Origin: Vibrio cyclitrophicus
GTDB taxonomy: Bacteria; Pseudomonadota; Gammaproteobacteria; Enterobacterales; Vibrionaceae
Assembly: GCF_024347435.1 (NCBI RefSeq)
Contig: NZ_AP025481.1
Span: 1,488,001-1,552,000, forward strand
Length of the DNA: 64,000 nucleotides
Direction: 5' to 3'
Below, one piece after another: positions 1-64,000 of the stretch. The notes beneath the pieces are model-generated. The model was not told the DNA's origin. It saw nothing but the letters and a program-made list of their open reading frames with translations, and searched no databases. How positions within the stretch are numbered: position 1 is the stretch's first letter; every line of letters begins with the position of its first letter. Made by a program: the position numbers and the translations under genes.

Positions 1-300
1 GCCTTCCATGGTTGGCATCCAGTTACCTAGGAACACGTCAATGTCACCATTCGCCATTGAAGAGTAAGTCACCGGTACAGAAAGTAGGTCGGTTTTGGTT
101 TTGTAACCAAGGCCTTTTAATAGTTCAGAAGTAACGGCGGTTGTTGCAGTAATGTCTGTCCAGCCCACATCAGCAAAGCGAACGTTTTCACATTGTTGTG
201 GCTCTACTGAAGCGTTAGCGTAAGCACTGAACGCGAATGAACTGATGGCTAATGTTACTAATGCCGTTTTTGTAGCGGTCTGTTTATGTTGAGTCGTCAT
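1..300 (-). CDS. choX: Choline ABC transporter substrate-binding protein, N-terminal part
   Basis: The reading frame is open for 100 codons from an ATG at 300 and runs off the left edge, so only the N-terminus is seen. It starts with a basic stretch and hydrophobic segment ending near SAYA (signal peptide), then a mature part with VGWTDITATT and FLGNWMPTM, typical of the OpuAC/ProX-like choline and betaine binding proteins. A good Shine-Dalgarno (AAGGAA) precedes the ATG. It lies downstream of betA on the same strand, the usual Vibrio order betI-betB-betA-choX-choW-choV. It should bind choline in the periplasm and deliver it to an ABC permease. Choline versus betaine specificity is inferred from the context. 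Confidence 0.85.
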   Translation of the reverse strand, partial: MTTQHKQTATKTALVTLAISSFAFSAYANASVEPQQCENVRFADVGWTDITATTAVTSELLKGLGYKTKTDLLSVPVTYSSMANGDIDVFLGNWMPTMEG

Positions 301-436
301 AATGATTCCTTTTTATCTTTCCTTGTTCTGCCCTAACTCATACTAATCAGGGCAATTTTGCTGACTTTTAACTAATTTTTGTTGTTACTATTTTTATTAT
401 TACTGATTTTTCTATTTTCTATTCAATAACAGAGAC

Positions 437-2149
437 TTACACTTCTCTTACTGGTTTATCTGTTCTTTGTTTGTCTTCCCACTCAGGAGCAATCCACACT
501 GGAACATCCTGCTCTTTAAGCATCGGCTTACCAAGAATCAAATCGGAAGCGCGCTCGGCAACCATAATGGTTGGGGCGTTCAAGTTTCCATTTGGAATAG
601 TTGGGAAAACAGACGAGTCGACAACACGCAGATTATCAATACCGCGAACACGGCACTCCTCATCAAGCACTGCCATTGGATCGTTATCAGCCCCCATTTT
701 GCAGCCACATGAAGGGTGATACGCGCTTTCAACGTTCTGCTTAACCCATTCATCAATCGCTTCATCGGAAGTAATATTTAGACCAGGCTGAATCTCTTCG
801 CCTCGGTAAACGTCCATCGCAGGTTGAGACAAAATCTCACGCGTCAGACGAATACAATCGCGCCAATCTTGGCGGTCTTGCTCGGTCGAGATGTAGTTGA
901 AAATGATCTCTGGCTTGGCATGCGGATCAGCCGAAGTGATCGCAACCGTACCGCGACTTTCAGGCTTGTTAGGCCCAACGTGAACTTGGAAACCGTGACC
1001 ATCAAAAGCCGCTTGACCGTCATAACGCATAGCTGCTGGTAGGAAATGGTATTGAATATTCGGCCACTTCAATCCTTTGCGTGAACGAATAAACGCACAT
1101 GATTCAAAGTGGTTAGTAGCACCCAAACCTTTACGAGTCAGAATCCATTCCGCGCCAATCATGCCTTTGCTAACTAAACCAAGCTTACTGTTAAGCGTGA
1201 TGGGTTCGTTACAGTGGTATTGGAAGTACACTTCTAGGTGGTCTTGTAGGTTTTCACCGACGCCACTGAGTTCGTGTTTCAGCTCTACACCAGCCTTTTC
1301 AAGCACGGCTTTCGGGCCGATACCAGAAAGTTGCAGCAGTTGAACAGAACCGATAGAACCGGCAGAAGAGATCACTTCTTTGTTCGCGACCGCGACTTGA
1401 GTATTGCCTGACTTTTCAAACTCGACACCGACTGCTTTCAGACCTGATTGGCCAGTTGAGTCTTGTGCTTCAAGTAAGAAACGGCGCGCCACGATGCCCT
1501 TCTTCAAGGTCAGGTTTGAACGCTTCAATGCTCGACGTAGATAAGCGTTAGAGGTTGAGGCTCTCACTCCCTTGTCTACCGTCATATGCATGGTGCCGAA
1601 GCCTTCTTGCTGGTAGCCGTTATAGTCTTGTGTTTCCGGGTAACCAGCGTCTTTACCTGCATCAATGAATGCTTGGTAAAGCGGGTTCAGATCCATATCG
1701 TTACCGTTACAAGTGCCTACTGGGCCATTGTCGCCACGGTATTGATCGCCACCTTTGTTCCATGATTCAGCACGGCGAAAATAAGGCAAACACGCTTGAT
1801 AATTCCAACCGGCAGCACCCTCTTCTTCCCACTGGTCGAAGTCACAAGCATGACCACGCACGTAAACCATGCCATTGATTGATGAGCTACCACCTAACAC
1901 TTTGCCGCGTGGGCAGTGCAGTTCACGTCCATCAAGGCCTGGCTCTTGTTGAGTCTCAAACTGCCATGCATATTTTTCAGTATTCATCGGGTAGGAAAGC
2001 GCCGTTGGCATTTGGATAAAAATGCTCTTATCCGTACCACCCGCTTCCAGTAATAAAACGCTATGTTCACCGCTTTCCGTTAGCCTATCCGCTAACACAC
2101 AGCCGGCCGAACCCGCGCCGACGATAATATAATCGTAGCGTTGTTCCAT
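437..2149 (-). CDS. betA: Choline dehydrogenase
   Basis: A 570-residue GMC-family flavoprotein that oxidises choline to betaine aldehyde, the first step of glycine betaine synthesis. The N-terminus has the FAD dinucleotide motif ([13 protein letters not shown], about residues 8-20). The GMC signature region [15 protein letters not shown] follows near residue 80. The C-terminus holds the catalytic His ([11 protein letters not shown]478) and the GNLNAPT segment around residue 520. Length matches the family. It follows betB by 72 bases on the same strand and leads into choX, so one bet-cho operon is likely. The protein has no signal peptide and would act at the inner face of the cytoplasmic membrane. 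Confidence 0.96.
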
Positions 2150-2221
2150 ATTTTAAGTTCCCTGAGATGAGTCAGTGAGGCTAGCTCTTTTAAGCTAGCC
2201 TGTTGAATTAAGTTTTACGCG

Positions 2222-3682
2222 TTAGGCATAAGGGCTGGCGTAATCGCCTAGCTCAATAAGAATGCTCTTCGTTTGCGTATAGTGGAGTAGAGTTTCTGGG
2301 CCATTTTCACGACCAACACCCGAAAGCTTGTAGCCACCAACAGGCATTTCTGCAGGTGAGTCACCCCACGTATTAACCCAACAAATACCTGCCTGCATTT
2401 GATGAATAACACGGTGAGCACGAGAAAGGTTTTGCGTGAACACGCCAGCAGCCAGGCCGTACTTAGTATCGTTAGCACGACGAATCACATCGTCTTCATC
2501 AGTGAACTTCAACACCGACATTACAGGGCCAAAGATCTCTTGTTGGACGTGTGGCATGTTGTCTTCGCAGTCCACAAACACGGTTGGGACAACAAAGTTG
2601 CCGTTCGCTAGCCCGTTGTCAGTCACTTGATAACCGCCAGTCAGCAATGTTGCGCCAGACTGTTTTGCTAGCTCAATCGCTTCAAGAACTTTTGAAAGGT
2701 GCTCTTTAGAAATCAACGCACCAATTTGAGTCTCCATGTCCATTGGATCACCAATGATCAGTTTTTCAGTGCGTGTCTTAAGTTGGTCGATAAAATCGTT
2801 GTAGATGTTTTCGTGTACATAAACACGAGTACCATTGGTACACACTTCACCTTGGGTGTAAAAGTTTGCGACCATAGAAGCGGAAACCGCATCACCCAAT
2901 TTCGCATCATCAAACACGATCATTGGCGATTTGCCACCAAGTTCCATGGTCACCGATTTAAGCGTCTTAGCGCTATCCGCCATCACAGCCTTACCAGTGC
3001 CGGTTTCACCTGTGAAAGACACTTTAGAGATGTCTGGATGAGCCGTTAGCATTTGGCCGACACGGTAGTCACCCTGAACCACGTTAAATACACCATCTGG
3101 AAGGCCTGCTTCGGTAAATATCTCAGCAAGCTTAAGTGCCGTTAGCGGGGTTTCTTCGGAAGGTTTGAAAATCATCGCATTACCCGCAGCCAATGCCGGA
3201 GCCGATTTCCACATCGCGATTTGAATTGGGTAGTTCCACGCGCCAATACCGGCACAGATGCCAAGCGGTTCACGACGAGTGTAGAAAAATTGAGATTCAC
3301 TAAGGGGTTGTTGATCGCCTTGAAGTGTAGGAGCGAGGCCTGCGAAGTATTCAATCACATCGGCACCAGACGCTACATCTACTTCAATCGCTTCTTGCAG
3401 TGGCTTACCCGTGTCAACAACCTCAAGGTTTGCAAGGTCATCATTTCGAGCTCTAAGTATCGCTACCGCTTTCAAAAGAATACGACTGCGTTCCATGGCC
3501 GTCATTGCTGACCATACCGCAAATCCACGTTTCGCAGATTCAATAGCGCTATCCACGTCCGCTGAAGAGGCTTGGCCTAACGTTGCGATAGGTTCGCCGT
3601 TTGCCGGGTTGATACTATCAAAGGTTTCACCAGACGTAGCTTTAACCGCTGCGCCATCGATGTATAACGAGTTCATTTCCAT
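2222..3682 (-). CDS. betB: Betaine aldehyde dehydrogenase
   Basis: NAD(P)-dependent ALDH that converts betaine aldehyde to glycine betaine. The ALDH landmarks are visible: PWNYP near the middle, the GTGKAV nucleotide turn, the catalytic Glu in [10 protein letters not shown], and the catalytic Cys in [11 protein letters not shown]. An open frame extends upstream to a TTG at 3748, but that extension has no ALDH character. The ATG at 3682 ([10 protein letters not shown]) gives 486 residues, the normal BetB length; the ATG at 3676 is an alternative. The gene sits 96 bases downstream of betI and 72 bases upstream of betA, consistent with co-transcription under BetI. Confidence 0.95.
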
Positions 3683-3778
3683 TTGAGATTCTGACTTAAT
3701 TATTGTTATTAGACTCTGCTGGTCTATGTGTGAGTATTTATCGTTCAAGTACTATGATTGCAATGCGACGACCACGTT

Positions 3779-4381
3779 CTATGCGGTGTTACACGAGTAA
3801 AACGTCAGTTGTTTATCAAGATAATCATTGATGATGGCACGAGCCTTTTGAGCATCGATACCTTCAGGGTTTAACGTGCCTCTCAGCCATAACCCATCAA
3901 TCAGAGAAGCAATCCCGTGAGCAACGAGATCCGCCTGTTCATGACTCAAAATACCTTTCAACTCAAGACGCAGATGTGAAATCAAACGTTTTTCATTTAC
4001 ACGCTGTAGTCTCTTCAATTGTTGGTCATGCATTGAATAGGACCAAAATGCCAACCATGCCTTCGCGACTTTATTTTCGGCTTGGTAACCTTCGAAGTTA
4101 CCATCGATGATCGCGTTTATTCTCTGTTGGTGAGCATCAACAGGAAGCGCTTTTAGTGAAGTCGTGATGGTGTTGGATAATTGGCGAAGGATTTCACGCA
4201 TCGTCTCTTCGAGCAGACCGTGTTTCCCACCAAAATAGTGATTAATGATACCTGTAGACACGCCCGCTTCTTTGCTGATCAACGCAATACTCGCGGCGTG
4301 TAAACCCACTCGGTCAATCACCGTCATGGTGGCTTGAACAAGCTGTGGTTTACGTATGTCAGGCATCCCAACCTTCGGCAT
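3779..4381 (-). CDS. betI: TetR-family choline-responsive repressor BetI
   Basis: A 200-residue TetR-type regulator. The N-terminal helix-turn-helix reads [23 protein letters not shown] (about residues 38-60), which is the characteristic BetI sequence. The family represses the bet genes until choline is present. It is the first gene of the minus-strand bet operon, as in other gamma-proteobacteria. The likely operator lies immediately upstream (see 4397-4428), which would make it autoregulated. In some vibrios the bet operon is also under LuxR/quorum-sensing control; no LuxR site was identified here. Confidence 0.95.
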
Positions 4382-4396
4382 TTCTCAGTCCTTTTA

Positions 4397-4428
4397 TTTT
4401 ATATTGAACGTTCAGTTAAATATAAAAT
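4397..4428 (-). promoter_or_regulatory. Probable BetI operator in the bet operon promoter
   Basis: A perfect 10-base palindrome TGAACGTTCA (4405-4414) lies 24-33 bases upstream of the betI start, flanked by AT-rich arms TTTTATAT and ATATAAAA. TetR-type operators are usually short palindromes of this kind next to the regulator gene. Assignment to BetI is by position. The rest of the 395-base stretch 4382-4776 is AT-rich, with the lipoprotein terminator at its left end and no convincing ORF. Confidence 0.55.
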
Positions 4429-4700
4429 GACAGAAATTTAGTTAGGGTTCAAATGATTATTTAAAACAAACCCGTAACAACACAGCATTCAAAACGATTA
4501 AATACCCATTAAAACATATACTTAAATATCATTTAGACCACTAATGAAATTAATTAAAGATTTGAGGTGTGATGGTTATTGGTCGAAAGTTTTTAGCGAA
4601 AAAGAGTAAAAATCAATCAGGTTAACGATATTTAGAACCTCGAGTAAAAACCTTAAAGTAGTGTTTGATGCAGGAAGGATATAAAGTGAAAAAGTGCATA

Positions 4701-4738
4701 AAAAAAGGTTGATAATGACCAAACCATTATCAACCTTT
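4701..4738 (-). terminator. Rho-independent terminator of the 4777-5874 gene
   Basis: A perfect 14-base inverted repeat (4704-4717 with 4725-4738) has a 7-base loop. Read on the minus strand it is followed by a run of T from 4706 to 4701. It sits 39 bases past the stop codon of the minus-strand lipoprotein gene. Confidence 0.9.
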
Positions 4739-4776
4739 ACGGAGCTTTGAATCTAAAGCGATGAATCTACCTAGGC

Positions 4777-5874
4777 TCACTCAATACGTGTAATGAACCC
4801 ATACTTGTCAGAATCGGCCTTTGTCATCCAGTGTTCACCCGAAGCAGGGGCAGAATCTAAAGTGAAGATGTAGAAGTCGATCCCTTTGTCTCCCATGACC
4901 TTTTTAAAGTAGGTCGCTTGCTTGCGATGGCTTTCGTTGGTGTATGGGAATTCTTTAGCTGTTTTATCACCCTCAGCCCAGCTATGAACGCCCACTTGCT
5001 TATTTAGCTCAATGGCTTTGGTGGTATCTGCTCGTTGTAAAACTCGTGGGTTACCCGCCGCGAACAGATCCGTGCCGCCAGAGAACACCGAACCCGTTGG
5101 AGTAACGATTGTGGTCATATTGTTGCTATTGATCATGCGACCGGTGTACATGTTGATATCATCATCAGCACTGCCACCAATATGGTTATTAAATTTCAAG
5201 ATCATTTCACTGCCTGGGTATAGCTTAACGATATCGAAAAGCTGCGAATAAGTTGTAACCCCAAGAGTAGAAGTAATTCGCTCGACAGCGCCAGTGTTCT
5301 GGAGTACATCACGGTAAAATGCGTTAAAGGCAAATGAAGTAATGATAGTGACTTTGTTACCATTTTTAGTTTTGCTCAGAATCGTAGAGCCAAGACTCGT
5401 CACGTATTGCGACATCTCATTGTGATACTCAAGCTCAACCGCTTTTTTACTGGTCGCGCTCGTTTGAATTAACGTAGTTTCATTAGAAACAGAGCGCAGC
5501 GCAGTACCGCAGTCAAAGGAGTCATAAAAATTACCCTCACTGTAAATCGCACAGTCATCGACTCCTGCATCAGGAAGATACAGATCAACGCTCTGACCTA
5601 GGCGACTTGCTAGCCTTACCACTTTTTGCTTATCACTGATGTCTTCAGCAAACTGAATATTTTCATACAGCACACCATCGTAGGTGAGTTTCATGGATTC
5701 TTGGAGATCTTGCCTCTCTTGATATAACTCACCCAATTTAGCCGATGAAAATACATAATCGGCCTTAGGTTTCATTTGCACTTTGTTTGCCGCTTTACCC
5801 GAGTTAGAGCTTGAATTACAGCCCGCTAAGAGAATCAAAGGTAATGCTAGTAAAATCTTTTGATAGTGGTTCAT
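4777..5874 (-). CDS. Predicted lipoprotein with possible ClpP/crotonase-like fold
   Basis: A 365-residue protein with a lipobox LLAGC (Cys about residue 19), so it is likely lipid-anchored after export. I do not recognise a named family. In the C-terminal half, IGGSADDDINMYTGRMINSNNMTTIVTPTGSVFSGG followed by VGVHSW and LDSAPASGEHWM resembles periplasmic ClpP/crotonase-fold proteins (COG3904-like), where a GG-S turn precedes a helix and a nucleophilic Ser follows; this is a weak, by-eye similarity. It is monocistronic, ends at a strong terminator, and is divergent from the two-component operon starting at 6154, which could regulate it. The 279 bases between the two (5875-6153) hold both promoters. 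Confidence 0.7.
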   Translation of the reverse strand: MNHYQKILLALPLILLAGCNSSSNSGKAANKVQMKPKADYVFSSAKLGELYQERQDLQESMKLTYDGVLYENIQFAEDISDKQKVVRLASRLGQSVDLYLPDAGVDDCAIYSEGNFYDSFDCGTALRSVSNETTLIQTSATSKKAVELEYHNEMSQYVTSLGSTILSKTKNGNKVTIITSFAFNAFYRDVLQNTGAVERITSTLGVTTYSQLFDIVKLYPGSEMILKFNNHIGGSADDDINMYTGRMINSNNMTTIVTPTGSVFSGGTDLFAAGNPRVLQRADTTKAIELNKQVGVHSWAEGDKTAKEFPYTNESHRKQATYFKKVMGDKGIDFYIFTLDSAPASGEHWMTKADSDKYGFITRIE

Positions 5875-6153
5875 GCCGTTTTCCCAAAATATTTGATAGG
5901 GAAATTCTATTATTTAGCCCCCGAACTATCTGTCTTGAGAATGTAAGAGTATGTATGTTCTTTTTGAACATTGTTTTTTATTTTCCTATTAATTTCATAT
6001 CAGCATTGAACTAGCTTAAAAAGTGTTTAATCATTCATCTCAGGTATTTTTCGCGAAGCAATTAGACTCAATATGCAATAGCGATTAATTACTAAACAAG
6101 GTTCACTCACGTAATCTCGTATAAGCTAAACACACGATAAGGCTGGGAATGGA

Positions 6154-6858
6154 ATGACAAAACCTAAAATGATCATCGTGGAAGACGATTTGAAACTTCA
6201 GAAAATGTTGCAAGACTACTTTGTCGCGCAAGATTTTGATGTATTGGTTCTGGACGATGGCAGTAATGCCGCGCAAACCATTCTTGCCGAACAACCTGAC
6301 ATCGTATTGCTGGATTTAATGCTTCCTGTAACCGATGGGCTGACAATCTGCCGACAGACGCGTACGCACTATAAAGGTAAAATCTTGATGCTCACCGCTA
6401 GCGATGACGACTTTGATCATGTCGCTGGTTTAGAGACAGGGGCTGATGACTATGTCACCAAGCCAATCAAACCAAGAGTTTTGCTGGCAAGGGTCCGTTC
6501 ACTATTACGCCGTCAAGAAACGGTGGCTCATTCAATTGATGACTCTGATAACCTTCAATTTGATCAACTCGTACTGAAAAATACATACAAGAAGTGTGAA
6601 CTTGCAGGTGCTGTTTTGTCACTCACAGACAGCGAGTTTGATCTACTTTGGTTGTTGGCAAGCAACCCAGATACGCCGTTATCACGGGACTATTTAACCC
6701 AAACACTGCGCGGGATTGAGTATGACGGGATCGATAGGACAATTGATAACAAGGTTGTGCGTCTAAGAAAGATACTCGGTGACGATCACACACCAGCAGA
6801 GAAAATTCAGACCATTCGCGGGAAAGGTTACTTATTTGTTTCGACCGCCTGGCATTAA
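6154..6858 (+). CDS. OmpR/RstA-like response regulator
   Basis: A 234-residue response regulator. The receiver domain (about 5-115) has the acidic pair ED-D at 10-12, the phospho-acceptor Asp in VLLDLMLP (D54) and the conserved Lys in YVTKPIKP (K103). A winged-helix OmpR-type DNA-binding domain follows (about 140-232), ending in IRGKGYLF. Sequence style is close to RstA. The gene is 36 bases upstream of a sensor kinase on the same strand, so the two form an operon. The divergent lipoprotein gene (4777-5874) and the downstream small lipoprotein (8452) are candidate targets by position only. Confidence 0.92.
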   Translation: MTKPKMIIVEDDLKLQKMLQDYFVAQDFDVLVLDDGSNAAQTILAEQPDIVLLDLMLPVTDGLTICRQTRTHYKGKILMLTASDDDFDHVAGLETGADDYVTKPIKPRVLLARVRSLLRRQETVAHSIDDSDNLQFDQLVLKNTYKKCELAGAVLSLTDSEFDLLWLLASNPDTPLSRDYLTQTLRGIEYDGIDRTIDNKVVRLRKILGDDHTPAEKIQTIRGKGYLFVSTAWH

Positions 6859-6894
6859 CCTCGCTCAATACGAGCGTAATGAAAGAGAGCGATT

Positions 6895-8202
6895 ATGCGA
6901 CGTATCTATTTGGAGTCCCTGCTTGGGCTGTTAGTTTGCTTTATGACCGGCCTTGTTGCCTACGAAATTTCTGTCTACCAGCTCAATACCGACTACGAAT
7001 ATGTAATGGAAGATTACGAAGCGACGGCCCACCAACAACTGATAGAAAACATCGCTAAAAATCAAGGTCTTGAAGCAGCTCAACAAGCGATAAATCAGTT
7101 TGTCGAAACCACACGAAATAAACTGGTCATGTTCAGTCCAAAAGATGAAATACCAACCCCCGTTTCAGAGTTCTTCAGTACTAACCCGAATACCTTTATC
7201 TTTCACGATGATGAACGAGATCTATGGTTTCGCCTCACAGGCAGTGATAATACCTACCATTACTTACCTGATAATGAAGCGTTCGTTCGGCAAAAAATCG
7301 AGCTTGAAGATGATCTCATTTGGTTGTTTTTCCTAGCAAGCTTTATCTTATACGGCTTATGCCACCTAGTTATTATTTTCCGACGGGTCAAAAAACTTGA
7401 ATACGCCACCCTACGCTTTGCGGAAGGGGATCTCTCTTCACGAGCAGAGACTTCAAGCGGCATAGCCATTGGCTCACTCAATAAATCCTTCAACCTAATG
7501 GCTGACCGTATTCATCGCTTAATTGAGAGTAACCGCTCACTTACTAATGCCGTTGCTCACGAGCTACGCACGCCAATATTTCGTATACAGTGGCAAGCTG
7601 AAATGCTCAAAGACACGCCGCTCAATGAATCGCAACAACACACCGTTGAAAGTATCGTCGAAGACACAGAAGAGATGGAAAAGATGGTCGACGAACTGTT
7701 GTGCTACGCCAAACTTGATAGCATTGGCCTCGAAAACCTACAACAGCCATTAGAGATAAGAGACTTTCTTGAACATGCGATGACACGCTGGAACAAAGAT
7801 ACAGAACTCAACATCAGCTTATCACTGCCAGAACAACCTAGCTCGATACTAGCAGATGAAACGCTGCTTAACCGAGCCTTAGATAACCTAGTACGTAACG
7901 CAATGAAGTTTGCGCGTTCACAGGTGTCGATTGAGGCTAGCGTGCATCAAGATCAACTACAGATTGCGGTACATGACGATGGTGATGGCGTGGCACAAGA
8001 ACACCAAGCTCGCCTGTTTGAACCTTTTTACGTTGGCGACAAAGCGCGTAACAAAGCCAAGAGCGGCCATGGTTTGGGGCTTTCTATCGTCGATAAGATC
8101 TGTGCTCAACATAACGCAACCGTGGAGGTTGGCCAGAGCCAAACTTTAAAGGGAGCCGTATTCACCATTACCATTCAGATATGTAATAATTCGGCTATGT
8201 AA
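6895..8202 (+). CDS. RstB-like sensor histidine kinase
   Basis: A 435-residue inner-membrane sensor kinase. TM1 spans about residues 5-25, a periplasmic domain of about 115 residues follows, and TM2 lies near 141-161. Then come a HAMP linker, the HisKA domain with the phospho-accepting His in VAHELRTPIFR (H222), and a HATPase domain with N box (DNLVRNAMKFA) and G boxes (DDGDGV, SGHGLGLSIV). It is the cognate partner of the preceding regulator. The ligand is unknown. The last codons and stop coincide with the start of a dispersed repeat (8195-8284). Confidence 0.92.
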   Translation: MRRIYLESLLGLLVCFMTGLVAYEISVYQLNTDYEYVMEDYEATAHQQLIENIAKNQGLEAAQQAINQFVETTRNKLVMFSPKDEIPTPVSEFFSTNPNTFIFHDDERDLWFRLTGSDNTYHYLPDNEAFVRQKIELEDDLIWLFFLASFILYGLCHLVIIFRRVKKLEYATLRFAEGDLSSRAETSSGIAIGSLNKSFNLMADRIHRLIESNRSLTNAVAHELRTPIFRIQWQAEMLKDTPLNESQQHTVESIVEDTEEMEKMVDELLCYAKLDSIGLENLQQPLEIRDFLEHAMTRWNKDTELNISLSLPEQPSSILADETLLNRALDNLVRNAMKFARSQVSIEASVHQDQLQIAVHDDGDGVAQEHQARLFEPFYVGDKARNKAKSGHGLGLSIVDKICAQHNATVEVGQSQTLKGAVFTITIQICNNSAM

Positions 8203-8284
8203 CGATTCAGCTGACAAACCCATACAGTAACTACAAAACACCTCTGGAATAATGTTCAACATCGGTCGGGAGATGCTGTCTCCC
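8195..8284. repeat. Dispersed intergenic repeat, copy A
   Basis: About 75 bases starting CTATGTAACGATTCA are clearly similar to 24552-24629: the first 15 bases are identical and blocks such as CCATACAGTAA and CAACNNCGGTC are shared. This copy begins inside the kinase stop codon (ATGTAA) and continues into the 249-base space before the small lipoprotein gene. A small hairpin GGGAGA-TGCTG-TCTCCC (8268-8284) follows the conserved block. Each copy lies upstream of a small exported protein gene. It may be a mobile promoter or UTR element; the function is unknown. Confidence 0.6.
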
Positions 8285-8451
8285 AATGAACTTATTGAGT
8301 CTAGATAATCATGACACTGTCGTTTATGGCTTGTCATTACAGCACTGCTAAGTAGTAGCAAAGTAAACCGTTACTCGTTAACTCGCACTTTGTTAGCAGT
8401 TGAAGCCATGGGCTTACTATCTAAATTCCCAATCATTCTTAAGGTATTTTT

Positions 8452-8727
8452 ATGAAAAAGTTATTGTGTGTTTTAGGCGTTATCTCTCTAGCAGGTTGTT
8501 CAGGTATTAGTCACAACGATGAAGTTTACACTGCACACGCTGAAAGCTTCAATATTGTGGGTTTCCAAGTTCCTGGTAACACTCAAGATCGTGCAATGGA
8601 ATTAGTGCCAGAAGGTGCAACGGTTGAAACAATTCGCTCAACAAACTCTGATACAAGCTCTGTTATGGGTATCATCAACCGTATTATCGGCATCGACTAC
8701 GTTCAAGTGGGCGGTAAAAAGCAATAA
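8452..8727 (+). CDS. Small predicted lipoprotein (91 aa)
   Basis: A 91-residue protein with a classical lipoprotein signal: MKKLLCVLGVISLAGC with lipobox LAGC (Cys16). The mature part is short and polar, and includes VPEGATVETIRSTNSD and a C-terminal hydrophobic segment GIINRIIGIDYVQVGG. I do not recognise a family with a known role. It has its own strong terminator 73 bases downstream. The upstream region carries the dispersed repeat, so it is probably transcribed alone rather than from the two-component operon. Confidence 0.85.
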   Translation: MKKLLCVLGVISLAGCSGISHNDEVYTAHAESFNIVGFQVPGNTQDRAMELVPEGATVETIRSTNSDTSSVMGIINRIIGIDYVQVGGKKQ

Positions 8728-8800
8728 TTCCCAAAAAAAACAGCAACTTGCTAAAGCTTGCGTACCTTTAAACGCTAGCTTTAGAAAGCTGAAACAATCT

Positions 8801-8830
8801 AAGCCAGTGACTATCCGTCGCTGGCTTTTT
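8801..8830 (+). terminator. Rho-independent terminator
   Basis: An 11-base stem (8801-8811 with 8817-8827, one G-T pair) with a 5-base loop TATCC, ending in a short T run. It ends transcription of the small lipoprotein gene. Confidence 0.85.
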
Positions 8831-11658
<2,828 letters not shown>

Positions 11659-11672
11659 TCGATAGCAAATTC

Positions 11673-11696
11673 AGGGCTCCGCAAGGGGCCCTTTTC
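11673..11696 (+). terminator. Probable terminator after the M4 protease
   Basis: An 8-base GC-rich stem (11673-11680 with 11685-11692, one G-T pair) with a GCAA tetraloop, followed by a short T run. It separates the two peptidase genes into distinct transcripts. Confidence 0.75.
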
Positions 11697-11801
11697 TCTA
11701 TTGTCTGTTTAGCGCATGAAACATCTACACAAAAACATCCACGCATTACACAAAAATCACACCCATCAAGATAACAATACTCACCATAAAAAGGACGACA
11801 A

Positions 11802-13352
11802 ATGGCTATTCAAAAAAGCATGCTAGCTTTAGCTGTACTCGGAGGCTCTCTAGCCTTAATCAACAGTACTTCGGCTTACGCATCCCTAGGAATCACACCA
11901 CCAGCGAACGAAGAAGTTTGGATCACCACCGATGCTGACGCACAGCATATAATGACTCAACATGGCGCAACAGTTTACCCAAGCGTGACGGGAAACAAGC
12001 ATTCCATCGTCGCGAAAATCAACCAGAAAGAGCTCGCTAAACTATCCAGCCACATGCACGAAGAAACCCACCGTTGTGGTGGCTACATGGTACACGAAGA
12101 CAAAGCAAGCGCACTCAAAGCCGCAGCGATGCCACTAACAATGAGCACCTTCGAAAAGCCGGTAATCAGCCATCAAGACACAGTGAACGACCTACTCGCT
12201 CAGATCGAGCCGAACAACATGGTCACGACCATTGAAAATCTAACCAACTTCACCAACCGTTTTTATACTACTTCTACTGGTGTTGCTGCTTCAGATTGGC
12301 TTTTAGAGCGTTGGGAAACAGAAATTAAGGATGTGCCGTATGCGTCTGCACGCCAGATCACGCATGCCGAATACCCACAGAAATCCGTTGAAGTGACACT
12401 GCTTGGTGCTAAATATCCTGAAGAGATCGTCGTGGTTGGTGGACACCTTGATTCGACCGTTGGATCTTGGACAAGCGAAGGCACCATCTCACCGGGAGCC
12501 GATGATGATGCGTCTGGTATTGCAACGGTAACAGAGTCGCTTCGCCTGATGATCGCCAGTGGCATTCAGCCAGACAAAACCATTAAGTTCTATGGTTATG
12601 CTGCAGAAGAAGTAGGGCTACGTGGTTCACAAGATGTCGCCAATGCATTAAGAGACGAACAAGCAAACGTTGTGTCGGTGTTGCAATTAGACATGACCAA
12701 CTACAACGGTTCGGCGCACGATATCACCTTCATCACAGACTATACCGACAGTAACTTAACCACCTACTTAAGCGAGCTGATCGACACCTATGCCAGCAAC
12801 ATCAGTTACGGTTTCGATGATTGTGGCTATGCCTGTTCTGACCACGCCTCTTGGCACAATGTTGGCTACCCAGCCGCCATGCCATTCGAGAGCATGTTCA
12901 ATGATTACAACCCAAACATTCATACTCAGCACGACACGCTTGAGAACTCCGATCCAACAGCGACACATGCGACCAAGTTCGCCAAACTGGCCATTGCTTA
13001 CCTTGTCGAAACCAGCCTTGATTCGCCCGTTGCAGGCTCTAAAGAGCTGCAAAATGACGTGCCTGTTGAAGGGCTTACTGCAGGATATGGTGAAGAGCAG
13101 TTCTTCACATTTACAACGGAAAGTGCAGGTCAGTTAACGGTGACATTAACAGGCTCTCGTAGTGGTGATGCGGATTTATATGTGAAACACAATGGTACAG
13201 TATCGAAAACAAGCTACGATTGCCGCCCATACCAGAACAGTAGCAACGAGCAGTGTGTATTGAACAAGCCAGCGGGTGAATTCAACATCATGGTGCGCGG
13301 CTACCGTAACTTTAACGATGTCACCATCGTCGCTAACTTTGTTCCTGATTAG
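11802..13352 (+). CDS. Secreted M28 leucyl aminopeptidase with C-terminal PPC domain
   Basis: A 516-residue exported aminopeptidase of the Vibrio proteolyticus (AAP) type. It has a signal peptide (about 1-26), an N-terminal pro-region, and an M28 domain with all expected two-zinc residues: H215 in GGHLDS, D235 in GADDDASG, E269/E270 in AEEVG, D297 in LQLDMTN and H374 in IHTQHDT. These are offset by a constant 118 residues from the mature AAP numbering, so the active site is intact. A PPC domain fills about residues 430-515 and is usually removed during maturation. It lies next to the M4 endoprotease; together they would degrade extracellular protein to free amino acids. Confidence 0.95.
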   Translation: MAIQKSMLALAVLGGSLALINSTSAYASLGITPPANEEVWITTDADAQHIMTQHGATVYPSVTGNKHSIVAKINQKELAKLSSHMHEETHRCGGYMVHEDKASALKAAAMPLTMSTFEKPVISHQDTVNDLLAQIEPNNMVTTIENLTNFTNRFYTTSTGVAASDWLLERWETEIKDVPYASARQITHAEYPQKSVEVTLLGAKYPEEIVVVGGHLDSTVGSWTSEGTISPGADDDASGIATVTESLRLMIASGIQPDKTIKFYGYAAEEVGLRGSQDVANALRDEQANVVSVLQLDMTNYNGSAHDITFITDYTDSNLTTYLSELIDTYASNISYGFDDCGYACSDHASWHNVGYPAAMPFESMFNDYNPNIHTQHDTLENSDPTATHATKFAKLAIAYLVETSLDSPVAGSKELQNDVPVEGLTAGYGEEQFFTFTTESAGQLTVTLTGSRSGDADLYVKHNGTVSKTSYDCRPYQNSSNEQCVLNKPAGEFNIMVRGYRNFNDVTIVANFVPD

Positions 13353-13407
13353 CTTTAAGTTTAGTTGCTTGCTAACCACTAACCCGAGCAAACACGGCTA
13401 AAACCAA

Positions 13408-13455
13408 AAATCCGCAAGTTCGATCCTAAATAGAATGGAGCTGGCGGATTTTTTA
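13408..13455. terminator. Bidirectional terminator between convergent genes
   Basis: The outer stem AAATCCGC (13408-13415) pairs with GCGGATTT (13444-13451), with an imperfect inner stem. The right side continues into T on the plus strand and the left side gives T on the minus strand. It serves the aminopeptidase gene and the convergent lhgO gene. Confidence 0.75.
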
Positions 13456-13523
13456 TCATCTACGCTCTTCACTTGCTATGAACAGCCCTGTTCGAACAAA
13501 CAAGCCATTAGTTTAATTCACAG

Positions 13524-14738
13524 TTAAGACGTTTTTTTGATCACCTTGCCACAAATGTATTCACCAATCGGCATTGCAGAGGTCGCTGCTGGCGATGGCG
13601 CATTACACACATGCAGGCTTCTTGGGCTTTCGGCAAACAGGAAATCATGAACCAAGGTACCATCTTTGAGCACCGCTTGAGCGCGTATGCCTGCTGGGTA
13701 AGGTTTGAAATCTGACACCGTAATGCTCGGGCAATATTTGTTGACCAATTTTAGATAGCCCGGCTTCCACCACGAGTTCTTAAGCTCGACCAAACCGGTT
13801 TTCAGATTATTCGCAGTCACTTTCCAAAAGCCCGCAAATCTCAACATCTGCCAAGTGTCCTTAAAACTAAAGTTCAGCTTGCCATAGCCTTCTCTCTTCC
13901 AACCTTGAACTGCATTTGGCCCTACTGTTACGGAACCATCAATCATACGTGTTAAGTGCACCCCCAAGAAAGGCAGTTCTGGGTCAGGGATCGGATAGAT
14001 AAGGTGATTCACCACCTGGTTGTGTTTCGCGTCCAACTGATAATACTCACCACGATAAGGCACGATTTGAAAGTCGGTTTCAATGCCAAGCATGCTAGTC
14101 ATTCTGTCGGCCATCAAACCAGAACAAGTGATCAAGAATCGGCTGTTCAGTTGTAGAGTTTGACCATCTACTTTGCACGTTAACTGTACTTCATCTTCCA
14201 GTTCATCCGCCATGATCACTTCTGTGCCTAGGCTGAGCTTGCCACCCGCCTCAACAAACTCTTGAGCCATTACTTCGGTCACTTTTTTGTAGTCGACGAT
14301 ACTGGTGGTTTTGACATAAATCGCGCCCAAGCCCGTGATGTTAGGCTCGGCAAGTTTCAGTTGCGCTTGGTCCAACAAATCGACATCAATGTCGTTATCA
14401 TAACAACGTTGATAGAGCGCATTCATGCGCTCGACTTCCTGCTCATTGGTTGCGACCAACAACTTACCGCAGTTTTCGACAGGGATATCGTGTTGGCTGC
14501 AAAAGGCGATAGTTCGCTCGACGCCACGCCTACAGAAATCCGCCTTTAAACTGCCTGGAGCGTAGTAAACGCCAGCGTGAATCACACCACTGTTATGGCC
14601 AGTTTGGTGCTGCGCGAAGCCACGCTCCTTTTCGACTAAAAGGATACTTTGATCAGGGTGAGCTTGCTGTAATTGCCATGCCGTCGACACACCAACAATG
14701 CCACCACCAACGATAATATAGTCGTATGTTGAGTTCAT
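13524..14738 (-). CDS. lhgO: L-2-hydroxyglutarate oxidase/dehydrogenase
   Basis: A 404-residue FAD-dependent enzyme of the DAO superfamily. The N-terminal dinucleotide motif is IIVGGGIVGVSTAWQL (about 8-23). The stretch QTGHNSGVIHAGVYYAPGSLKA near residue 45 is highly characteristic of LhgO (YgaF), which oxidises L-2-hydroxyglutarate to 2-oxoglutarate and passes electrons to the membrane quinone pool. It starts 25 bases after the TRAP permease stop on the same strand, so it is probably translated from the same mRNA. That linkage suggests the transporter brings in L-2-hydroxyglutarate or a related C5 acid. Confidence 0.92.
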   Translation of the reverse strand: MNSTYDYIIVGGGIVGVSTAWQLQQAHPDQSILLVEKERGFAQHQTGHNSGVIHAGVYYAPGSLKADFCRRGVERTIAFCSQHDIPVENCGKLLVATNEQEVERMNALYQRCYDNDIDVDLLDQAQLKLAEPNITGLGAIYVKTTSIVDYKKVTEVMAQEFVEAGGKLSLGTEVIMADELEDEVQLTCKVDGQTLQLNSRFLITCSGLMADRMTSMLGIETDFQIVPYRGEYYQLDAKHNQVVNHLIYPIPDPELPFLGVHLTRMIDGSVTVGPNAVQGWKREGYGKLNFSFKDTWQMLRFAGFWKVTANNLKTGLVELKNSWWKPGYLKLVNKYCPSITVSDFKPYPAGIRAQAVLKDGTLVHDFLFAESPRSLHVCNAPSPAATSAMPIGEYICGKVIKKTS

Positions 14739-14763
14739 AATATTCCTACATTCAATCCTTTAA

Positions 14764-16941
14764 TTATAGGGAAGACGCGACAGTGTTAGATCCGGTTTGA
14801 GGTAACTTTTTTTCCTCACTTTCTGATTCCTTTTTCACTTGATTTGCATCGTATTTACGACCGCTGTAGATGAAGATACCAACAAAAATGGCAACACATA
14901 CCAAACGGATCACGACTGAAACATCAGGCCATACTAGAGCTACACCTATCGCAACCAACACTACTCGAGTAATAATATTAACTTCGCTCTCTAAATAACC
15001 TTCAATCGCCGCGATAAACGCGTAAGTACCAATAACAGCAAAGCCACCCGTGACTAACACGGAGGCCACATCCCAACTTACCAAGTTAGTGTAGGCAATC
15101 AACAATGGTACTAAATACAAGCCTTTGGCGATCTTCCATGCCATTAAGCCCGTTCTCATCGGGGGTGTTTTAGCAATGGTTGCAGCCGCAAATGCAGTTA
15201 AACAAACAGGCGGAGTCACGTTGCTGTCTTGCGATAACCAGAAAATAATTAAGTGAGCCGAAAGCAGTGCAAGGCTGATAGCTTCTAAGCCAAGGCTCTG
15301 TTCAAGCAGAGTTTCCACAAAATCAGCAGGAACTAACGCAATCATCTCTTTCGCCGTTTCCAACGCCATCGGTGCGTTCAATAGATCAAGCTTATCTGGC
15401 GCAGCCAACATAAAGATGGCTTTAGCTTGCTCAGGAAGCTGCCCTGACACCAACAAGTCGAGCAGTTGACTTTCAGCAATCAATTTATACAAGGCAGGAG
15501 CAGACAATGTTCCCAACACAATATAAGCCGCCGTTACTGGTAACCCCATACCCAGAATCAAAGACGCCAGTGCGATCAACGCAATCATCACCAGTAACTC
15601 GCCATTCGCCCAGCTGTTGATCATCAAAGAGAAGGTGTTACCAATTCCCGTAGTGCTAATGACATTAACAACTAGACCAATACCAACTAGTAACACAGCC
15701 GTTGTCGCCATGTTTTTTGCGCCTTGAGACAAAGCTTCAATGATCGCTTTCGGTCCCATTTTGTGATTTTTAGAGAACCATGATGCCACCACCACAGAAA
15801 GAATCGAAATACCCGCAGCGTAAGTCGGCGTAAAGCCTTGAACGAGCAAAGTCACTAACACGGCCAATGGGATCAGGTTGTGCCAGCCCGATAGCAATAC
15901 CTTTAACAAAGGTTCACAGCCAGAGGTCACCTTTTGTACACCACTACGCTTCGCTTCAATACGCACGAAAAAGGCCACTGACAAAAAGTAGATAAGCGCA
16001 GGAACAAAGGAAACCGCAATAATATCGACATAAGGGATCTGCGTGTAAGAGGCCATGATGAACGCGCCCGCCCCCATCACAGGTGGCATCAACTGCCCGC
16101 CAGTGGATGCAGCCGCTTCAACACCTGCCGCGAAACGCGAAGGGAAACCTGCCTTTTGCATCAAGGGAATACTGATCACGCCCGTCGATACTGTGTTTGC
16201 TACGCTCGACCCGGAGACAGAGCCCATCAAGCCGGAGCCAATAACGGCAATGAAACCAGGGCCACCAATCACTTTGCCCGCCGCGGCACGGGATACATCA
16301 ATAATGTAGTCGCCGACACCAGATCGAACTAAAAATGCGCCAAATAAGATGAACATGAACACGAAGGTCCAACTGATTCTTGAGATCGAACCAAACATCC
16401 CTTCTGATGAGTAAAAGCTTCGATAAAGTAACGTCTCAAGGCTTAAACCCGGAAAATGAAAAATACCGCTGGTCCATTGTCCCCAAAGCACTACATAACT
16501 TAAGCACACTAAGATAAGCACTGGAATGAACCAGCCCATAGTGCGTCTAATCAGCTCAATGACGATGGCAATCGCCAAGATAGAGAAAAACCAATCACTG
16601 GCGATAAATTTTACGCCTCGGTCATACAACGCATCTTCGGCAAAGGGAATGTAGATAAGGCAAGCTAAAGCAGCCAAGGCAATCCCAATATCGATAGCTA
16701 ATGCTATTTTGCTTTTTTTAAGCGAGACATGGGCGGGATACCAAAGTGCGCAAATGATTGCGAAACCAGCGAAATGCGTCGCCGAAATCCAAAGCTCTGG
16801 CAAGGTAGATAAGGTATTAAACCAAATATGTAGGAGGGAGAGTATCACTCCCATTGTCGTTATTGCTTTGCCTACCCAAGGGAAATCTGTTCGGGTAGGC
16901 AATTCGAATTTTTTCAGTTCCTGCTGCAGCGAATCGCTCAT
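14764..16941 (-). CDS. TRAP transporter fused permease (4TM-12TM), TAXI type
   Basis: A very hydrophobic protein of about 725 residues with roughly 17-20 predicted membrane segments. It is the fused small plus large permease form usual in TAXI-type TRAP transporters. Signature stretches include GSGLMGSVSGSSVANTVSTG and the ASTGGQLMPPVMGAGAFIMA loop, plus SQDSNVTPPVCLTAFAAA near the C-terminal third. The ATG at 16941 (MSDSLQQELK) has an AGGAG ribosome site nine bases upstream; the ATG at 16986 is less likely. It lies between the TAXI binding protein (213 bases upstream) and lhgO. It should use an ion gradient to import a small organic acid. Confidence 0.93.
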   Translation of the reverse strand: MSDSLQQELKKFELPTRTDFPWVGKAITTMGVILSLLHIWFNTLSTLPELWISATHFAGFAIICALWYPAHVSLKKSKIALAIDIGIALAALACLIYIPFAEDALYDRGVKFIASDWFFSILAIAIVIELIRRTMGWFIPVLILVCLSYVVLWGQWTSGIFHFPGLSLETLLYRSFYSSEGMFGSISRISWTFVFMFILFGAFLVRSGVGDYIIDVSRAAAGKVIGGPGFIAVIGSGLMGSVSGSSVANTVSTGVISIPLMQKAGFPSRFAAGVEAAASTGGQLMPPVMGAGAFIMASYTQIPYVDIIAVSFVPALIYFLSVAFFVRIEAKRSGVQKVTSGCEPLLKVLLSGWHNLIPLAVLVTLLVQGFTPTYAAGISILSVVVASWFSKNHKMGPKAIIEALSQGAKNMATTAVLLVGIGLVVNVISTTGIGNTFSLMINSWANGELLVMIALIALASLILGMGLPVTAAYIVLGTLSAPALYKLIAESQLLDLLVSGQLPEQAKAIFMLAAPDKLDLLNAPMALETAKEMIALVPADFVETLLEQSLGLEAISLALLSAHLIIFWLSQDSNVTPPVCLTAFAAATIAKTPPMRTGLMAWKIAKGLYLVPLLIAYTNLVSWDVASVLVTGGFAVIGTYAFIAAIEGYLESEVNIITRVVLVAIGVALVWPDVSVVIRLVCVAIFVGIFIYSGRKYDANQVKKESESEEKKLPQTGSNTVASSL

Positions 16942-17154
16942 AGAAAACTCCTGCTCTCCACAGCCAAACGCGCAGAGAAAATCCATAAAGTAAGGTGGTG
17001 CGTTTTCACTTCAAATAATCGAACGAGCCGGAGACGGTCAAATCAAACAAAGTAGCCGAAACAGATGAAAACGCACCAAGCAATTAATTAACGCGAATAT
17101 TCCGTTCACGCCAAATAGCGAGTTAAAGATAAATGGCTAATCGAAGACAAAGGG

Positions 17155-18168
17155 TTAGTCGACGATCAACTCAGAAGGGATTTCTATACCCACTTCTTTA
17201 TAGTAACGAGCAGCACCTGGGTGAAGCGGAACAGGAAGGCCTGCGATCCCTTTCTCAAGTGCCATTGCTTTGGTTGCTTTGTGGATACCTTGTAGGAAAG
17301 GTAGGTTTTCATAGATAGCTTTGGTCAGTTGATACACATCTTCTTCAGAAATGTCTTCACGAACCGCTAGGAAGTTAGGTTGGGCAATCGTAGTAATTGG
17401 TTTATCGACACCTGGATAAGTGTTTGCTGGGATCTCATACTTGGTCCAAATATTGTAATCACCATTCGCTTGTTTGATTTGTGCATCGGTAAACGACAAG
17501 ATTTGAATATCTTCACCCAGTGCTGCAAAGGCTTGCGTCACCGCACCAACAGGAACACCAGCAGGCGTGTTCATACCATCAATTGTGCCATTTTGTAATG
17601 CGCTCGCACTGCCACCGTAACCCATAAAGGCGAGTTTAAATTGTTCTGGGTCCACGGATAGGCCTTGCATGATTTGACGACCTGAGTTTTCAGTCCCAGA
17701 GTTCTTCTTACCGATAGAGAATTTCTTACCGTTTAGGTTCTCTAGATCGCTTACTGTACCTGTTTTTGCTAGATCTGAACGCACAATAAAGTGTTCTACG
17801 TTTTGCCATAACATGGAAACTGAACGCAGTTGAGTTTGTCTGCCAGATTTCTCATATGGCCCCAAACCCTGCCAAGCCCAAGCACCATACAAACCTTGTA
17901 GAATGGCGAACTGAGCTTCGTTCTCATTCAACAACTTTACGTTCTCACCCGAGCCCGCAGAGCTGATAGCCGCTAAAGAAAAGTGCTGCTTAGGCGCAAG
18001 CTTAACTTTACTCAATGTCGCTAAGGCCACACCTACCGGATAGTAAGTACCACCCGTTGAGGCCGTCGCTAAAATATAGCTGCGATCTTCTTCAGCTGAC
18101 GCATTACTGATAAGGCCAAGAGAAGCCATTGCTATCGCTAAAGTTTTAACTAGCTTGTTGTATTTCAT
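17155..18168 (-). CDS. TAXI-family TRAP solute-binding protein
   Basis: A 337-residue periplasmic binding protein. The ATG at 18168 is preceded by GGAGAG and begins a signal peptide (MKYNKLVKTLAIAMASLGLISNASA); the upstream ATG at 18195 is unlikely. Mature sequence features of the TAXI group are ATASTGGTYYPVGVALA at the start and NLNGKKFSIGKKNSGTENSGRQIM in the middle. It captures the substrate for the fused permease encoded next. It is the first gene of the operon; a sigma-54 promoter and three activator-site-like repeats lie upstream. The substrate is unknown; the downstream lhgO suggests 2-hydroxyglutarate or another C5 dicarboxylate. Confidence 0.92.
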   Translation of the reverse strand: MKYNKLVKTLAIAMASLGLISNASAEEDRSYILATASTGGTYYPVGVALATLSKVKLAPKQHFSLAAISSAGSGENVKLLNENEAQFAILQGLYGAWAWQGLGPYEKSGRQTQLRSVSMLWQNVEHFIVRSDLAKTGTVSDLENLNGKKFSIGKKNSGTENSGRQIMQGLSVDPEQFKLAFMGYGGSASALQNGTIDGMNTPAGVPVGAVTQAFAALGEDIQILSFTDAQIKQANGDYNIWTKYEIPANTYPGVDKPITTIAQPNFLAVREDISEEDVYQLTKAIYENLPFLQGIHKATKAMALEKGIAGLPVPLHPGAARYYKEVGIEIPSELIVD

Positions 18169-18225
18169 TGTTACTCTCCATGTAGGGTTATTCACGTTAT
18201 ATTTTTGTTAACAACAATCACTAGA

Positions 18226-18243
18226 TAGCAAGCACAATGCCAA
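18226..18243 (-). promoter_or_regulatory. Sigma-54 (-24/-12) promoter of the TAXI-TRAP operon
   Basis: On the minus strand the sequence TTGGCATTGTGCTTGCTA fits the sigma-54 consensus TGGCAC-N5-TTGCW with one mismatch. The invariant GG (18241-18240) and GC (18229-18228) are exactly ten bases apart. Transcription would begin near 18216, leaving a leader of about 48 bases before the TAXI start at 18168. A sigma-54 activator gene lies next door (18487-19830). Confidence 0.8.
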
Positions 18244-18292
18244 TTTTTAAACTACTGTTTTTATTATGATTTATTTTAAAAGCCACCTAAAG

Positions 18293-18456
18293 TAAGCCAT
18301 TTTCTGCTTATTTCACTACTAATGAGTAAGCTATTTTTTGCTTATCCAAAGCCGCAGTTAACATCCCCTTAAAGGTGGCCAGGTCACATCATGTTATATT
18401 TATGTGATCAATGTTTGTAAAGTGATAAATATACGATGAGCCATTTATTGCTCATC
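18293..18456. promoter_or_regulatory. Three upstream activator sites for the DctD-like regulator
   Basis: Three inverted repeats share the same architecture: a 5-base arm, an 8-base AT-rich spacer, and the reverse-complement arm. They are TAAGC/GCTTA at 18293-18310, TAAGC/GCTTA at 18327-18344, and TGAGC/GCTCA at 18437-18454 (extended to GATGAGC/GCTCATC at 18435-18456). They lie about 50-210 bases upstream of the sigma-54 promoter, where enhancer-binding proteins normally bind. The first two centres are 34 bases apart. They are likely sites for the response regulator encoded alongside. Confidence 0.7.
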
Positions 18457-18486
18457 AATATCCAATAAACACGACTGTCAAACCGA

Positions 18487-19830
18487 TCATTGAGAATCGA
18501 CGTAGTCACTTCGATTCAACCCATAACGCACCATCTTTTGGTTCAATGTTCGACGAGGTAAATCCAAGTCTTGCATAACATCATTGATGCGTCCCTGATA
18601 ACGCACTAGCGCATCATGAATCACTTTCCGTTCAAAGCTCTGCACTTGAACCGCCAACGGGATGCCTGCCGTTGTGGACTCTGTGACAGAATTAGGACGA
18701 CACGCCAAAATATCACCAACGGTCAGGCTTTCATCCAGCGCAAAACGAATCGCAACATTACGCAGTTCACGCACATTGCCCGGCCATGCATACGACAACA
18801 AGGCATAGCGATCGGCTTCACTGGCCGCTCGGGTTTCGCTGTTCGCTTCTTGAGTGAAGTGTTCAAAAAGGATAAGAGCATCGTCTTCTCGTTCACTAAG
18901 GGGAGGTAAATGCAGTTGAGCAACGTTCAAACGATAGAAAAGATCTTGGCGAAAGTCAGGATGATTTAAAAGGTCGCATTTCGAAGCTGAAACTATTCTT
19001 AAATCAACATGTTGCTGTTGATTACCACCGACACGTTCAACAACATTGTCTTGTAAAGTACGTAGCACTTTTACTTGCATCGACAACGGCATACTTTCTA
19101 TTTCGTCAAGAAAGACCGTACCTTTGTCGGCAAATTCAAGCTTACCAATGCGTCGTTTAGCAGCACCAGTAAATGCCCCGGCTTCATGACCAAACAGCTC
19201 GCTTTCAAATAGATTCTCTGGAATCGCACCACAGTTTAGTGGTACAAAAGGATGAGGTTTACGCTGACTAAATTTATGTAAACAAGAGGCAACGAGCTCT
19301 TTCCCACAGCCAGTTTCACCATAAATGATCACGTTGGTATCAATTGAAGCGACCTTTTGTATTTGTTCTCGTAATGCACACATCACTCTGCTGCGGCCAA
19401 TCAGAACTTGTTCAATGCCCTTCAGGTTATCCAAATAGCTTTGACGATTTATCCTATCTTGACCACTTTGATGTTTATCTACCGCTTCCGATACCGTTTG
19501 AGACAAACGCTCTGGATCGAACGGCTTTTCTATAAAATCATACGCGCCTTGCTGTAATGCCTTAACGGCCATATCGACATCACCATGTCCGGTGATCAAG
19601 ATAACAGGTACTTCTGGCACCAAATCTTTAAAGCGACTTAACAGTTCAACACCATCAATATCAGGTAAGCGCACATCGCTAATGATGGTCTGAAAATCAC
19701 CTTCCACGACCGCATCTAACGCGTCTTGTCCAACCTCAAATGCGGTGACATCGAAGCCTGCCAACTGCAACCATTGGCTGGTTGCTTGACGCACAATTGC
19801 ATCATCTTCAATCAAAGCAATACGTTGCAT
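18487..19830 (-). CDS. Sigma-54-dependent response regulator (DctD-like)
   Basis: A 447-residue NtrC-family activator. The receiver has D52 in SDVRLPDIDG and K102 in EKPF. The AAA+ domain is complete: Walker A GETGCGKE (171-178), GAFTGA (218-223), Walker B LDEIESM (241-247) and the PPLSERE segment. A Fis-type helix-turn-helix ends the protein (RRTLNQKMVRYGL). The ATG at 19830 (MQRIALIEDD) is preceded by GGGAAGAG; the long upstream extension to 19959 lacks domain character. It is divergent from the sensor kinase at 20039 and is transcribed towards the TAXI-TRAP operon, whose sigma-54 promoter it very likely activates. Confidence 0.93.
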   Translation of the reverse strand: MQRIALIEDDAIVRQATSQWLQLAGFDVTAFEVGQDALDAVVEGDFQTIISDVRLPDIDGVELLSRFKDLVPEVPVILITGHGDVDMAVKALQQGAYDFIEKPFDPERLSQTVSEAVDKHQSGQDRINRQSYLDNLKGIEQVLIGRSRVMCALREQIQKVASIDTNVIIYGETGCGKELVASCLHKFSQRKPHPFVPLNCGAIPENLFESELFGHEAGAFTGAAKRRIGKLEFADKGTVFLDEIESMPLSMQVKVLRTLQDNVVERVGGNQQQHVDLRIVSASKCDLLNHPDFRQDLFYRLNVAQLHLPPLSEREDDALILFEHFTQEANSETRAASEADRYALLSYAWPGNVRELRNVAIRFALDESLTVGDILACRPNSVTESTTAGIPLAVQVQSFERKVIHDALVRYQGRINDVMQDLDLPRRTLNQKMVRYGLNRSDYVDSQ

Positions 19831-20038
19831 GATCTCTTCCCATCGCTTACACCTAAATAATATCGACCACGGTATGTAAAAAAGCCGCAGACTAAAAGGA
19901 GCTAGCTCCCACTTTGAATAACACTCCTTTAACAGTTTTATAATGTTTGCTAGCTTCAATTTGTTCCAGATTCAACCTTCCATGTGGTAATAAAACGCAG
20001 CTTTTCAACTCAATAATTTAAAAAGGATTTAATCAAGA

Positions 20039-22102
20039 ATGGTTAACAAAAATCGATATTGGTTGTTCCTGTTTGCCTGTTTATTGATTGGTTTAGTTCA
20101 GGTAACTACCAAAAGTGGCATAAGCCAATGGAAGCTAGAACAAGCTCAGCGTTACGCAGAACAGCGCTTCCTTGGATACATTGCCGAAGCAAGACGCACG
20201 CTCAAACGTTTTTACTATTTGCCTTATCTCGTGACTAACGATGAAACCAGCGTGCGTTTTATCGATGGTGACATTCGCCTCCAAAAACACATTAAAAAAC
20301 AGCTGATTCAGTTAGACAAAGCGGCTAACACCAAAGGATGGTATCTACTCTCTGCAAACGGTGATTTGCTTGTTTCTAGCGTAGAAAGGAACAAACTCAG
20401 TAAAAAAAGCGCCAGCACTATTGTCGCTAAGATCCACCAGCAAGGCGGTGCGATCTCCCTAGTAACCAAAAATAAAGGCGTCACACCCGATTATTTTATT
20501 GCTGCACCCGTTTATCGAGCATCCGATGTGGTAGGCATTGTTGCAGTACAAATTGATTTATCATTACTGATCGACCAATGGTTTGCCGATGGTGAAGCCA
20601 TCTTGTTTCAAAACCCTCGCGATCAGTTTTTTCTATCGAGTGATCACCGATTGAATGCAGATTGGTTCAATGAAAATTTCACTTCACAACCGCTCGCTAC
20701 AAAGCGTGAGCTATATGACCAAACCCACATTCGCGTATGGCGACTGAAAGATAAAGATTACCTTATTCAATCCATAAAGTTAGACGACCTGAATTGGCGC
20801 TTAACCTACCTAACGCCGTTAACCAGCCTAAACCAAACCACAAGTTGGATAAGTTGGAGCGTCGCAGTAGGTTGTCTGTTCATTCTGTTATTGCTGGTTA
20901 TTCTTTATCAAAGACGTCAGAAAAAGCTCAGCAATTTACGAATACAAAAACTCATCGAAGAGTCGGAAAAGCGTCTGTCTGGGATGATCAATAAAACGCA
21001 CGTTGGGCTAGTGCTGATCGACAAACATGGTCATATCCATGATATTAATCTCATGGCCAAGAACTACTTCTCACTATCCGATTCAATGATCAGTAACATC
21101 AAAGCTTGGCAGTTATTTGAGGCAGGCAATCCAAATTCAACCACCTTGCAATTGCTTCAGAACCTAGAGCAACACCAAGAACTGGCCGAAATAACCAGCG
21201 TCGAAACTATGGCAAGGCGCAGCGATGGTAGCTACTTTCCGGTACTGTTCTCTATAAGTGCCTTTCCTTGGCATGCGACCACTTATTATCTGTGTACCGT
21301 GATCGATATTAGTAAGCGTAAAAAAGCAGAAATTGCAGTGCAAAATGCTAATAAAACGCTTCAACTACGTGTAGAAGAGCGAACACAAGACCTGAAAGAC
21401 GCACAACAAGAACTGGTTGAATCAAGCAAACTTGCCGCACTAGGGCGGATGTCGAGTGCGATCACTCATGAACTTAACCAGCCACTGACAGGACTAAAAA
21501 CTCTGCTTTCAAGTAATCAATTACTGATGGAACGAGGCGAGACCAAGATGTTGAAAGCGAACATGGATCTCGTGATGAGTCTTATCGACCGAATGGCAAA
21601 CATGACCAGCCAATTGAAGTCATTCGCCTTTAAAAGACTTGAAAAACCATACCCAGTGTCACTGACAGACGCACTGCAAGAAACCCTACGCATTCACCAA
21701 GCCGATCTCGAAAACGTCGATATTCGAGTACGAATCGCCTCCAATATTTCTATGGTGATGGGTGAAGAAGCCAGGCTAAGCCAAGTTCTTGGAAACCTGA
21801 TTCGAAACGCAATAGACGCCACTCAAAATCAAACACCCGCGACCATTGTTATCAGCGCACATACCGATCAACAACGCGTGATCATCAAAGTGCAAGATAA
21901 TGGTTGCGGCGTATCAGAAGACCAACTCGAAACCATTTTCGAACCCTTCCATACCAAAAAAAAGATGGGCGAAGGCTTAGGACTCGGGCTGGCTATAACA
22001 GCAAACAATGTTCGGGATATGCAAGGTACCTTGATAGCGAAGAACAACCCAGACCAAGGCGTGACATTCACGTTAACGCTACAGAATAGTGATAGTGAGT
22101 AG
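20039..22102 (+). CDS. DctB-like sensor histidine kinase with PAS domain
   Basis: A 687-residue membrane kinase. TM1 is near residues 6-22. A periplasmic region of about 240 residues (dCache-like, as in DctB) follows, and TM2 lies near 272-292. A PAS domain (about 320-430) and a coiled linker (RVEERTQDLKDAQQELVESSKLAALGRMSSA) lead to HisKA with the phospho-His in SAITHELNQPLTGLK. The HATPase domain has N box NLIRNAIDA and G boxes DNGCGV and GEGLGLGLAI. It is divergent from the DctD-like regulator across 208 bases and should signal the presence of the TAXI-TRAP substrate. Confidence 0.92.
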   Translation: MVNKNRYWLFLFACLLIGLVQVTTKSGISQWKLEQAQRYAEQRFLGYIAEARRTLKRFYYLPYLVTNDETSVRFIDGDIRLQKHIKKQLIQLDKAANTKGWYLLSANGDLLVSSVERNKLSKKSASTIVAKIHQQGGAISLVTKNKGVTPDYFIAAPVYRASDVVGIVAVQIDLSLLIDQWFADGEAILFQNPRDQFFLSSDHRLNADWFNENFTSQPLATKRELYDQTHIRVWRLKDKDYLIQSIKLDDLNWRLTYLTPLTSLNQTTSWISWSVAVGCLFILLLLVILYQRRQKKLSNLRIQKLIEESEKRLSGMINKTHVGLVLIDKHGHIHDINLMAKNYFSLSDSMISNIKAWQLFEAGNPNSTTLQLLQNLEQHQELAEITSVETMARRSDGSYFPVLFSISAFPWHATTYYLCTVIDISKRKKAEIAVQNANKTLQLRVEERTQDLKDAQQELVESSKLAALGRMSSAITHELNQPLTGLKTLLSSNQLLMERGETKMLKANMDLVMSLIDRMANMTSQLKSFAFKRLEKPYPVSLTDALQETLRIHQADLENVDIRVRIASNISMVMGEEARLSQVLGNLIRNAIDATQNQTPATIVISAHTDQQRVIIKVQDNGCGVSEDQLETIFEPFHTKKKMGEGLGLGLAITANNVRDMQGTLIAKNNPDQGVTFTLTLQNSDSE

Positions 22103-22151
22103 TTACTAATATGACTCAAAAATTACGATAATTGACTCGTATATATTTTAG

Positions 22152-22379
22152 CTTATTAAGAGAGTACATCTTGGTAGGTATTCGTGTCTGACGCATGAAC
22201 CGGTTGAGCAAACAGTGACTAAAGTATCAACGAAACAATCAAGCAAGAACCTAGACATCAACCGCACTCTGTTCAAAGGGCAAGACGTTGAAACCGCAGC
22301 CAGCTGGCTGCATAGCACCAGACAAATCATTGCTGTCGGTATAGGTGGCGGTTCGACAATCGCCTCTCAAGAGCCGTAA
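22152..22379 (+). pseudogene. Remnant of an RpiR-family transcriptional regulator
   Basis: This open frame has no good start codon (a GTG occurs at 22215) and ends at a TAA (22377-22379). It encodes NRTLFKGQDVETAASWLHS followed by TRQIIAVGIGGGSTIAS, which matches the linker and start of the SIS sugar-phosphate domain of RpiR/MurR regulators. The helix-turn-helix domain and the rest of the SIS domain are missing on both sides. I read it as the core of a decayed gene. Its original function and target are unknown. Confidence 0.65.
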
Positions 22380-22399
22380 CACCGACTGTTTCGATTAAT

Positions 22400-22933
22400 C
22401 TAACCAACCGAGGCTAAGATAAACTCGACTCGTACCTCAACAGATAGCTTAGGCACTTCCACCAGCTGATAACCAAACTGATTATAGGCTGTCACCATCT
22501 TTTCATAGGTGGCGATCGCTTCATCAAAATCTTGCTTGCGCTCTTGGTCATTGATGAAAATCGAATCCCATGGCGGGAAGATAAATACCTTGCTGTTGTA
22601 TTCCAGTTCATTACAGTTATTCATCAAAGACTCTGAAATAGGCAACGTTTCTAACAAGCTGTAACCGTATGAATCTACGATGCTTCTATCAAAGAAAACG
22701 AGTTGCTCACTTTCCTCAAACGCTTGGTAATTCGCTAACTCCTCTCGCACCATTTCGTCACGAAAAGCCACTTTATCTAACCACGGCAAGGCTCTACCTT
22801 GTTGCTCGACTTGTTGCTGAATCACTTTACGTCCAACTTCTGGTGCGCAGCGATAGCCCAGACTTTTCAAAGCATCGATGACTGAGGTTTTTCCAGATCC
22901 CGGCCCTCCGGTAAATACGATTAGATTGTTCAA
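22400..22933 (-). CDS. AAA-type nucleoside-triphosphatase/kinase (AAA_28-like)
   Basis: A 177-residue P-loop protein beginning MNNLIVFTGGPGSGKTS, with Walker A GGPGSGKT at residues 9-16. LVFFDRSIVDSYGY near residue 82 is a Walker-B/DR-type motif like that of the NadR-type and other small nucleotide kinases. The family (AAA_28) often has no assigned substrate. It is on the minus strand, 53 bases downstream of the isochorismatase-family gene, so the two probably form a small operon. No membrane segment is seen. The specific reaction cannot be told from the sequence. Confidence 0.8.
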   Translation of the reverse strand: MNNLIVFTGGPGSGKTSVIDALKSLGYRCAPEVGRKVIQQQVEQQGRALPWLDKVAFRDEMVREELANYQAFEESEQLVFFDRSIVDSYGYSLLETLPISESLMNNCNELEYNSKVFIFPPWDSIFINDQERKQDFDEAIATYEKMVTAYNQFGYQLVEVPKLSVEVRVEFILASVG

Positions 22934-22986
22934 ATAAACCTCTTCAAAATGGAAAGTTAACGAATCGAACCTAAACGAAACCCAAG

Positions 22987-23526
22987 TTAACGAATTAAGG
23001 ATAGAATGAACTTAAATTCTGGTGCACGACAATCTTTCACTAGCTCGTATAAGCTCATTTCCAATCCTGTGATTTGGATACCAGCATCGGTTAGTCGACG
23101 GATTGCCAGCCCCTTGTTGAGTGCGGTTCGCGAGCTAATACAATCACTAACCACTTGAACCTTGAACCCAAGTTCCAACAAACCCACTGCGGTTTGATAG
23201 ACACAAATGTGAGCTTCAATACCACAAACCAACCACGTATCCACATCTTTGGCTTGCACTGCCTCAACAAACTTGGGCTCGTTACACGTGTTGAACGTAA
23301 ATTTTTGTATCGGCTTAGCATCACTCAATAGGTCATTAAGTTCGTCGACCGTAGCACCTAACTTCTCAGAATTCTGCTCCAAGAAAACAATTGGCAGCCC
23401 CAAAACCTGCACGCCCTTAATCAACTTTCTACAGTTAGAAATTAGCGTATCGCTCTCATCGACGAGGTACGCTAACTTGCCTTGAACATCCACAACAACC
23501 AAGCCTGTCTTTTCTTTGATTAGCAT
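22987..23526 (-). CDS. Isochorismatase-family cysteine hydrolase
   Basis: A 179-residue single-domain hydrolase. The catalytic triad is visible: Asp in LVVVDVQGKLA (about residue 14), a Lys in the middle region (IQKFTFNT), and the Cys in VCGIEAHICVYQTA (about residue 108). A cis-peptide region GIEAH precedes the Cys as in YcaC-like members. The family hydrolyses amides or related bonds, and many members remain unassigned. It leads a two-gene minus-strand unit with the ATPase. The 350 bases upstream are AT-rich and shared with the divergent outer-membrane protein gene. Confidence 0.88.
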   Translation of the reverse strand: MLIKEKTGLVVVDVQGKLAYLVDESDTLISNCRKLIKGVQVLGLPIVFLEQNSEKLGATVDELNDLLSDAKPIQKFTFNTCNEPKFVEAVQAKDVDTWLVCGIEAHICVYQTAVGLLELGFKVQVVSDCISSRTALNKGLAIRRLTDAGIQITGLEMSLYELVKDCRAPEFKFILSLIR

Positions 23527-23876
23527 TACTTTTTCCTTGTTATGGATGAATCAAACGCTTGGGTTTATCAAAAAAAATCACCTACAGCGCTAGCGAGCCA
23601 TTAAAAAATATTTTTATTTCAATAGTTTAGTATAAAAAGCCAATCAAGGAAAAATTAAAAACATCGTTTTATTTAGCAAATTTAACCATTTGTCAATATA
23701 TGAATTTTATTTATATACAATATAACCGCGCAAAATCTCGTTAACTATTGAAAACTCTAGAGCCGCATATAATCGCACGATGAATGAGAAGATAGGTTTC
23801 ATTTCTGAGGGTTTTACAGATCAAAAATCAGCGATACCGTGACTTCCATCACAGGATAAGTAAACAAGGTATTATC
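23527..23876. other. AT-rich divergent promoter region
   Basis: 350 bases lie between the isochorismatase-family gene (minus) and the first outer-membrane barrel gene (plus). They are strongly AT-rich with poly-A/T tracts around 23600-23730. A TATAAT box occurs at 23768-23773, about 100 bases before the barrel-protein start, and may be its -10 element; no good -35 hexamer is at the right distance. No ORF is supported. Confidence 0.45.
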
Positions 23877-24455
23877 ATGAAAAAATCAGCATTAGCACTC
23901 GGTTTAATTGGTTTAGTTTCACTTCCAACTTTAGCAGCAGGCACTGATGGAGGTGCCTATCTCGGTGGTGGGCTTAGTGTCTATCAAGGCTCAGACACAG
24001 ACGGTGCGCCAAGCCTAGATTCAGACGGAATGGGCTACAACCTATACGGCGGTTATCAATTCAACCGTATCGTTGGCGTGGAACTTGGCTACAACGATTA
24101 TGCAGACTACAAGAACAGCACAGACAAACTTTCACCAACGTCTATTTCTGTATCAGCTAACCTCGGTTATACGTTCGACAACACCATTCGTCCATTTGTA
24201 CTTGCAGGTTTAAGCTCGGTCGACCTTCATGCAAATAGCGCAGCAAACTATGATGACGACAGTGGCACTGGCTTCCACTTTGGTGTCGGTGTTGAATACA
24301 CACCAATTGAGCACTTAACACTTCGCCTGATTTCTCAAGCGGATGCGGTAAATGTGGAAGACAACTATTCCTTCGGAAGTAACGGCTCATTCAAAAGTGA
24401 TGATCACACACTTGCGTTCAATAGTGTTAGCTTCGGTGGTTCATACAACTTCTGA
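23877..24455 (+). CDS. OmpX/OmpA-like 8-strand outer-membrane beta-barrel protein, copy 1
   Basis: A 192-residue exported protein with a signal peptide (MKKSALALGLIGLVSLPTLAAG) and a mature part of alternating aromatic/hydrophobic beta strands. It ends in FGGSYNF; a C-terminal Phe is the usual signal for outer-membrane assembly. Sequences such as YNLYGGYQFNRIVGVELGYNDYADY and GTGFHFGVGVEYTPIEHLTLRL are typical of the OMP_b-brl group. It is a near-duplicate of the next gene (24706-25275), with very similar coding sequence and a matching terminator hairpin. The function of such small barrels ranges from adhesion to membrane stability; nothing here decides it. Confidence 0.9.
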   Translation: MKKSALALGLIGLVSLPTLAAGTDGGAYLGGGLSVYQGSDTDGAPSLDSDGMGYNLYGGYQFNRIVGVELGYNDYADYKNSTDKLSPTSISVSANLGYTFDNTIRPFVLAGLSSVDLHANSAANYDDDSGTGFHFGVGVEYTPIEHLTLRLISQADAVNVEDNYSFGSNGSFKSDDHTLAFNSVSFGGSYNF

Positions 24456-24492
24456 TGTGCTCCCAGTGATTACATAGTAAGTAAATAACCAA

Positions 24493-24549
24493 AATTCACT
24501 TTGCTGCTCTGCCCTGTAATAAGACAGCACAGTAAAGTGAATTTTTGTT
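24493..24549 (+). terminator. Terminator of OMP copy 1 (duplicated hairpin)
   Basis: AATTCACTTT (24493-24502) pairs with AAAGTGAATT (24534-24543), with an imperfect inner stem, followed by TTTGTTT. The same arms recur after copy 2 at 25311-25362. Confidence 0.8.
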
Positions 24550-24551
24550 TC

Positions 24552-24629
24552 TATGTAACGATTCAACTTACAAAGCCATACAGTAATGAGTAAAAAACTC
24601 AGGGATAATTGTCAACAACGGTCTAGAGG
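24552..24629. repeat. Dispersed intergenic repeat, copy B
   Basis: This copy starts CTATGTAACGATTCA, identical over 15 bases to copy A at 8195-8209, and stays similar for about 75 bases (ACAAANCCATACAGTAA, AATTGTCAACAACGGTCT). It lies directly after the terminator of OMP copy 1 and before OMP copy 2. It is absent upstream of copy 1, so the two duplicates have different upstream regions. Confidence 0.6.
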
Positions 24630-24705
24630 CCACAAACTAAAAACGATTAACAATCGATAGTGACTGACAATCACATTTGAAGACATGACAGAGTGAGTAA
24701 CAAAG

Positions 24706-25275
24706 ATGAACAAGATAGCGAAATCAGCATTAGCACTAGGTTTAATTGGCGCAGTTTCTCTTCCAGCTTTAGCAGCAGGAACTGACGGCGGTGCTTACAT
24801 TGGTGGCGGACTTAGTATCTACCAAGATTCTGATACAGATGGTCAAGGTAATTTAGATTCAAATGGCATGGGCTACAACCTATACGGCGGTTACCAATTC
24901 AATCGCATCATTGGTGTTGAGCTTGGCTACAACGATTACGCAGACTACAAAAAGGGGGCAGCAAAACTGTCGCCAACATCTATTTCAGCATCTGCAAACA
25001 TCGGTTACACGTTCGACAATACTATCCGTCCATTCGTATTGGCTGGTTTAAGTTCTGTTGACCTAAATGCAAACCAGAGTGCTGGTTATGATGACGACAG
25101 TGGTACTGGTTTCCACTTTGGTGTCGGTGTTGAATACACGCCAATCGAACACCTAACACTTCGCCTAATTTCACAAGCAGATGCGGTGAGTGTTGAGAAC
25201 GACTACGGCTTTAAGAAAGAAGACAAAACACTTGCCTTCAACAGCATTAGCTTCGGTGGTTCATACAACTTCTAA
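24706..25275 (+). CDS. OmpX/OmpA-like 8-strand outer-membrane beta-barrel protein, copy 2
   Basis: A 189-residue paralogue of the 23877 gene. The signal peptide is nearly the same (MNKIAKSALALGLIGAVSLPALAAG). Differences concentrate in extracellular-loop positions: DTDGQGNLDSN against DTDGAPSLDSD, KKGAAKL against KNSTDKL, and a shorter last loop (ENDYGFKKEDKT). The protein ends in FGGSYNF. Copy number two, loop divergence and different upstream DNA suggest a tandem duplication followed by separate regulation or antigenic change. A typical ribosome site is weak (GAGTAACAAAG before ATG). Confidence 0.9.
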   Translation: MNKIAKSALALGLIGAVSLPALAAGTDGGAYIGGGLSIYQDSDTDGQGNLDSNGMGYNLYGGYQFNRIIGVELGYNDYADYKKGAAKLSPTSISASANIGYTFDNTIRPFVLAGLSSVDLNANQSAGYDDDSGTGFHFGVGVEYTPIEHLTLRLISQADAVSVENDYGFKKEDKTLAFNSISFGGSYNF

Positions 25276-25310
25276 TGTGATTGAATTACATAGAATAAGC
25301 TAAATATACT

Positions 25311-25368
25311 AATTCACTTTGCTGTTCCACCTTGTCATGAAGGTCACTCAGTAAAGTGAATTTTTTGT
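25311..25368 (+). terminator. Terminator of OMP copy 2 (duplicated hairpin)
   Basis: AATTCACTTT (25311-25320) pairs with AAAGTGAATT (25353-25362), with an inner ACCTT/AAGGT stem, followed by a T run. It is homologous to the hairpin after copy 1. Confidence 0.8.
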
Positions 25369-25507
25369 TTCTACACGCCCTATCGCGTCATTTCACTTTA
25401 GCCGGTTTATCGCTCTCCATCACTTCCTGAGCTTTATGCATTGATATTAGAGCTTTCTTGGTAGCGAGACTAAAATAAAGGGACAAGAGACGCAGGAAAA
25501 CAAGACA

Positions 25508-27130
25508 ATGAATCTACCGCGCTTAAATATGTCGATAAACAAACTCCCTTTCGTTTTGGCATTGTATTATTTACTTGTCATCAACCTGCCGATCTCGCGC
25601 GAGTTATTCAATATTCTTAGTGCCTCAAAAGCGGAAAGTATTGGGTTCATAATCTCAATTCCCTTCTTCTTTCTCGCTGCATTCAACTTTATCTTTCAAG
25701 TTTTTAACTGGCCGATATTCGCCAAGGCCTTTTTCATCTTGTTACTGCTTACTTCCTCTCTGGTCAGCTACAGCATGTTCAGCTATGGCATTTTTGTTGA
25801 CTATGGAATGATAGAAAACGTTTTTGAAACCAACAGTGGAGAAGCCGCCAGTTATTTAAGCCTATATTCTATTTTCTGGTTTGTTTTGATGGGTGGTATA
25901 CCATCACTAGTACTTTTATTGACGAACCTTGAAAGAGAGTCTTGGAAAGATTTTGCTATTTGGAAATCGATAGGATTATTGAGTTCGTTAATCGTCATTG
26001 CCATTATTGCAGGGCTATTTTACAAAGATTACGTATCGATTGGCCGAAATAATTCTCATCTCAAGAAGATGATCATTCCAACGGAGTACGTGGCATCAAC
26101 CGTTAAGTACATCAATAATACTTATATCAAAGAGCCAATCCCGTACCAAGAAATAGGCTTAGACGCACAGCTAAAACCAGAAACTAAACAAGCAGAAAAA
26201 CCAACCTTATTGGTGTTTGTTCTTGGTGAAACAGCACGTGTATACAACTATCAATATTATGGCTATGAGAAAGAAACCAATGCTCATACCAAGCCCTACA
26301 ATCCGATATTTTTCTCTGATGTTCAGTCGTGTGGAACGGCCACTGCAGTTTCTGTTCCGTGTATGTTTTCTAACATGAATCGCAGCAACTATGATCGCGA
26401 CAAAGCCTACAACCAAGACAACGTAGTCGACATCATGAACCGCGCAGGGATTCACTCTATTTGGAGAGAACATGATGGTGGAGACAAAGCCGTTGCGCAC
26501 CGAATCAAAGAGATGACTCTCGTCGCCAAAGACAGCGACCCGCTATGTAACAACGATGTGTGTTACGACACAGCGATGTTAGAGAGCTTTGAGCAAGATA
26601 CCCAAGATCTTAAGCAAGATAGTATCATTTTCTATCATATTTCCGGTTCTCACGGCCCAACTTACTATGAGCGTTATCCTGAAGAACATAGGAAATTTAT
26701 GCCAGATTGTCCACGTTCTGACATCGAAAACTGTACCAAAGAGCAAGTCGTCAACAGCTACGACAACACTATTTTGTACACAGATTTCTTTCTCTCACAG
26801 GCTATTAAGAAGCTAGAAAAACTCACCGATAAGTACAATGTCGCGCTGATGTACATTTCCGATCATGGAGAGTCATTGGGAGAAAATGGCGTCTACTTAC
26901 ACGGCATGCCTTATTCATTAGCACCGAAAGAACAAACCCATGTTCCGATGATTCTATGGATGTCTGATGACTTTGCTACAGAGAAAGGGCTCAGTGACAC
27001 TTGCTTGCGTAAAGAAGGAAAGGAACAGAGCTTTTCTCACGACAATTTGTTCGATTCATTGCTTGGCCTGATGGATGTACAAACCAAAGAGTATAGAGAG
27101 GAACAAGATATCTTCGCACCGTGTCGTTAG
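25508..27130 (+). CDS. eptA: Lipid A phosphoethanolamine transferase (EptA family)
   Basis: A 540-residue inner-membrane enzyme with about five N-terminal membrane helices (roughly 13-175) and a periplasmic sulfatase-fold catalytic domain. The nucleophilic Thr lies in SCGTATAVSVPCMFSNM, with LGETARVYNY as the first metal-site motif and MYISDHGESLGENGVYLHG as the second. Several Cys residues in the periplasmic domain are expected to form disulfides, as in EptA/MCR enzymes. It transfers phosphoethanolamine to lipid A and so lowers surface charge. The ribosome site CAGGAAAA precedes ATG. Other family members modify core sugars, so the exact acceptor is not proved. Confidence 0.9.
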   Translation: MNLPRLNMSINKLPFVLALYYLLVINLPISRELFNILSASKAESIGFIISIPFFFLAAFNFIFQVFNWPIFAKAFFILLLLTSSLVSYSMFSYGIFVDYGMIENVFETNSGEAASYLSLYSIFWFVLMGGIPSLVLLLTNLERESWKDFAIWKSIGLLSSLIVIAIIAGLFYKDYVSIGRNNSHLKKMIIPTEYVASTVKYINNTYIKEPIPYQEIGLDAQLKPETKQAEKPTLLVFVLGETARVYNYQYYGYEKETNAHTKPYNPIFFSDVQSCGTATAVSVPCMFSNMNRSNYDRDKAYNQDNVVDIMNRAGIHSIWREHDGGDKAVAHRIKEMTLVAKDSDPLCNNDVCYDTAMLESFEQDTQDLKQDSIIFYHISGSHGPTYYERYPEEHRKFMPDCPRSDIENCTKEQVVNSYDNTILYTDFFLSQAIKKLEKLTDKYNVALMYISDHGESLGENGVYLHGMPYSLAPKEQTHVPMILWMSDDFATEKGLSDTCLRKEGKEQSFSHDNLFDSLLGLMDVQTKEYREEQDIFAPCR

Positions 27131-27197
27131 CGCTTTTGCTCATGTAAACCATCGGAAAACTCGAGTTGCCTGAGCAAGCTCTCCTCAACTCTCTCTC

Positions 27198-27229
27198 AAA
27201 AGAAAAGACCTCGGTCTTTTCTTTTTTTT
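27198..27229 (+). terminator. Strong terminator after the phosphoethanolamine transferase gene
   Basis: A 13-base inverted repeat (27198-27210 with 27213-27225; the innermost pairs open to form the loop) runs into a long T tract. The remainder of the 27131-27458 spacer is AT-rich, holds the promoter of the next gene, and shows nothing else I can support. Confidence 0.85.
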
Positions 27230-27458
27230 CGTCGCTAACATGGGACCAGAGTGCTAATTTATAACGACGAAACAATGAGCTACATTTATTAGGGAACGGT
27301 ACTTATAAATCCGAGAACTCATAAGAGTAACTTCTCTAACCAAACGTTCTACCAGCACTTGTTATCTCGGCTCTCGTTCTCTAAGAAAATAGAGCTAATA
27401 TAGGCACTTAAATCGTGCTCTAATATCGATGGTTTCGTCATATCATTAAGGACAGCGA

Positions 27459-28394
27459 ATGGACGCTTTCATAATTTCAAGCTGGCAATTTTCAGAAGGT
27501 GTGGCACATGAGCACACCACCAGCCCAGCCCAATTCGAGCAATCAACTTGGTATCATTGCCAAAGAGATGCTGACGGTTTGAGAGAATGGCTCCACAGTA
27601 ATACGGTTCCAAACGCCATCATCGATTCACTACTTACCGATGACACTCGTCCTCGATTTGAACAATTTGGGCACGACTGCTTTTTAATGATTCTGCGAGG
27701 CATTAATCTAAACGAAGGTGCCAACCCTGACGACATGCTTAGCCTACGTATCTTATGGTACAAAGGCACTTTAATATCGACACGCAAGGTCCCTTCAAAA
27801 GCGGTTAGCAACCTAATATCTGATCTCAAACAAAGCCAAGGCCCGACATCGTTACCTGATGTATTACTAGGCATGATCCGAGGAATCAACCATTACATAT
27901 CAAGCTTCTTGACTCCCGTTGAACAACTGATTGATGAGCTAGAGTCTGAATCTCATCACGATATTAAGTCCATCAATGCTCTGCATTCTAGGCTACTCAG
28001 ACTAAGACGCTATTTGAAGCCACAGAAATACGTTTTCGAGGATTTAATGAATGACTTACCAGCCCCGCTGAGTAAGCACAACAGTCATATCAAAAACAGT
28101 CTTGATACCATTTTGAGGATTAACGAATCCGTTGAGTTCTATATCGACCAGATTAATGTGTTTTTGGCGAGTAAAAGTCAGCAACAAGCTGAAAAAATGA
28201 ATAGAAATACATACCTATTTTCTATCATTGCGGGTATTTTCCTCCCTGCCGGATTTTTCACCGGTTTATTGGGCGTCAATATTGCTGGAATCCCAGGAAC
28301 AGACAACCCTGTGGCATTCCCGCTGTTTTGTATTGGACTGTTGATGGTCGTTGCGATTGAAGTCGTTATTTTGAAAAAATTAAGGTTTATTTAA
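27459..28394 (+). CDS. zntB: ZntB-like CorA-superfamily metal transporter
   Basis: A 311-residue membrane protein. The long N-terminal cytoplasmic domain is mainly helical ([35 protein letters not shown]). Two C-terminal membrane helices follow (about 245-265 and 285-305) with the loop motif GVNIAGIPG between them. CorA has GMN at this place; the GVN/GIPG form and the short acidic loop are typical of ZntB, which carries zinc. The last base of its stop codon overlaps the start of the next gene (TAATG), so the two are translationally coupled. Confidence 0.88.
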   Translation: MDAFIISSWQFSEGVAHEHTTSPAQFEQSTWYHCQRDADGLREWLHSNTVPNAIIDSLLTDDTRPRFEQFGHDCFLMILRGINLNEGANPDDMLSLRILWYKGTLISTRKVPSKAVSNLISDLKQSQGPTSLPDVLLGMIRGINHYISSFLTPVEQLIDELESESHHDIKSINALHSRLLRLRRYLKPQKYVFEDLMNDLPAPLSKHNSHIKNSLDTILRINESVEFYIDQINVFLASKSQQQAEKMNRNTYLFSIIAGIFLPAGFFTGLLGVNIAGIPGTDNPVAFPLFCIGLLMVVAIEVVILKKLRFI

Positions 28395-28969
28395 TGGTTG
28401 AGTTTTTGCAATCCAATATGTGGCTTAAACAAGTGGGTTTAGGTTTACTTCTTATCACTGTGTATTGGGTGATAAAACGCTTGGGGAAAAATTGGATAGA
28501 AACATTAGCGGAAAATAAGCGCGTCGAATTGAAGCGAAAGCAGTTCGTGATTAAGTGTTTCAATATCTTACTGTTTCTGCTCTTCATCGCTGTATTTACG
28601 ATTGTTCTTAACTTGGGTTTTGGTGATATTTCGCTGTTCTTGTCATCCATATTTGCGGTGCTGGGTGTCGCTTTATTCGCGCAATGGTCGATTCTAAGTA
28701 ACCTCACAGCCAGCGTACTAATATTTTTCGTCTTCCCTTATCGCATTGGCGACAGAGTAAGAGTCGCAGAGAAAGACGAAGATATCAGTGGCGTGATCAT
28801 CGATATCACCATGTTCCACGTTATTCTTCGACACAGTTCGGGCAACATCATCACCTACCCTAATAACCTGATCCTACAAAAAGGCGTGATAAAGGTACTA
28901 GTTGAGCCTGAGTTAAAGAGTGAAACTGTCGATACAAAACTCATCAAAGCTGAAAATTCAAAATCGTAA
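28394..28969 (+). CDS. Small MscS-family mechanosensitive channel protein
   Basis: A 191-residue protein with three membrane helices (about 14-28, 55-75, 85-110) and a short MscS beta domain. The pore-lining helix region reads FAVLGVALFAQWSILSNLTASVLIFFVFPYRIGDRVRV, the family hallmark, followed by VIIDITMFHVILRHSSGNIITYPNNLILQKGV. It lacks the large C-terminal vestibule of MscS (286 residues). It starts one base into the zntB stop region and so is coupled to it. It should protect against hypo-osmotic shock or modulate the transporter. Confidence 0.88.
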   Translation: MVEFLQSNMWLKQVGLGLLLITVYWVIKRLGKNWIETLAENKRVELKRKQFVIKCFNILLFLLFIAVFTIVLNLGFGDISLFLSSIFAVLGVALFAQWSILSNLTASVLIFFVFPYRIGDRVRVAEKDEDISGVIIDITMFHVILRHSSGNIITYPNNLILQKGVIKVLVEPELKSETVDTKLIKAENSKS

Positions 28970-29301
28970 GATTTATAGACTCAACGAACCGACCCGTAAG
29001 GTATTAACAGTGCTTAGTTCAAAACCGATTGCAGAGTTTAGTGACAAGTGACTTGCTAATAAAAAACATTAGAGAGAAGCTTCAATAAGGTAAAAAGTCT
29101 GGCACCCGATACTTACGCTAAACGGTGGCTTAACCATTGATGTTTATGGTGGAGTGAGATCGGAGTAACCACTCTTTATCTATAACGAGCACTCTGTCTA
29201 TAACGTACACCTCTGTCTTTTGTGTCCCATTAGCTGCAAGTTTTATTGAGTTTAGATTTGCGACTAAATATACTGGAGACACCATCATACGGAGGATAAA
29301 A
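28970..29301. other. Non-coding spacer
   Basis: 332 bases between the MscS-like gene and the esterase gene. The words CTATAACG and CTCTGTCT recur closely around 29168-29220, giving a short imperfect direct repeat. I see no ORF or clear terminator. The right end should contain the esterase promoter; a good ribosome site (GGAGGAT, 29290-29296) precedes ATG at 29302. Confidence 0.4.
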
Positions 29302-29931
29302 ATGAATCATAAAAACAAACATATAGTTTTAATTCATGGTCTATATATGCCTGCGTTGATCATGCAATATCTGGATAGGAACTTCAAAAAACGTGGCTTT
29401 ACAACGCACAAGTTCGCCTACAACTCTCTGCGTTTTCCTTCTGCTGCAAAGCGCCTTAATCGCTTTATAAATGCGCGGTTTGATGAGCATGATGAAGTCT
29501 ACTTCTTTGGCCATTCACTCGGTGGCTTACTGATTCGCCACTACTTTAAATTCTACCAACCCAACTTTGCAGACACCTGCATTATTACCGCAGGTACACC
29601 TCACAATGGGGCAACCATCGCTAAAACACTGTCTAATCATGGCCTCGGGTTTATATTTGGTTCGAGCAAAATGATCTTAAGTGATGGCTTAGGTGACTAT
29701 GATATCGACGTGCCGATAGGTGTGATCACTGGCACCTACGACGCTGGTGTAGGAAGAATTGTGTTAGGCAAGAATCCAGGCGATGGCACGGTCACACTCG
29801 AAGATGCGAACCTAAGAGGCGCTACAGACACCTGTGCTCTCAAGCTCAACCACACAGCGCTCGTATATTCGAAAGAAGTGGTCACTCTCTCTGCCCAGTT
29901 CATAGAGCACCGAGCTTTCAAAGCTGCCTGA
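29302..29931 (+). CDS. Alpha/beta hydrolase (lipase/esterase, PGAP1-like)
   Basis: A 209-residue cytoplasmic-type hydrolase without signal peptide. The oxyanion region VLIHGLYM is at about residue 9, the nucleophile elbow is FGHSLGG (S72), and a likely catalytic His lies in LKLNHTALVYS near the C-terminus. TAGTPHNGATIAKTL is the loop commonly seen after the nucleophile in lipase-like/PGAP1 members. It has an excellent ribosome site and stands alone between a spacer and a shared terminator. The substrate is unknown; a lipid or ester is likely. Confidence 0.85.
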   Translation: MNHKNKHIVLIHGLYMPALIMQYLDRNFKKRGFTTHKFAYNSLRFPSAAKRLNRFINARFDEHDEVYFFGHSLGGLLIRHYFKFYQPNFADTCIITAGTPHNGATIAKTLSNHGLGFIFGSSKMILSDGLGDYDIDVPIGVITGTYDAGVGRIVLGKNPGDGTVTLEDANLRGATDTCALKLNHTALVYSKEVVTLSAQFIEHRAFKAA

Positions 29932-30011
29932 TTAGCTGTTTTTCGCTTTCTTGGGTTCTAGGTTTTTATAGCTAAAAGCCAAAAACTAAATACACTCCCT
30001 TCTAAAACAAA

Positions 30012-30039
30012 AATACCACTCTACAGATAGAGTGGTATT
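30012..30039. terminator. Bidirectional terminator between convergent genes
   Basis: A perfect 12-base stem (30012-30023 with 30028-30039) has a CAGA tetraloop and A/T runs on both sides. It serves the esterase gene (plus) and ctlX (minus). Confidence 0.85.
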
Positions 30040-30070
30040 AAAAGATTCATTACTAGAAATAAGCAGCCAG

Positions 30071-31045
30071 CTACAAAAGATTCACTCGTGTTGGCAAAAA
30101 CACTTCACCCAACATGCATCTAACCGAACCACCACCAATGTCTTCAATCGTTTTTACATTGAATGGCAGCAGTTTTCCGTGTGTCGAAAGCTGGGCTAAC
30201 TGCGCTGGAGAGAATGCATCATAAGCAGATTGAGACATTGCAATCACCTTATCGCCATTCACCGTTTCGAGTTGCAAAATATTGCCACAGAATCGGTTCA
30301 TCTGGTCAATTGAAATAGAGACAACCTGCTTGTCTTTAGCAAGAGATTTCACCACAAAACGACGCTCAAATTCAGGAATCACTTCATCACAGATCACGCA
30401 GAAGTTATCACCAATCGCCATCATCACATTGGTGTGGTAAATCGGCTGACCAGACGGTAATGCCGTTTGGAAGGAAACTACGCGCGAATAACCAATACGC
30501 TTCGCATAATCTTCTAATACTTCACGATCGCAACGCTGAGAAAGCGCTGCATAGATCGTCTTATTAATATGATCGATCACCATCACACCAGTGCTCTCTA
30601 GATAGGAACCTTGGTCAATATACGACTCTAGAGACTCATTGTGATTAACAATGCGGCCAGAGGCTTCTAACGCTTCAATAAGAGCATGTGGCTTAACTTC
30701 ATGCTGGCGGTTCTCACACGCCATAGGAAAGGTGAATAAACTACCGTCACTGCAAGTGCTAAACCAGTTATTGGGAAAAACCGCATCAGGGGTTTCTACA
30801 CCCAATTCAGGGTAATCAAACTCTACAACTTGCACACCTTCTTTACGCAACGAAACCACCATAGCCTTAAATTCGGCCATCGTTTCTAGCTTCACCTCGG
30901 CTTCAGTCAGATTCACTCTGTTCTGAAACTCATTATCACGCGCAGTTTCTTCGTTAAAACGAAACTCTTTTGGTGGCACCATAACAACGCAATTGGCGTT
31001 TTGAACACTACTAATGTGAAGTGACTTTTTGTGTAGGTTTAACAT
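30071..31045 (-). CDS. ctlX: Citrulline utilization hydrolase-type amidinotransferase (CtlX)
   Basis: A 324-residue enzyme of the arginine deiminase/amidinotransferase fold. The landmarks are MVPPKEFRFNEETARDNEFQ at the N-terminus, DAVFPNNWFST in the substrate loop, HTNVMMAIG (catalytic His region), and GGGSVRCMLGEVFLP with the nucleophilic Cys near the C-terminus. The CtlX group hydrolyses guanidino/ureido compounds (citrulline is the named substrate); the exact substrate here is not provable. It is monocistronic. An Lrp-type regulator lies 3.5 kb away but is not adjacent. Confidence 0.85.
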   Translation of the reverse strand: MLNLHKKSLHISSVQNANCVVMVPPKEFRFNEETARDNEFQNRVNLTEAEVKLETMAEFKAMVVSLRKEGVQVVEFDYPELGVETPDAVFPNNWFSTCSDGSLFTFPMACENRQHEVKPHALIEALEASGRIVNHNESLESYIDQGSYLESTGVMVIDHINKTIYAALSQRCDREVLEDYAKRIGYSRVVSFQTALPSGQPIYHTNVMMAIGDNFCVICDEVIPEFERRFVVKSLAKDKQVVSISIDQMNRFCGNILQLETVNGDKVIAMSQSAYDAFSPAQLAQLSTHGKLLPFNVKTIEDIGGGSVRCMLGEVFLPTRVNLL

Positions 31046-31574
31046 CTCAACCGTCCCTATCTTTTATCTACCTCAGAATTGTAAACAACTTGTTACGACA
31101 AGATTCACTGAAAACAATAATGATTTGAATATTTATCCCAAACAATTACTGCAAAAATCAGTTTATTCCGCAATTTTTACTGCAAGATAACAGCACATCA
31201 GAAAGAACCAACTGTTTGCATATTAGTTAGAGAAACTGATGAATAAATATCCCAACGTCATTCTCTAGCTTGGCTCGAGTTTAGGTTACAATTTAATTCA
31301 TTTAACGTTAGGATTATCACCGTTGCATAACAATCAATTACGTTTGAAATAAGCCTAACTTTTCCAGTCCGTATCAATCTAAAATAAGCGTCGTGAAAGA
31401 CACTCTTTGAACCTTTCCTGCGTCACTTAAAAAGAACTAACAACGAAAATCTATCTAATGAGGTCATACTGATAAGAACTCATTAGCACTTATAAAATTT
31501 CAAACCAAATTTATAAAAACAAGCTTCACGACGATGCAGTTGCTAATAGATGCATTAGTTATAAAGGGAAATCT
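31046..31574. other. Long divergent intergenic region
   Basis: 529 bases between ctlX (minus) and the ABC exporter gene (plus). It is AT-rich with many stop codons in all frames and holds two divergent promoters. No strong terminator, repeat or operator was recognised. A regulatory RNA or long leader is possible but nothing directly shows it. Confidence 0.4.
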
Positions 31575-33425
31575 ATGTACAAGAAATTTGAAGGCTTTAC
31601 CGAAGCCTTTCCAAAGGGAGAGCCGATACAACCTCCCACAGGAATACTGGCGTTTTGTCGCCACTACACTCGAGGCTTTGAAAAACCATTAATCGTGCTC
31701 GGATTAATGAGTATGACCATCGCGATCATCGAAGTTGCACTGTTTGGTTATATGGGGCAACTGGTGGACTGGCTATCAACAAGCAACCCAGACACCTTTT
31801 TGGCCGACAATAGATCGACTCTGATGGGTCTTGGTGTTTTGCTGTTGATTGTGATGCCAATATTAATCAGTGTTTACTCGCTATTGCTTCACCAAACTTT
31901 ACTGGGCAACTACCCAATGTCGATTCGTTGGCTAGCACACCGCTACCTTCTAAAGCAAAGCTTGTCATTTTATCAAGATGATTTTGCCGGGCGTGTTGCG
32001 ACAAAAGTGATGCAAACATCGCTCGCGGTGCGTGAAACCGTGACTAAAATGGTCGATGTGTTCGTCTATGTGACGGTTTACTTTACGGCGATGTTATTCA
32101 TGCTCGCGGAGTCAGACTGGCGCTTAATGGCTCCAATGCTAATTTGGCTATTCATTTACGTCGGTATCCAACTGCACTTTGTCCCTAAGTTAAAAGATGT
32201 TTCTTCCGAACAAGCCGATGCTCGTTCACTGATGACAGGTCGTATCGTCGATAGCTACACCAACATCGCGACGGTGAAACTGTTCTCGCATAGTAAAAGA
32301 GAAACCGAATACGCCGAAGAAGGCATGGAAGGCTTCCTTGATACTGTGCATCGTCAGATGCGCTTAGTTACCGGCTTTAACATCTGCGTTGAATTCGCTA
32401 ACTACCTATTGGTGTTCAGCATTGCTGGTATCTCTATCTACCTATGGCTAGATAACGCAATCACGGTCGGTGCGATTGCCATTGCTGTCAGCTTGGCTTT
32501 ACGTATTAACGGGATGTCTAAGTGGATCATGTGGGAGATCGGTGGTCTGTTTGAAAACCTAGGTACTGTGATTGATGGTATTAAAACGCTATCTAAACCT
32601 ATCGCTATCGAAGATAAAAAAGACGCTGAACCACTTAAAGTTCCACAAGGCGGCATCCACTTCGATAACGTGAGCTTTAACTACGGTGAGAATAAGGGGG
32701 TGATCAACAACCTAAACCTCAACATCAAACCAGGCGAAAAAGTCGGTTTGGTTGGCCGTTCAGGTGCGGGTAAGTCAACTCTAGTTAACTTACTGCTACG
32801 TTTCCACGATGTAGAAAGCGGCCGCATCCTAATTGATGACCAAGAGATCTCGAGCGTTACCCAGGATTCGCTACGTAGTAACATCGGTATGGTGACTCAA
32901 GATACTTCATTGCTTCACCGCTCAATCAAAGACAACATTCTTTACGGTCGACCTGAAGCATCGGATGAAGAAGTGTATGCAGCCACGAAGCAAGCGCACG
33001 CGCATGAGTTCATAGAAACGCTCACCGACCCATTTGGTAACGTTGGTTACGATGCACAAGTAGGTGAGCGTGGTGTTAAGCTTTCTGGTGGTCAGCGTCA
33101 ACGTGTCGCTATCTCTCGCGTCCTACTAAAGAATGCTCCACTGCTTGTTCTAGATGAAGCAACTTCAGCACTCGATTCAGAGGTGGAAGCCGCCATTCAG
33201 GAAAGTTTGATTGAGCTAATGGAAGGCAAAACGGTCATCGCGATTGCACACCGTTTATCAACGATTGCAGCAATGGATCGTTTGATCGTACTCGATGCAG
33301 GTAATATCGTAGAAGAAGGCACGCACCAACAGTTGATTCAACAAAATGGCATCTATGCTCAATTGTGGAATCATCAAACGGGTGGCTTCATCGCAGATGA
33401 TCTTGAGCAAGCGACCAACGTTTAA
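31575..33425 (+). CDS. ABC exporter half-transporter (MsbA/LmrA-like)
   Basis: A 616-residue fusion of a six-helix type I exporter membrane domain (about 25-330) and one ATPase domain (about 365-600). The nucleotide-binding motifs are intact: Walker A GRSGAGKST, Q loop MVTQDTSLLH, signature LSGGQRQRVAIS, Walker B LLVLDEATSALD and switch AIAHRLST. One half-transporter per gene means it should act as a homodimer. No accessory export gene is adjacent, so the substrate (lipid, peptide or drug) is unknown. Ribosome site AAAGGGAAA precedes ATG. Confidence 0.92.
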   Translation: MYKKFEGFTEAFPKGEPIQPPTGILAFCRHYTRGFEKPLIVLGLMSMTIAIIEVALFGYMGQLVDWLSTSNPDTFLADNRSTLMGLGVLLLIVMPILISVYSLLLHQTLLGNYPMSIRWLAHRYLLKQSLSFYQDDFAGRVATKVMQTSLAVRETVTKMVDVFVYVTVYFTAMLFMLAESDWRLMAPMLIWLFIYVGIQLHFVPKLKDVSSEQADARSLMTGRIVDSYTNIATVKLFSHSKRETEYAEEGMEGFLDTVHRQMRLVTGFNICVEFANYLLVFSIAGISIYLWLDNAITVGAIAIAVSLALRINGMSKWIMWEIGGLFENLGTVIDGIKTLSKPIAIEDKKDAEPLKVPQGGIHFDNVSFNYGENKGVINNLNLNIKPGEKVGLVGRSGAGKSTLVNLLLRFHDVESGRILIDDQEISSVTQDSLRSNIGMVTQDTSLLHRSIKDNILYGRPEASDEEVYAATKQAHAHEFIETLTDPFGNVGYDAQVGERGVKLSGGQRQRVAISRVLLKNAPLLVLDEATSALDSEVEAAIQESLIELMEGKTVIAIAHRLSTIAAMDRLIVLDAGNIVEEGTHQQLIQQNGIYAQLWNHQTGGFIADDLEQATNV

Positions 33426-33563
33426 TTTATGTGCTACTTTAAAAGTGCGGCGTGTTTCACACCAATTTGTCAATTACTGGTAAATTACACATAGCAGAAT
33501 GTTATGTCGTAATTATATAATGACATTAACGGGACAAGACGCTTCGCTTGCGCGTTCTGGAAT

Positions 33564-33599
33564 AAGGCTAGACTTCGGGGGGAGGCTAGCCTTTTTTAT
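33564..33599 (+). terminator. Terminator in the spacer after the ABC exporter
   Basis: AAGGCTAG (33564-33571) pairs with CTAGCCTT (33586-33593) around a G-rich loop, followed by seven T. It lies about 140 bases past the exporter stop. The 304-base spacer 33426-33729 otherwise holds only the promoter of the DUF445 gene; its one open frame (from 33499) crosses this hairpin and is not credible. Confidence 0.8.
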
Positions 33600-33729
33600 A
33601 CCTGTTCAGCTTCGGCCCTTTCTCATCTATTCTGTCTGCACGATAAACTTCGTCGATCCTTTTGTTTTTTTCTTGGCGTTTTTTTCTTAAAATGCGCGCA
33701 ATACGCAATATTCTTTCGAGAGATCAACC

Positions 33730-34434
33730 ATGAACAAAAGTGTCTTAACTAACGTAATAGCGTTATTGCTACTTGCTAGCGGCTATGCGACGACCAACCA
33801 ATACTTACTTTATGCAGGCCTATTTGCCTTTTCTGGTGCCATCACCAACTGGCTTGCAATTCACATGTTGTTCGAGAAAGTGCCCGGTTTATACGGTTCT
33901 GGCGTTATTCCAGCGCGCTTTGAAGAGTTCAAGGCGGCCATTAAACAACTGATGATGGAACAATTTTTTACCGAAAGTAACATCGACCGCTTCCTAAGCA
34001 GTGAGATGACCGGAAAGTCGCTGAATCTAGAACCCGTGATTAAGAAGATCGACTTTAACCCTGCATTCGATTCACTGGTTCATGTTATCGAGAACTCACA
34101 GTTTGGTGGCATGTTGGCGATGGTTGGCGGCACAGAAGCCCTGCAGCCGATGAAAGCGCCATTTGTAGAGAAGATGCAAGAGTCAGTAATTGAAATCAGC
34201 AAGAGTGACTCTGTAAAAAATGCCATCAAGGATGAACTTGAATCGCCCGCAATGATGGATGAAATCAAAGAGAACATTGAAGCGATCATCGACCAGCGTT
34301 TGAATGAACTAACACCAAAACTCGTGAAAGAGATGGTTCAAACCATGATCAAGAAGCACCTTGGCTGGCTAGTGGTTTGGGGCGGTGTATTCGGTGGTGT
34401 GATTGGCTTAATCTCTGCGGCCATCACGCTATAA
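33730..34434 (+). CDS. DUF445 family membrane protein
   Basis: A 234-residue protein. Two N-terminal hydrophobic segments (about 5-20 and 24-50) include FAFSGAITNWLAIHMLFEKVPGLYGSGVIPARFEEFK, the conserved DUF445 signature. A long amphipathic helical middle (about 60-205, with an acidic stretch IKENIEAIIDQRLNELTPKLVKEMV) and a C-terminal hydrophobic helix (GWLVVWGGVFGGVIGLISAAITL) follow. It is probably an inner-membrane protein; the family has no established biochemical role. It is monocistronic, with its own terminator. Confidence 0.88.
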   Translation: MNKSVLTNVIALLLLASGYATTNQYLLYAGLFAFSGAITNWLAIHMLFEKVPGLYGSGVIPARFEEFKAAIKQLMMEQFFTESNIDRFLSSEMTGKSLNLEPVIKKIDFNPAFDSLVHVIENSQFGGMLAMVGGTEALQPMKAPFVEKMQESVIEISKSDSVKNAIKDELESPAMMDEIKENIEAIIDQRLNELTPKLVKEMVQTMIKKHLGWLVVWGGVFGGVIGLISAAITL

Positions 34435-34486
34435 ACTGTCTATCAGTGCTAACTCGATCGTTTAGCCGATATATCCGCACTCAATA

Positions 34487-34516
34487 AAAAATGGAAGCTC
34501 AATAGCTTCCATTTTT
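34487..34516. terminator. Terminator after the DUF445 gene
   Basis: AAAAATGGAAGCT-type arms (34487-34499 with 34504-34516) form a 13-base stem with a short loop. A/T runs on both sides let it serve the DUF445 gene and the convergent Lrp-type gene. Confidence 0.85.
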
Positions 34517-34575
34517 ATATCTGAATAACATTCGCTACAGCAACGAGAAACTGCCGAGAATTAACTAGAAAGCCC

Positions 34576-35064
34576 CTACTTTAAGGTTGATAATAGCTCC
34601 GGATTCACTCCAAAACCCTTTTTATGTTCTTCAATCACCACTTCACTGCGTGTCTGAATCACTCCAGGTAATGTCCCCAATTTAGTAGCCATAAACGCCT
34701 GGTACGCTTTCATGTCTTTTACCCGCACCTTGATCATGGTGTCAAAATCACCAGACAACGAATAGCACTCTTCAACTTCAGGCATCAATTCAACGGCCTG
34801 AGCAAATTTATCAAAAATCGAAAAGCTGGTTTGATCGAGTCGAATATGGATAAAAACTTGGACATCCAGCCCCAACTTTTCAGAACATAACTCAGCGTGA
34901 TAACCCGTTATGTACCCCTCTTTTTCCAATCGCTTGAGTCTATCAGAGCAAGGGGAAGTGGTTAGATTGACCTGCTTTGCCAGCTCGACCACGGGCAAGC
35001 GCCCTTTCATATGCAGAATTCTTAGTATCTCTTTATCGATACGGTCGAGTTGATGCTGAGACAT
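34576..35064 (-). CDS. Lrp/AsnC-family transcriptional regulator
   Basis: A 162-residue regulator. The N-terminal winged helix contains VVELAKQVNLTTSPCSDRLKRLEKEGYITGY (about 25-55), the family signature. The C-terminal RAM domain (about 70-150) carries YSLSGDFDTMIKVRVKDMKAYQAF. Such proteins sense amino acids and form octamers. The divergent region 35065-35343 carries the promoters for this gene and the small gene at 35344. Possible targets in the window include ctlX or the put genes, but no binding site was recognised. Confidence 0.9.
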   Translation of the reverse strand: MSQHQLDRIDKEILRILHMKGRLPVVELAKQVNLTTSPCSDRLKRLEKEGYITGYHAELCSEKLGLDVQVFIHIRLDQTSFSIFDKFAQAVELMPEVEECYSLSGDFDTMIKVRVKDMKAYQAFMATKLGTLPGVIQTRSEVVIEEHKKGFGVNPELLSTLK

Positions 35065-35312
35065 AATATTCCTTAAACATTCTAAATTCGGCTCAGTATA
35101 TTCTATAGTGAGGGCTATCAGACAAAACCCCGCTCACACATTTAAAAAACTAAATACACTTGCGTTATTCACATTAAATATAAATCAACAAACACCAATA
35201 ACAAGCCTTATAAATCAGTCGTTGACCATTAACAAATTATTATAGAAATGACCTTAAGAACAAATAAGTTGAGCTAGAAACGAAAGAAAGGATATAGGTC
35301 AAAGTGAATAAT

Positions 35313-35347
35313 ATGACTATCAAAGAGAAAGGATGACTCTATTATGA
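35313..35347 (+). other. Two chained mini-ORFs upstream of a 56-residue gene
   Basis: Two very short frames lead into the small gene at 35344 by start-stop overlaps. The first (35313-35336) reads MTIKEKG and stops inside the ATGA that starts the second (35333-35347), MTLL. The second stops inside the ATGA that starts the 56-residue gene. An AAAGG lies at 35328-35332 just before the second start. A chain of two ATGA overlaps would allow ribosome re-initiation; it may be chance. Coordinates include stop codons. Confidence 0.35.
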
Positions 35348-35514
35348 AAACACAAGAACTCGCATACAAGCCATACGGTATTGGCCCATGGACACACGTT
35401 ACCGTTTCTAAAGATGTTGCTCAAGCACTCGCAAATGAGTACTCAAACTATGGGTGGGAAGTGAAGATTGATGGCTGTGCCATTGAAACAAAGCTGACAC
35501 TCAAAGCCGCATAG
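35344..35514 (+). CDS. Small hypothetical protein (56 aa)
   Basis: A 56-residue frame, MKTQELAYKPYGIGPWTHVT... to ...IETKLTLKAA. It has normal Vibrio codon use, an AAAGG-type ribosome site (about a dozen bases upstream, or reached through the overlapping mini-ORFs), and its own terminator within ten bases of the stop. The pattern PWTHVTVSKDVAQALANEYSNYGWEVKIDG suggests a small alpha/beta fold. No membrane segment or known family is recognised. The tight gene-terminator packing supports a real small gene. Confidence 0.7.
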   Translation: MKTQELAYKPYGIGPWTHVTVSKDVAQALANEYSNYGWEVKIDGCAIETKLTLKAA

Positions 35515-35520
35515 AAACGC

Positions 35521-35546
35521 AAAAACCTCCTATACGGAGGTTTTTT
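35521..35546 (+). terminator. Terminator of the 56-residue gene
   Basis: AAAAACCTCC (35521-35530) pairs with GGAGGTTTTT (35536-35545) around a TATAC loop and runs into T. It begins seven bases after the stop codon. Confidence 0.9.
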
Positions 35547-35574
35547 GATCTAAGTTAGTAAGCACTTACTATAT

Positions 35575-35799
35575 TTAAGCCAAACCAACTTGGGGAACAG
35601 AACTTGCCGTTTCGCAACGACAGTTGCACGTTCGACAGAAGTGCTGAGTTTCCATATCGTAATACAGGTTTCCACTAAATAGCTTTGACGTCCATTGCAT
35701 CATACGGCCAGAAGCTGTCTCGGGCTCTGATTCACAACGTTTCATTATAGACTTATGTAGTGTTGTTTTTTTACATCCTTTGCAATAGAGATCAGGCAT
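35575..35799 (-). CDS. Small Cys-rich (zinc-ribbon-like) hypothetical protein (74 aa)
   Basis: A 74-residue protein with paired cysteines at both ends: YCKGCKKTTLHKS near the N-terminus and FCRTCNCRCETASS near the C-terminus. The two CxxC knuckles suggest a zinc-ribbon fold. A plausible ribosome site (AGGACAAAGG) precedes the ATG. It is not covered by any larger gene on either strand. Function is unknown; similar small ribbons often bind nucleic acid or partner proteins. Confidence 0.65.
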   Translation of the reverse strand: MPDLYCKGCKKTTLHKSIMKRCESEPETASGRMMQWTSKLFSGNLYYDMETQHFCRTCNCRCETASSVPQVGLA

Positions 35800-36270
35800 A
35801 CCTTTGTCCTATAGGTCTTTAGTGGTTACTGACAATTGACATATCATGTCCAATTCGGTTCCACAATTCACCGAGCTAATAACAAAAGTGAGCGCCAAGT
35901 TCAAAAAATAGCCATTTTTCTCTTCTATTTTTTGACATCAAACGTCGTAAAGATATTTCCTCTTTCATTTATCACCCACTAAAACCTAGTTTCAATTTAC
36001 ATTGTAAACCTCAAAACTACGTTGCACTTTAGTCGAATTAACACTTAATTTTATAAATTACAGCTCAGCAATATCCTCTGGCTTAGTACTCCATTTCAGC
36101 ACAAGTACAATGATAGAAAGTACGAATAAAAACATATCGGACAGAGTCAATGTTCATTCAGATCTGGCATAAGCCGTGTGAGGCGATGGATCTGACCGCT
36201 CGCATAGGGTTTTAGTGTTTGGACATATAGACCAGAAAGAGGTCGAAAGCATTAGGGAAATAGGCAAAAA
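35800..36270. other. Non-coding region between the zinc-ribbon gene and putP
   Basis: The stretch 35800-36345 has no supported gene. It contains one parS2-like palindrome (35995-36009), the putP terminator (36271-36296) and a second parS2-like palindrome at the putP stop (36332-36346). The remainder, including a GC-richer piece near 36150-36230, is unexplained. Confidence 0.5.
35995..36009. repeat. parS2 centromere-like site
   Basis: ATTTACATTGTAAAC fits the Vibrio chromosome II parS consensus NTTTACANTGTAAAN at every fixed position. It lies in a non-coding spacer, 26 kb from the parA/parB genes. ParB2 would bind it. Confidence 0.75.
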
Positions 36271-36296
36271 AATAGAGCCACCGAAGTGACTCTATT
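36271..36296 (-). terminator. putP terminator
   Basis: AATAGAG (36271-36277) pairs with CTCTATT (36290-36296), with an inner CA/TG pair after one mismatch and a 6-base loop. Read on the minus strand it runs into a T tract (complement of the A run 36266-36272). It lies 50 bases past the putP stop. Confidence 0.8.
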
Positions 36297-36331
36297 ATTT
36301 TTAGCTCATGTTCTTTGCTAATTCACATCTG

Positions 36332-36346
36332 TTTTACAATGTAAAT
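36332..36346. repeat. parS2 centromere-like site at the putP stop codon
   Basis: TTTTACAATGTAAAT matches NTTTACANTGTAAAN at all fixed positions. It ends at the first base of the putP stop region, so ParB binding there touches the 3' end of putP. It is 323 bases from the neighbouring site at 35995. Confidence 0.75.
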
Positions 36347-37839
36347 TAGTCTAGTTCTACCAGATTCTTCTCGAACTCAGCGTGTTGCTTCTTCACTTCG
36401 TCTTCTGGCTCACCCGTAATTAGGCTCACGATAACGATAGAAAGAGTCGATAGGATGATTCCTGGTACGATTTCGTACACATCGAACCAACCGCCCGTGA
36501 ACTGTTTCCAAAGTACGATAGTCACACCACCAACCACGATACCCGCTAGAGCGCCGTTACGGTTCATGCGAGACCAGTACAGGCTCAATACGATAGCTGG
36601 GCCAAATGCTGCACCAAAACCAGCCCATGCGTAAGACACAAGGCCAAGTACTGAACTGTCTGGCGTCATCGCTAGCACAAGTGCAATAAGAGAGATCAGG
36701 ATAACCGCGAAACGGCCTACACGAACAATCTCTTCTGACGTAGCATCTTTCTTCAGAACTTGCTTGTACAGATCTTCTGCCATTGCAGATGAAGAAACAA
36801 GAAGTTGTGAATCAGCAGTACTCATGATTGCCGCTAATATTGCAGCCAGTAGGATACCTGCGATTACTGGGTGGAACATCGCATTTACAAGAAGCATGAA
36901 GATCTTCTCGCCATCGTCTAGCTTAGGTGCGCCAGAGTTAGTCACATAGATCAGACCAACAAGACCCACAAGCATTGCACCAACCATAGACAGCGCAGTC
37001 CAGATAACCGCAATGCGACGCGCTGTTGTTAGATCTTTATTGCTACGTGTTGCTTTGAAACGAGCAAGGATGTGTGGCTGACCGAAGTAACCTAGACCCC
37101 ATGCCGCTAGCGAGATGATCGCGATTGCAGAAAGAGGCTCGCCCTTCGCATCATTCCATAACGTGAGTAGCTCTGGGTTGATGTTGTGTAGGTCGCTAGA
37201 TAACTGACCAAGGCCGCCATTCATTGCTGCGATGGGTACAATCAATAGTGCAGCAGACATTAGCAAGCCTTGAACTAGGTCAGTCCAAGATACCGCTAGG
37301 AAGCCACCAAACAGGGTGTACGAAACCACACATACCGTGCCGATAATTACCGCTGTTGTGTAATCTAGGCCGAATACCGTTTCAAATAATTTACCACCTG
37401 CTACCAAGCCTGAACTTGTGTAGAAAAGGAAGAATAAAAGGATAAAGAAAGCAGAGATTGTTTGAATCAGCTTAGAGTTATCGTTGAAGCGGCGAGATAA
37501 AAACTCAGGCAACGTCAGCGACTCTGTTGTAATACTGTAAGTGCGTAGACGTTTAGCACTGATTAACCAGTTTGCCCAAGTACCCACAAGTAGGCCACCA
37601 GCAAGCCAAAACGCTTCAAAACCAGCAGCATAAGCGTAACCAGGCAAGCCAAGTAGCAACCAACCACTCATGTCTGATGCACCCGCAGAAAGTGCAGCAG
37701 GCCATGGGCCTAACGAACGACCACCTAGGAAGTAGTCAGTTGAGTTAGATGTACGTTTGTAAGCAATAACACCGATCGCTAGCATCATAATTAGATACGC
37801 AATGAACGTCGTCGTTATTGCAAAACTGTTTTCTATCAT
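36346..37839 (-). CDS. putP: Sodium/proline symporter
   Basis: A 497-residue SSS-family transporter with about 13 membrane helices. Family stretches are TDYFLGGRSLGPWPAALSAGASDMSGWLLLGLPGYAYA near the N-terminus, and LAAILAAIMSTADSQLLVSSSAMAEDLY in helix 9. The ATG at 37839 (MIENSFAITT) has a GAGGA ribosome site; the longer frame to 37893 is not needed. It imports proline with sodium for use by PutA. It is 151 bases downstream of the PutA C-terminal-domain gene on the same strand, so the order is putA, domain gene, putP. Confidence 0.95.
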   Translation of the reverse strand: MIENSFAITTTFIAYLIMMLAIGVIAYKRTSNSTDYFLGGRSLGPWPAALSAGASDMSGWLLLGLPGYAYAAGFEAFWLAGGLLVGTWANWLISAKRLRTYSITTESLTLPEFLSRRFNDNSKLIQTISAFFILLFFLFYTSSGLVAGGKLFETVFGLDYTTAVIIGTVCVVSYTLFGGFLAVSWTDLVQGLLMSAALLIVPIAAMNGGLGQLSSDLHNINPELLTLWNDAKGEPLSAIAIISLAAWGLGYFGQPHILARFKATRSNKDLTTARRIAVIWTALSMVGAMLVGLVGLIYVTNSGAPKLDDGEKIFMLLVNAMFHPVIAGILLAAILAAIMSTADSQLLVSSSAMAEDLYKQVLKKDATSEEIVRVGRFAVILISLIALVLAMTPDSSVLGLVSYAWAGFGAAFGPAIVLSLYWSRMNRNGALAGIVVGGVTIVLWKQFTGGWFDVYEIVPGIILSTLSIVIVSLITGEPEDEVKKQHAEFEKNLVELD

Positions 37840-37990
37840 TTGATAGTCCTCATTTTGTAGAAAGCCTTCCATGCCTAATTCAATGCAAGACACTCACCGT
37901 AAAGGCGAGCGAGTGCATTGAGTTAGGTATTGAGGCTCCAAAGCACTCATGGAGAAAACCAAAAGTCCTTAGAGCCAATTTTACTGAAGG

Positions 37991-38695
37991 TTAGTGAGCT
38001 TCGCTTCCAAGTTCGAGCAAGGTCGCGTTACCGCCCACAGCTGTTATATTTATAGTTCGCGTACGCTCGGTAATGAAGCGCAGCGATAGGTGTGGATCGT
38101 TAGCAACATTCATTGCATTCAGATCCGTTTCAGCGACTAAACCGACGATGGCACCGTCACGCTTAGCAAGCTGTAAATTAATAGCTTGTGCCGTTTGTGA
38201 GTTACCGACATAACCCACACTTCGTACATCGCAAGACAACAACTGTTGAGAAGCGTCATACGAGGCAACCTGCACCAAGTTAGTTGGCAAATTAGCCGAC
38301 TTAGCTGCATCGGCAACTAAGGTATTAAACTGCACATCATCACTACACAATTGAACGCTGTTACCTGCTAATAGTGCAGCAGTAATCAGAGCCATTGCCG
38401 TTTGTAGTGCTGGCAGTTTGTCTTGGCAATCATCAACAATTACCAAAGCCACACCACGACCTGCAGCATACAACTCATTGGTTTCGCCCGTTGGGCCTGC
38501 CATAAGGTGATGCTCCGCAAGTAGTGCTGACGCTTGTTCTAGATGATAAGTCGCCACTGCAGCCAAAGGCGCAGATTGACTTTCAATCTCTGATTTCAAT
38601 GCAAGTACCTGAGCACTCTTATAATCAAAATCGGTCAGATTCCATTGTTCCCACGCAAACAATGCATCAGAAAAACCTGTCACTTGATGAACCAT
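37991..38695 (-). CDS. Free-standing PutA C-terminal (ALDH-superfamily-like) domain
   Basis: A 234-residue protein. GPTGETNELYAAGRGVALVI (about residues 67-86) and the C-terminal ERTRTINITAVGGNATLLEL closely resemble the C-terminal domain of long (type B/C) PutA proteins, in which GPTGE-N-L-PRGR and ERT-IN-A-GGNA-L are conserved. In those proteins this non-catalytic ALDH-fold domain caps the P5C dehydrogenase active site and its last strand reaches across. Here it is a separate gene. Its ribosome site (AAGGAGC) overlaps the putA stop and its ATG is 11 bases further, so translation is coupled. It should dock on the 1045-residue PutA in trans. It lacks ALDH catalytic residues. Confidence 0.85.
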   Translation of the reverse strand: MVHQVTGFSDALFAWEQWNLTDFDYKSAQVLALKSEIESQSAPLAAVATYHLEQASALLAEHHLMAGPTGETNELYAAGRGVALVIVDDCQDKLPALQTAMALITAALLAGNSVQLCSDDVQFNTLVADAAKSANLPTNLVQVASYDASQQLLSCDVRSVGYVGNSQTAQAINLQLAKRDGAIVGLVAETDLNAMNVANDPHLSLRFITERTRTINITAVGGNATLLELGSEAH

Positions 38696-38706
38696 GATAC
38701 TGCTCC

Positions 38707-41700
38707 TTATGCCTTGTCTTGTGATTGCGAAAAATGAACATCAGTAAAGCGATATAGGTAGTGAGGACCACCTGCTTTAGGGCCTGTACCTGACAAACCT
38801 TGACCGCCAAATGGTTGAACACCAACAACAGCACCTACTTGGTCACGGTTTATGTAGCAGTTACCCACGCGCACGTGTTTTTCGATCCAACGGTAAGTTG
38901 TCTCGTTACGGCTGTGAATACCCATAGTTAAGCCAAAACCGGTTTGGTTAATTTGGTCTACCACTTGCGCTAACTCACTCGCCTTGAAGCGAACGATGTG
39001 CAGTACAGGGCCAAACTGTTCTTCTTTCAAGCAACTGATGTCATCGATTTCAAACGCACTTGGTGGAACAAAGTCACCATGTTCACAATCAGAACCCAAT
39101 GTAAGTTGAGCGACTTTTTTCTGTGTTTGGGTCATATTTTTCAAGTGAGCTAACAGCTTTTGCTTCGCTGTTTGATCGATAACCGGACCAACATCCGTTT
39201 TATGAAGGTATGGAATACCAACACTCAGTTCGTCCATTGCACCGTGAATCAATCCAACCACGCGGTCTGCGATGTCTTCCTGAATGTAAAGCACACGCAA
39301 TGCCGAACAACGCTGACCTGCTGAAGCAAATGCCGAACGAATCACATCACGAACCACCTGTTCAGGCAGTGCGGTACTGTCGACGATCATCGCGTTCTGG
39401 CCGCCAGTTTCTGCGATAAATGGAACAGGTTTAGCGTTACGGCTTGCCAATGACACATTGATACGTTGTGCAGTTGGGGTTGAACCCGTAAAAGCAACAC
39501 CCGCAATTGCATCATGGCTAGTTAGCGCGCTGCCAATCTCAGCACCACGACCTGGAAGTAACTGAATGGTGCCGGCAGGGAAACCCGCTTCGTTCATCAG
39601 TTCAACGGCGCGAGCTGCAATCAAGCTTGTTTGCTCAGCAGGTTTCGCCACAACAGTGTTACCCGCGACTAGTGCCGCTGTAATTTGGCCAAGGAAGATA
39701 GCGAGAGGAAAGTTCCAAGGGCTGATACAAACGAACACACCACGACCTTGTCGTGAAGCGATTCGTGTTTGGCCGTCAAAACCTTTTAGTTCGAAACCTT
39801 GTAGGTTGTCAGCTTGTTTTGCGTAGTAACGACAGAAGTCGACTGCTTCACGTACTTCATCAACGCTATCGTGAATCGTCTTACCCGCTTCTTGATGACA
39901 AATCGCCACCAACTCAGCAAGGTTGTCTTCCATCAGGTCAGCCAGCTTCTCAAGCGCAGCCGCTTTGGTTTCAACCGAAGTTGCGTTCCAATCAGCGAAT
40001 ACTGCGTCTGCGCCGGTGATCGCTGCGGAAACATGATCAAGGTTAGCGAAAGCCACCTGACCCACATTAATACGACGATCGTAAGGTGAGGTTACTTGCT
40101 CGACGTTCTGATCAGCCTTGATCATGCTTTCGGCTAGAGACTCACCATTGATCACAGGGCCAGCAGTCCATTGATTGTTAAGGAATGTTTTAACCTGTGC
40201 TTCAAACTGATGAGCTTCACTTTCGATATCAATGTTCACACCGTAAGAGTTCTTACGCTCAGGGAATACCGCTGGAGGCAGAGGAATCTTAGTGTTGTTC
40301 AGCGTATCAAACGCCAGAAGCATATCGACCGGGTGTTGTGTTAGCTCTGCCACAGGGCAGCGAGCATCAACCAAACGGTGTACAAACGAGCTGTTTGCGC
40401 CGTTCTCTAGCAAGCGACGTACTAGGTATGGCAGCAGATCTTTGTGGCTGCCAACCGGTGCGTAGATACGTACCGACTGTTGGTAAGCTTCCATCGCATG
40501 GTTATAAAGAGAATCACCCATGCCGTGTAAGCGTTGGAATTCAAAATCTTTATGTTCAGTCATCACTGCAATTGCAGAAACCGTATGAGCATTGTGGCTC
40601 GCAAACTGCGGGAAGATATTGCCACGAACACTTGGGCTCAGTAGGTAACGTGCACATGCAAGGTAAGCTACATCTGTCGCTTCTTTGCGTGTGTAAACTG
40701 GGTAATCAGTAAAGCCAGCTTGCTGTGACCATTTGATTTCGCTGTCCCAGTACGCGCCTTTCACTAAGCGAAGCGGGATTAAATCACCCTGCTCTTTCGC
40801 CAAGCGGTTTAGCCATACTAGAACCGGTAGTGCGCGCTTTGAGTAAGCTTGAATAACCAGACCAAATTTACCCCAACCTTTTACAAGATCGGTACGGTAC
40901 AGTTTTTCGAATAATTTTAGAGAAAGCTCTAGGCGATCCGCTTCTTCAGCATCAATCGTAATCGCAACATCAAGCTCTACTGCTCGGCGCAATAACTGCT
41001 CTAGCGTGTCGCAAAGTTCTGTCAGTACGCGGTCTTCGTTCGCTACTTCATAACGTGGGTGAAGTGCGGAAAGCTTGATAGAAACAGACGGTGCTGGGCT
41101 CGATTTTGAAGAGACGTATGTGTCTCTACCTACGGCTTCAATCGCCATTAGGTAATCTTTGAAGTATTTGTTTGCGTCTGCAGTAGTCAGTGCTGCTTCA
41201 CCTAGCATGTCGTATGAGTAGGTAAAACCTTTGTCACGCATAGACTTACCGTTCTTTTGCGCTTCAGCAATGCTGCGGCCAAGAACGAATTGGTGACCCA
41301 TCACCTTCATTGCTTGGTGCATCGCTTTACGAATTACCGGCTCAGAAAGCTTATTCACTAAACGGTTAACCGCTTGACCAGCACTCTGCTCTTTAGATGA
41401 AAGTCCAACCACCTTACCCGTTAGCATTAGGCCCCAAGTGGATGCGTTAACAAACACTGAATCAGAATTCTTAAGGTGAGACTTCCAATCCGCAACGCTT
41501 AGTTTGTCGCGAATCAGCGCATCAGCAGTAGCTGAATCAGGAATACGCATTAAGGCTTCCGCCAGACACATCAGCAAGATGCCCTCTTGAGTATCTAAGC
41601 TGTATTCAAGCAACAGTGCATCGATCATCTGGATAGAAGTCTTATCCGCACGGATAGCTTCGATCAATGAGGTCGTTTTCTCTGTAATTTGCTGCTTTTC

Positions 41701-41844
41701 AGACTCAGAAGGGGTAGCTAGCGGCAGAAGTTGCTCTAGCCATTGGGTTTCATCCACCATATATAATGGTGAGATAAGCGACCATAGATCAGTAAGCGAC
41801 TGCTCATTGAATTCTGGCTTTAACACATCAGTAGCTGTAAACAT
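38707..41844 (-). CDS. putA: Bifunctional proline dehydrogenase/P5C dehydrogenase
   Basis: A 1045-residue enzyme that oxidises proline to glutamate in two steps. The N-terminal half is the FAD proline dehydrogenase barrel (SIKLSALHPRYE, then RLVKGAYWDSEIKWSQ). The C-terminal half is the ALDH domain (ISPWNFPLAIF, GSTPTAQ, catalytic Glu in FIAETGGQNAM, Cys in SAGQRCSALR). It ends at FGGQGLSGTGPKAGGPHYLYRF with no C-terminal extension, and there is no N-terminal ribbon-helix-helix, so it cannot be a self-repressing PutA. The extension is encoded by the next gene. Regulation is probably by the AraC-type protein upstream. Confidence 0.95.
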   Translation of the reverse strand: MFTATDVLKPEFNEQSLTDLWSLISPLYMVDETQWLEQLLPLATPSESEKQQITEKTTSLIEAIRADKTSIQMIDALLLEYSLDTQEGILLMCLAEALMRIPDSATADALIRDKLSVADWKSHLKNSDSVFVNASTWGLMLTGKVVGLSSKEQSAGQAVNRLVNKLSEPVIRKAMHQAMKVMGHQFVLGRSIAEAQKNGKSMRDKGFTYSYDMLGEAALTTADANKYFKDYLMAIEAVGRDTYVSSKSSPAPSVSIKLSALHPRYEVANEDRVLTELCDTLEQLLRRAVELDVAITIDAEEADRLELSLKLFEKLYRTDLVKGWGKFGLVIQAYSKRALPVLVWLNRLAKEQGDLIPLRLVKGAYWDSEIKWSQQAGFTDYPVYTRKEATDVAYLACARYLLSPSVRGNIFPQFASHNAHTVSAIAVMTEHKDFEFQRLHGMGDSLYNHAMEAYQQSVRIYAPVGSHKDLLPYLVRRLLENGANSSFVHRLVDARCPVAELTQHPVDMLLAFDTLNNTKIPLPPAVFPERKNSYGVNIDIESEAHQFEAQVKTFLNNQWTAGPVINGESLAESMIKADQNVEQVTSPYDRRINVGQVAFANLDHVSAAITGADAVFADWNATSVETKAAALEKLADLMEDNLAELVAICHQEAGKTIHDSVDEVREAVDFCRYYAKQADNLQGFELKGFDGQTRIASRQGRGVFVCISPWNFPLAIFLGQITAALVAGNTVVAKPAEQTSLIAARAVELMNEAGFPAGTIQLLPGRGAEIGSALTSHDAIAGVAFTGSTPTAQRINVSLASRNAKPVPFIAETGGQNAMIVDSTALPEQVVRDVIRSAFASAGQRCSALRVLYIQEDIADRVVGLIHGAMDELSVGIPYLHKTDVGPVIDQTAKQKLLAHLKNMTQTQKKVAQLTLGSDCEHGDFVPPSAFEIDDISCLKEEQFGPVLHIVRFKASELAQVVDQINQTGFGLTMGIHSRNETTYRWIEKHVRVGNCYINRDQVGAVVGVQPFGGQGLSGTGPKAGGPHYLYRFTDVHFSQSQDKA

Positions 41845-41930
41845 GCGTTTTCCTTAATCTCACACCCGGAATTAGCCCGGGATCTCTACAATGGCTGCAG
41901 TGTATGTAGAGTATATAAGGATTACTTGTC

Positions 41931-41953
41931 AAAAACTCCGAGTTTTTTGCTAA
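41931..41953. promoter_or_regulatory. Possible operator upstream of putA
   Basis: AAAAACT-CCG-AGTTTTT (41931-41947) is a perfect palindrome around CCG, lying 87-103 bases upstream of the putA start; a third AAAAACT follows at 41952-41958. It lies in the 181-base spacer between putA and the AraC-type gene. It may be an activator site or a hairpin; function is inferred only from place and symmetry. Confidence 0.4.
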
Positions 41954-42025
41954 AAACTCGCTTTATTAACAAAACAAACACAACGTCACATATGAAACTT
42001 TAAAATAATATGCCGTTTTGTTTCA

Positions 42026-42850
42026 CTATTTAACAGAAATTTTCTTTTTGTATTGAGATGGTGACATGCCTTGAAGGCGTGAAAAGGTATGAGTAAAGGA
42101 AGATTGACCGGAGAAACCAGCCAGTTCAGCGACCTGACCAAGGCTAAGGTTACCTTGTTCGATTAAACGACGAGATCGGTCTATACGCTTACCTAACACA
42201 TACTGATGTGGGGTGATTCCCATTTGATCTTTGAATAGCATGTGGAACTGGCTTTCACCCAGGAACACACTGCCTGCAAGTTGGGCCACAGAGATCTTGT
42301 TCGCAAGGTGTTGCTCGATGTAACGATCCAATGCTTCAAGATCAAAACGCGAGTCTTTAATCGGAGTTTCGAATGCGGATATATGCCTTTGCATCAACGC
42401 GATCACCGTGTCATTACATGCTCGACTCAGTAACAAATCATCAGGGCTCGACTGCATTTCTTGCACCAACATATGGATAAGCTTTTGAATTTGCGCGTCT
42501 AATTGAAAGTATACGTTCGATGACTCTAGCTGGTTAATCTTCTCTAACATTAGAGGGTCATCATCGGTTGGCACAGGCATATTGAGTACGAGAATATCCG
42601 ACTGACCAACCACGCCACCGAAAGCATGATCAGAGCTCGCCGTTACCACACAACCTTGACCGGGACCAACCAAATTCCCTTTACCTCTGACTTCAAACTC
42701 CGCCTGACCTTTTAAGCCAATCACCACCTGCGAATAATGATGCTCGTGGCAATCCATATGCGATGGCAAAGTGATGATCTCAGCCGGGCGAGGGCCCGTA
42801 AGACCTAGCGGGGACAGGTCTAGGTTTGGAAAGGGTAAAGGTTTTGGCAT
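42026..42850 (-). CDS. AraC-family regulator with cupin domain (probable put activator)
   Basis: A 274-residue regulator. The N-terminal half is a cupin-like ligand domain (ITLPSHMDCHEHHYSQVVIGLKGQAEFEV). The C-terminal half has two helix-turn-helix units (ISVAQLAGSVFLGESQFHMLFKDQ and LGQVAELAGFSGQSSFTHTFSRLQGMSPSQY). Its place directly upstream of putA in the same direction makes it the likely proline-responsive regulator of the put genes, since PutA itself lacks a DNA-binding domain. The ligand is not proved. The region upstream of its start holds the GATC-rich cluster at 42919-43005. Confidence 0.9.
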   Translation of the reverse strand: MPKPLPFPNLDLSPLGLTGPRPAEIITLPSHMDCHEHHYSQVVIGLKGQAEFEVRGKGNLVGPGQGCVVTASSDHAFGGVVGQSDILVLNMPVPTDDDPLMLEKINQLESSNVYFQLDAQIQKLIHMLVQEMQSSPDDLLLSRACNDTVIALMQRHISAFETPIKDSRFDLEALDRYIEQHLANKISVAQLAGSVFLGESQFHMLFKDQMGITPHQYVLGKRIDRSRRLIEQGNLSLGQVAELAGFSGQSSFTHTFSRLQGMSPSQYKKKISVK

Positions 42851-42918
42851 AACATCAAAATACTCAGGTCGACATAGTAAGAATAATACTCTGAAATCTG
42901 CATAAGATGAATTTGTAA

Positions 42919-43005
42919 ATGATCATGAGAGTCATTTCCTCGCCTTAAACAAAAGATCATTGTCGGAGATCGTCTTGATCATGCCTCCGGAAAGATGATC
43001 AAGAG
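42919..43005. repeat. GATC-rich cluster resembling RctB iterons
   Basis: Five GATC sites occur in 87 bases. Three sit in close matches to the chromosome II initiator (RctB) iteron core ATGATCAAGAG: 42919-42929 (one mismatch), 42972-42982 on the minus strand (one mismatch) and 42995-43005 (exact). A weaker ATGATC lies at 42955-42960 on the minus strand. The cluster lies in the non-coding space (42851-43331) between the AraC-type gene and the PEGA gene, about 20 kb from parB. The rest of that space is AT-rich and holds the PEGA-gene promoter. The iteron consensus is from my general knowledge of V. cholerae ori2. Confidence 0.5.
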
Positions 43006-43331
43006 TGTACAAACTACGGTCATTGTAAAACCAATCGTTCCGGCGGCTTCAGTACTTAAAAGCGAGCAAGTGCAACAAGGTGCAATGTATACCTAAAATA
43101 GATGTATTTTCACCACATATAGAAATAATTTTCTTATATAGCTCAAATAATTTAGCTTTAACTTGTAAAAAGTGTATCCGAAGTAGCGAAACTCGGCTTT
43201 TGAGTAGATTGGGTGACGATAAAACGGTATAAAGACGGGTACTGTGTTAATTGCTAATAACTAGTGACTCACAACTAGGAAGTAGACACTTTATTAACGA
43301 GCCAATTTCAATCTATAAGTTGCAGGGACCT

Positions 43332-44435
43332 ATGACTAACTTTCGAATTTCAGCGCTTTTACTTGCGCTATCCCCACTTTGGGTATCTGCATCGGTATCC
43401 GCTGAAGAACTGAATCAAGTCGATCCCGTTTCAGCTATCGATGCAAAGCTAACAGAGAAAAACTCAGATATTGAGCGTATTTCAGCAACCCAGGTATCAG
43501 CGACTGAAAACCTAAAACAACTACAGAACCAAAACAGTAAGTTGTTGCGCGAAGGTGAAGAACTCAAGGCAAAACGTAACAGAGCCAAGTCTGTACTCGA
43601 CAAACAGTACAGTCGCTTACTGGAAGATCCAGAAACTGATTTGGTCTCTTTTCAGAAAAGCTACCAAGATGCTTGGGCGGCCGTTAAAGAGAACCAATCG
43701 TCTCAGTTAGACAACCAACAAGCGATAAACGAGAGTGAAATTCACCTTTCTCAAATCAAGCAAAAGCAAGCTCGCCTGAACAATGAGCTGGCTAACTTAA
43801 GAGAATCAAAAGTTGAAGCTCGCGTAAAACGTATTGCAACAGAACTCCGTGAAAGTGCCGTTCTTGAGACCAGCTACACCACGACATGTGCATCAACAAT
43901 GACACTGGGAGAGTGTACTGCTCAAGGCAAGTACTTGACCAATCAAAAAGCCGTGCAAACGTTCAAAAGCCAATTACTTGAGCAGCTCACAGAAAGCGCG
44001 CTAGCGAAGCAAAACTTACAAGGTGTTCAGCTGAATATCCATGTTCAAGACAGCCAAGCAATCAAGAGTGGTTTCTCTGGTAACAACGCTTACTTCGTGC
44101 AAATGCAGGCTCAGCTTCAAGCAAAACCGGAAGCGGTAGCAGCGTGTAATTTATTGAACGTTTCAACACGCTACTGTTTAAAGGGCAGTGATGTTGCCGT
44201 GGCTAAAAAGAGTGATAAACAGTGGGCAAACGTGATGGTACGTTCTGATCAGTACAATGATTCAGTGACGATCAACGGCATTAAGTACGGCAGCACACCG
44301 ATTGAGGTTGCACTCCCAAGCGGTCGTCACCAAGTGACTATTTCAAAACAAGGTTACGAGTCTTACAACCGCACAGTTACCATCAACGGTAGCGACACTA
44401 TTTGGGTTAAGCTTCTTCCTAGCAAGGAAAGCTAA
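43332..44435 (+). CDS. Exported coiled-coil protein with C-terminal PEGA domain
   Basis: A 367-residue protein. The ATG at 43332 starts a signal peptide (MTNFRISALLLALSPLWVSASVSA) and has an AGGGA ribosome site; an upstream ATG at 43251 gives an unlikely extension. The middle (about 30-190) is a long heptad-type helix rich in Gln, Lys and Leu. A Cys pair-containing segment follows (TTCASTMTLGECTAQ). The C-terminal 70 residues form a PEGA domain (VTINGIKYGSTPIEVALPSGRHQVTISKQGYESY). It is a paralogue of the next gene, which repeats this layout and adds an FGE-like domain. It likely binds the cell wall or envelope; the role is unknown. Confidence 0.85.
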   Translation: MTNFRISALLLALSPLWVSASVSAEELNQVDPVSAIDAKLTEKNSDIERISATQVSATENLKQLQNQNSKLLREGEELKAKRNRAKSVLDKQYSRLLEDPETDLVSFQKSYQDAWAAVKENQSSQLDNQQAINESEIHLSQIKQKQARLNNELANLRESKVEARVKRIATELRESAVLETSYTTTCASTMTLGECTAQGKYLTNQKAVQTFKSQLLEQLTESALAKQNLQGVQLNIHVQDSQAIKSGFSGNNAYFVQMQAQLQAKPEAVAACNLLNVSTRYCLKGSDVAVAKKSDKQWANVMVRSDQYNDSVTINGIKYGSTPIEVALPSGRHQVTISKQGYESYNRTVTINGSDTIWVKLLPSKES

Positions 44436-44602
44436 GTCCAGTATGAATAGCTCAGCGCTCTAATTAAGATAGCCGTGCCTATTTCACAAAGCTGAATGAA
44501 TACTCGCCATTTTGTTGATAGTTATAAAAAGTAGCTGCAGACGAAATGGCGTGTTCGTTTAGATTATTCGATTAACCTAATTTACGATTGAAGTAGCCCA
44601 AC

Positions 44603-46432
44603 ATGCGCCAAGGTTTTCCCACTCTATTATTTGCACTTGCCCCTTGCTTAATGACACCTGCTGTTTTCGCTGAAATAACACCACCAGCAATCACAACATC
44701 TGTCACCGACATTGAAAGCTCACTCTTCGAAAAGTATACCACTTTAACGGCTGTCGAGAAGAAGCTGACGGACAAACAAAACCAAGTCGATAACCAAGCA
44801 AAGCAAACGGCAAATCTAGCCAAGTTATCCACTCAAGCTGAGCAAAAACTCGCAGCAGCGAAAGCTAGTCTAGAACAAGATTACACCCGCATGATTGACG
44901 AGCCTGACTTCGACATCTCGCCGGCTCAAAACAGTTTCCAAAACGCTTGGAAAACTGTAAAAGAGAGCAAGCTTGCTATTTCAGACTCAGAACAGAAGCA
45001 ACAAGGCTTGGTGATGGAACTAGAAGCCATCCAAGCAGAAAAAGCGGCTGCTGAAGCTTCAATCGCAAACCTCAATCAAGATAAACTCAGAGCAAGAGCT
45101 GAACGACTAAGAAACGAGATCACTCAAACCAAAGAGCAAACGGTCAGCTTTACCAACCGTTGTAGCAGTGACATGACACTCGCGCAATGTGCAGACCAAA
45201 CGGTGACCTTGGCACTTCAAAAAGCCGTTAAGCAATTCCAGCATAGCTTGGTAGACAACGCGACTGAATCAAAAACAGTGAAAGAGCACCTATCGTCTGC
45301 TTCGCTAAACATTCACGTTCTACAACACAAAGTGAAATCTTCTGGTTTCTCTGAAGATAGCCGTTACCGAGCAGTGATTGCAGCGAACTTAGAGACTCGC
45401 CCAGACAAAAACACACCTTGTCGCTTGCTTGGTATCCAGTCATCAAACTGTTTCACACAGAGCGATCAACAAGCCAATGACCAGCAAAAAGAAGTCGCTT
45501 GGGTTAACTTAATGGTTCGTTCAAACCAATATAATGACAAGGTATCGATTAACGGCGTGGACTATGGCAGCACACCGGTTGAAGTAATGCTACCAACAGG
45601 CCAACACATGGTCACAATTGAGAAAGAAGGCTACCTCTCTTTCCATCAAGAACTGAAAATCGCCCGTGATCACAACCTACGAGCGGTATTACAAGCCAAA
45701 CAAAACTCGCTGAATGTCGGTACCAAATTTGCCGACCCAATGGGAAATGACACTCCAAGTCCAGAAATGATTGTGGTGGGTTCAGGCCGTTATTTATTGG
45801 GTGAAAACAACGCTAAACAAGTGACGATCAAACAGCCATTTGCATTAGCAGCGACACCAACTCGCGTTCAAGATTTTAAAGCGTTTGTTGAAAGCACTGG
45901 CTACCAGACAGACGCAGAACTGATGAACACCTGCGATACCTTCGTTAATGCCGAGATCACAACGGTTTCAGACAATGACTGGCTGAACCCTGGCTTTAAG
46001 CAAGCTGATAACTCACCGGTAGTTTGTGTTAGTCAAAGTGATGCCAAAGCGTATACTCGCTGGTTATCTAAAAATACAGGCTATGCCTACCGTTTACCAA
46101 CACCACAAGAATGGGAAGCCGCAGCAAGAGCAGGCCAAGATACTAACTTCTGGTGGGGCAATGAATTCCTTTCGGGTAGAGCCAATACCGGTTGGGCTGG
46201 CACACCGTGGTCAAACATCAGCACCTCTCCAGTTAAGTCATTCTTACCAACACCTACAGGCTTCTACGATATGGTTGGCAACGTTTGGGAATGGACAACC
46301 GTTCAGAAAGGCTTGGCTAAAGGTGGTGCGTGGAGTTTTTCACCAGAAGAAGCAAAAGTGTTTAACGAACTGTACGTGCCAACGTCAACGGCAGCAAACT
46401 ACTTAGGTTTCAGAGTATTGCGCGAACTGTAG
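44603..46432 (+). CDS. Exported coiled-coil/PEGA protein with FGE/SUMF1-like domain
   Basis: A 609-residue protein with a signal peptide (about 1-23), a coiled-coil region (about 40-190), the same Cys-containing segment as its paralogue (NRCSSDMTLAQCADQ), and a PEGA domain (about 300-365). An FGE/SUMF1-type domain fills 386-609: MIVVGSGRYLLGE, YRLPTPQEWEAAARAG, GFYDMVGNVWEWT and GFRVLREL. Its last part has no Cys, whereas true formylglycine-generating enzymes use a C-terminal Cys pair, so it is probably a non-enzymatic scaffold or binding domain. It follows its paralogue by 167 bases on the same strand, and no sulfatase is nearby. Confidence 0.88.
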   Translation: MRQGFPTLLFALAPCLMTPAVFAEITPPAITTSVTDIESSLFEKYTTLTAVEKKLTDKQNQVDNQAKQTANLAKLSTQAEQKLAAAKASLEQDYTRMIDEPDFDISPAQNSFQNAWKTVKESKLAISDSEQKQQGLVMELEAIQAEKAAAEASIANLNQDKLRARAERLRNEITQTKEQTVSFTNRCSSDMTLAQCADQTVTLALQKAVKQFQHSLVDNATESKTVKEHLSSASLNIHVLQHKVKSSGFSEDSRYRAVIAANLETRPDKNTPCRLLGIQSSNCFTQSDQQANDQQKEVAWVNLMVRSNQYNDKVSINGVDYGSTPVEVMLPTGQHMVTIEKEGYLSFHQELKIARDHNLRAVLQAKQNSLNVGTKFADPMGNDTPSPEMIVVGSGRYLLGENNAKQVTIKQPFALAATPTRVQDFKAFVESTGYQTDAELMNTCDTFVNAEITTVSDNDWLNPGFKQADNSPVVCVSQSDAKAYTRWLSKNTGYAYRLPTPQEWEAAARAGQDTNFWWGNEFLSGRANTGWAGTPWSNISTSPVKSFLPTPTGFYDMVGNVWEWTTVQKGLAKGGAWSFSPEEAKVFNELYVPTSTAANYLGFRVLREL

Positions 46433-46504
46433 CACTCAATAACCAACTCAATAGTTTCTAATATTTACGCTAGGCTCTCAAATATCGCATTGAGTTGTAT
46501 TTAT

Positions 46505-46518
46505 GGGGGAATTCCCCC
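46505..46518. promoter_or_regulatory. VqmA operator in the vqmR promoter
   Basis: GGGGGAATTCCCCC is a perfect 14-base palindrome. The VqmA-DPO complex is known to bind a G5/C5 palindrome of this type upstream of vqmR in V. cholerae. It lies about 25 bases before the likely -10 element (TAAATT, 46543-46548) of the sRNA, a position suited to activation. Confidence 0.8.
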
Positions 46519-46554
46519 CTTATGCACAAGCATTCCTAGGAGTAAATTTATCGA

Positions 46555-46695
46555 TAGAGTAGTAAGTCACTCTAGGTATCTAGCTGATACCTTAGGTTAA
46601 TTTACATGACCCTCGTGAATTAATCTGAAATCTTCTACATGTCGACAAGACATATCTTGTCTTTAGCCAGCCCTTCTTCAGGCTGGCTTTTTTTC
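46555..46695 (+). ncRNA. vqmR: VqmR regulatory small RNA
   Basis: The spacer before vqmA holds a compact structured unit on the plus strand. It starts near 46555 (inferred from a -10-like TAAATT) and ends at a strong terminator near 46695. Visible hairpins are TAGAGT/ACTCTA (46555-46574), AGGTATC/GATACCT (46574-46592), GACAAGA/TCTTGTC (46644-46661), and the terminator AGCCAGCC/GGCTGGCT (46665-46688) with seven T. Length (about 140 nt), place beside vqmA and the VqmA operator upstream match VqmR. In V. cholerae it is Hfq-dependent and represses vpsT and other biofilm genes. The 5' end is estimated. Confidence 0.85.
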
Positions 46696-46806
46696 GGCTA
46701 TTAACCAGTCACTTCGATCACCAATCACTCTTGATATATACAGTAAACCAACAATTCGTTTAACTATGATTCAAGCTCTATTTATCTCTCAGGATTCAGC
46801 CTCTAA

Positions 46807-47589
46807 TTGCCATTGCAGCGCTATAAGAAACTGATATCATTAACATACTTCTGCTTACGAGATAAAACCTTGCCAGAGTCACTCAATGCCATACATCGTT
46901 CTTTATTTGAACAACTCCCAGGCTGCTGGGGCTGCAAAGATACTGAGTCGGTTTTCGTTTACGCGAACCTCGCCTACAACCAATTGATTGGCTTAAAACC
47001 CAACGAGAGTTGCACTGGCTTGACCGATTTCGATATGCCGAGTCAAACCACTGAGTGTGCGCAAGATTTCAGGGCTCAAGATAAGCATGTGATGGAAACA
47101 CGCACTACCCTGAAGATTCTTGATATTCACCCCTACCCAGACGGACGCTGGCACGCGCATATTTTTACCAAAACCCCTTGGCTTGATGCAAACAACAACG
47201 TACAAGGCACGATCTTCTACGGTCAAGAACTAACTGACACCGCAATTTTAGAGGTTGGTCATTGGGTTTGCCAGGCGACAGGTGCCAAAGATGGTCAGAC
47301 ATCCATTGCAGGTTCAACGCCACGCACATCTAAACTCAAAAAACGACTGACTTCGCGAGAATCAGAAGTGCTATTTTTGCTGCTGTTCGGCAAGAAACCG
47401 CAATACATTGCATTAACGTTAAATATTTCAATTAAGACTGTCGAAGGCCATGTCGCCAGATTGAAGCAAAAATTTGATGCGAGCAGCAAAAGCCAATTGA
47501 TTGAGTATGCATTGGACTCGGGGTTGGGCTCAGTGATCCCCGAAACCCTGCTCAAAAAGCAGATTTCCGTGGTTCTGCACAGCGAATGA
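46807..47589 (+). CDS. vqmA: VqmA, DPO quorum-sensing receptor and transcription factor
   Basis: A 260-residue frame with an N-terminal PAS domain (about 28-150; LPGCWGCKDTESVFVYANLAYNQLIG, LTDFDMPSQTT, LKILDIHPYPDGRWHAHIFTKTPWLD) and a C-terminal LuxR-type helix-turn-helix (LTSRESEVLFLLLFGKKPQYIALTLNISIKTVEGHVARLKQKF). This layout is VqmA, which binds 3,5-dimethylpyrazin-2-ol and activates vqmR. The start is uncertain: the frame opens with TTG at 46807, and another TTG at 46870 would give 239 residues, close to the 246-residue V. cholerae protein. It ends at a shared terminator with pdxH. Confidence 0.9.
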   Translation: MPLQRYKKLISLTYFCLRDKTLPESLNAIHRSLFEQLPGCWGCKDTESVFVYANLAYNQLIGLKPNESCTGLTDFDMPSQTTECAQDFRAQDKHVMETRTTLKILDIHPYPDGRWHAHIFTKTPWLDANNNVQGTIFYGQELTDTAILEVGHWVCQATGAKDGQTSIAGSTPRTSKLKKRLTSRESEVLFLLLFGKKPQYIALTLNISIKTVEGHVARLKQKFDASSKSQLIEYALDSGLGSVIPETLLKKQISVVLHSE

Positions 47590-47604
47590 GCGAGAGTCAG
47601 ACAA

Positions 47605-47653
47605 AAAAATACCGTTGTTTGATGTGTTTAGTCACCAAATCAACGGTATTTTT
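47605..47653. terminator. Bidirectional terminator between vqmA and pdxH
   Basis: AAAAATACCGTTG (47605-47617) pairs with CAACGGTATTTTT (47641-47653), with an inner TTTG/CAAA stem. A and T runs on the two sides allow termination in both directions between convergent genes. Confidence 0.9.
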
Positions 47654-47689
47654 AAAGCAGTTAATCCGTTAGCAAATCTATAAAACAGA

Positions 47690-48325
47690 TTATGGCGCTA
47701 GGCGGTCAATGTCCCAGCTGTTGTCTTGACGTGAAAACAAGAAACGGTCGTGTAAACGGTGTTCGCCACCTTGCCAAAACTCAATACTATCAACGCGTAC
47801 TCGGAAACCACCCCAAAATGAAGGCACTGGAATCTCTCCTTTCTCGAACTTCTGCTTAAGCTCTAAATACTTACCTTCCAGTATTCCGCGAGCTGAGATT
47901 CGGCTACTTTGCTTACTTGCAATGGCAGCCAATTGGCTTTCTTTCGGGCGAGATGTGAAATATTTCATGTTCTCCAACGCGGTCAGCTTTTCAGCTGTAC
48001 CTGTGACATGAACCTGTCGCTCTAGAGGATGCCAAGGGAAATGCAAACTAATTTTGCTATTGTGCTCAAGTTGGTGTGCTTTACGGCTACCTAGATTGGT
48101 ATAGAAAACGAAGCCATCTTTATCAACATTTTTCAGCAACACAATTCGTTGGAATGGCTGACCATTTTCGTCAACTGTCGCTACTGTCATTGCAGTAGGA
48201 TCCGTCAACTTAGCTTCAATGGCTTGTTCTAGCCATTGATTGAATTGGTCAATTGGGTCTGCGGCCAAGTCTTTGCGTCTCAATCCACCCTGAGCGTATT
48301 CACGACGAATGTCTGTCAGTTCCAT
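47690..48325 (-). CDS. pdxH: Pyridoxamine/pyridoxine 5'-phosphate oxidase
   Basis: A 211-residue FMN enzyme that makes pyridoxal phosphate. The ATG at 48325 ([15 protein letters not shown]) has a strong AAGGAGC ribosome site; the longer frame from 48379 is not needed. Conserved stretches are [47 protein letters not shown] sequence and the C-terminal [22 protein letters not shown]. Length fits the E. coli protein (218). It is convergent with vqmA, the same neighbourhood as in V. cholerae chromosome II. Confidence 0.95.
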
Positions 48326-48492
48326 TTGGTTGCTCCTTTTGATTTTTTTGTGATTTTGCGCCGTAATCCTTTGAAACACAAGTCTAAGCCTTGGTTTTGT
48401 CTTACAGAAGGTGCTCTGTGTTAACGAGATCTCGGTACGCTAACCGTCATATTGATAGTCTATATGTAAACTGATTGTAACCTGAGTTTATA

Positions 48493-50448
48493 GTGACTAA
48501 AAAATCGCCCAACCTAATCACACCTTTTGTTTTATTCTCACTAATATTGGGAGCTGCAGGGCTGACTGCAACTCACTTTCTTGCCGTACAATTCCAAGAG
48601 AAAATCGTTACTCAGCAACTCAACGAAGCAGCCAACAAAGCGAATCTGCAAATCGACTCCGAGCTGGATAAGTTCAAACAGATCCCCGATTTACTCAGTC
48701 ATGACCCACGCCTGATCTCTTATTTCACCTCATCACCACAAACCGACAAGATAACCGTAACACAGCTTAATAAATTGTTGTTTGAATGGTCGAACCAAAG
48801 CCAGGCTGACACCATTTATATTCATGACCGAAGCGGCACAGTGGTCGCTTCCAGTAATTATCAACAACCCCGCACATTTGTTGGAGAAAACTTCTCGTTT
48901 CGCCCTTACTTTGCCTCTGCAATAAAGGGCAACAACACACAATACGTGGCGCTCGGTGCTCGCTCGAATGTACGAGGCTATTTCTTATCCTCGCCACTGT
49001 ACACCGATAAAGAAATAGTCGGCGTTATCACAGTAAAAGTAAGCTTAGAGAATCTCGAAAACATCCTAACCAGCGATGATTTTGAGATCGTAGTACTCGA
49101 TTCCAACCAAGTGGTCTTTCTGTCGAACCAAACTTCGTGGTTGTATCATTCACTGTTGCCATTAAGTGAACAACAACAAACAGAGATAGCGACTCAGCGG
49201 CAATACGGCCAAAGTGAAATTTCGATCATCGAAGACTTTCGATCGGCAAAGCTTCAACAAAAAGCTAACGACACAATCCAACCTAACGATCTTCAACCAA
49301 ATCAGATTCAAAAAGAACTCGTCTCCAATCAGCTGTTTCAACTTGGTGCTTTCAACCTATATCCTGCCCCTATTAGCAATAATCAGTATCAAGTCGTTGC
49401 GCTAAAAGAGACAAAAGCCGAGCTGCTTAAAGTGCTACAGATCGACGTCATCTTTATTATCATCTATAGCTTGGTGATGCTGATTGCTTGGTCGTGGCGT
49501 CAAACCTACATTGCGAAGGTCGCGTTAACTCGACTCAATGAGAACCTAGAACAGACCGTTGATAAACGAACTCATTATTTAAAGCAATCTAACCAACAGC
49601 TCCAACAAACCATCTTTCAATACCAAGAGTCACAACTGAAATTAAAGCAGACCGAACAAGAGTTAACTCAGACGGCTAAGTTAGCGGTATTGGGCGAATT
49701 GTCGGCTAGCATTAATCACGAAATCAACCAACCACTTGCAGCGCTGAGAACTTACAGCGAGAACAGCTTGAAGCTGCTTGAAATGAAACGAACAGATTTA
49801 GTCAAAAGCAACCTAGATAAAATGATTGCTTTAAATACATCAATTACTGAGATCATCGCGCGCCTCAAGGTCTTCACCCGCAAAGTCACCAAGCAAGAGC
49901 ATCACGTGGCAAACTTGCATCAAGCGGTCAATAACGCCACCAGTATTCTCAGTGCGCTGATGATTAAGCAAGGCATTACACTGAGGTTAAGTACAATGCC
50001 GGATGACATAAATCTAGCCATTCACCCAACTGAGCTAGAACAAGTGTTGGTTAACCTGATTCACAACGCGACTCAAGCACTTCAGCAGCAGGCTATGGAA
50101 CAGTCAACTCCAAGACTAAAAACCTCGGGGCAAAGCATCTTAGAAGAGCAAAGCTCCAAGCTAGAAGCTTTAGACATACAAACGATCCCACAAATTGGAG
50201 TGGAATGGCAGCGCAAGAATGACACCTGCCAGCTGATCATATGGGACAACGGCATAGGTATCTCTAAAGATAAGCTTGAACAGCTCTTCGACCCATTTTT
50301 CACCACCAAACCAGAAGGCTTAGGGCTTGGTCTATCGATCTCGAAGCGAATCATTGAAGCGTATCACGGCACGATTAACGCAGCACAGTTAGAGCCGTCA
50401 GGCATGGTATTCTCGTTAAATATTCCACTCTATAAGAATCAGGGTTAG
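48493..50448 (+). CDS. DctB-like sensor histidine kinase
   Basis: A 651-residue membrane kinase that starts with GTG at 48493. TM1 spans about 8-28. A large periplasmic sensor (about 30-310, dCache-like: FVGENFSFRPYFASAIKG, RGYFLSSPLY) follows, then TM2 (about 317-336). A coiled-coil linker leads to HisKA with the phospho-His in ASINHEINQPLAALRTYS and a HATPase domain (NLIHNATQAL, DNGIGIS, GLGLGLSISKRI). Unlike the kinase at 20039 it has no PAS domain. It is ten bases from the frame of the next regulator (70 bases from its likely start), so they form an operon. No transporter is adjacent, so the signal is unknown. Confidence 0.9.
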   Translation: MTKKSPNLITPFVLFSLILGAAGLTATHFLAVQFQEKIVTQQLNEAANKANLQIDSELDKFKQIPDLLSHDPRLISYFTSSPQTDKITVTQLNKLLFEWSNQSQADTIYIHDRSGTVVASSNYQQPRTFVGENFSFRPYFASAIKGNNTQYVALGARSNVRGYFLSSPLYTDKEIVGVITVKVSLENLENILTSDDFEIVVLDSNQVVFLSNQTSWLYHSLLPLSEQQQTEIATQRQYGQSEISIIEDFRSAKLQQKANDTIQPNDLQPNQIQKELVSNQLFQLGAFNLYPAPISNNQYQVVALKETKAELLKVLQIDVIFIIIYSLVMLIAWSWRQTYIAKVALTRLNENLEQTVDKRTHYLKQSNQQLQQTIFQYQESQLKLKQTEQELTQTAKLAVLGELSASINHEINQPLAALRTYSENSLKLLEMKRTDLVKSNLDKMIALNTSITEIIARLKVFTRKVTKQEHHVANLHQAVNNATSILSALMIKQGITLRLSTMPDDINLAIHPTELEQVLVNLIHNATQALQQQAMEQSTPRLKTSGQSILEEQSSKLEALDIQTIPQIGVEWQRKNDTCQLIIWDNGIGISKDKLEQLFDPFFTTKPEGLGLGLSISKRIIEAYHGTINAAQLEPSGMVFSLNIPLYKNQG

Positions 50449-50518
50449 TTCCCTTGTTTTGTTTACTCACGATTATGCCAATTTCACACCATTGTTAAGG
50501 ACTCGGCTTTTGCACTCT

Positions 50519-51817
50519 ATGCCCAAACTCTATTTTGTCGATGACGAACCCGCGATTAGGGACTCTGTAGAACAAGCCATGCTCATAGAAGGCATCACTA
50601 TCGTCTGTTTCCCCAATGCCATTGAGGCATTGAGGCAGATCGACGTCGCGCAAGCAGGAATCGTGATAACAGATATTCACATGCCAGTAATGGATGGCAT
50701 TCAATTCACCCACAAGCTTTTGAGCCATAACCCCAACTTTCAAATCATCGTGCTCACAGGACATGGTGACGTCCAAACAGCGGTATCTGCGATGAAATCC
50801 GGCGCTTATGACTTTCTAGAGAAACCTTTTGTGGTCGACGATCTGCTGACAGCAGTAAAAAAAGCAGCAGATAAACTCGCATTAGTTGAAGAGAACAACC
50901 TATTAAGAAAAGAATTGGCAATGCAAAATCAAGTAGGGCCAAAACTGATCGGTCAATCACCAGCGATGCAGGCCTTACGCCGTGAGTTAATCACTCTGAA
51001 CTGTAAAGAAACCCCACTACTGCTGTTTGTTGGAGACATAGGAACAGGAAAAAGAGTTACAGCGCAATACACCCATGATTTACACAGTCATCACACAGCA
51101 GAGCTTTGTCCAATCGCCGCCTTCAATTTACCACGCAGCGATGAAGCGACATTTCAGCAGTTTGTTTTACAACTGTTCCACAAATATCAAGGTGGAACGA
51201 TCTATATTCATGAAACACAAGCACTAACTCAAGAACAGTGGCTGTGGTTGGCACGTCTAAAACCCATTCTACTTCGTGAAAACTCATGCAAGACCAATGC
51301 AACTTGTATCATTATCGCAACCACAATAGTTCCTACTACAATTACCAATGAACTACGTCGATTTAATTTACTACCTTTGGCGCAAAGAACAGAAGACATT
51401 GGCTCTTTGTTCAAACATTTTGCTCGCGGTGCGGCAAGTCGATATCAGTTACCACCGCCTGTTATTACTGAAAAAGAGATTCAACGGTTAATTGCCACTC
51501 ATTGGAGTGAAAACATTCGACAACTTCGTCAACATGCCGAGCTCAGAGTACTAACGCAAATCAAGCAGCCACCGCTCGACAGTAATGAAGATGATGAGCA
51601 AGTTGGTGAGAATAAGCTTGATGTCAGCATAGAAGAACAACAGCAGTCACTAAGTCAGCGGACTGATAGCTTTGAACAAATCATCTTGATCGAAGCACTA
51701 CATCGCCACCAAGGACGATTAAAAGAGGTACAGCAAGAGCTGCAAGTATCGAGAAAGACACTGTATGACAAGCTAAGAAAGCACCAACTTGATAAAACGG
51801 ATTTCAAAAATCGATAA
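50519..51817 (+). CDS. DctD-like response regulator with degenerate sigma-54 domain
   Basis: A 432-residue regulator starting at the ATG at 50519 (MPKLYFVDDEPAIRD). The receiver is intact (D52, K102). In the AAA+ part Walker A is GDIGTGKR (172-179), but the GAFTGA loop is absent: the sequence passes from FNLPRSDEATFQQFV straight to the Walker B region. There the usual LDE is IHE (GGTIYIHETQ), so the Asp is lost. The C-terminal Fis-type helix-turn-helix (QQELQVSRKTLYDKLRKHQL) is normal. It probably cannot activate sigma-54 and may act as a repressor or compete for sites. It follows its kinase directly. Confidence 0.9.
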   Translation: MPKLYFVDDEPAIRDSVEQAMLIEGITIVCFPNAIEALRQIDVAQAGIVITDIHMPVMDGIQFTHKLLSHNPNFQIIVLTGHGDVQTAVSAMKSGAYDFLEKPFVVDDLLTAVKKAADKLALVEENNLLRKELAMQNQVGPKLIGQSPAMQALRRELITLNCKETPLLLFVGDIGTGKRVTAQYTHDLHSHHTAELCPIAAFNLPRSDEATFQQFVLQLFHKYQGGTIYIHETQALTQEQWLWLARLKPILLRENSCKTNATCIIIATTIVPTTITNELRRFNLLPLAQRTEDIGSLFKHFARGAASRYQLPPPVITEKEIQRLIATHWSENIRQLRQHAELRVLTQIKQPPLDSNEDDEQVGENKLDVSIEEQQQSLSQRTDSFEQIILIEALHRHQGRLKEVQQELQVSRKTLYDKLRKHQLDKTDFKNR

Positions 51818-51929
51818 GAATTAAAAAATATATAAATTCAAAGATTTAAAGGAGCAAAATCTTAACATTTATCAAAAGTAAGAATACACTCAATAGGCTT
51901 GCACTTTTATTTAGCGAACAAGGACTGTT

Positions 51930-53321
51930 ATGAGTCAGAAGAATTTCAGCAAATTGAACGAAACCGAACTTGAGTACGTCGATGATAAGACAGCGGCGCT
52001 GCTCCTCAATACGCCAACCAGTGCGCGTATTATGCTATGGGTGATCGTTCTGTTTTTTATTACTGCTATTGGGTGGTCTGCATGGGCCGAAATCGACAAA
52101 GTCACCGTTGGCCAAGGCAAAGTCATCCCCTCCTCCCAGATTCAAGTGGTGCAAAACCTTGAGGGCGGCTTGGTAAAAGAGATATTAGTTCGAGAAGGTC
52201 AACAAGTTCAAAAAGGTCAACAGTTGCTCTTGATCGATGATACTCGATTTCGTTCTGACTTCCGAGAACGCGAACAACAAGTCGCCAACTTAACCGCCAA
52301 CGTTTTAATGCTTTCCGCTTCCTTTAACAGTGTCGTGATCAATGAAGAGTTCTCGGTCGAGAACTGGAAAAAAAGTGTCCTTCTAGACTACGGTAAACTT
52401 GCCTTCCCACCCGCACTTTACGAGCTTCAGCCTAAATTGGTCAATCGCCAAAAAGCAGAATACCGCCAAGATTTGAACAACCTAAAAAACCAACTTTCCG
52501 TTTTTGATCAACAAGTTGAACAGAAACAACAAGATTTAATTGAGATAAAAGCACGTGTCGATAACTTGAGACAGAGTTATAAGTTTGCTCGCCAAGAACT
52601 AGACATCACCAAACCACTTGCAGATGAAGGGGTAGTACCAAGAATTGAGCTACTCAAGCTTCAAAGACAAGTGAATGATACTCGTCGAGAATTGACCTCT
52701 AGCGAGCTCAAAATCCCTCTCCTACGCTCAGCGATTAAAGAAGCGATGCTAAGCCGTATCGATGCCGCATTGAGCTTCCGCTCAGAACAACAGGAAAAGC
52801 TCAACCAAGCGCAAGACAAACTCTCAGCAATGACAGAATCTTCGGTTGGGCTTGAAGACAGAGTAAATCGGACAGTGGTGGTTTCTCCTGTAACTGGCAC
52901 CGTTAAAACGCTTGGTATTAATACCGTGGGCGGTGTTATCCAACCGGGTATGGACATCGTAGAGATTGTACCGACTGAAGATTCTCTATTAGTCGAGGCC
53001 AAAATCGCCCCACAAGACATCGCATTCCTACGCCCTGAGCTGCCCGCCATTGTTAAATTTAGCGCTTATGACTTCACTAAATATGGTGGTCTAGAGGGCG
53101 TGTTAGAACACATCAGTGCCGATACTACCCAAGATGAAGAGGGCAATAGCTATTACATCGTGCGTGTACGTACCGAGAAATACAGCTTTGGCCACAATGA
53201 AGAGCTACCTATTATTCCGGGTATGACGGCTTCAGTCGATATCATAACCGGCAAGAGAACTGTGCTTGAGTACATGTTGAAACCGATCCTCAGCGCTCAA
53301 AATAACGCACTAAAAGAGTAA
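51930..53321 (+). CDS. lapC: Type I secretion periplasmic adaptor, HlyD/LapC family
   Basis: A 463-residue membrane fusion protein with one N-terminal membrane helix (about 32-52; MLWVIVLFFITAIGWSAWAEID). Lipoyl-type halves flank a long coiled-coil hairpin (about 150-300). The C-terminal barrel region contains TASVDIITGKRTVLEYMLKPI, the HlyD family end. It bridges the inner-membrane ABC transporter (55984) and an outer-membrane TolC-like pore not in this window. It begins the adaptor-LapG-LapD-LapB cluster, 112 bases after the degenerate regulator gene. Confidence 0.9.
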   Translation: MSQKNFSKLNETELEYVDDKTAALLLNTPTSARIMLWVIVLFFITAIGWSAWAEIDKVTVGQGKVIPSSQIQVVQNLEGGLVKEILVREGQQVQKGQQLLLIDDTRFRSDFREREQQVANLTANVLMLSASFNSVVINEEFSVENWKKSVLLDYGKLAFPPALYELQPKLVNRQKAEYRQDLNNLKNQLSVFDQQVEQKQQDLIEIKARVDNLRQSYKFARQELDITKPLADEGVVPRIELLKLQRQVNDTRRELTSSELKIPLLRSAIKEAMLSRIDAALSFRSEQQEKLNQAQDKLSAMTESSVGLEDRVNRTVVVSPVTGTVKTLGINTVGGVIQPGMDIVEIVPTEDSLLVEAKIAPQDIAFLRPELPAIVKFSAYDFTKYGGLEGVLEHISADTTQDEEGNSYYIVRVRTEKYSFGHNEELPIIPGMTASVDIITGKRTVLEYMLKPILSAQNNALKE

Positions 53322-53380
53322 GGACGCTTGATGGTTTACAACGTCTTTAAACACTCGGAAAACAGACAAGAGCAGAGGCT

Positions 53381-54049
53381 ATGAAGTCTCAATTTTCGCT
53401 CTTGTTGTTAGTCCTTACCTCTTTTACCTCTGGGGCGCTGAACAAGAGCGACCAACGATGGATAGATGCCGTCTCTGAAACCTATGGGGAAAGAGCCGGA
53501 AAGCGAGTCGCAACATGGCGTTCAAATATGACGTCATACGATGGATTGAGTGAAAAAGAGAAACTCGAGTCTGTTAACCAGTTCTTTAACCAAATGTACT
53601 TTGTCGACGACAGCATACTTTGGGGAAAGAACGACTATTGGGCGACACCACTGGAATTTTTGGGAAGCAACGCCGGTGACTGCGAAGATTTCACTATCGC
53701 AAAGTACTTCTCTTTACTTGAACTGGGCGTCTCAGATAAAAAATTACGATTAGTGTATGTAAAAGCACTTGAGCTAAACCAATTCCATATGGTGTTGGCA
53801 TACTACTCAACACCCAGTGCCGAACCACTAATTTTAGACAACTTAAACCCTGAAATAAAACGCGGCTCCAAACGCAGAGACCTGCGACCGATATACAGTT
53901 TCAACGGTAAAAACCTTTGGTTGATCAAGTCGGCAGCAGGCAGCGGAAAGCTAGCAGGGAAATCTTCACGATTGAGCTTATGGAACGACTTACGTTCTCG
54001 TGAGCGCTCTCTTAAATTAAACAAACCCATTATCAATTACGATGAGTAG
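53381..54049 (+). CDS. lapG: Periplasmic adhesin-releasing cysteine protease LapG
   Basis: A 222-residue bacterial transglutaminase-like cysteine peptidase with a signal peptide (about 1-18). The catalytic triad is visible: C101 in GDCEDFTIAKY, H136 in QFHMVLAYY and D153 in LILDNLNPE. In known systems LapG cleaves the N-terminus of a giant surface adhesin and releases it when c-di-GMP is low. It lies between the adaptor and LapD genes, whose product sequesters it. A double-alanine cleavage site must be in the adhesin, which is not encoded here. Confidence 0.93.
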   Translation: MKSQFSLLLLVLTSFTSGALNKSDQRWIDAVSETYGERAGKRVATWRSNMTSYDGLSEKEKLESVNQFFNQMYFVDDSILWGKNDYWATPLEFLGSNAGDCEDFTIAKYFSLLELGVSDKKLRLVYVKALELNQFHMVLAYYSTPSAEPLILDNLNPEIKRGSKRRDLRPIYSFNGKNLWLIKSAAGSGKLAGKSSRLSLWNDLRSRERSLKLNKPIINYDE

Positions 54050-54054
54050 GTACA

Positions 54055-55965
54055 ATGACTTTATATAAACAGCTTGTGGTCGGGATGGTTGCAGTGTTCA
54101 TATTGCTGATGACGTCAGTTTTTATGATCGAATTCAACACCACCCGTGGATACTTAGAAGAGCAGCAACGCTCTGAGGTAAGTAATACCATTAATACTGT
54201 TGGACTGGCTCTCGCCCCTTACCTAGAAGAAAAGGACAAGGTGGCTGTAGAGTCTGTTATCAACGCCCTGTTTGATGGCAGCTCTTACTCTGTCGTACGA
54301 TTGATTTTTCTCGACAGCGGTGACGACATTCTTCGCTCATACCCAGTAAAACCAACAGGCGTACCAGAGTGGTTTACCAACCTTAACCTGTTTGAACCGG
54401 TTCATGACCGTCGCGTAATTACCAGTGGTTGGATGCAACTGGCAGAAGTCGAGATTGTAAGCCATCCAGGCCCAGCCTACGATCAACTTTGGCAAGCATT
54501 TACGCGCTTAGTGACCATATTTGGAGCCATCTTCTTGCTGGGTTTGGTCTCTATCTCTTGGATCCTTAAACGAGCACTGCGTCCTCTTTCATTGATCATT
54601 ACCAAAATGGATCAAATCGCCAAGAATCAGTTTGGTGAACCATTGGTTCGTCCGAAAACAAAAGATTTGATCTTAGTGGTTGATGGAATTAACCACATGT
54701 CGACACAAGTTGAACAGGCCTTTAAGAACCAAGCGAAAGAAGCGCAGAAGCTACGTGAACGCGCTTATATCGACCCTGTATCTCAACTAGGTAACCGCGC
54801 TTACTACATGTCTCAGTTAACTCAGTGGTTAGAAGAGTCAAGTTTAGGTGGTTTAGCGGTACTAAAAGCCGAGTTTATTAGTGAAGAGTACGATGAAAAA
54901 GGTTATCAAGAAGGCGATGCATTGGTACACCAACTTGCCGATCTGCTGCAAGCTTCGATTTCATCGCCAGATATAACTATAGCTCGAATTTCTAGTGACG
55001 AATTTGGCTTTATTATGCCAAACATCGACGAGAGCGAACTTAAACTCGTCGCGAGCAGTATCGTAAACTGCATTCAAAACCTAGGTTCAGATCCAACCGG
55101 TATGGCGAATCCACACATTGCACTTGGTGTTACCTACAGTAACAAGAGAAAAACCAGTACCGAAATTATGTCGCTGGTGGATAACGCATTATCAAATGCG
55201 AAAGCAAACCGCGAGCTAGCTTACGGCTACGTAACAGCTGATGACCACGGTGCAGTGATGGGCAAACAACAATGGCGCATGCTGGTTGAAGAAGCGATCA
55301 TCAACGACCTAATGACTTTCCGTCTGCAAGCGGCGAATAACGCTTTTGGCAAAACGTATCACCAAGAGGTGTTCTCTGCGATTGAGAAAGAGGGTGTTCG
55401 TTACGGGGCTAACCAGTATCTATACGCACTAGAACAACTTGAAATGAGCCACATTCTCGACCAATACGTTATCGAGAAGATGATTGAGAAACTGAATGCA
55501 AAAGAGGTGACCAGCCCAATTGCTATCAACATCTCACCGAGCAGTATTTCTCAACCAAGCTTTATCCGTTGGATTGGAAATACTCTGGATCAAAACGCTT
55601 CTATCGCACACTTGCTTCACTTTGAGATTCCAGAAAGTTGCTTCATCAATGTTCCACACTACACGGCGCTATTGTGTAACACCATTCGTAACGCAGATGC
55701 GGTGTTTGGTGTCGATAACTACGGCCGTAATTTCCAATCGCTCGATTACATCAACGAATACCGTCCAAGCTATGTGAAGCTCGATTACTTGTTCACACAT
55801 AACCTTGATGACGAAAAACAGAAATTCACCTTAACATCAATCTCTAGAACCGCTCACAACCTAGGCGTGACAACTATTGCGTCTCGAATCGAAACTCAGA
55901 CTCAATTAGACATTTTGTCTGATAACTACGTAGAAGTGTTCCAAGGCTTCATTGTTGATAAATAG
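54055..55965 (+). CDS. lapD: c-di-GMP receptor LapD (degenerate GGDEF/EAL)
   Basis: A 636-residue inner-membrane protein. TM1 (about 8-25), a periplasmic LapD output domain (LFDGSSYSVVRLIFLDSGDDILRSYP, with GWMQLAEVEIVSHPGPAY), TM2 (about 155-175) and a HAMP/S-helix follow. The GGDEF domain is degenerate, with SSDEF in place of GGDEF, and the EAL domain reads EIPES instead of EAL, so neither should be catalytic. Such proteins bind c-di-GMP and hold LapG away from its adhesin. It starts five bases after the lapG stop, consistent with co-translation. Confidence 0.92.
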   Translation: MTLYKQLVVGMVAVFILLMTSVFMIEFNTTRGYLEEQQRSEVSNTINTVGLALAPYLEEKDKVAVESVINALFDGSSYSVVRLIFLDSGDDILRSYPVKPTGVPEWFTNLNLFEPVHDRRVITSGWMQLAEVEIVSHPGPAYDQLWQAFTRLVTIFGAIFLLGLVSISWILKRALRPLSLIITKMDQIAKNQFGEPLVRPKTKDLILVVDGINHMSTQVEQAFKNQAKEAQKLRERAYIDPVSQLGNRAYYMSQLTQWLEESSLGGLAVLKAEFISEEYDEKGYQEGDALVHQLADLLQASISSPDITIARISSDEFGFIMPNIDESELKLVASSIVNCIQNLGSDPTGMANPHIALGVTYSNKRKTSTEIMSLVDNALSNAKANRELAYGYVTADDHGAVMGKQQWRMLVEEAIINDLMTFRLQAANNAFGKTYHQEVFSAIEKEGVRYGANQYLYALEQLEMSHILDQYVIEKMIEKLNAKEVTSPIAINISPSSISQPSFIRWIGNTLDQNASIAHLLHFEIPESCFINVPHYTALLCNTIRNADAVFGVDNYGRNFQSLDYINEYRPSYVKLDYLFTHNLDDEKQKFTLTSISRTAHNLGVTTIASRIETQTQLDILSDNYVEVFQGFIVDK

Positions 55966-55983
55966 TTGTAAGGGTTATATCAC

Positions 55984-58098
55984 ATGCAAGATCCACTATT
56001 GAACTCATTGATCTACGTTAGCCGGTATTACGGGTTAGCTAACTCGCCCGAAGCGTTGATCAATGGGCTACCACTATCTGATGGGAAGCTAACCCCTTTC
56101 CTATTCCCTCGTTCAGCTGAACGAGCAGGATTAGTGGCGAAAGAAAATCGTTGCGACTTAGAAAGTATTCCTCACCTCATTCTACCTGCTATTTTACTTC
56201 TCAAGCAGGGCGAGGCATGCGTTCTGAATAGTATTGATTCAGAAAAACAAGAAGCAGAGATCATCACAGCAGAGAGTGGAATGGTGCCGATCATCATTCC
56301 ACTAGACGAGCTGAAAGAGCAATTCATCGGTCGTTACTTCCTAGTAAAAAAACAGTTCCGTTATGATGAGCGCTCACCAGAAGTCCTAAAAACACGTAAG
56401 GGTCACTGGTTTTGGAGTACGATCTGGGAATCTAAAAACATCTATCGAGATGTGTTGATTGCCTCTATTCTGATCAATATATTCGCGATTGCTGCGCCAA
56501 TGTTTACTCGTTTGGTATACGACAAAGTAGTACCTAACCTCGCATTTGAAACCCTATGGGTATTGGCGAGTGGTATTTTTGTCGTCTTCCTTTTCGACCT
56601 GCTTTTAAAATTAATGCGAAGTTACTTTATTGATGTCGCGGGTAAGAAATCCGATATCCTTATTTCCTCTAAGCTTTTCAGCAAAGTGTTAGGGATTCGC
56701 ATGGAAGCCAAGCCCGCTTCAGTTGGCGCTTTCGCAAAAAACCTGCAAGAGTTCGAGTCTATTCGTGAGTTCTTTACCTCTGCAACTATTGGTTCATTAA
56801 TCGATTTACCATTCGCGTTGATGTTCCTTGCTTTAATTTGGTTAATGGCAGGGAACCTCGTGTTTGTTCCTGTTGCTGGTGTAGTAGTCCTGATTATCTA
56901 CGCACTGTTAATCCAAGGACCACTGCGTCGTACGATTGAAGAAGGGTCACGTCTTGCTTCTCAAAAATACGCGAACTTAATTGAAAGTTTGGCTGGGTTA
57001 GAGACGGTTAAACTGTTCAGCGCGCAAAGCCAATTTCAGTTCCGCTGGGAAGAAGCCGTTGCTCATATGGCAAACTGGAACATTAAAAGTCGACGTATCA
57101 CCGACAGCATCCAAAACACTGCTGGCTTCGTTCAACAAAGTACCAACGTTGGGATGATCATTTTCGGGGTGTATCTCATTGCGGAAGGTGAACTCACTAT
57201 GGGTGGTTTAATTGCCGCAACCATGTTGAGCGGCCGTGCCATTGGCCCTCTTGTTCAGTTGTCGCTGCTTTCGACCCGCTATAACCAAGCGAAATCATCA
57301 ATGACTTTGATTGAACAAGTGATGTCGATGCCAGACGAGCAAGAAGAAGGTAAACGCTACATCCACCGTCCTATTATCCAAGGCCATATTGCGCTAGATA
57401 AAGTAACGTTTCATTATCCTGATTCTCCAGTTGCTTCTATCAGAGATCTCACCCTAAACATTTCTCCGGGTGAGAAAGTTGCCATTATTGGTCGTATTGG
57501 CTCGGGTAAGACAACGCTGGAACGCCTGATTATGGGCCTGTATAAGCCCACAGAAGGCCATGTACGCATTGATGACACCGATATGGAACAACTGCACCAT
57601 GTCGACGTACGACGCAACATAGGCTGTGTTCCTCAAGACAGTAACCTATTCTATGGTTCAGTGAGAGACAACATTACATTAGGCCGCCCTCTAGTCGACG
57701 ATCGTGATGTGATGGATGCAGCCAACCGTGCCGGTGTTACCGCCTTTACTCAGCAAGATCCTGCAGGTTTAGAACGTCAAGTCGGTGAAGGCGGTGCTTT
57801 GCTCTCTGGTGGCCAGCGTCAATCGATCGCCATTGCCAGAGCATTCCTAGGTCGCCCGCCAGTACTTTTATTAGATGAGCCAACCAGCGCCATGGATAAT
57901 CGCTCAGAGATGCACATCAAGCATCAGCTGAGTCAATTGCAACCAAGTGAGACCCTAATCCTTATTACGCACAAGACTTCGATGTTGGATATTGTAGACA
58001 GAGTAATTGTGATGGAAAAAGGCAGCATTATCGCCGACGGTCCAAAAGCACAAGTTCTATCAGACCTCAAGCAAGGCAAAGTAAGGGCTGCTAGCTAA
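55984..58098 (+). CDS. lapB: Type I secretion ABC transporter, LapB family
   Basis: A 704-residue transporter with an N-terminal C39-like domain (about 1-130) that lacks an obvious catalytic Cys motif, a six-helix membrane domain (about 155-440) and an ATPase domain. Motifs are Walker A GRIGSGKTT, the Q loop VPQDSNLF, signature LLSGGQRQSIAIARA, Walker B LLLDEPTSAMD and switch LITHKTS. A degenerate C39-like domain is the LapB/RTX adhesin transporter type. It follows lapD by 18 bases. The C39-like domain should bind the adhesin, not cut it. Confidence 0.9.
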   Translation: MQDPLLNSLIYVSRYYGLANSPEALINGLPLSDGKLTPFLFPRSAERAGLVAKENRCDLESIPHLILPAILLLKQGEACVLNSIDSEKQEAEIITAESGMVPIIIPLDELKEQFIGRYFLVKKQFRYDERSPEVLKTRKGHWFWSTIWESKNIYRDVLIASILINIFAIAAPMFTRLVYDKVVPNLAFETLWVLASGIFVVFLFDLLLKLMRSYFIDVAGKKSDILISSKLFSKVLGIRMEAKPASVGAFAKNLQEFESIREFFTSATIGSLIDLPFALMFLALIWLMAGNLVFVPVAGVVVLIIYALLIQGPLRRTIEEGSRLASQKYANLIESLAGLETVKLFSAQSQFQFRWEEAVAHMANWNIKSRRITDSIQNTAGFVQQSTNVGMIIFGVYLIAEGELTMGGLIAATMLSGRAIGPLVQLSLLSTRYNQAKSSMTLIEQVMSMPDEQEEGKRYIHRPIIQGHIALDKVTFHYPDSPVASIRDLTLNISPGEKVAIIGRIGSGKTTLERLIMGLYKPTEGHVRIDDTDMEQLHHVDVRRNIGCVPQDSNLFYGSVRDNITLGRPLVDDRDVMDAANRAGVTAFTQQDPAGLERQVGEGGALLSGGQRQSIAIARAFLGRPPVLLLDEPTSAMDNRSEMHIKHQLSQLQPSETLILITHKTSMLDIVDRVIVMEKGSIIADGPKAQVLSDLKQGKVRAAS

Positions 58099-58136
58099 TT
58101 GGAAAAATGAAACGAATTTAAACGCGAGTAGAAATA

Positions 58137-58165
58137 GAAAGGGGAGCATTAGCTCCCCTTTCTTA
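58137..58165. terminator. Terminator between lapB and the FapA gene
   Basis: An 11-base GC-rich stem (58137-58147 with 58152-58162) has an ATTA loop. It follows lapB and is also in position to end the convergent minus-strand FapA gene. Confidence 0.85.
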
Positions 58166-58243
58166 TATTTGCCGCACACCTAATTAGCCACTCAACAAAA
58201 CCAACCAATCAACTAATTAACTAATTAACGCCAAATCTCTTGG

Positions 58244-59914
58244 TTACAGAGCGAGGTCTTCTTGTTCCATTTTAAACGAACACTGGATCTCATATTGGTT
58301 AAATGAGAACACGCTGCCGCCGTGGGTTCGCTTGGTTGTGACTGTCTCATCACCAAACTGAATCGTAACTCGGGTATATACCTTTTCATGAGCCTCAACA
58401 GTGCATTCAGCAAGGTTGGTTTCAAACTCGGCTTCGAGTGTGTCCAAGTGTGATTTGGTATTCTCAATCGCGAGGTTATTCTTTTCTCGTTGCTGCTCTA
58501 TTTCTAGTGCTTCAGCCTCAGTTCTCTCGGCTTTTGAGCGTTTCTTAAATTCAAGCTCTTGACGAATCACTTCCATGGTTTGCTCTTGAGCGTGCTTATA
58601 AGTTTCCTTTAGTTCAACAATCTTTTGTCTATATCCATCGTAACGTGCAAATCCATGGACCTTGGTCGCGGTGTCTCCCTCAACGCCTAAGAACACACAT
58701 TCCACTTTGCCGCCAACTTTAGCTTCGCCCCCACTGAGCGTTCCGTGTTTCTTCAAAGAATCCATGACAATAAGGTTGTTGCCACAGCGAATGTCGTTAC
58801 TCATACTGTGTACGCCAAGTCGGATGTCATTCGCACTTTGCAGCTCTGCATTCTGCGCATAGCTTGCTGTTATAGATCCTTTCGTAAATACCTTACAACT
58901 TTTTGGCTCACCCTCTTTTGTAGTGTGGCCGATAATGCCTTTAGCGACTTTAATGTCACCTTGAGCCTGAACTTCGGCCGACTCGATAAAACCACCAACT
59001 GTAATACTCCCCGTCGCCTTAACTATCATTCCCGGTTCTATGTTTCCAGAGACAAACACATTGCCTTTAAATTTAACGTGGCCGGTGGATACATCGACGT
59101 TGCTAACACACAAGGCGTCATCCACTTCAATGGTTCGATCTTTAATGATGGGTAATCCGGGGTATGAAGCGAGGAGTAAATTGGGATCATCAGGGGAAAT
59201 ATAAGTGCCTTTTCCGGGCTTAATCAAACTGTCTTGTCCGGGAAGAGGCGGGATAACTCGACCTTGGACCGTAAAACCAGCGATACCTTTGGTGGCAGGA
59301 GTGCGCTTCATTAAGTGATCATTTTGACCAACAGTAATGGTTTGCCCTAAGTCTCGCATATCAATTTTGCCTTCGTCTTTACTACGTGGCTTCAATACTT
59401 GTCGCGTGATATCTTCAACTAACGCGGCAAACTTAGCGTCTTTACCCTTTACCGGTTGTGTACCTTTAGCAACCGGCTGAATAAACTTTTCACCCGGTTT
59501 CAGCTTGCTACTCATCATCAATACTTTTCTGAGCGCTAACTTATTAATCCCTTTTGTTATGTGTGCCAGAGCTAAGCAGTGAATGATGTCACTACCAAGC
59601 AGTGGTTTACCATTATACGGCCCAGTAACCACAAGACTCGCGAGCATCTCATCATCAGACAGTTCGACAGCAACACTTGCATCACGCACCTCAGCAATCA
59701 ACATACCGTCGTACGCTTCACCTTTTCCTTCTTTAGCAAGAGTCACAAAGCGCAACACCTCTTCTTCAAAAAGAAAATAGTTAGACGCGCCTAACGTTTC
59801 CAAAACTGATGGTAGTGGCTTGTTGTCGAAGCTTGCGTCGACCACAACTCCCGATGGTAGACGAGCAACTACTTGTTGCTTGTCTTCTGACAATGTAACG
59901 ATGTTATCCCACAT
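58244..59914 (-). CDS. FapA/DUF342 family protein
   Basis: A 556-residue protein. The DUF342 core (about 190-420) contains FTVQGRVIPPLPGQD, the GTYISPDDPNLLLASYPGLP segment, and the repeated beta pattern VFVSGNIEPGMIVKATGSITVGGFIESAEVQAQGDIKVAKGIIG, typical of a right-handed helix. A coiled-coil with KKRSKAERTEAEALEIEQQREKNN (about 470-500) follows. Family members (FapA) link to flagellar assembly and FlhF localisation in other vibrios. No flagellar gene is near here, so a divergent role is possible. It lacks a signal peptide and should be cytoplasmic. Confidence 0.85.
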   Translation of the reverse strand: MWDNIVTLSEDKQQVVARLPSGVVVDASFDNKPLPSVLETLGASNYFLFEEEVLRFVTLAKEGKGEAYDGMLIAEVRDASVAVELSDDEMLASLVVTGPYNGKPLLGSDIIHCLALAHITKGINKLALRKVLMMSSKLKPGEKFIQPVAKGTQPVKGKDAKFAALVEDITRQVLKPRSKDEGKIDMRDLGQTITVGQNDHLMKRTPATKGIAGFTVQGRVIPPLPGQDSLIKPGKGTYISPDDPNLLLASYPGLPIIKDRTIEVDDALCVSNVDVSTGHVKFKGNVFVSGNIEPGMIVKATGSITVGGFIESAEVQAQGDIKVAKGIIGHTTKEGEPKSCKVFTKGSITASYAQNAELQSANDIRLGVHSMSNDIRCGNNLIVMDSLKKHGTLSGGEAKVGGKVECVFLGVEGDTATKVHGFARYDGYRQKIVELKETYKHAQEQTMEVIRQELEFKKRSKAERTEAEALEIEQQREKNNLAIENTKSHLDTLEAEFETNLAECTVEAHEKVYTRVTIQFGDETVTTKRTHGGSVFSFNQYEIQCSFKMEQEDLAL

Positions 59915-60258
59915 TCGAATTGAGTATCCCTAATGACTCAGTTGATATTCAGTCTATATAATTCGTTCAGACCTTAGAATCTCCGCATTTGAATAATCAG
60001 CGTCACATCACTTACTTTCGATCTTGCAAAGCTGACTCATAAATAAGACTTACCCATTTTATCTTCAAATTCGTATTTACAAAGGTTGAGTGGGATGTCT
60101 TTCGCCATTTAAAGTTAAACGCAATGAATAGTGAATCAGCTAAATTCAAACTAGTTTAGCCAAAGTATGATTTAGTGATAGCAGGAGAAAATTGAAAATC
60201 AATGATATGAATGAGTCTGGGGATAATGGGAAAGGTTGGTAATCAATATTGAAGTTCA
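59915..60258. other. Non-coding spacer left of the parS2 cluster
   Basis: About 340 bases upstream of the FapA gene (minus) hold its promoter and have no credible ORF. The sequence is AT-rich with no repeat or strong hairpin I can support. The parS2 cluster begins at 60259. Confidence 0.4.
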
Positions 60259-60337
60259 GTTTACAGTGTAAATTCGTCATTCTAATTTACACTGTAAATC
60301 CAATTCAAAAACCAGCTACGCTATTTACACTGTAAAT
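60259..60337. repeat. Cluster of three parS2 centromere sites
   Basis: Three copies of the palindrome NTTTACANTGTAAAN occur in 79 bases: 60259-60273, 60285-60299 and 60323-60337. All fixed positions match; the second and third are identical. They are the recognition sites of ParB2, encoded 2.2 kb away. The third overlaps the final codons and stop of tmcA, so the coding sequence itself carries part of the site. They mark the segregation region of chromosome II. Confidence 0.9.
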
Positions 60338-62459
60338 TGGATAATAGGACACCGACATCTTGTCTAAATTGAAGCTCTGCTCGCTTACGTCCAACAAGGC
60401 TAAATTGTTCAACACATGTCCCCCACTCTTTCTGTTGGACCACTTTCGCGATAACTAAGTCAGAGACAACGAAACTAGCATTGCCCACAAGCTCTGAATT
60501 AGTTGTCTGAATTTGACAAGCATTACTCAGCAAAACCAGCTTCAACACACTAAAACCAATGCTGTCGTAGCTATTGCCACCGTCGACATAGTTCTTGAGA
60601 AGTTGGATTTCGAACTCAGAAATCGGATTAGAAATATTGGGGAGTAACGCTCGCACCATTTCAGTTTCAAGCGAGACCAAAGAGCCGGACACCAAAAAAC
60701 AGAAGCTACTTTCGAAGTGATGTTTTAGCTTACTGATCCAGTGTTGAGCTATCTTGTTAAGTGGCTTAACCATTAACACAGAGTGACATCCACTTGCCTG
60801 ATCTCGCTGGTGGCCAATATGGACAGGTAAAAATTCATTATCTCGCCAAAAAGAAATCAACTCACTAGTCGCACCAAAGCTCGTCGCCAGATAATCGGTT
60901 TGTTCCATTTGCTCAGACAACTTAGCCAGCATCCAACTGCCGATGCCCAAACCTTGATGTCGGGATGAAACAGCAATTCTCATCACTCGAACGCAACGAT
61001 TCGTTGCCGCTTGTGCACAGCCAAGTTGATTTGCCAACAAAACTGGAGCGAGATGACCTTGTGGTCTTCGTTTCCCAGTTTGGATTTGAAGAATTAATTC
61101 ATCACCCAAACCGCCCTCTTCCGTCACTAACACACAGCCTAAACAGTTATCTTTCTGCCAAGCCGCGTATAAGTGAATAGATGGGTTGTTAAGGAACTGC
61201 ATTAAGTCATTTGGAGACGTCTGATAATGAGCATCGACCAACAGTGCGAAACATTGTTGAAGTTTTTCAGGGTAAGCAAGACCATCTTCTTTGGACAACT
61301 CAACCAAGTTAAGATGATTTATTCCATTTTCTGCAAAACTAGTTAGCTCGTTAAAAGCTGAGTCATTAGTTGATAAGTCACTATTCAATAGGAAGCAATC
61401 AAACAGCCAACGTTCTAACGGGTCATTGTTATTCCAACGAATAGGTTGTTCAAGTTTGTAGCCTTTCCAGCCTGGGCGATACTCAGAAAGCCAAGCTTCA
61501 AACTTAAGTCCAAAACCTCTCCCACTTCCCTCATATCCATGAACAGTGGTCGAAAAAACCATACGGTGATAAATATCGACAATAGATTTAAGCATCGGAA
61601 CAGGAATAGCCGCAGCCTCATCCACCAAAAGTAAGTCACAATCTGGATTAGATTTAAGTAACTCGTCTGGCGCTACAAACCTTAGGCTTCCACCTTGATA
61701 GCAAATATAGGCCGCATTAATAGCTTCGCAAGAATCGAGTCGTTGGCTTGCGTGAGAAAAAACTGGCTCAATCGCTTTCATCGAAGGCGCGGTAACAATA
61801 ATGTTTAGACCAGGACGCTCAAGCAAAAGTTGCGCTGCCGCGATACCCAATGTTGAGCTTTTTCCACGACCTCTATCGGCAGTAAGAATTAAGGGACGCT
61901 TACGGTGTCCAAAGACTACTTTTTTAACTAAATCTACAGCCGTGTTTTGCTGTTCAAATCGGTCTACTTCTTTTTCGGTTTTTCTCTTTTCTGGAAGTGA
62001 GTTACCCGCTTGAATCACATCTACGGATTCATTGCTCTGCGAAACTGAAAATAATCGGTCAAAATGCATTTTCAACCAACGTTTGCCTAAATCTGAATCC
62101 AACCCAGTTTCAGATTTACCAACACTTGGCGGCATCACCAATAATAAACCGCCCCCCATTAACGACCCCAATGCAGCACTGAAACCATTCGCGTCAAACT
62201 GTTCTCTAAAATCACAAACAAGAACTTGGCATTCGCGACCAAGTAGCTTCTGACCTTTTTTTACTGGAGCATGAGTCACGTCGTTAAGCGGAACGCCACC
62301 AAGCTGAAAAGTAGTTTGAGATTTGGCGTTTTCAAGAAAGGCGGAAATAGCCATGTTTTGCCAATTGAAGTCACCATCAAAAACAACGCCGTAACGGTGA
62401 TCATTATGTTGAGCAATATCGGCAAGAGTATGGAGAAAAGTATTGGTTGGGTTTGTCAT
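60321..62459 (-). CDS. tmcA: tRNA(Met) cytidine acetyltransferase TmcA
   Basis: A 712-residue enzyme that makes N4-acetylcytidine at the wobble base of elongator tRNA(Met). An N-terminal TmcA domain precedes a RecD-like helicase part with Walker A LTADRGRGKSS and Walker B LLLVDEAAAIPVP. A GNAT acetyltransferase domain follows (VSSRHQGLGIGSWMLAKL), with a tRNA-binding C-terminus. The ATG at 62459 (MTNPTN) is chosen; the ATG at 62486 gives a short unlikely extension. Length is near that of E. coli TmcA (671). Its 3' end contains a parS2 site. Confidence 0.93.
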   Translation of the reverse strand: MTNPTNTFLHTLADIAQHNDHRYGVVFDGDFNWQNMAISAFLENAKSQTTFQLGGVPLNDVTHAPVKKGQKLLGRECQVLVCDFREQFDANGFSAALGSLMGGGLLLVMPPSVGKSETGLDSDLGKRWLKMHFDRLFSVSQSNESVDVIQAGNSLPEKRKTEKEVDRFEQQNTAVDLVKKVVFGHRKRPLILTADRGRGKSSTLGIAAAQLLLERPGLNIIVTAPSMKAIEPVFSHASQRLDSCEAINAAYICYQGGSLRFVAPDELLKSNPDCDLLLVDEAAAIPVPMLKSIVDIYHRMVFSTTVHGYEGSGRGFGLKFEAWLSEYRPGWKGYKLEQPIRWNNNDPLERWLFDCFLLNSDLSTNDSAFNELTSFAENGINHLNLVELSKEDGLAYPEKLQQCFALLVDAHYQTSPNDLMQFLNNPSIHLYAAWQKDNCLGCVLVTEEGGLGDELILQIQTGKRRPQGHLAPVLLANQLGCAQAATNRCVRVMRIAVSSRHQGLGIGSWMLAKLSEQMEQTDYLATSFGATSELISFWRDNEFLPVHIGHQRDQASGCHSVLMVKPLNKIAQHWISKLKHHFESSFCFLVSGSLVSLETEMVRALLPNISNPISEFEIQLLKNYVDGGNSYDSIGFSVLKLVLLSNACQIQTTNSELVGNASFVVSDLVIAKVVQQKEWGTCVEQFSLVGRKRAELQFRQDVGVLLSNLQCK

Positions 62460-62500
62460 AGTTAGCGTCCAGATTCGTCTGAACACAGTTTATCACAGCC

Positions 62501-62525
62501 AAATAAAAAGCCGCATAAAGCGGCT
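62501..62525 (-). terminator. Terminator of the parA-parB operon
   Basis: AGCCGC (62509-62514) pairs with GCGGCT (62520-62525) around ATAAA. Read on the minus strand, T-rich sequence follows (complement of 62501-62508). It lies 28 bases past the parB stop. Confidence 0.75.
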
Positions 62526-62552
62526 CTAGAGTAGTGATGGAAAGCAGTCGAC

Positions 62553-63527
62553 TTAATCGAGTTTAGCTTGAACGAACGCTAGAATCTCTTCCATTGTTGC
62601 ATCATCCACTTTCTTAAGGTTTAGTGCTAAGTTCAACCCCTTACGGCTGTATGATGCACGACCTTTAATAAGCTCAACTTTTGGAGATGCTTTCTTCGCA
62701 GGAGCCGGCGCCAATTCAAGAATCCAACCTTCCAAAGTTTCTGTCACGTCTTTCGTTAAACGAGTGACCCCTTGAGCTTCGCTACGCTGCCATACAAAGC
62801 CTTCTGAAGCATCACACTTCGCCAGTAATGCTTGCTGCTGTTCGCTAGTCAAACCACCAAATTGTTTGTGTAGTTTAACAATTGTAGGACGACCAAGGTC
62901 GCTCACATTTGGGTAAGCTTGTAGCAATTCAAGCGGTAAAGCAGCCGCTTTCAACGCACCACTCACCAAAGCCTCGCTGCACTGGAACATTTTCGCTAGT
63001 GCTTTCTGGTCTTCAGCTTCACCTTTATCCAGCTTAGCTTGCATCTCTTTACCTTTCTCATACAGAGAAAGTGGTTTATGAGCATTAGCAACGTCTGATA
63101 AGAACTTAGCGTGTTCGCCATTAATGTTTTCAGCAACATAAATTAGGAATTCTTTGTCGGCCAAAATACATGACATACGACGACGGCTACCGTCAAGAAC
63201 TTCAATCTTACCGTCTTTGTTCTTACGACCAACCGCTGGATATTGCTGACCACGTTCTTTTAACGTTGTAAGAACGTCAGAAAGCGCATGTTCATTTAAG
63301 AAAGATTGCTCACGTGCATTCTCTTCAAAAACAACCGTTCGAGTCGCAACTTCAGCTGCTGGAATTCGAACTAATTCAAATGAAACCAAATCTTCGCCTG
63401 CAACAGAAAGCTCGATGACTTGAGCCTGTTCTTTAGCAGCAGTTTGCGCTTCTTGCGGCGTTGCTACGCGACGTTTGTTTGCTTTACCAAATAGCTTCGC
63501 ATTTAAGTCAGATGTTTTAATTGCCAT
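62553..63527 (-). CDS. parB2: Chromosome II partition protein ParB2
   Basis: A 324-residue DNA-binding protein. The central KorB/ParB region (about 90-230) includes RRRMSCILADKEFLIYV, HKPLSLYEKGKEMQAKLDKG and the helix-turn-helix DQKALAKMFQCSEALVSGALKAAALPLELLQAYP. The C-terminal dimer domain ends in EEILAFVQAKLD. The plasmid-like style is typical of Vibrio chromosome II ParB. It recognises the TTTACA-N-TGTAAA sites listed here. Its start is five bases after the parA stop, so the two are co-translated, and its own parS2 sites allow autoregulation by spreading. Confidence 0.93.
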   Translation of the reverse strand: MAIKTSDLNAKLFGKANKRRVATPQEAQTAAKEQAQVIELSVAGEDLVSFELVRIPAAEVATRTVVFEENAREQSFLNEHALSDVLTTLKERGQQYPAVGRKNKDGKIEVLDGSRRRMSCILADKEFLIYVAENINGEHAKFLSDVANAHKPLSLYEKGKEMQAKLDKGEAEDQKALAKMFQCSEALVSGALKAAALPLELLQAYPNVSDLGRPTIVKLHKQFGGLTSEQQQALLAKCDASEGFVWQRSEAQGVTRLTKDVTETLEGWILELAPAPAKKASPKVELIKGRASYSRKGLNLALNLKKVDDATMEEILAFVQAKLD

Positions 63528-63532
63528 TGTTG

Positions 63533-64000
63533 TTATCCCTGATTAAGTGAAGGCCAGTTGCTATGTAATACACGCTCTAATTCTAGAGCACTTTTTTGCA
63601 CGGCGTCTTGAGCGACAGCTAGCGTTTTCTTACCGCCCTCAAAATCGCTCACCGTAAGATCGAAAACCGTACTGTAGGTATCTGCACAGGTTTCAAATGC
63701 ACGGCTTCTTGGAATGGTTGCCATCATTACTTGGTCATTCAACAGGTAATTCATTTCAGTTAAAACAGAGACCTGCTTCTTGTTGTCATCTTCAAACATG
63801 GTTGGCATTAGACGAACAAACTCAAGCCCTTTCCAATCTTCCGGGAACATCTCGTACACGGTTGGTAAGTGCTGAAAGAAGTTAACGGTTGAAGCCCAGT
63901 CCAAACGCTTTGCAGCACATGGAATCAAAAGTGCGTTTGATGCGTACATGGCATTCCAAACTAGAGGATCTACGTGCGGACCGGTATCAATCATGATCAC
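63533..64000 (-). CDS. parA2: Chromosome II partition ATPase ParA2, C-terminal part
   Basis: The last 155 residues of a ParA-type ATPase; the N-terminal half with Walker A lies beyond the right edge. MIMIDTGPHVDPLVWNAMYASNALLIPCAAKRLDWASTVNFF is the Walker B-like region and the following helix of plasmid-type ParA. The stop (63533) is five bases before the parB start. It moves ParB2-bound origins to the cell pole or quarter positions. The chromosome II origin and rctB should be near, to the right. Confidence 0.92.
   Translation of the reverse strand: MIMIDTGPHVDPLVWNAMYASNALLIPCAAKRLDWASTVNFFQHLPTVYEMFPEDWKGLEFVRLMPTMFEDDNKKQVSVLTEMNYLLNDQVMMATIPRSRAFETCADTYSTVFDLTVSDFEGGKKTLAVAQDAVQKSALELERVLHSNWPSLNQG

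Follow-up and report, generated by a model that had tools for sequence, protein, structure and literature searches.

The window analyzed here, a 64,000-nt stretch of Vibrio cyclitrophicus DNA, carries a locus that is transcribed from the minus strand in the order AraC-family regulator, putA, a small gene and putP (Table 1). Both the putA and the small-gene open reading frames (1045 and 234 aa, respectively) lie where the first-pass annotation had placed them. The same annotation was also right in placing the ribosome-binding site of the small gene across the putA stop: the sequence here is TAA-GGAGCAGTATC-ATG and, since only 11 nt separate the putA stop from the small-gene ATG, the AAGGAG has two bases in common with the stop. 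The 11-nt gap also puts the two genes in different frames. In 14 of 14 named near relatives of the splendidus group (e.g., V. splendidus, V. tasmaniensis and V. lentus), whose small proteins are 91-98% identical to that of the window, the junction is conserved as TAAGGAGCA[G/T]TATCATG. A promoter and terminator scan of the locus returned no sigma-70-like site and five terminator-like sites, all weak, which says nothing about operon structure. We infer that the AraC-family regulator upstream of putA is the orthologue of V. campbellii pruR.

Table 1. Features of the putA region, in window coordinates
Feature	Positions	Strand	Description
putA	38707-41844	minus	bifunctional proline dehydrogenase / P5C (GSA) dehydrogenase, 1045 aa, without TGExN hairpin and without C-terminal GGN lid
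PRODH domain of putA product	40375-41262	minus	Pfam Pro_dh, residues 195-490
P5CDH/ALDH domain of putA product	38737-40116	minus	Pfam Aldedh, residues 577-1036, with GQRCS nucleophile segment
Shine-Dalgarno AAGGAG of small gene	38703-38708	minus	overlaps putA stop TAA (38707-38709)
Small gene	37991-38695	minus	234-aa ALDH-like putative lid subunit, PutA C-terminal domain homologue, predicted catalytically dead
Hairpin GPTGETNELYAAGRG in small protein	38453-38497	minus	residues 67-81
C-terminal lid motif LRFITERTRTINITAVGGNATLLELG in small protein	38006-38083	minus	residues 205-230
putP, sodium/proline symporter	36346-37893	minus	next gene after small gene, same strand
AraC-family regulator gene	42026-42850	minus	upstream of putA

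The putA product combines the Pfam Pro_dh and Aldedh domains in one chain and passes the PutA equivalog cut-off (PRK11904, 1627.6 bits vs. a cut-off of 747); none of its four Pfam matches is to a ribbon-helix-helix family. Its residues 21-1034 align with residues 34-1034 of SmPutA (5kf6, 1235 residues), and the chain ends 11 residues past this alignment while SmPutA runs 201 residues further, which bears out the earlier claim that the window PutA stops where the C-terminal domain would begin. That is, the C-terminal ALDH-like domain that type B/C PutAs have in the same chain is here a separate open reading frame, and the TGExN hairpin and C-terminal GGN lid that type A PutAs have in the same chain are likewise absent from the window PutA.

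Judged by comparing profiles with those of the C-terminal domains in long PutAs, a check that the first-pass annotation had proposed and that came out positive, the small protein is a homologue of these domains: it matches residues 1079-1235 of 5kf6, the SmPutA C-terminal domain (E 1.2e-25 for the chain), and hhalign comparisons of the small proteins with seven sets of fused C-terminal domains gave 99.5-100%. When the small protein was searched against the PDB as a single sequence, type A BjPutA was matched and the SmPutA C-terminal domain was not, and in NCBIfam it scores best, at 70 bits, against the P5CDH part of PRK11904. BjPutA is also the best fold match of its structure model, which is of a single chain; the SmPutA C-terminal domain is absent from the 50 listed fold matches, which is no evidence against kinship. 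The small protein itself is a fragment of an ALDH Rossmann fold with no catalytic domain and no NAD-site motifs, i.e., the catalytic cysteine domain that a P5C dehydrogenase has is missing from its 234 residues.

Invariance in the small protein is confined to two places. Among 27 diverse members, the invariant residues sit in the hairpin (G70, E71, N73 and G81) and in the lid (N216, A219, G221, G222, N223 and L226), not elsewhere in the Rossmann part. The same two segments are the least sure in the isolated-chain model, with pLDDT values of 61-65 for residues 61-80 and of 31-35 for residues 210-234 (AlphaFold models often have low confidence at chain ends, a caveat on the C-terminal segment), as would be expected if both gained their order by binding to a partner. 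Divergence of the protein is fast, identity to that of the window being 20-59% in set A1. The substitution pattern indicates that the small gene is under purifying selection, with dN/dS of 0.06-0.10 in 14 comparisons with the near relatives; the corresponding values for putA, measurable in 12 of the 14, are 0.02-0.04.

To place the window among PutA architectures, 101 loci were compared, namely the window and 100 fetched loci that were picked by hand across architectures, partly for having a match, so that the resulting counts (42 two-gene, 36 type A and 23 fused) are not those of a random sample. One two-gene locus with putA in pieces (L071) is included in the 42 and was excluded from the trees and from the counts out of 41, and for some fetched loci only about 0.6 to 1.5 kb of downstream sequence was covered. 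In 78 of the 101 loci, PutA ends no more than 60 residues from the PFGG motif; the terminal GGN is absent from all 42 of those with an adjoining small gene and present in 35 of the 36 without one, the remaining PutA (L145) having GGD instead. None of the 36 fetched type A stretches showed a small gene.

Simple patterns for the two motifs, which overlook variants, gave the following distribution. The TGExN hairpin and the AxGGN lid were found in none of the 41 two-gene PutA cores, window included, and in every one of the 41 small proteins; in type A cores they were found in 35/36 and 33/36, respectively (L099 fails for the hairpin and L132, L145 and L146 for the lid). The fused PutAs have neither motif in the core (0/23 each) and have them in the C-terminal domain in 20/23 and 21/23 cases (L119, L120 and L149 fail for the hairpin and L121 and L122 for the lid), with GGN itself present in 23/23 fused and 35/36 type A PutAs. 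Therefore, few exceptions aside, hairpin and lid belong either to the core or to a C-terminal module of ALDH type, which two-gene PutAs have as a second protein. It also follows that both motifs, which the first-pass annotation had correctly recognized in the small protein, are not the peculiar hallmarks of type B/C PutAs that it took them for. The catalytic signatures are distributed the other way around: the GQRCS nucleophile segment is present in 41/41 two-gene PutA cores vs. 0/41 small proteins, and KP[AS] of the NAD site in 40/41 vs. 1/41, the KPA and FTGS motifs not being conserved in the small proteins.

The small gene accompanies PutA across genomes. In a sample of 121 genomes drawn evenly from the window's family, the small protein was matched in 112 and the PRODH half of PutA in the same 112; the identical nine genomes matched neither in both searches. 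The best small-protein match lies in an open frame of its own, of 211-307 aa, in each of the 112 genomes (counted by eye), including three in which the PRODH half is in pieces (G001, G013 and G081) and three more in which the PutA frame is only 730-930 aa (G048, G057 and G084). In the order sample of 295 genomes, 204 matched the small protein, with a query that at this level also matches type A cores and fused domains, and 223 matched the PRODH half. Twenty of these genomes had the PRODH half without a small-protein match (lists compared by eye), and all were re-examined: 17 carry PutA frames of 1161-1398 aa, i.e., of fused-PutA length, two carry short frames of 509 and 511 aa (G276 and, at the end of a contig, G176), and the last, G340, has an interrupted gene with frames of 228 and 969 aa, so a PutA frame that is intact, about 1045 aa long and unaccompanied by the small gene was seen in none of the 20. 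A single genome (G375) showed a small-protein match without a PRODH-half match. The two-gene kind extends through the sampled PutA-bearing genomes of Vibrionaceae and, within the order, to four further families of the sample (f2, f10, f12 and f13). Outside the order, stand-alone copies occur in at least three genomes (G785, G801 and G725) among the matches listed, and a frame of 188 aa lies close to the end of a contig in G808; the class search gave no stand-alone copy outside the order among the matches listed.

The first-pass annotation had described the locus as a split PutA. This holds in the sense that the cap domain is a separate gene that adjoins putA and co-occurs with it, but not in the sense of a fission of a type B/C PutA, since the core groups with type A. 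In unrooted trees, one branch separates the two-gene cores from all other rows (support 99 with 41 rows and 99/97 with 14 rows), and their nearest neighbor is a type A PutA (L109; support 99 and 100/99). Fission of a type B/C PutA was rejected as the origin of the core in topology tests under LG+G4 without mixture: grouping the two-gene cores with five fused cores (L087, L098, L105, L115 and L118) gave a p-AU of 7.7e-6, and extending the group to every one of the 11 fused cores in the 38-row tree gave 8.3e-6. Hence, the two-gene kind did not come about simply by splitting a known type B/C PutA.

The origin of the small protein itself is less constrained. The unrooted domain trees took 85 and 50 of 153 excised domain sequences. 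The 50-row tree has a branch that separates all C-terminal domains from the rest (94/94, not starred), as capture of a fused domain would have it, but a tree in which the small proteins join nine NAD-binding parts of type A PutAs from the order, as after partial duplication of a type A P5CDH, is not rejected (p-AU 0.254). The 85-row tree, which has very long branches, again sets the small proteins apart by a branch (99/62) but places the fused domain L119 with the NAD-binding parts of the cores (97/83, starred), an argument against all such domains having a single origin. The small protein may thus have arisen either by capture or by partial duplication.

The two-gene PutA accordingly resembles each of the known architectures in part. 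The C-terminal domain of type B/C PutAs (SmPutA 5kf6, RcPutA and EcPutA) is, like the small protein, ALDH-like, homologous and non-catalytic, and in both kinds the hairpin (mostly) and the GGN lid are in this module and missing from the core; the difference is that the small protein is encoded on its own, next to a core of type A kinship. Type A PutAs (BjPutA 3haz and relatives) are the nearest kin of the two-gene core, and the NAD-binding part plus C-terminus of their P5CDH resembles the small protein; they differ in having hairpin and lid within one chain.

In other PutAs, the C-terminal lid peptide covers part of the tunnel that carries P5C/GSA between the active sites. As the two-gene PutA has no lid of its own, the simplest interpretation is that the small protein provides it by docking. 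We therefore favor, as probable, the hypothesis that the 234-aa protein is a non-catalytic PutA subunit that brings the hairpin and the tunnel lid in trans and docks on the P5CDH module. Under this hypothesis, putA, the small gene and putP, lying on one strand, would be translated one after another, so that the lid subunit would be made beside its partner. It would then dock on the P5CDH module of PutA and supply the TGExN hairpin and the lid peptide missing from that chain, and docking would close the tunnel and support P5CDH activity, probably also assembly. Beyond the homology, gene arrangement, co-occurrence, exchange of the two elements, loss of catalytic residues and purifying selection that the sequences show, we infer the single transcript, the physical docking, the tunnel closure and the effect on activity. 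Weighing against this reading are the BjPutA and PRK11904 matches of the small protein by itself, the fact that a low-confidence chain end is nothing unusual in such models, and the six family genomes in which the small-protein match keeps its open frame although the PRODH half is in pieces or the PutA frame is short.

Alternatively, the small protein might be associated with PutA in a mainly regulatory or localizing role, such as NAD or redox sensing or contact with the membrane or PutP, rather than in tunnel closure. The suggestion in PMC5293562 that trifunctional PutAs require the C-terminal domain for functional switching, and the position of putP as the next gene, would fit such a role; however, the NAD-site motifs are not conserved in the small proteins, and invariant residues mark the hairpin and lid, not the remaining Rossmann part, so we consider this unlikely. 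It has much less to recommend it that the gene is a decaying, functionless remnant of a truncated P5C dehydrogenase. The missing catalytic domain and the fast divergence would be expected of a remnant, but the dN/dS values and the small-protein match in every one of the 112 PutA-matching family genomes rule out a decayed pseudogene, and the residues of both motifs would hardly have stayed invariant in one.

Two further explanations concern what is made from the locus. With overlapping or almost adjoining genes in many genomes, a fused PutA could be envisioned through programmed frameshifting or stop read-through, which is highly improbable: frame offsets of 0, 1 and 2 are all present among the 40 fetched two-gene junctions, which rules out such a fusion, and many junctions have a start codon with a Shine-Dalgarno-like sequence, or an ATGA or TAATG overlap. 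The junction sequences fit coupled translation of two products and do not fit a conserved frameshift or read-through. That the small protein is an active stand-alone P5C dehydrogenase is scarcely credible, given that it has no catalytic domain and that its relatives, as opposed to the PutA cores, are devoid of GQRCS; what speaks for it are the names, i.e., "1-pyrroline-5-carboxylate dehydrogenase" in databases and "PutC" in the V. campbellii text of PMC3858670. The two-subunit PutA, which the first-pass annotation had proposed and which the comparisons support, thus remains our preferred reading, and the warning in the first-pass annotation that the small gene is easily misread was apt, relatives being named P5C dehydrogenase in databases and, going by gene order, in that text as well.

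A study by Luo (2014), cited here through PMC5293562, reportedly addresses the PutA C-terminal domain, and one by Lee (2003) is said to deal with the V. vulnificus putAP operon. Among the open-licence papers searched, no listing describes a separate PutA lid subunit, which does not by itself show absence from print. PMC3858670 describes a V. campbellii operon putBCP, in the order putB-putC-putP with pruR adjacent, in which putB is called proline dehydrogenase and putC delta-1-pyrroline-5-carboxylate dehydrogenase, and which is down-regulated in an hmgA mutant (array ratios of 2.39 for PutB, 1.71 for PutC and 2.59 for PutP). Judging by gene order and by a stand-alone V. campbellii relative (P0011), these are presumably the same three genes as in the window; if so, the name PutB would stand for the complete bifunctional PutA and PutC for the lid subunit, and the small gene is probably expressed in this relative. 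Proline oxidation by more than one polypeptide is likewise described, in PMC10537722, for PruB/PruA of Mycobacterium tuberculosis, but each of these is a whole catalyst, whereas in the two-gene PutA both active sites are in one chain and none in the other.

In conclusion, what is new here, as read from the sequences, is a PutA with its C-terminal module in trans; the module itself is known from fused PutAs. More tentatively, and with the odds somewhat against it, the two-gene PutA may be a kind apart from types A, B and C, in which a type A ancestor had its hairpin and lid moved onto a dead ALDH paralogue in trans, in parallel to the fused domain of type B/C, and in which a detachable lid could make a switchable channel in Vibrionaceae, sealed with the lid and leaky without it, e.g., under osmotic stress. 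PutA is a model case of substrate channelling, in which a covalently fused C-terminal lid is hard to test alone. A lid that is a separate protein can be omitted, added back, titrated or mutated with the catalytic chain untouched, so its effect on channelling, P5CDH activity and assembly would be directly measurable. The names "1-pyrroline-5-carboxylate dehydrogenase" and "PutC" look wrong for the small protein and, if our reading is true, the Vibrio gene that bears them encodes a non-catalytic subunit, and mutant and expression data on this gene would have to be re-read.

Two of the fused PutAs, in which the C-terminal ALDH-like domain belongs to the same chain (loci L119 and L120), carry a C-terminal domain that has the GGN lid and lacks the TGExN hairpin pattern, as judged with simple patterns. 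In the 85-row domain tree, which included L119 and left out L120, the C-terminal domain of L119 was placed among the NAD-binding parts of the cores. Among the fused loci compared, the C-terminal domain scoring best against the stand-alone profile (157 bits) was that of L115, a fused PutA of 1267 aa from a genome of the same phylum outside the class (G877).

Upstream of putA, the intergenic inverted repeat (Table) is terminator- or operator-like in sequence. A simple sigma-70-like promoter pattern had no match in window positions 37780-42100, compared with an average of 5.3 (sd 2.3) in shuffled sequences. The two neighbouring coiled-coil-like proteins are related, with long segments in common, and the second has an additional C-terminal part relative to the first (translations compared by eye); the pair looks like a tandem duplication in which a domain was gained or lost.

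Table. Features in the neighbourhood of the two-gene unit
Feature	Window position	Strand	Location or character	Basis
Inverted repeat	41939-41960		9 bp, with runs of T on each strand; in the gap separating putA from the AraC-family gene	Terminator/promoter scan
Gene 1	43251-44435	+	Coiled-coil-like protein	Translation, by eye
Gene 2	44603-46432	+	Coiled-coil-like protein	Translation, by eye

In three sampled genomes (G001, with locus L071, G013 and G081), the small gene is still an open frame and the PRODH half of putA is in several pieces. Among the matches listed, one further family of the order has genomes with a second, divergent putA (G175 and G156). The loci comparison showed that the second putA of G175 (L090) has its own adjoining small gene, and therefore putA and the small gene may be passed on together as a unit.
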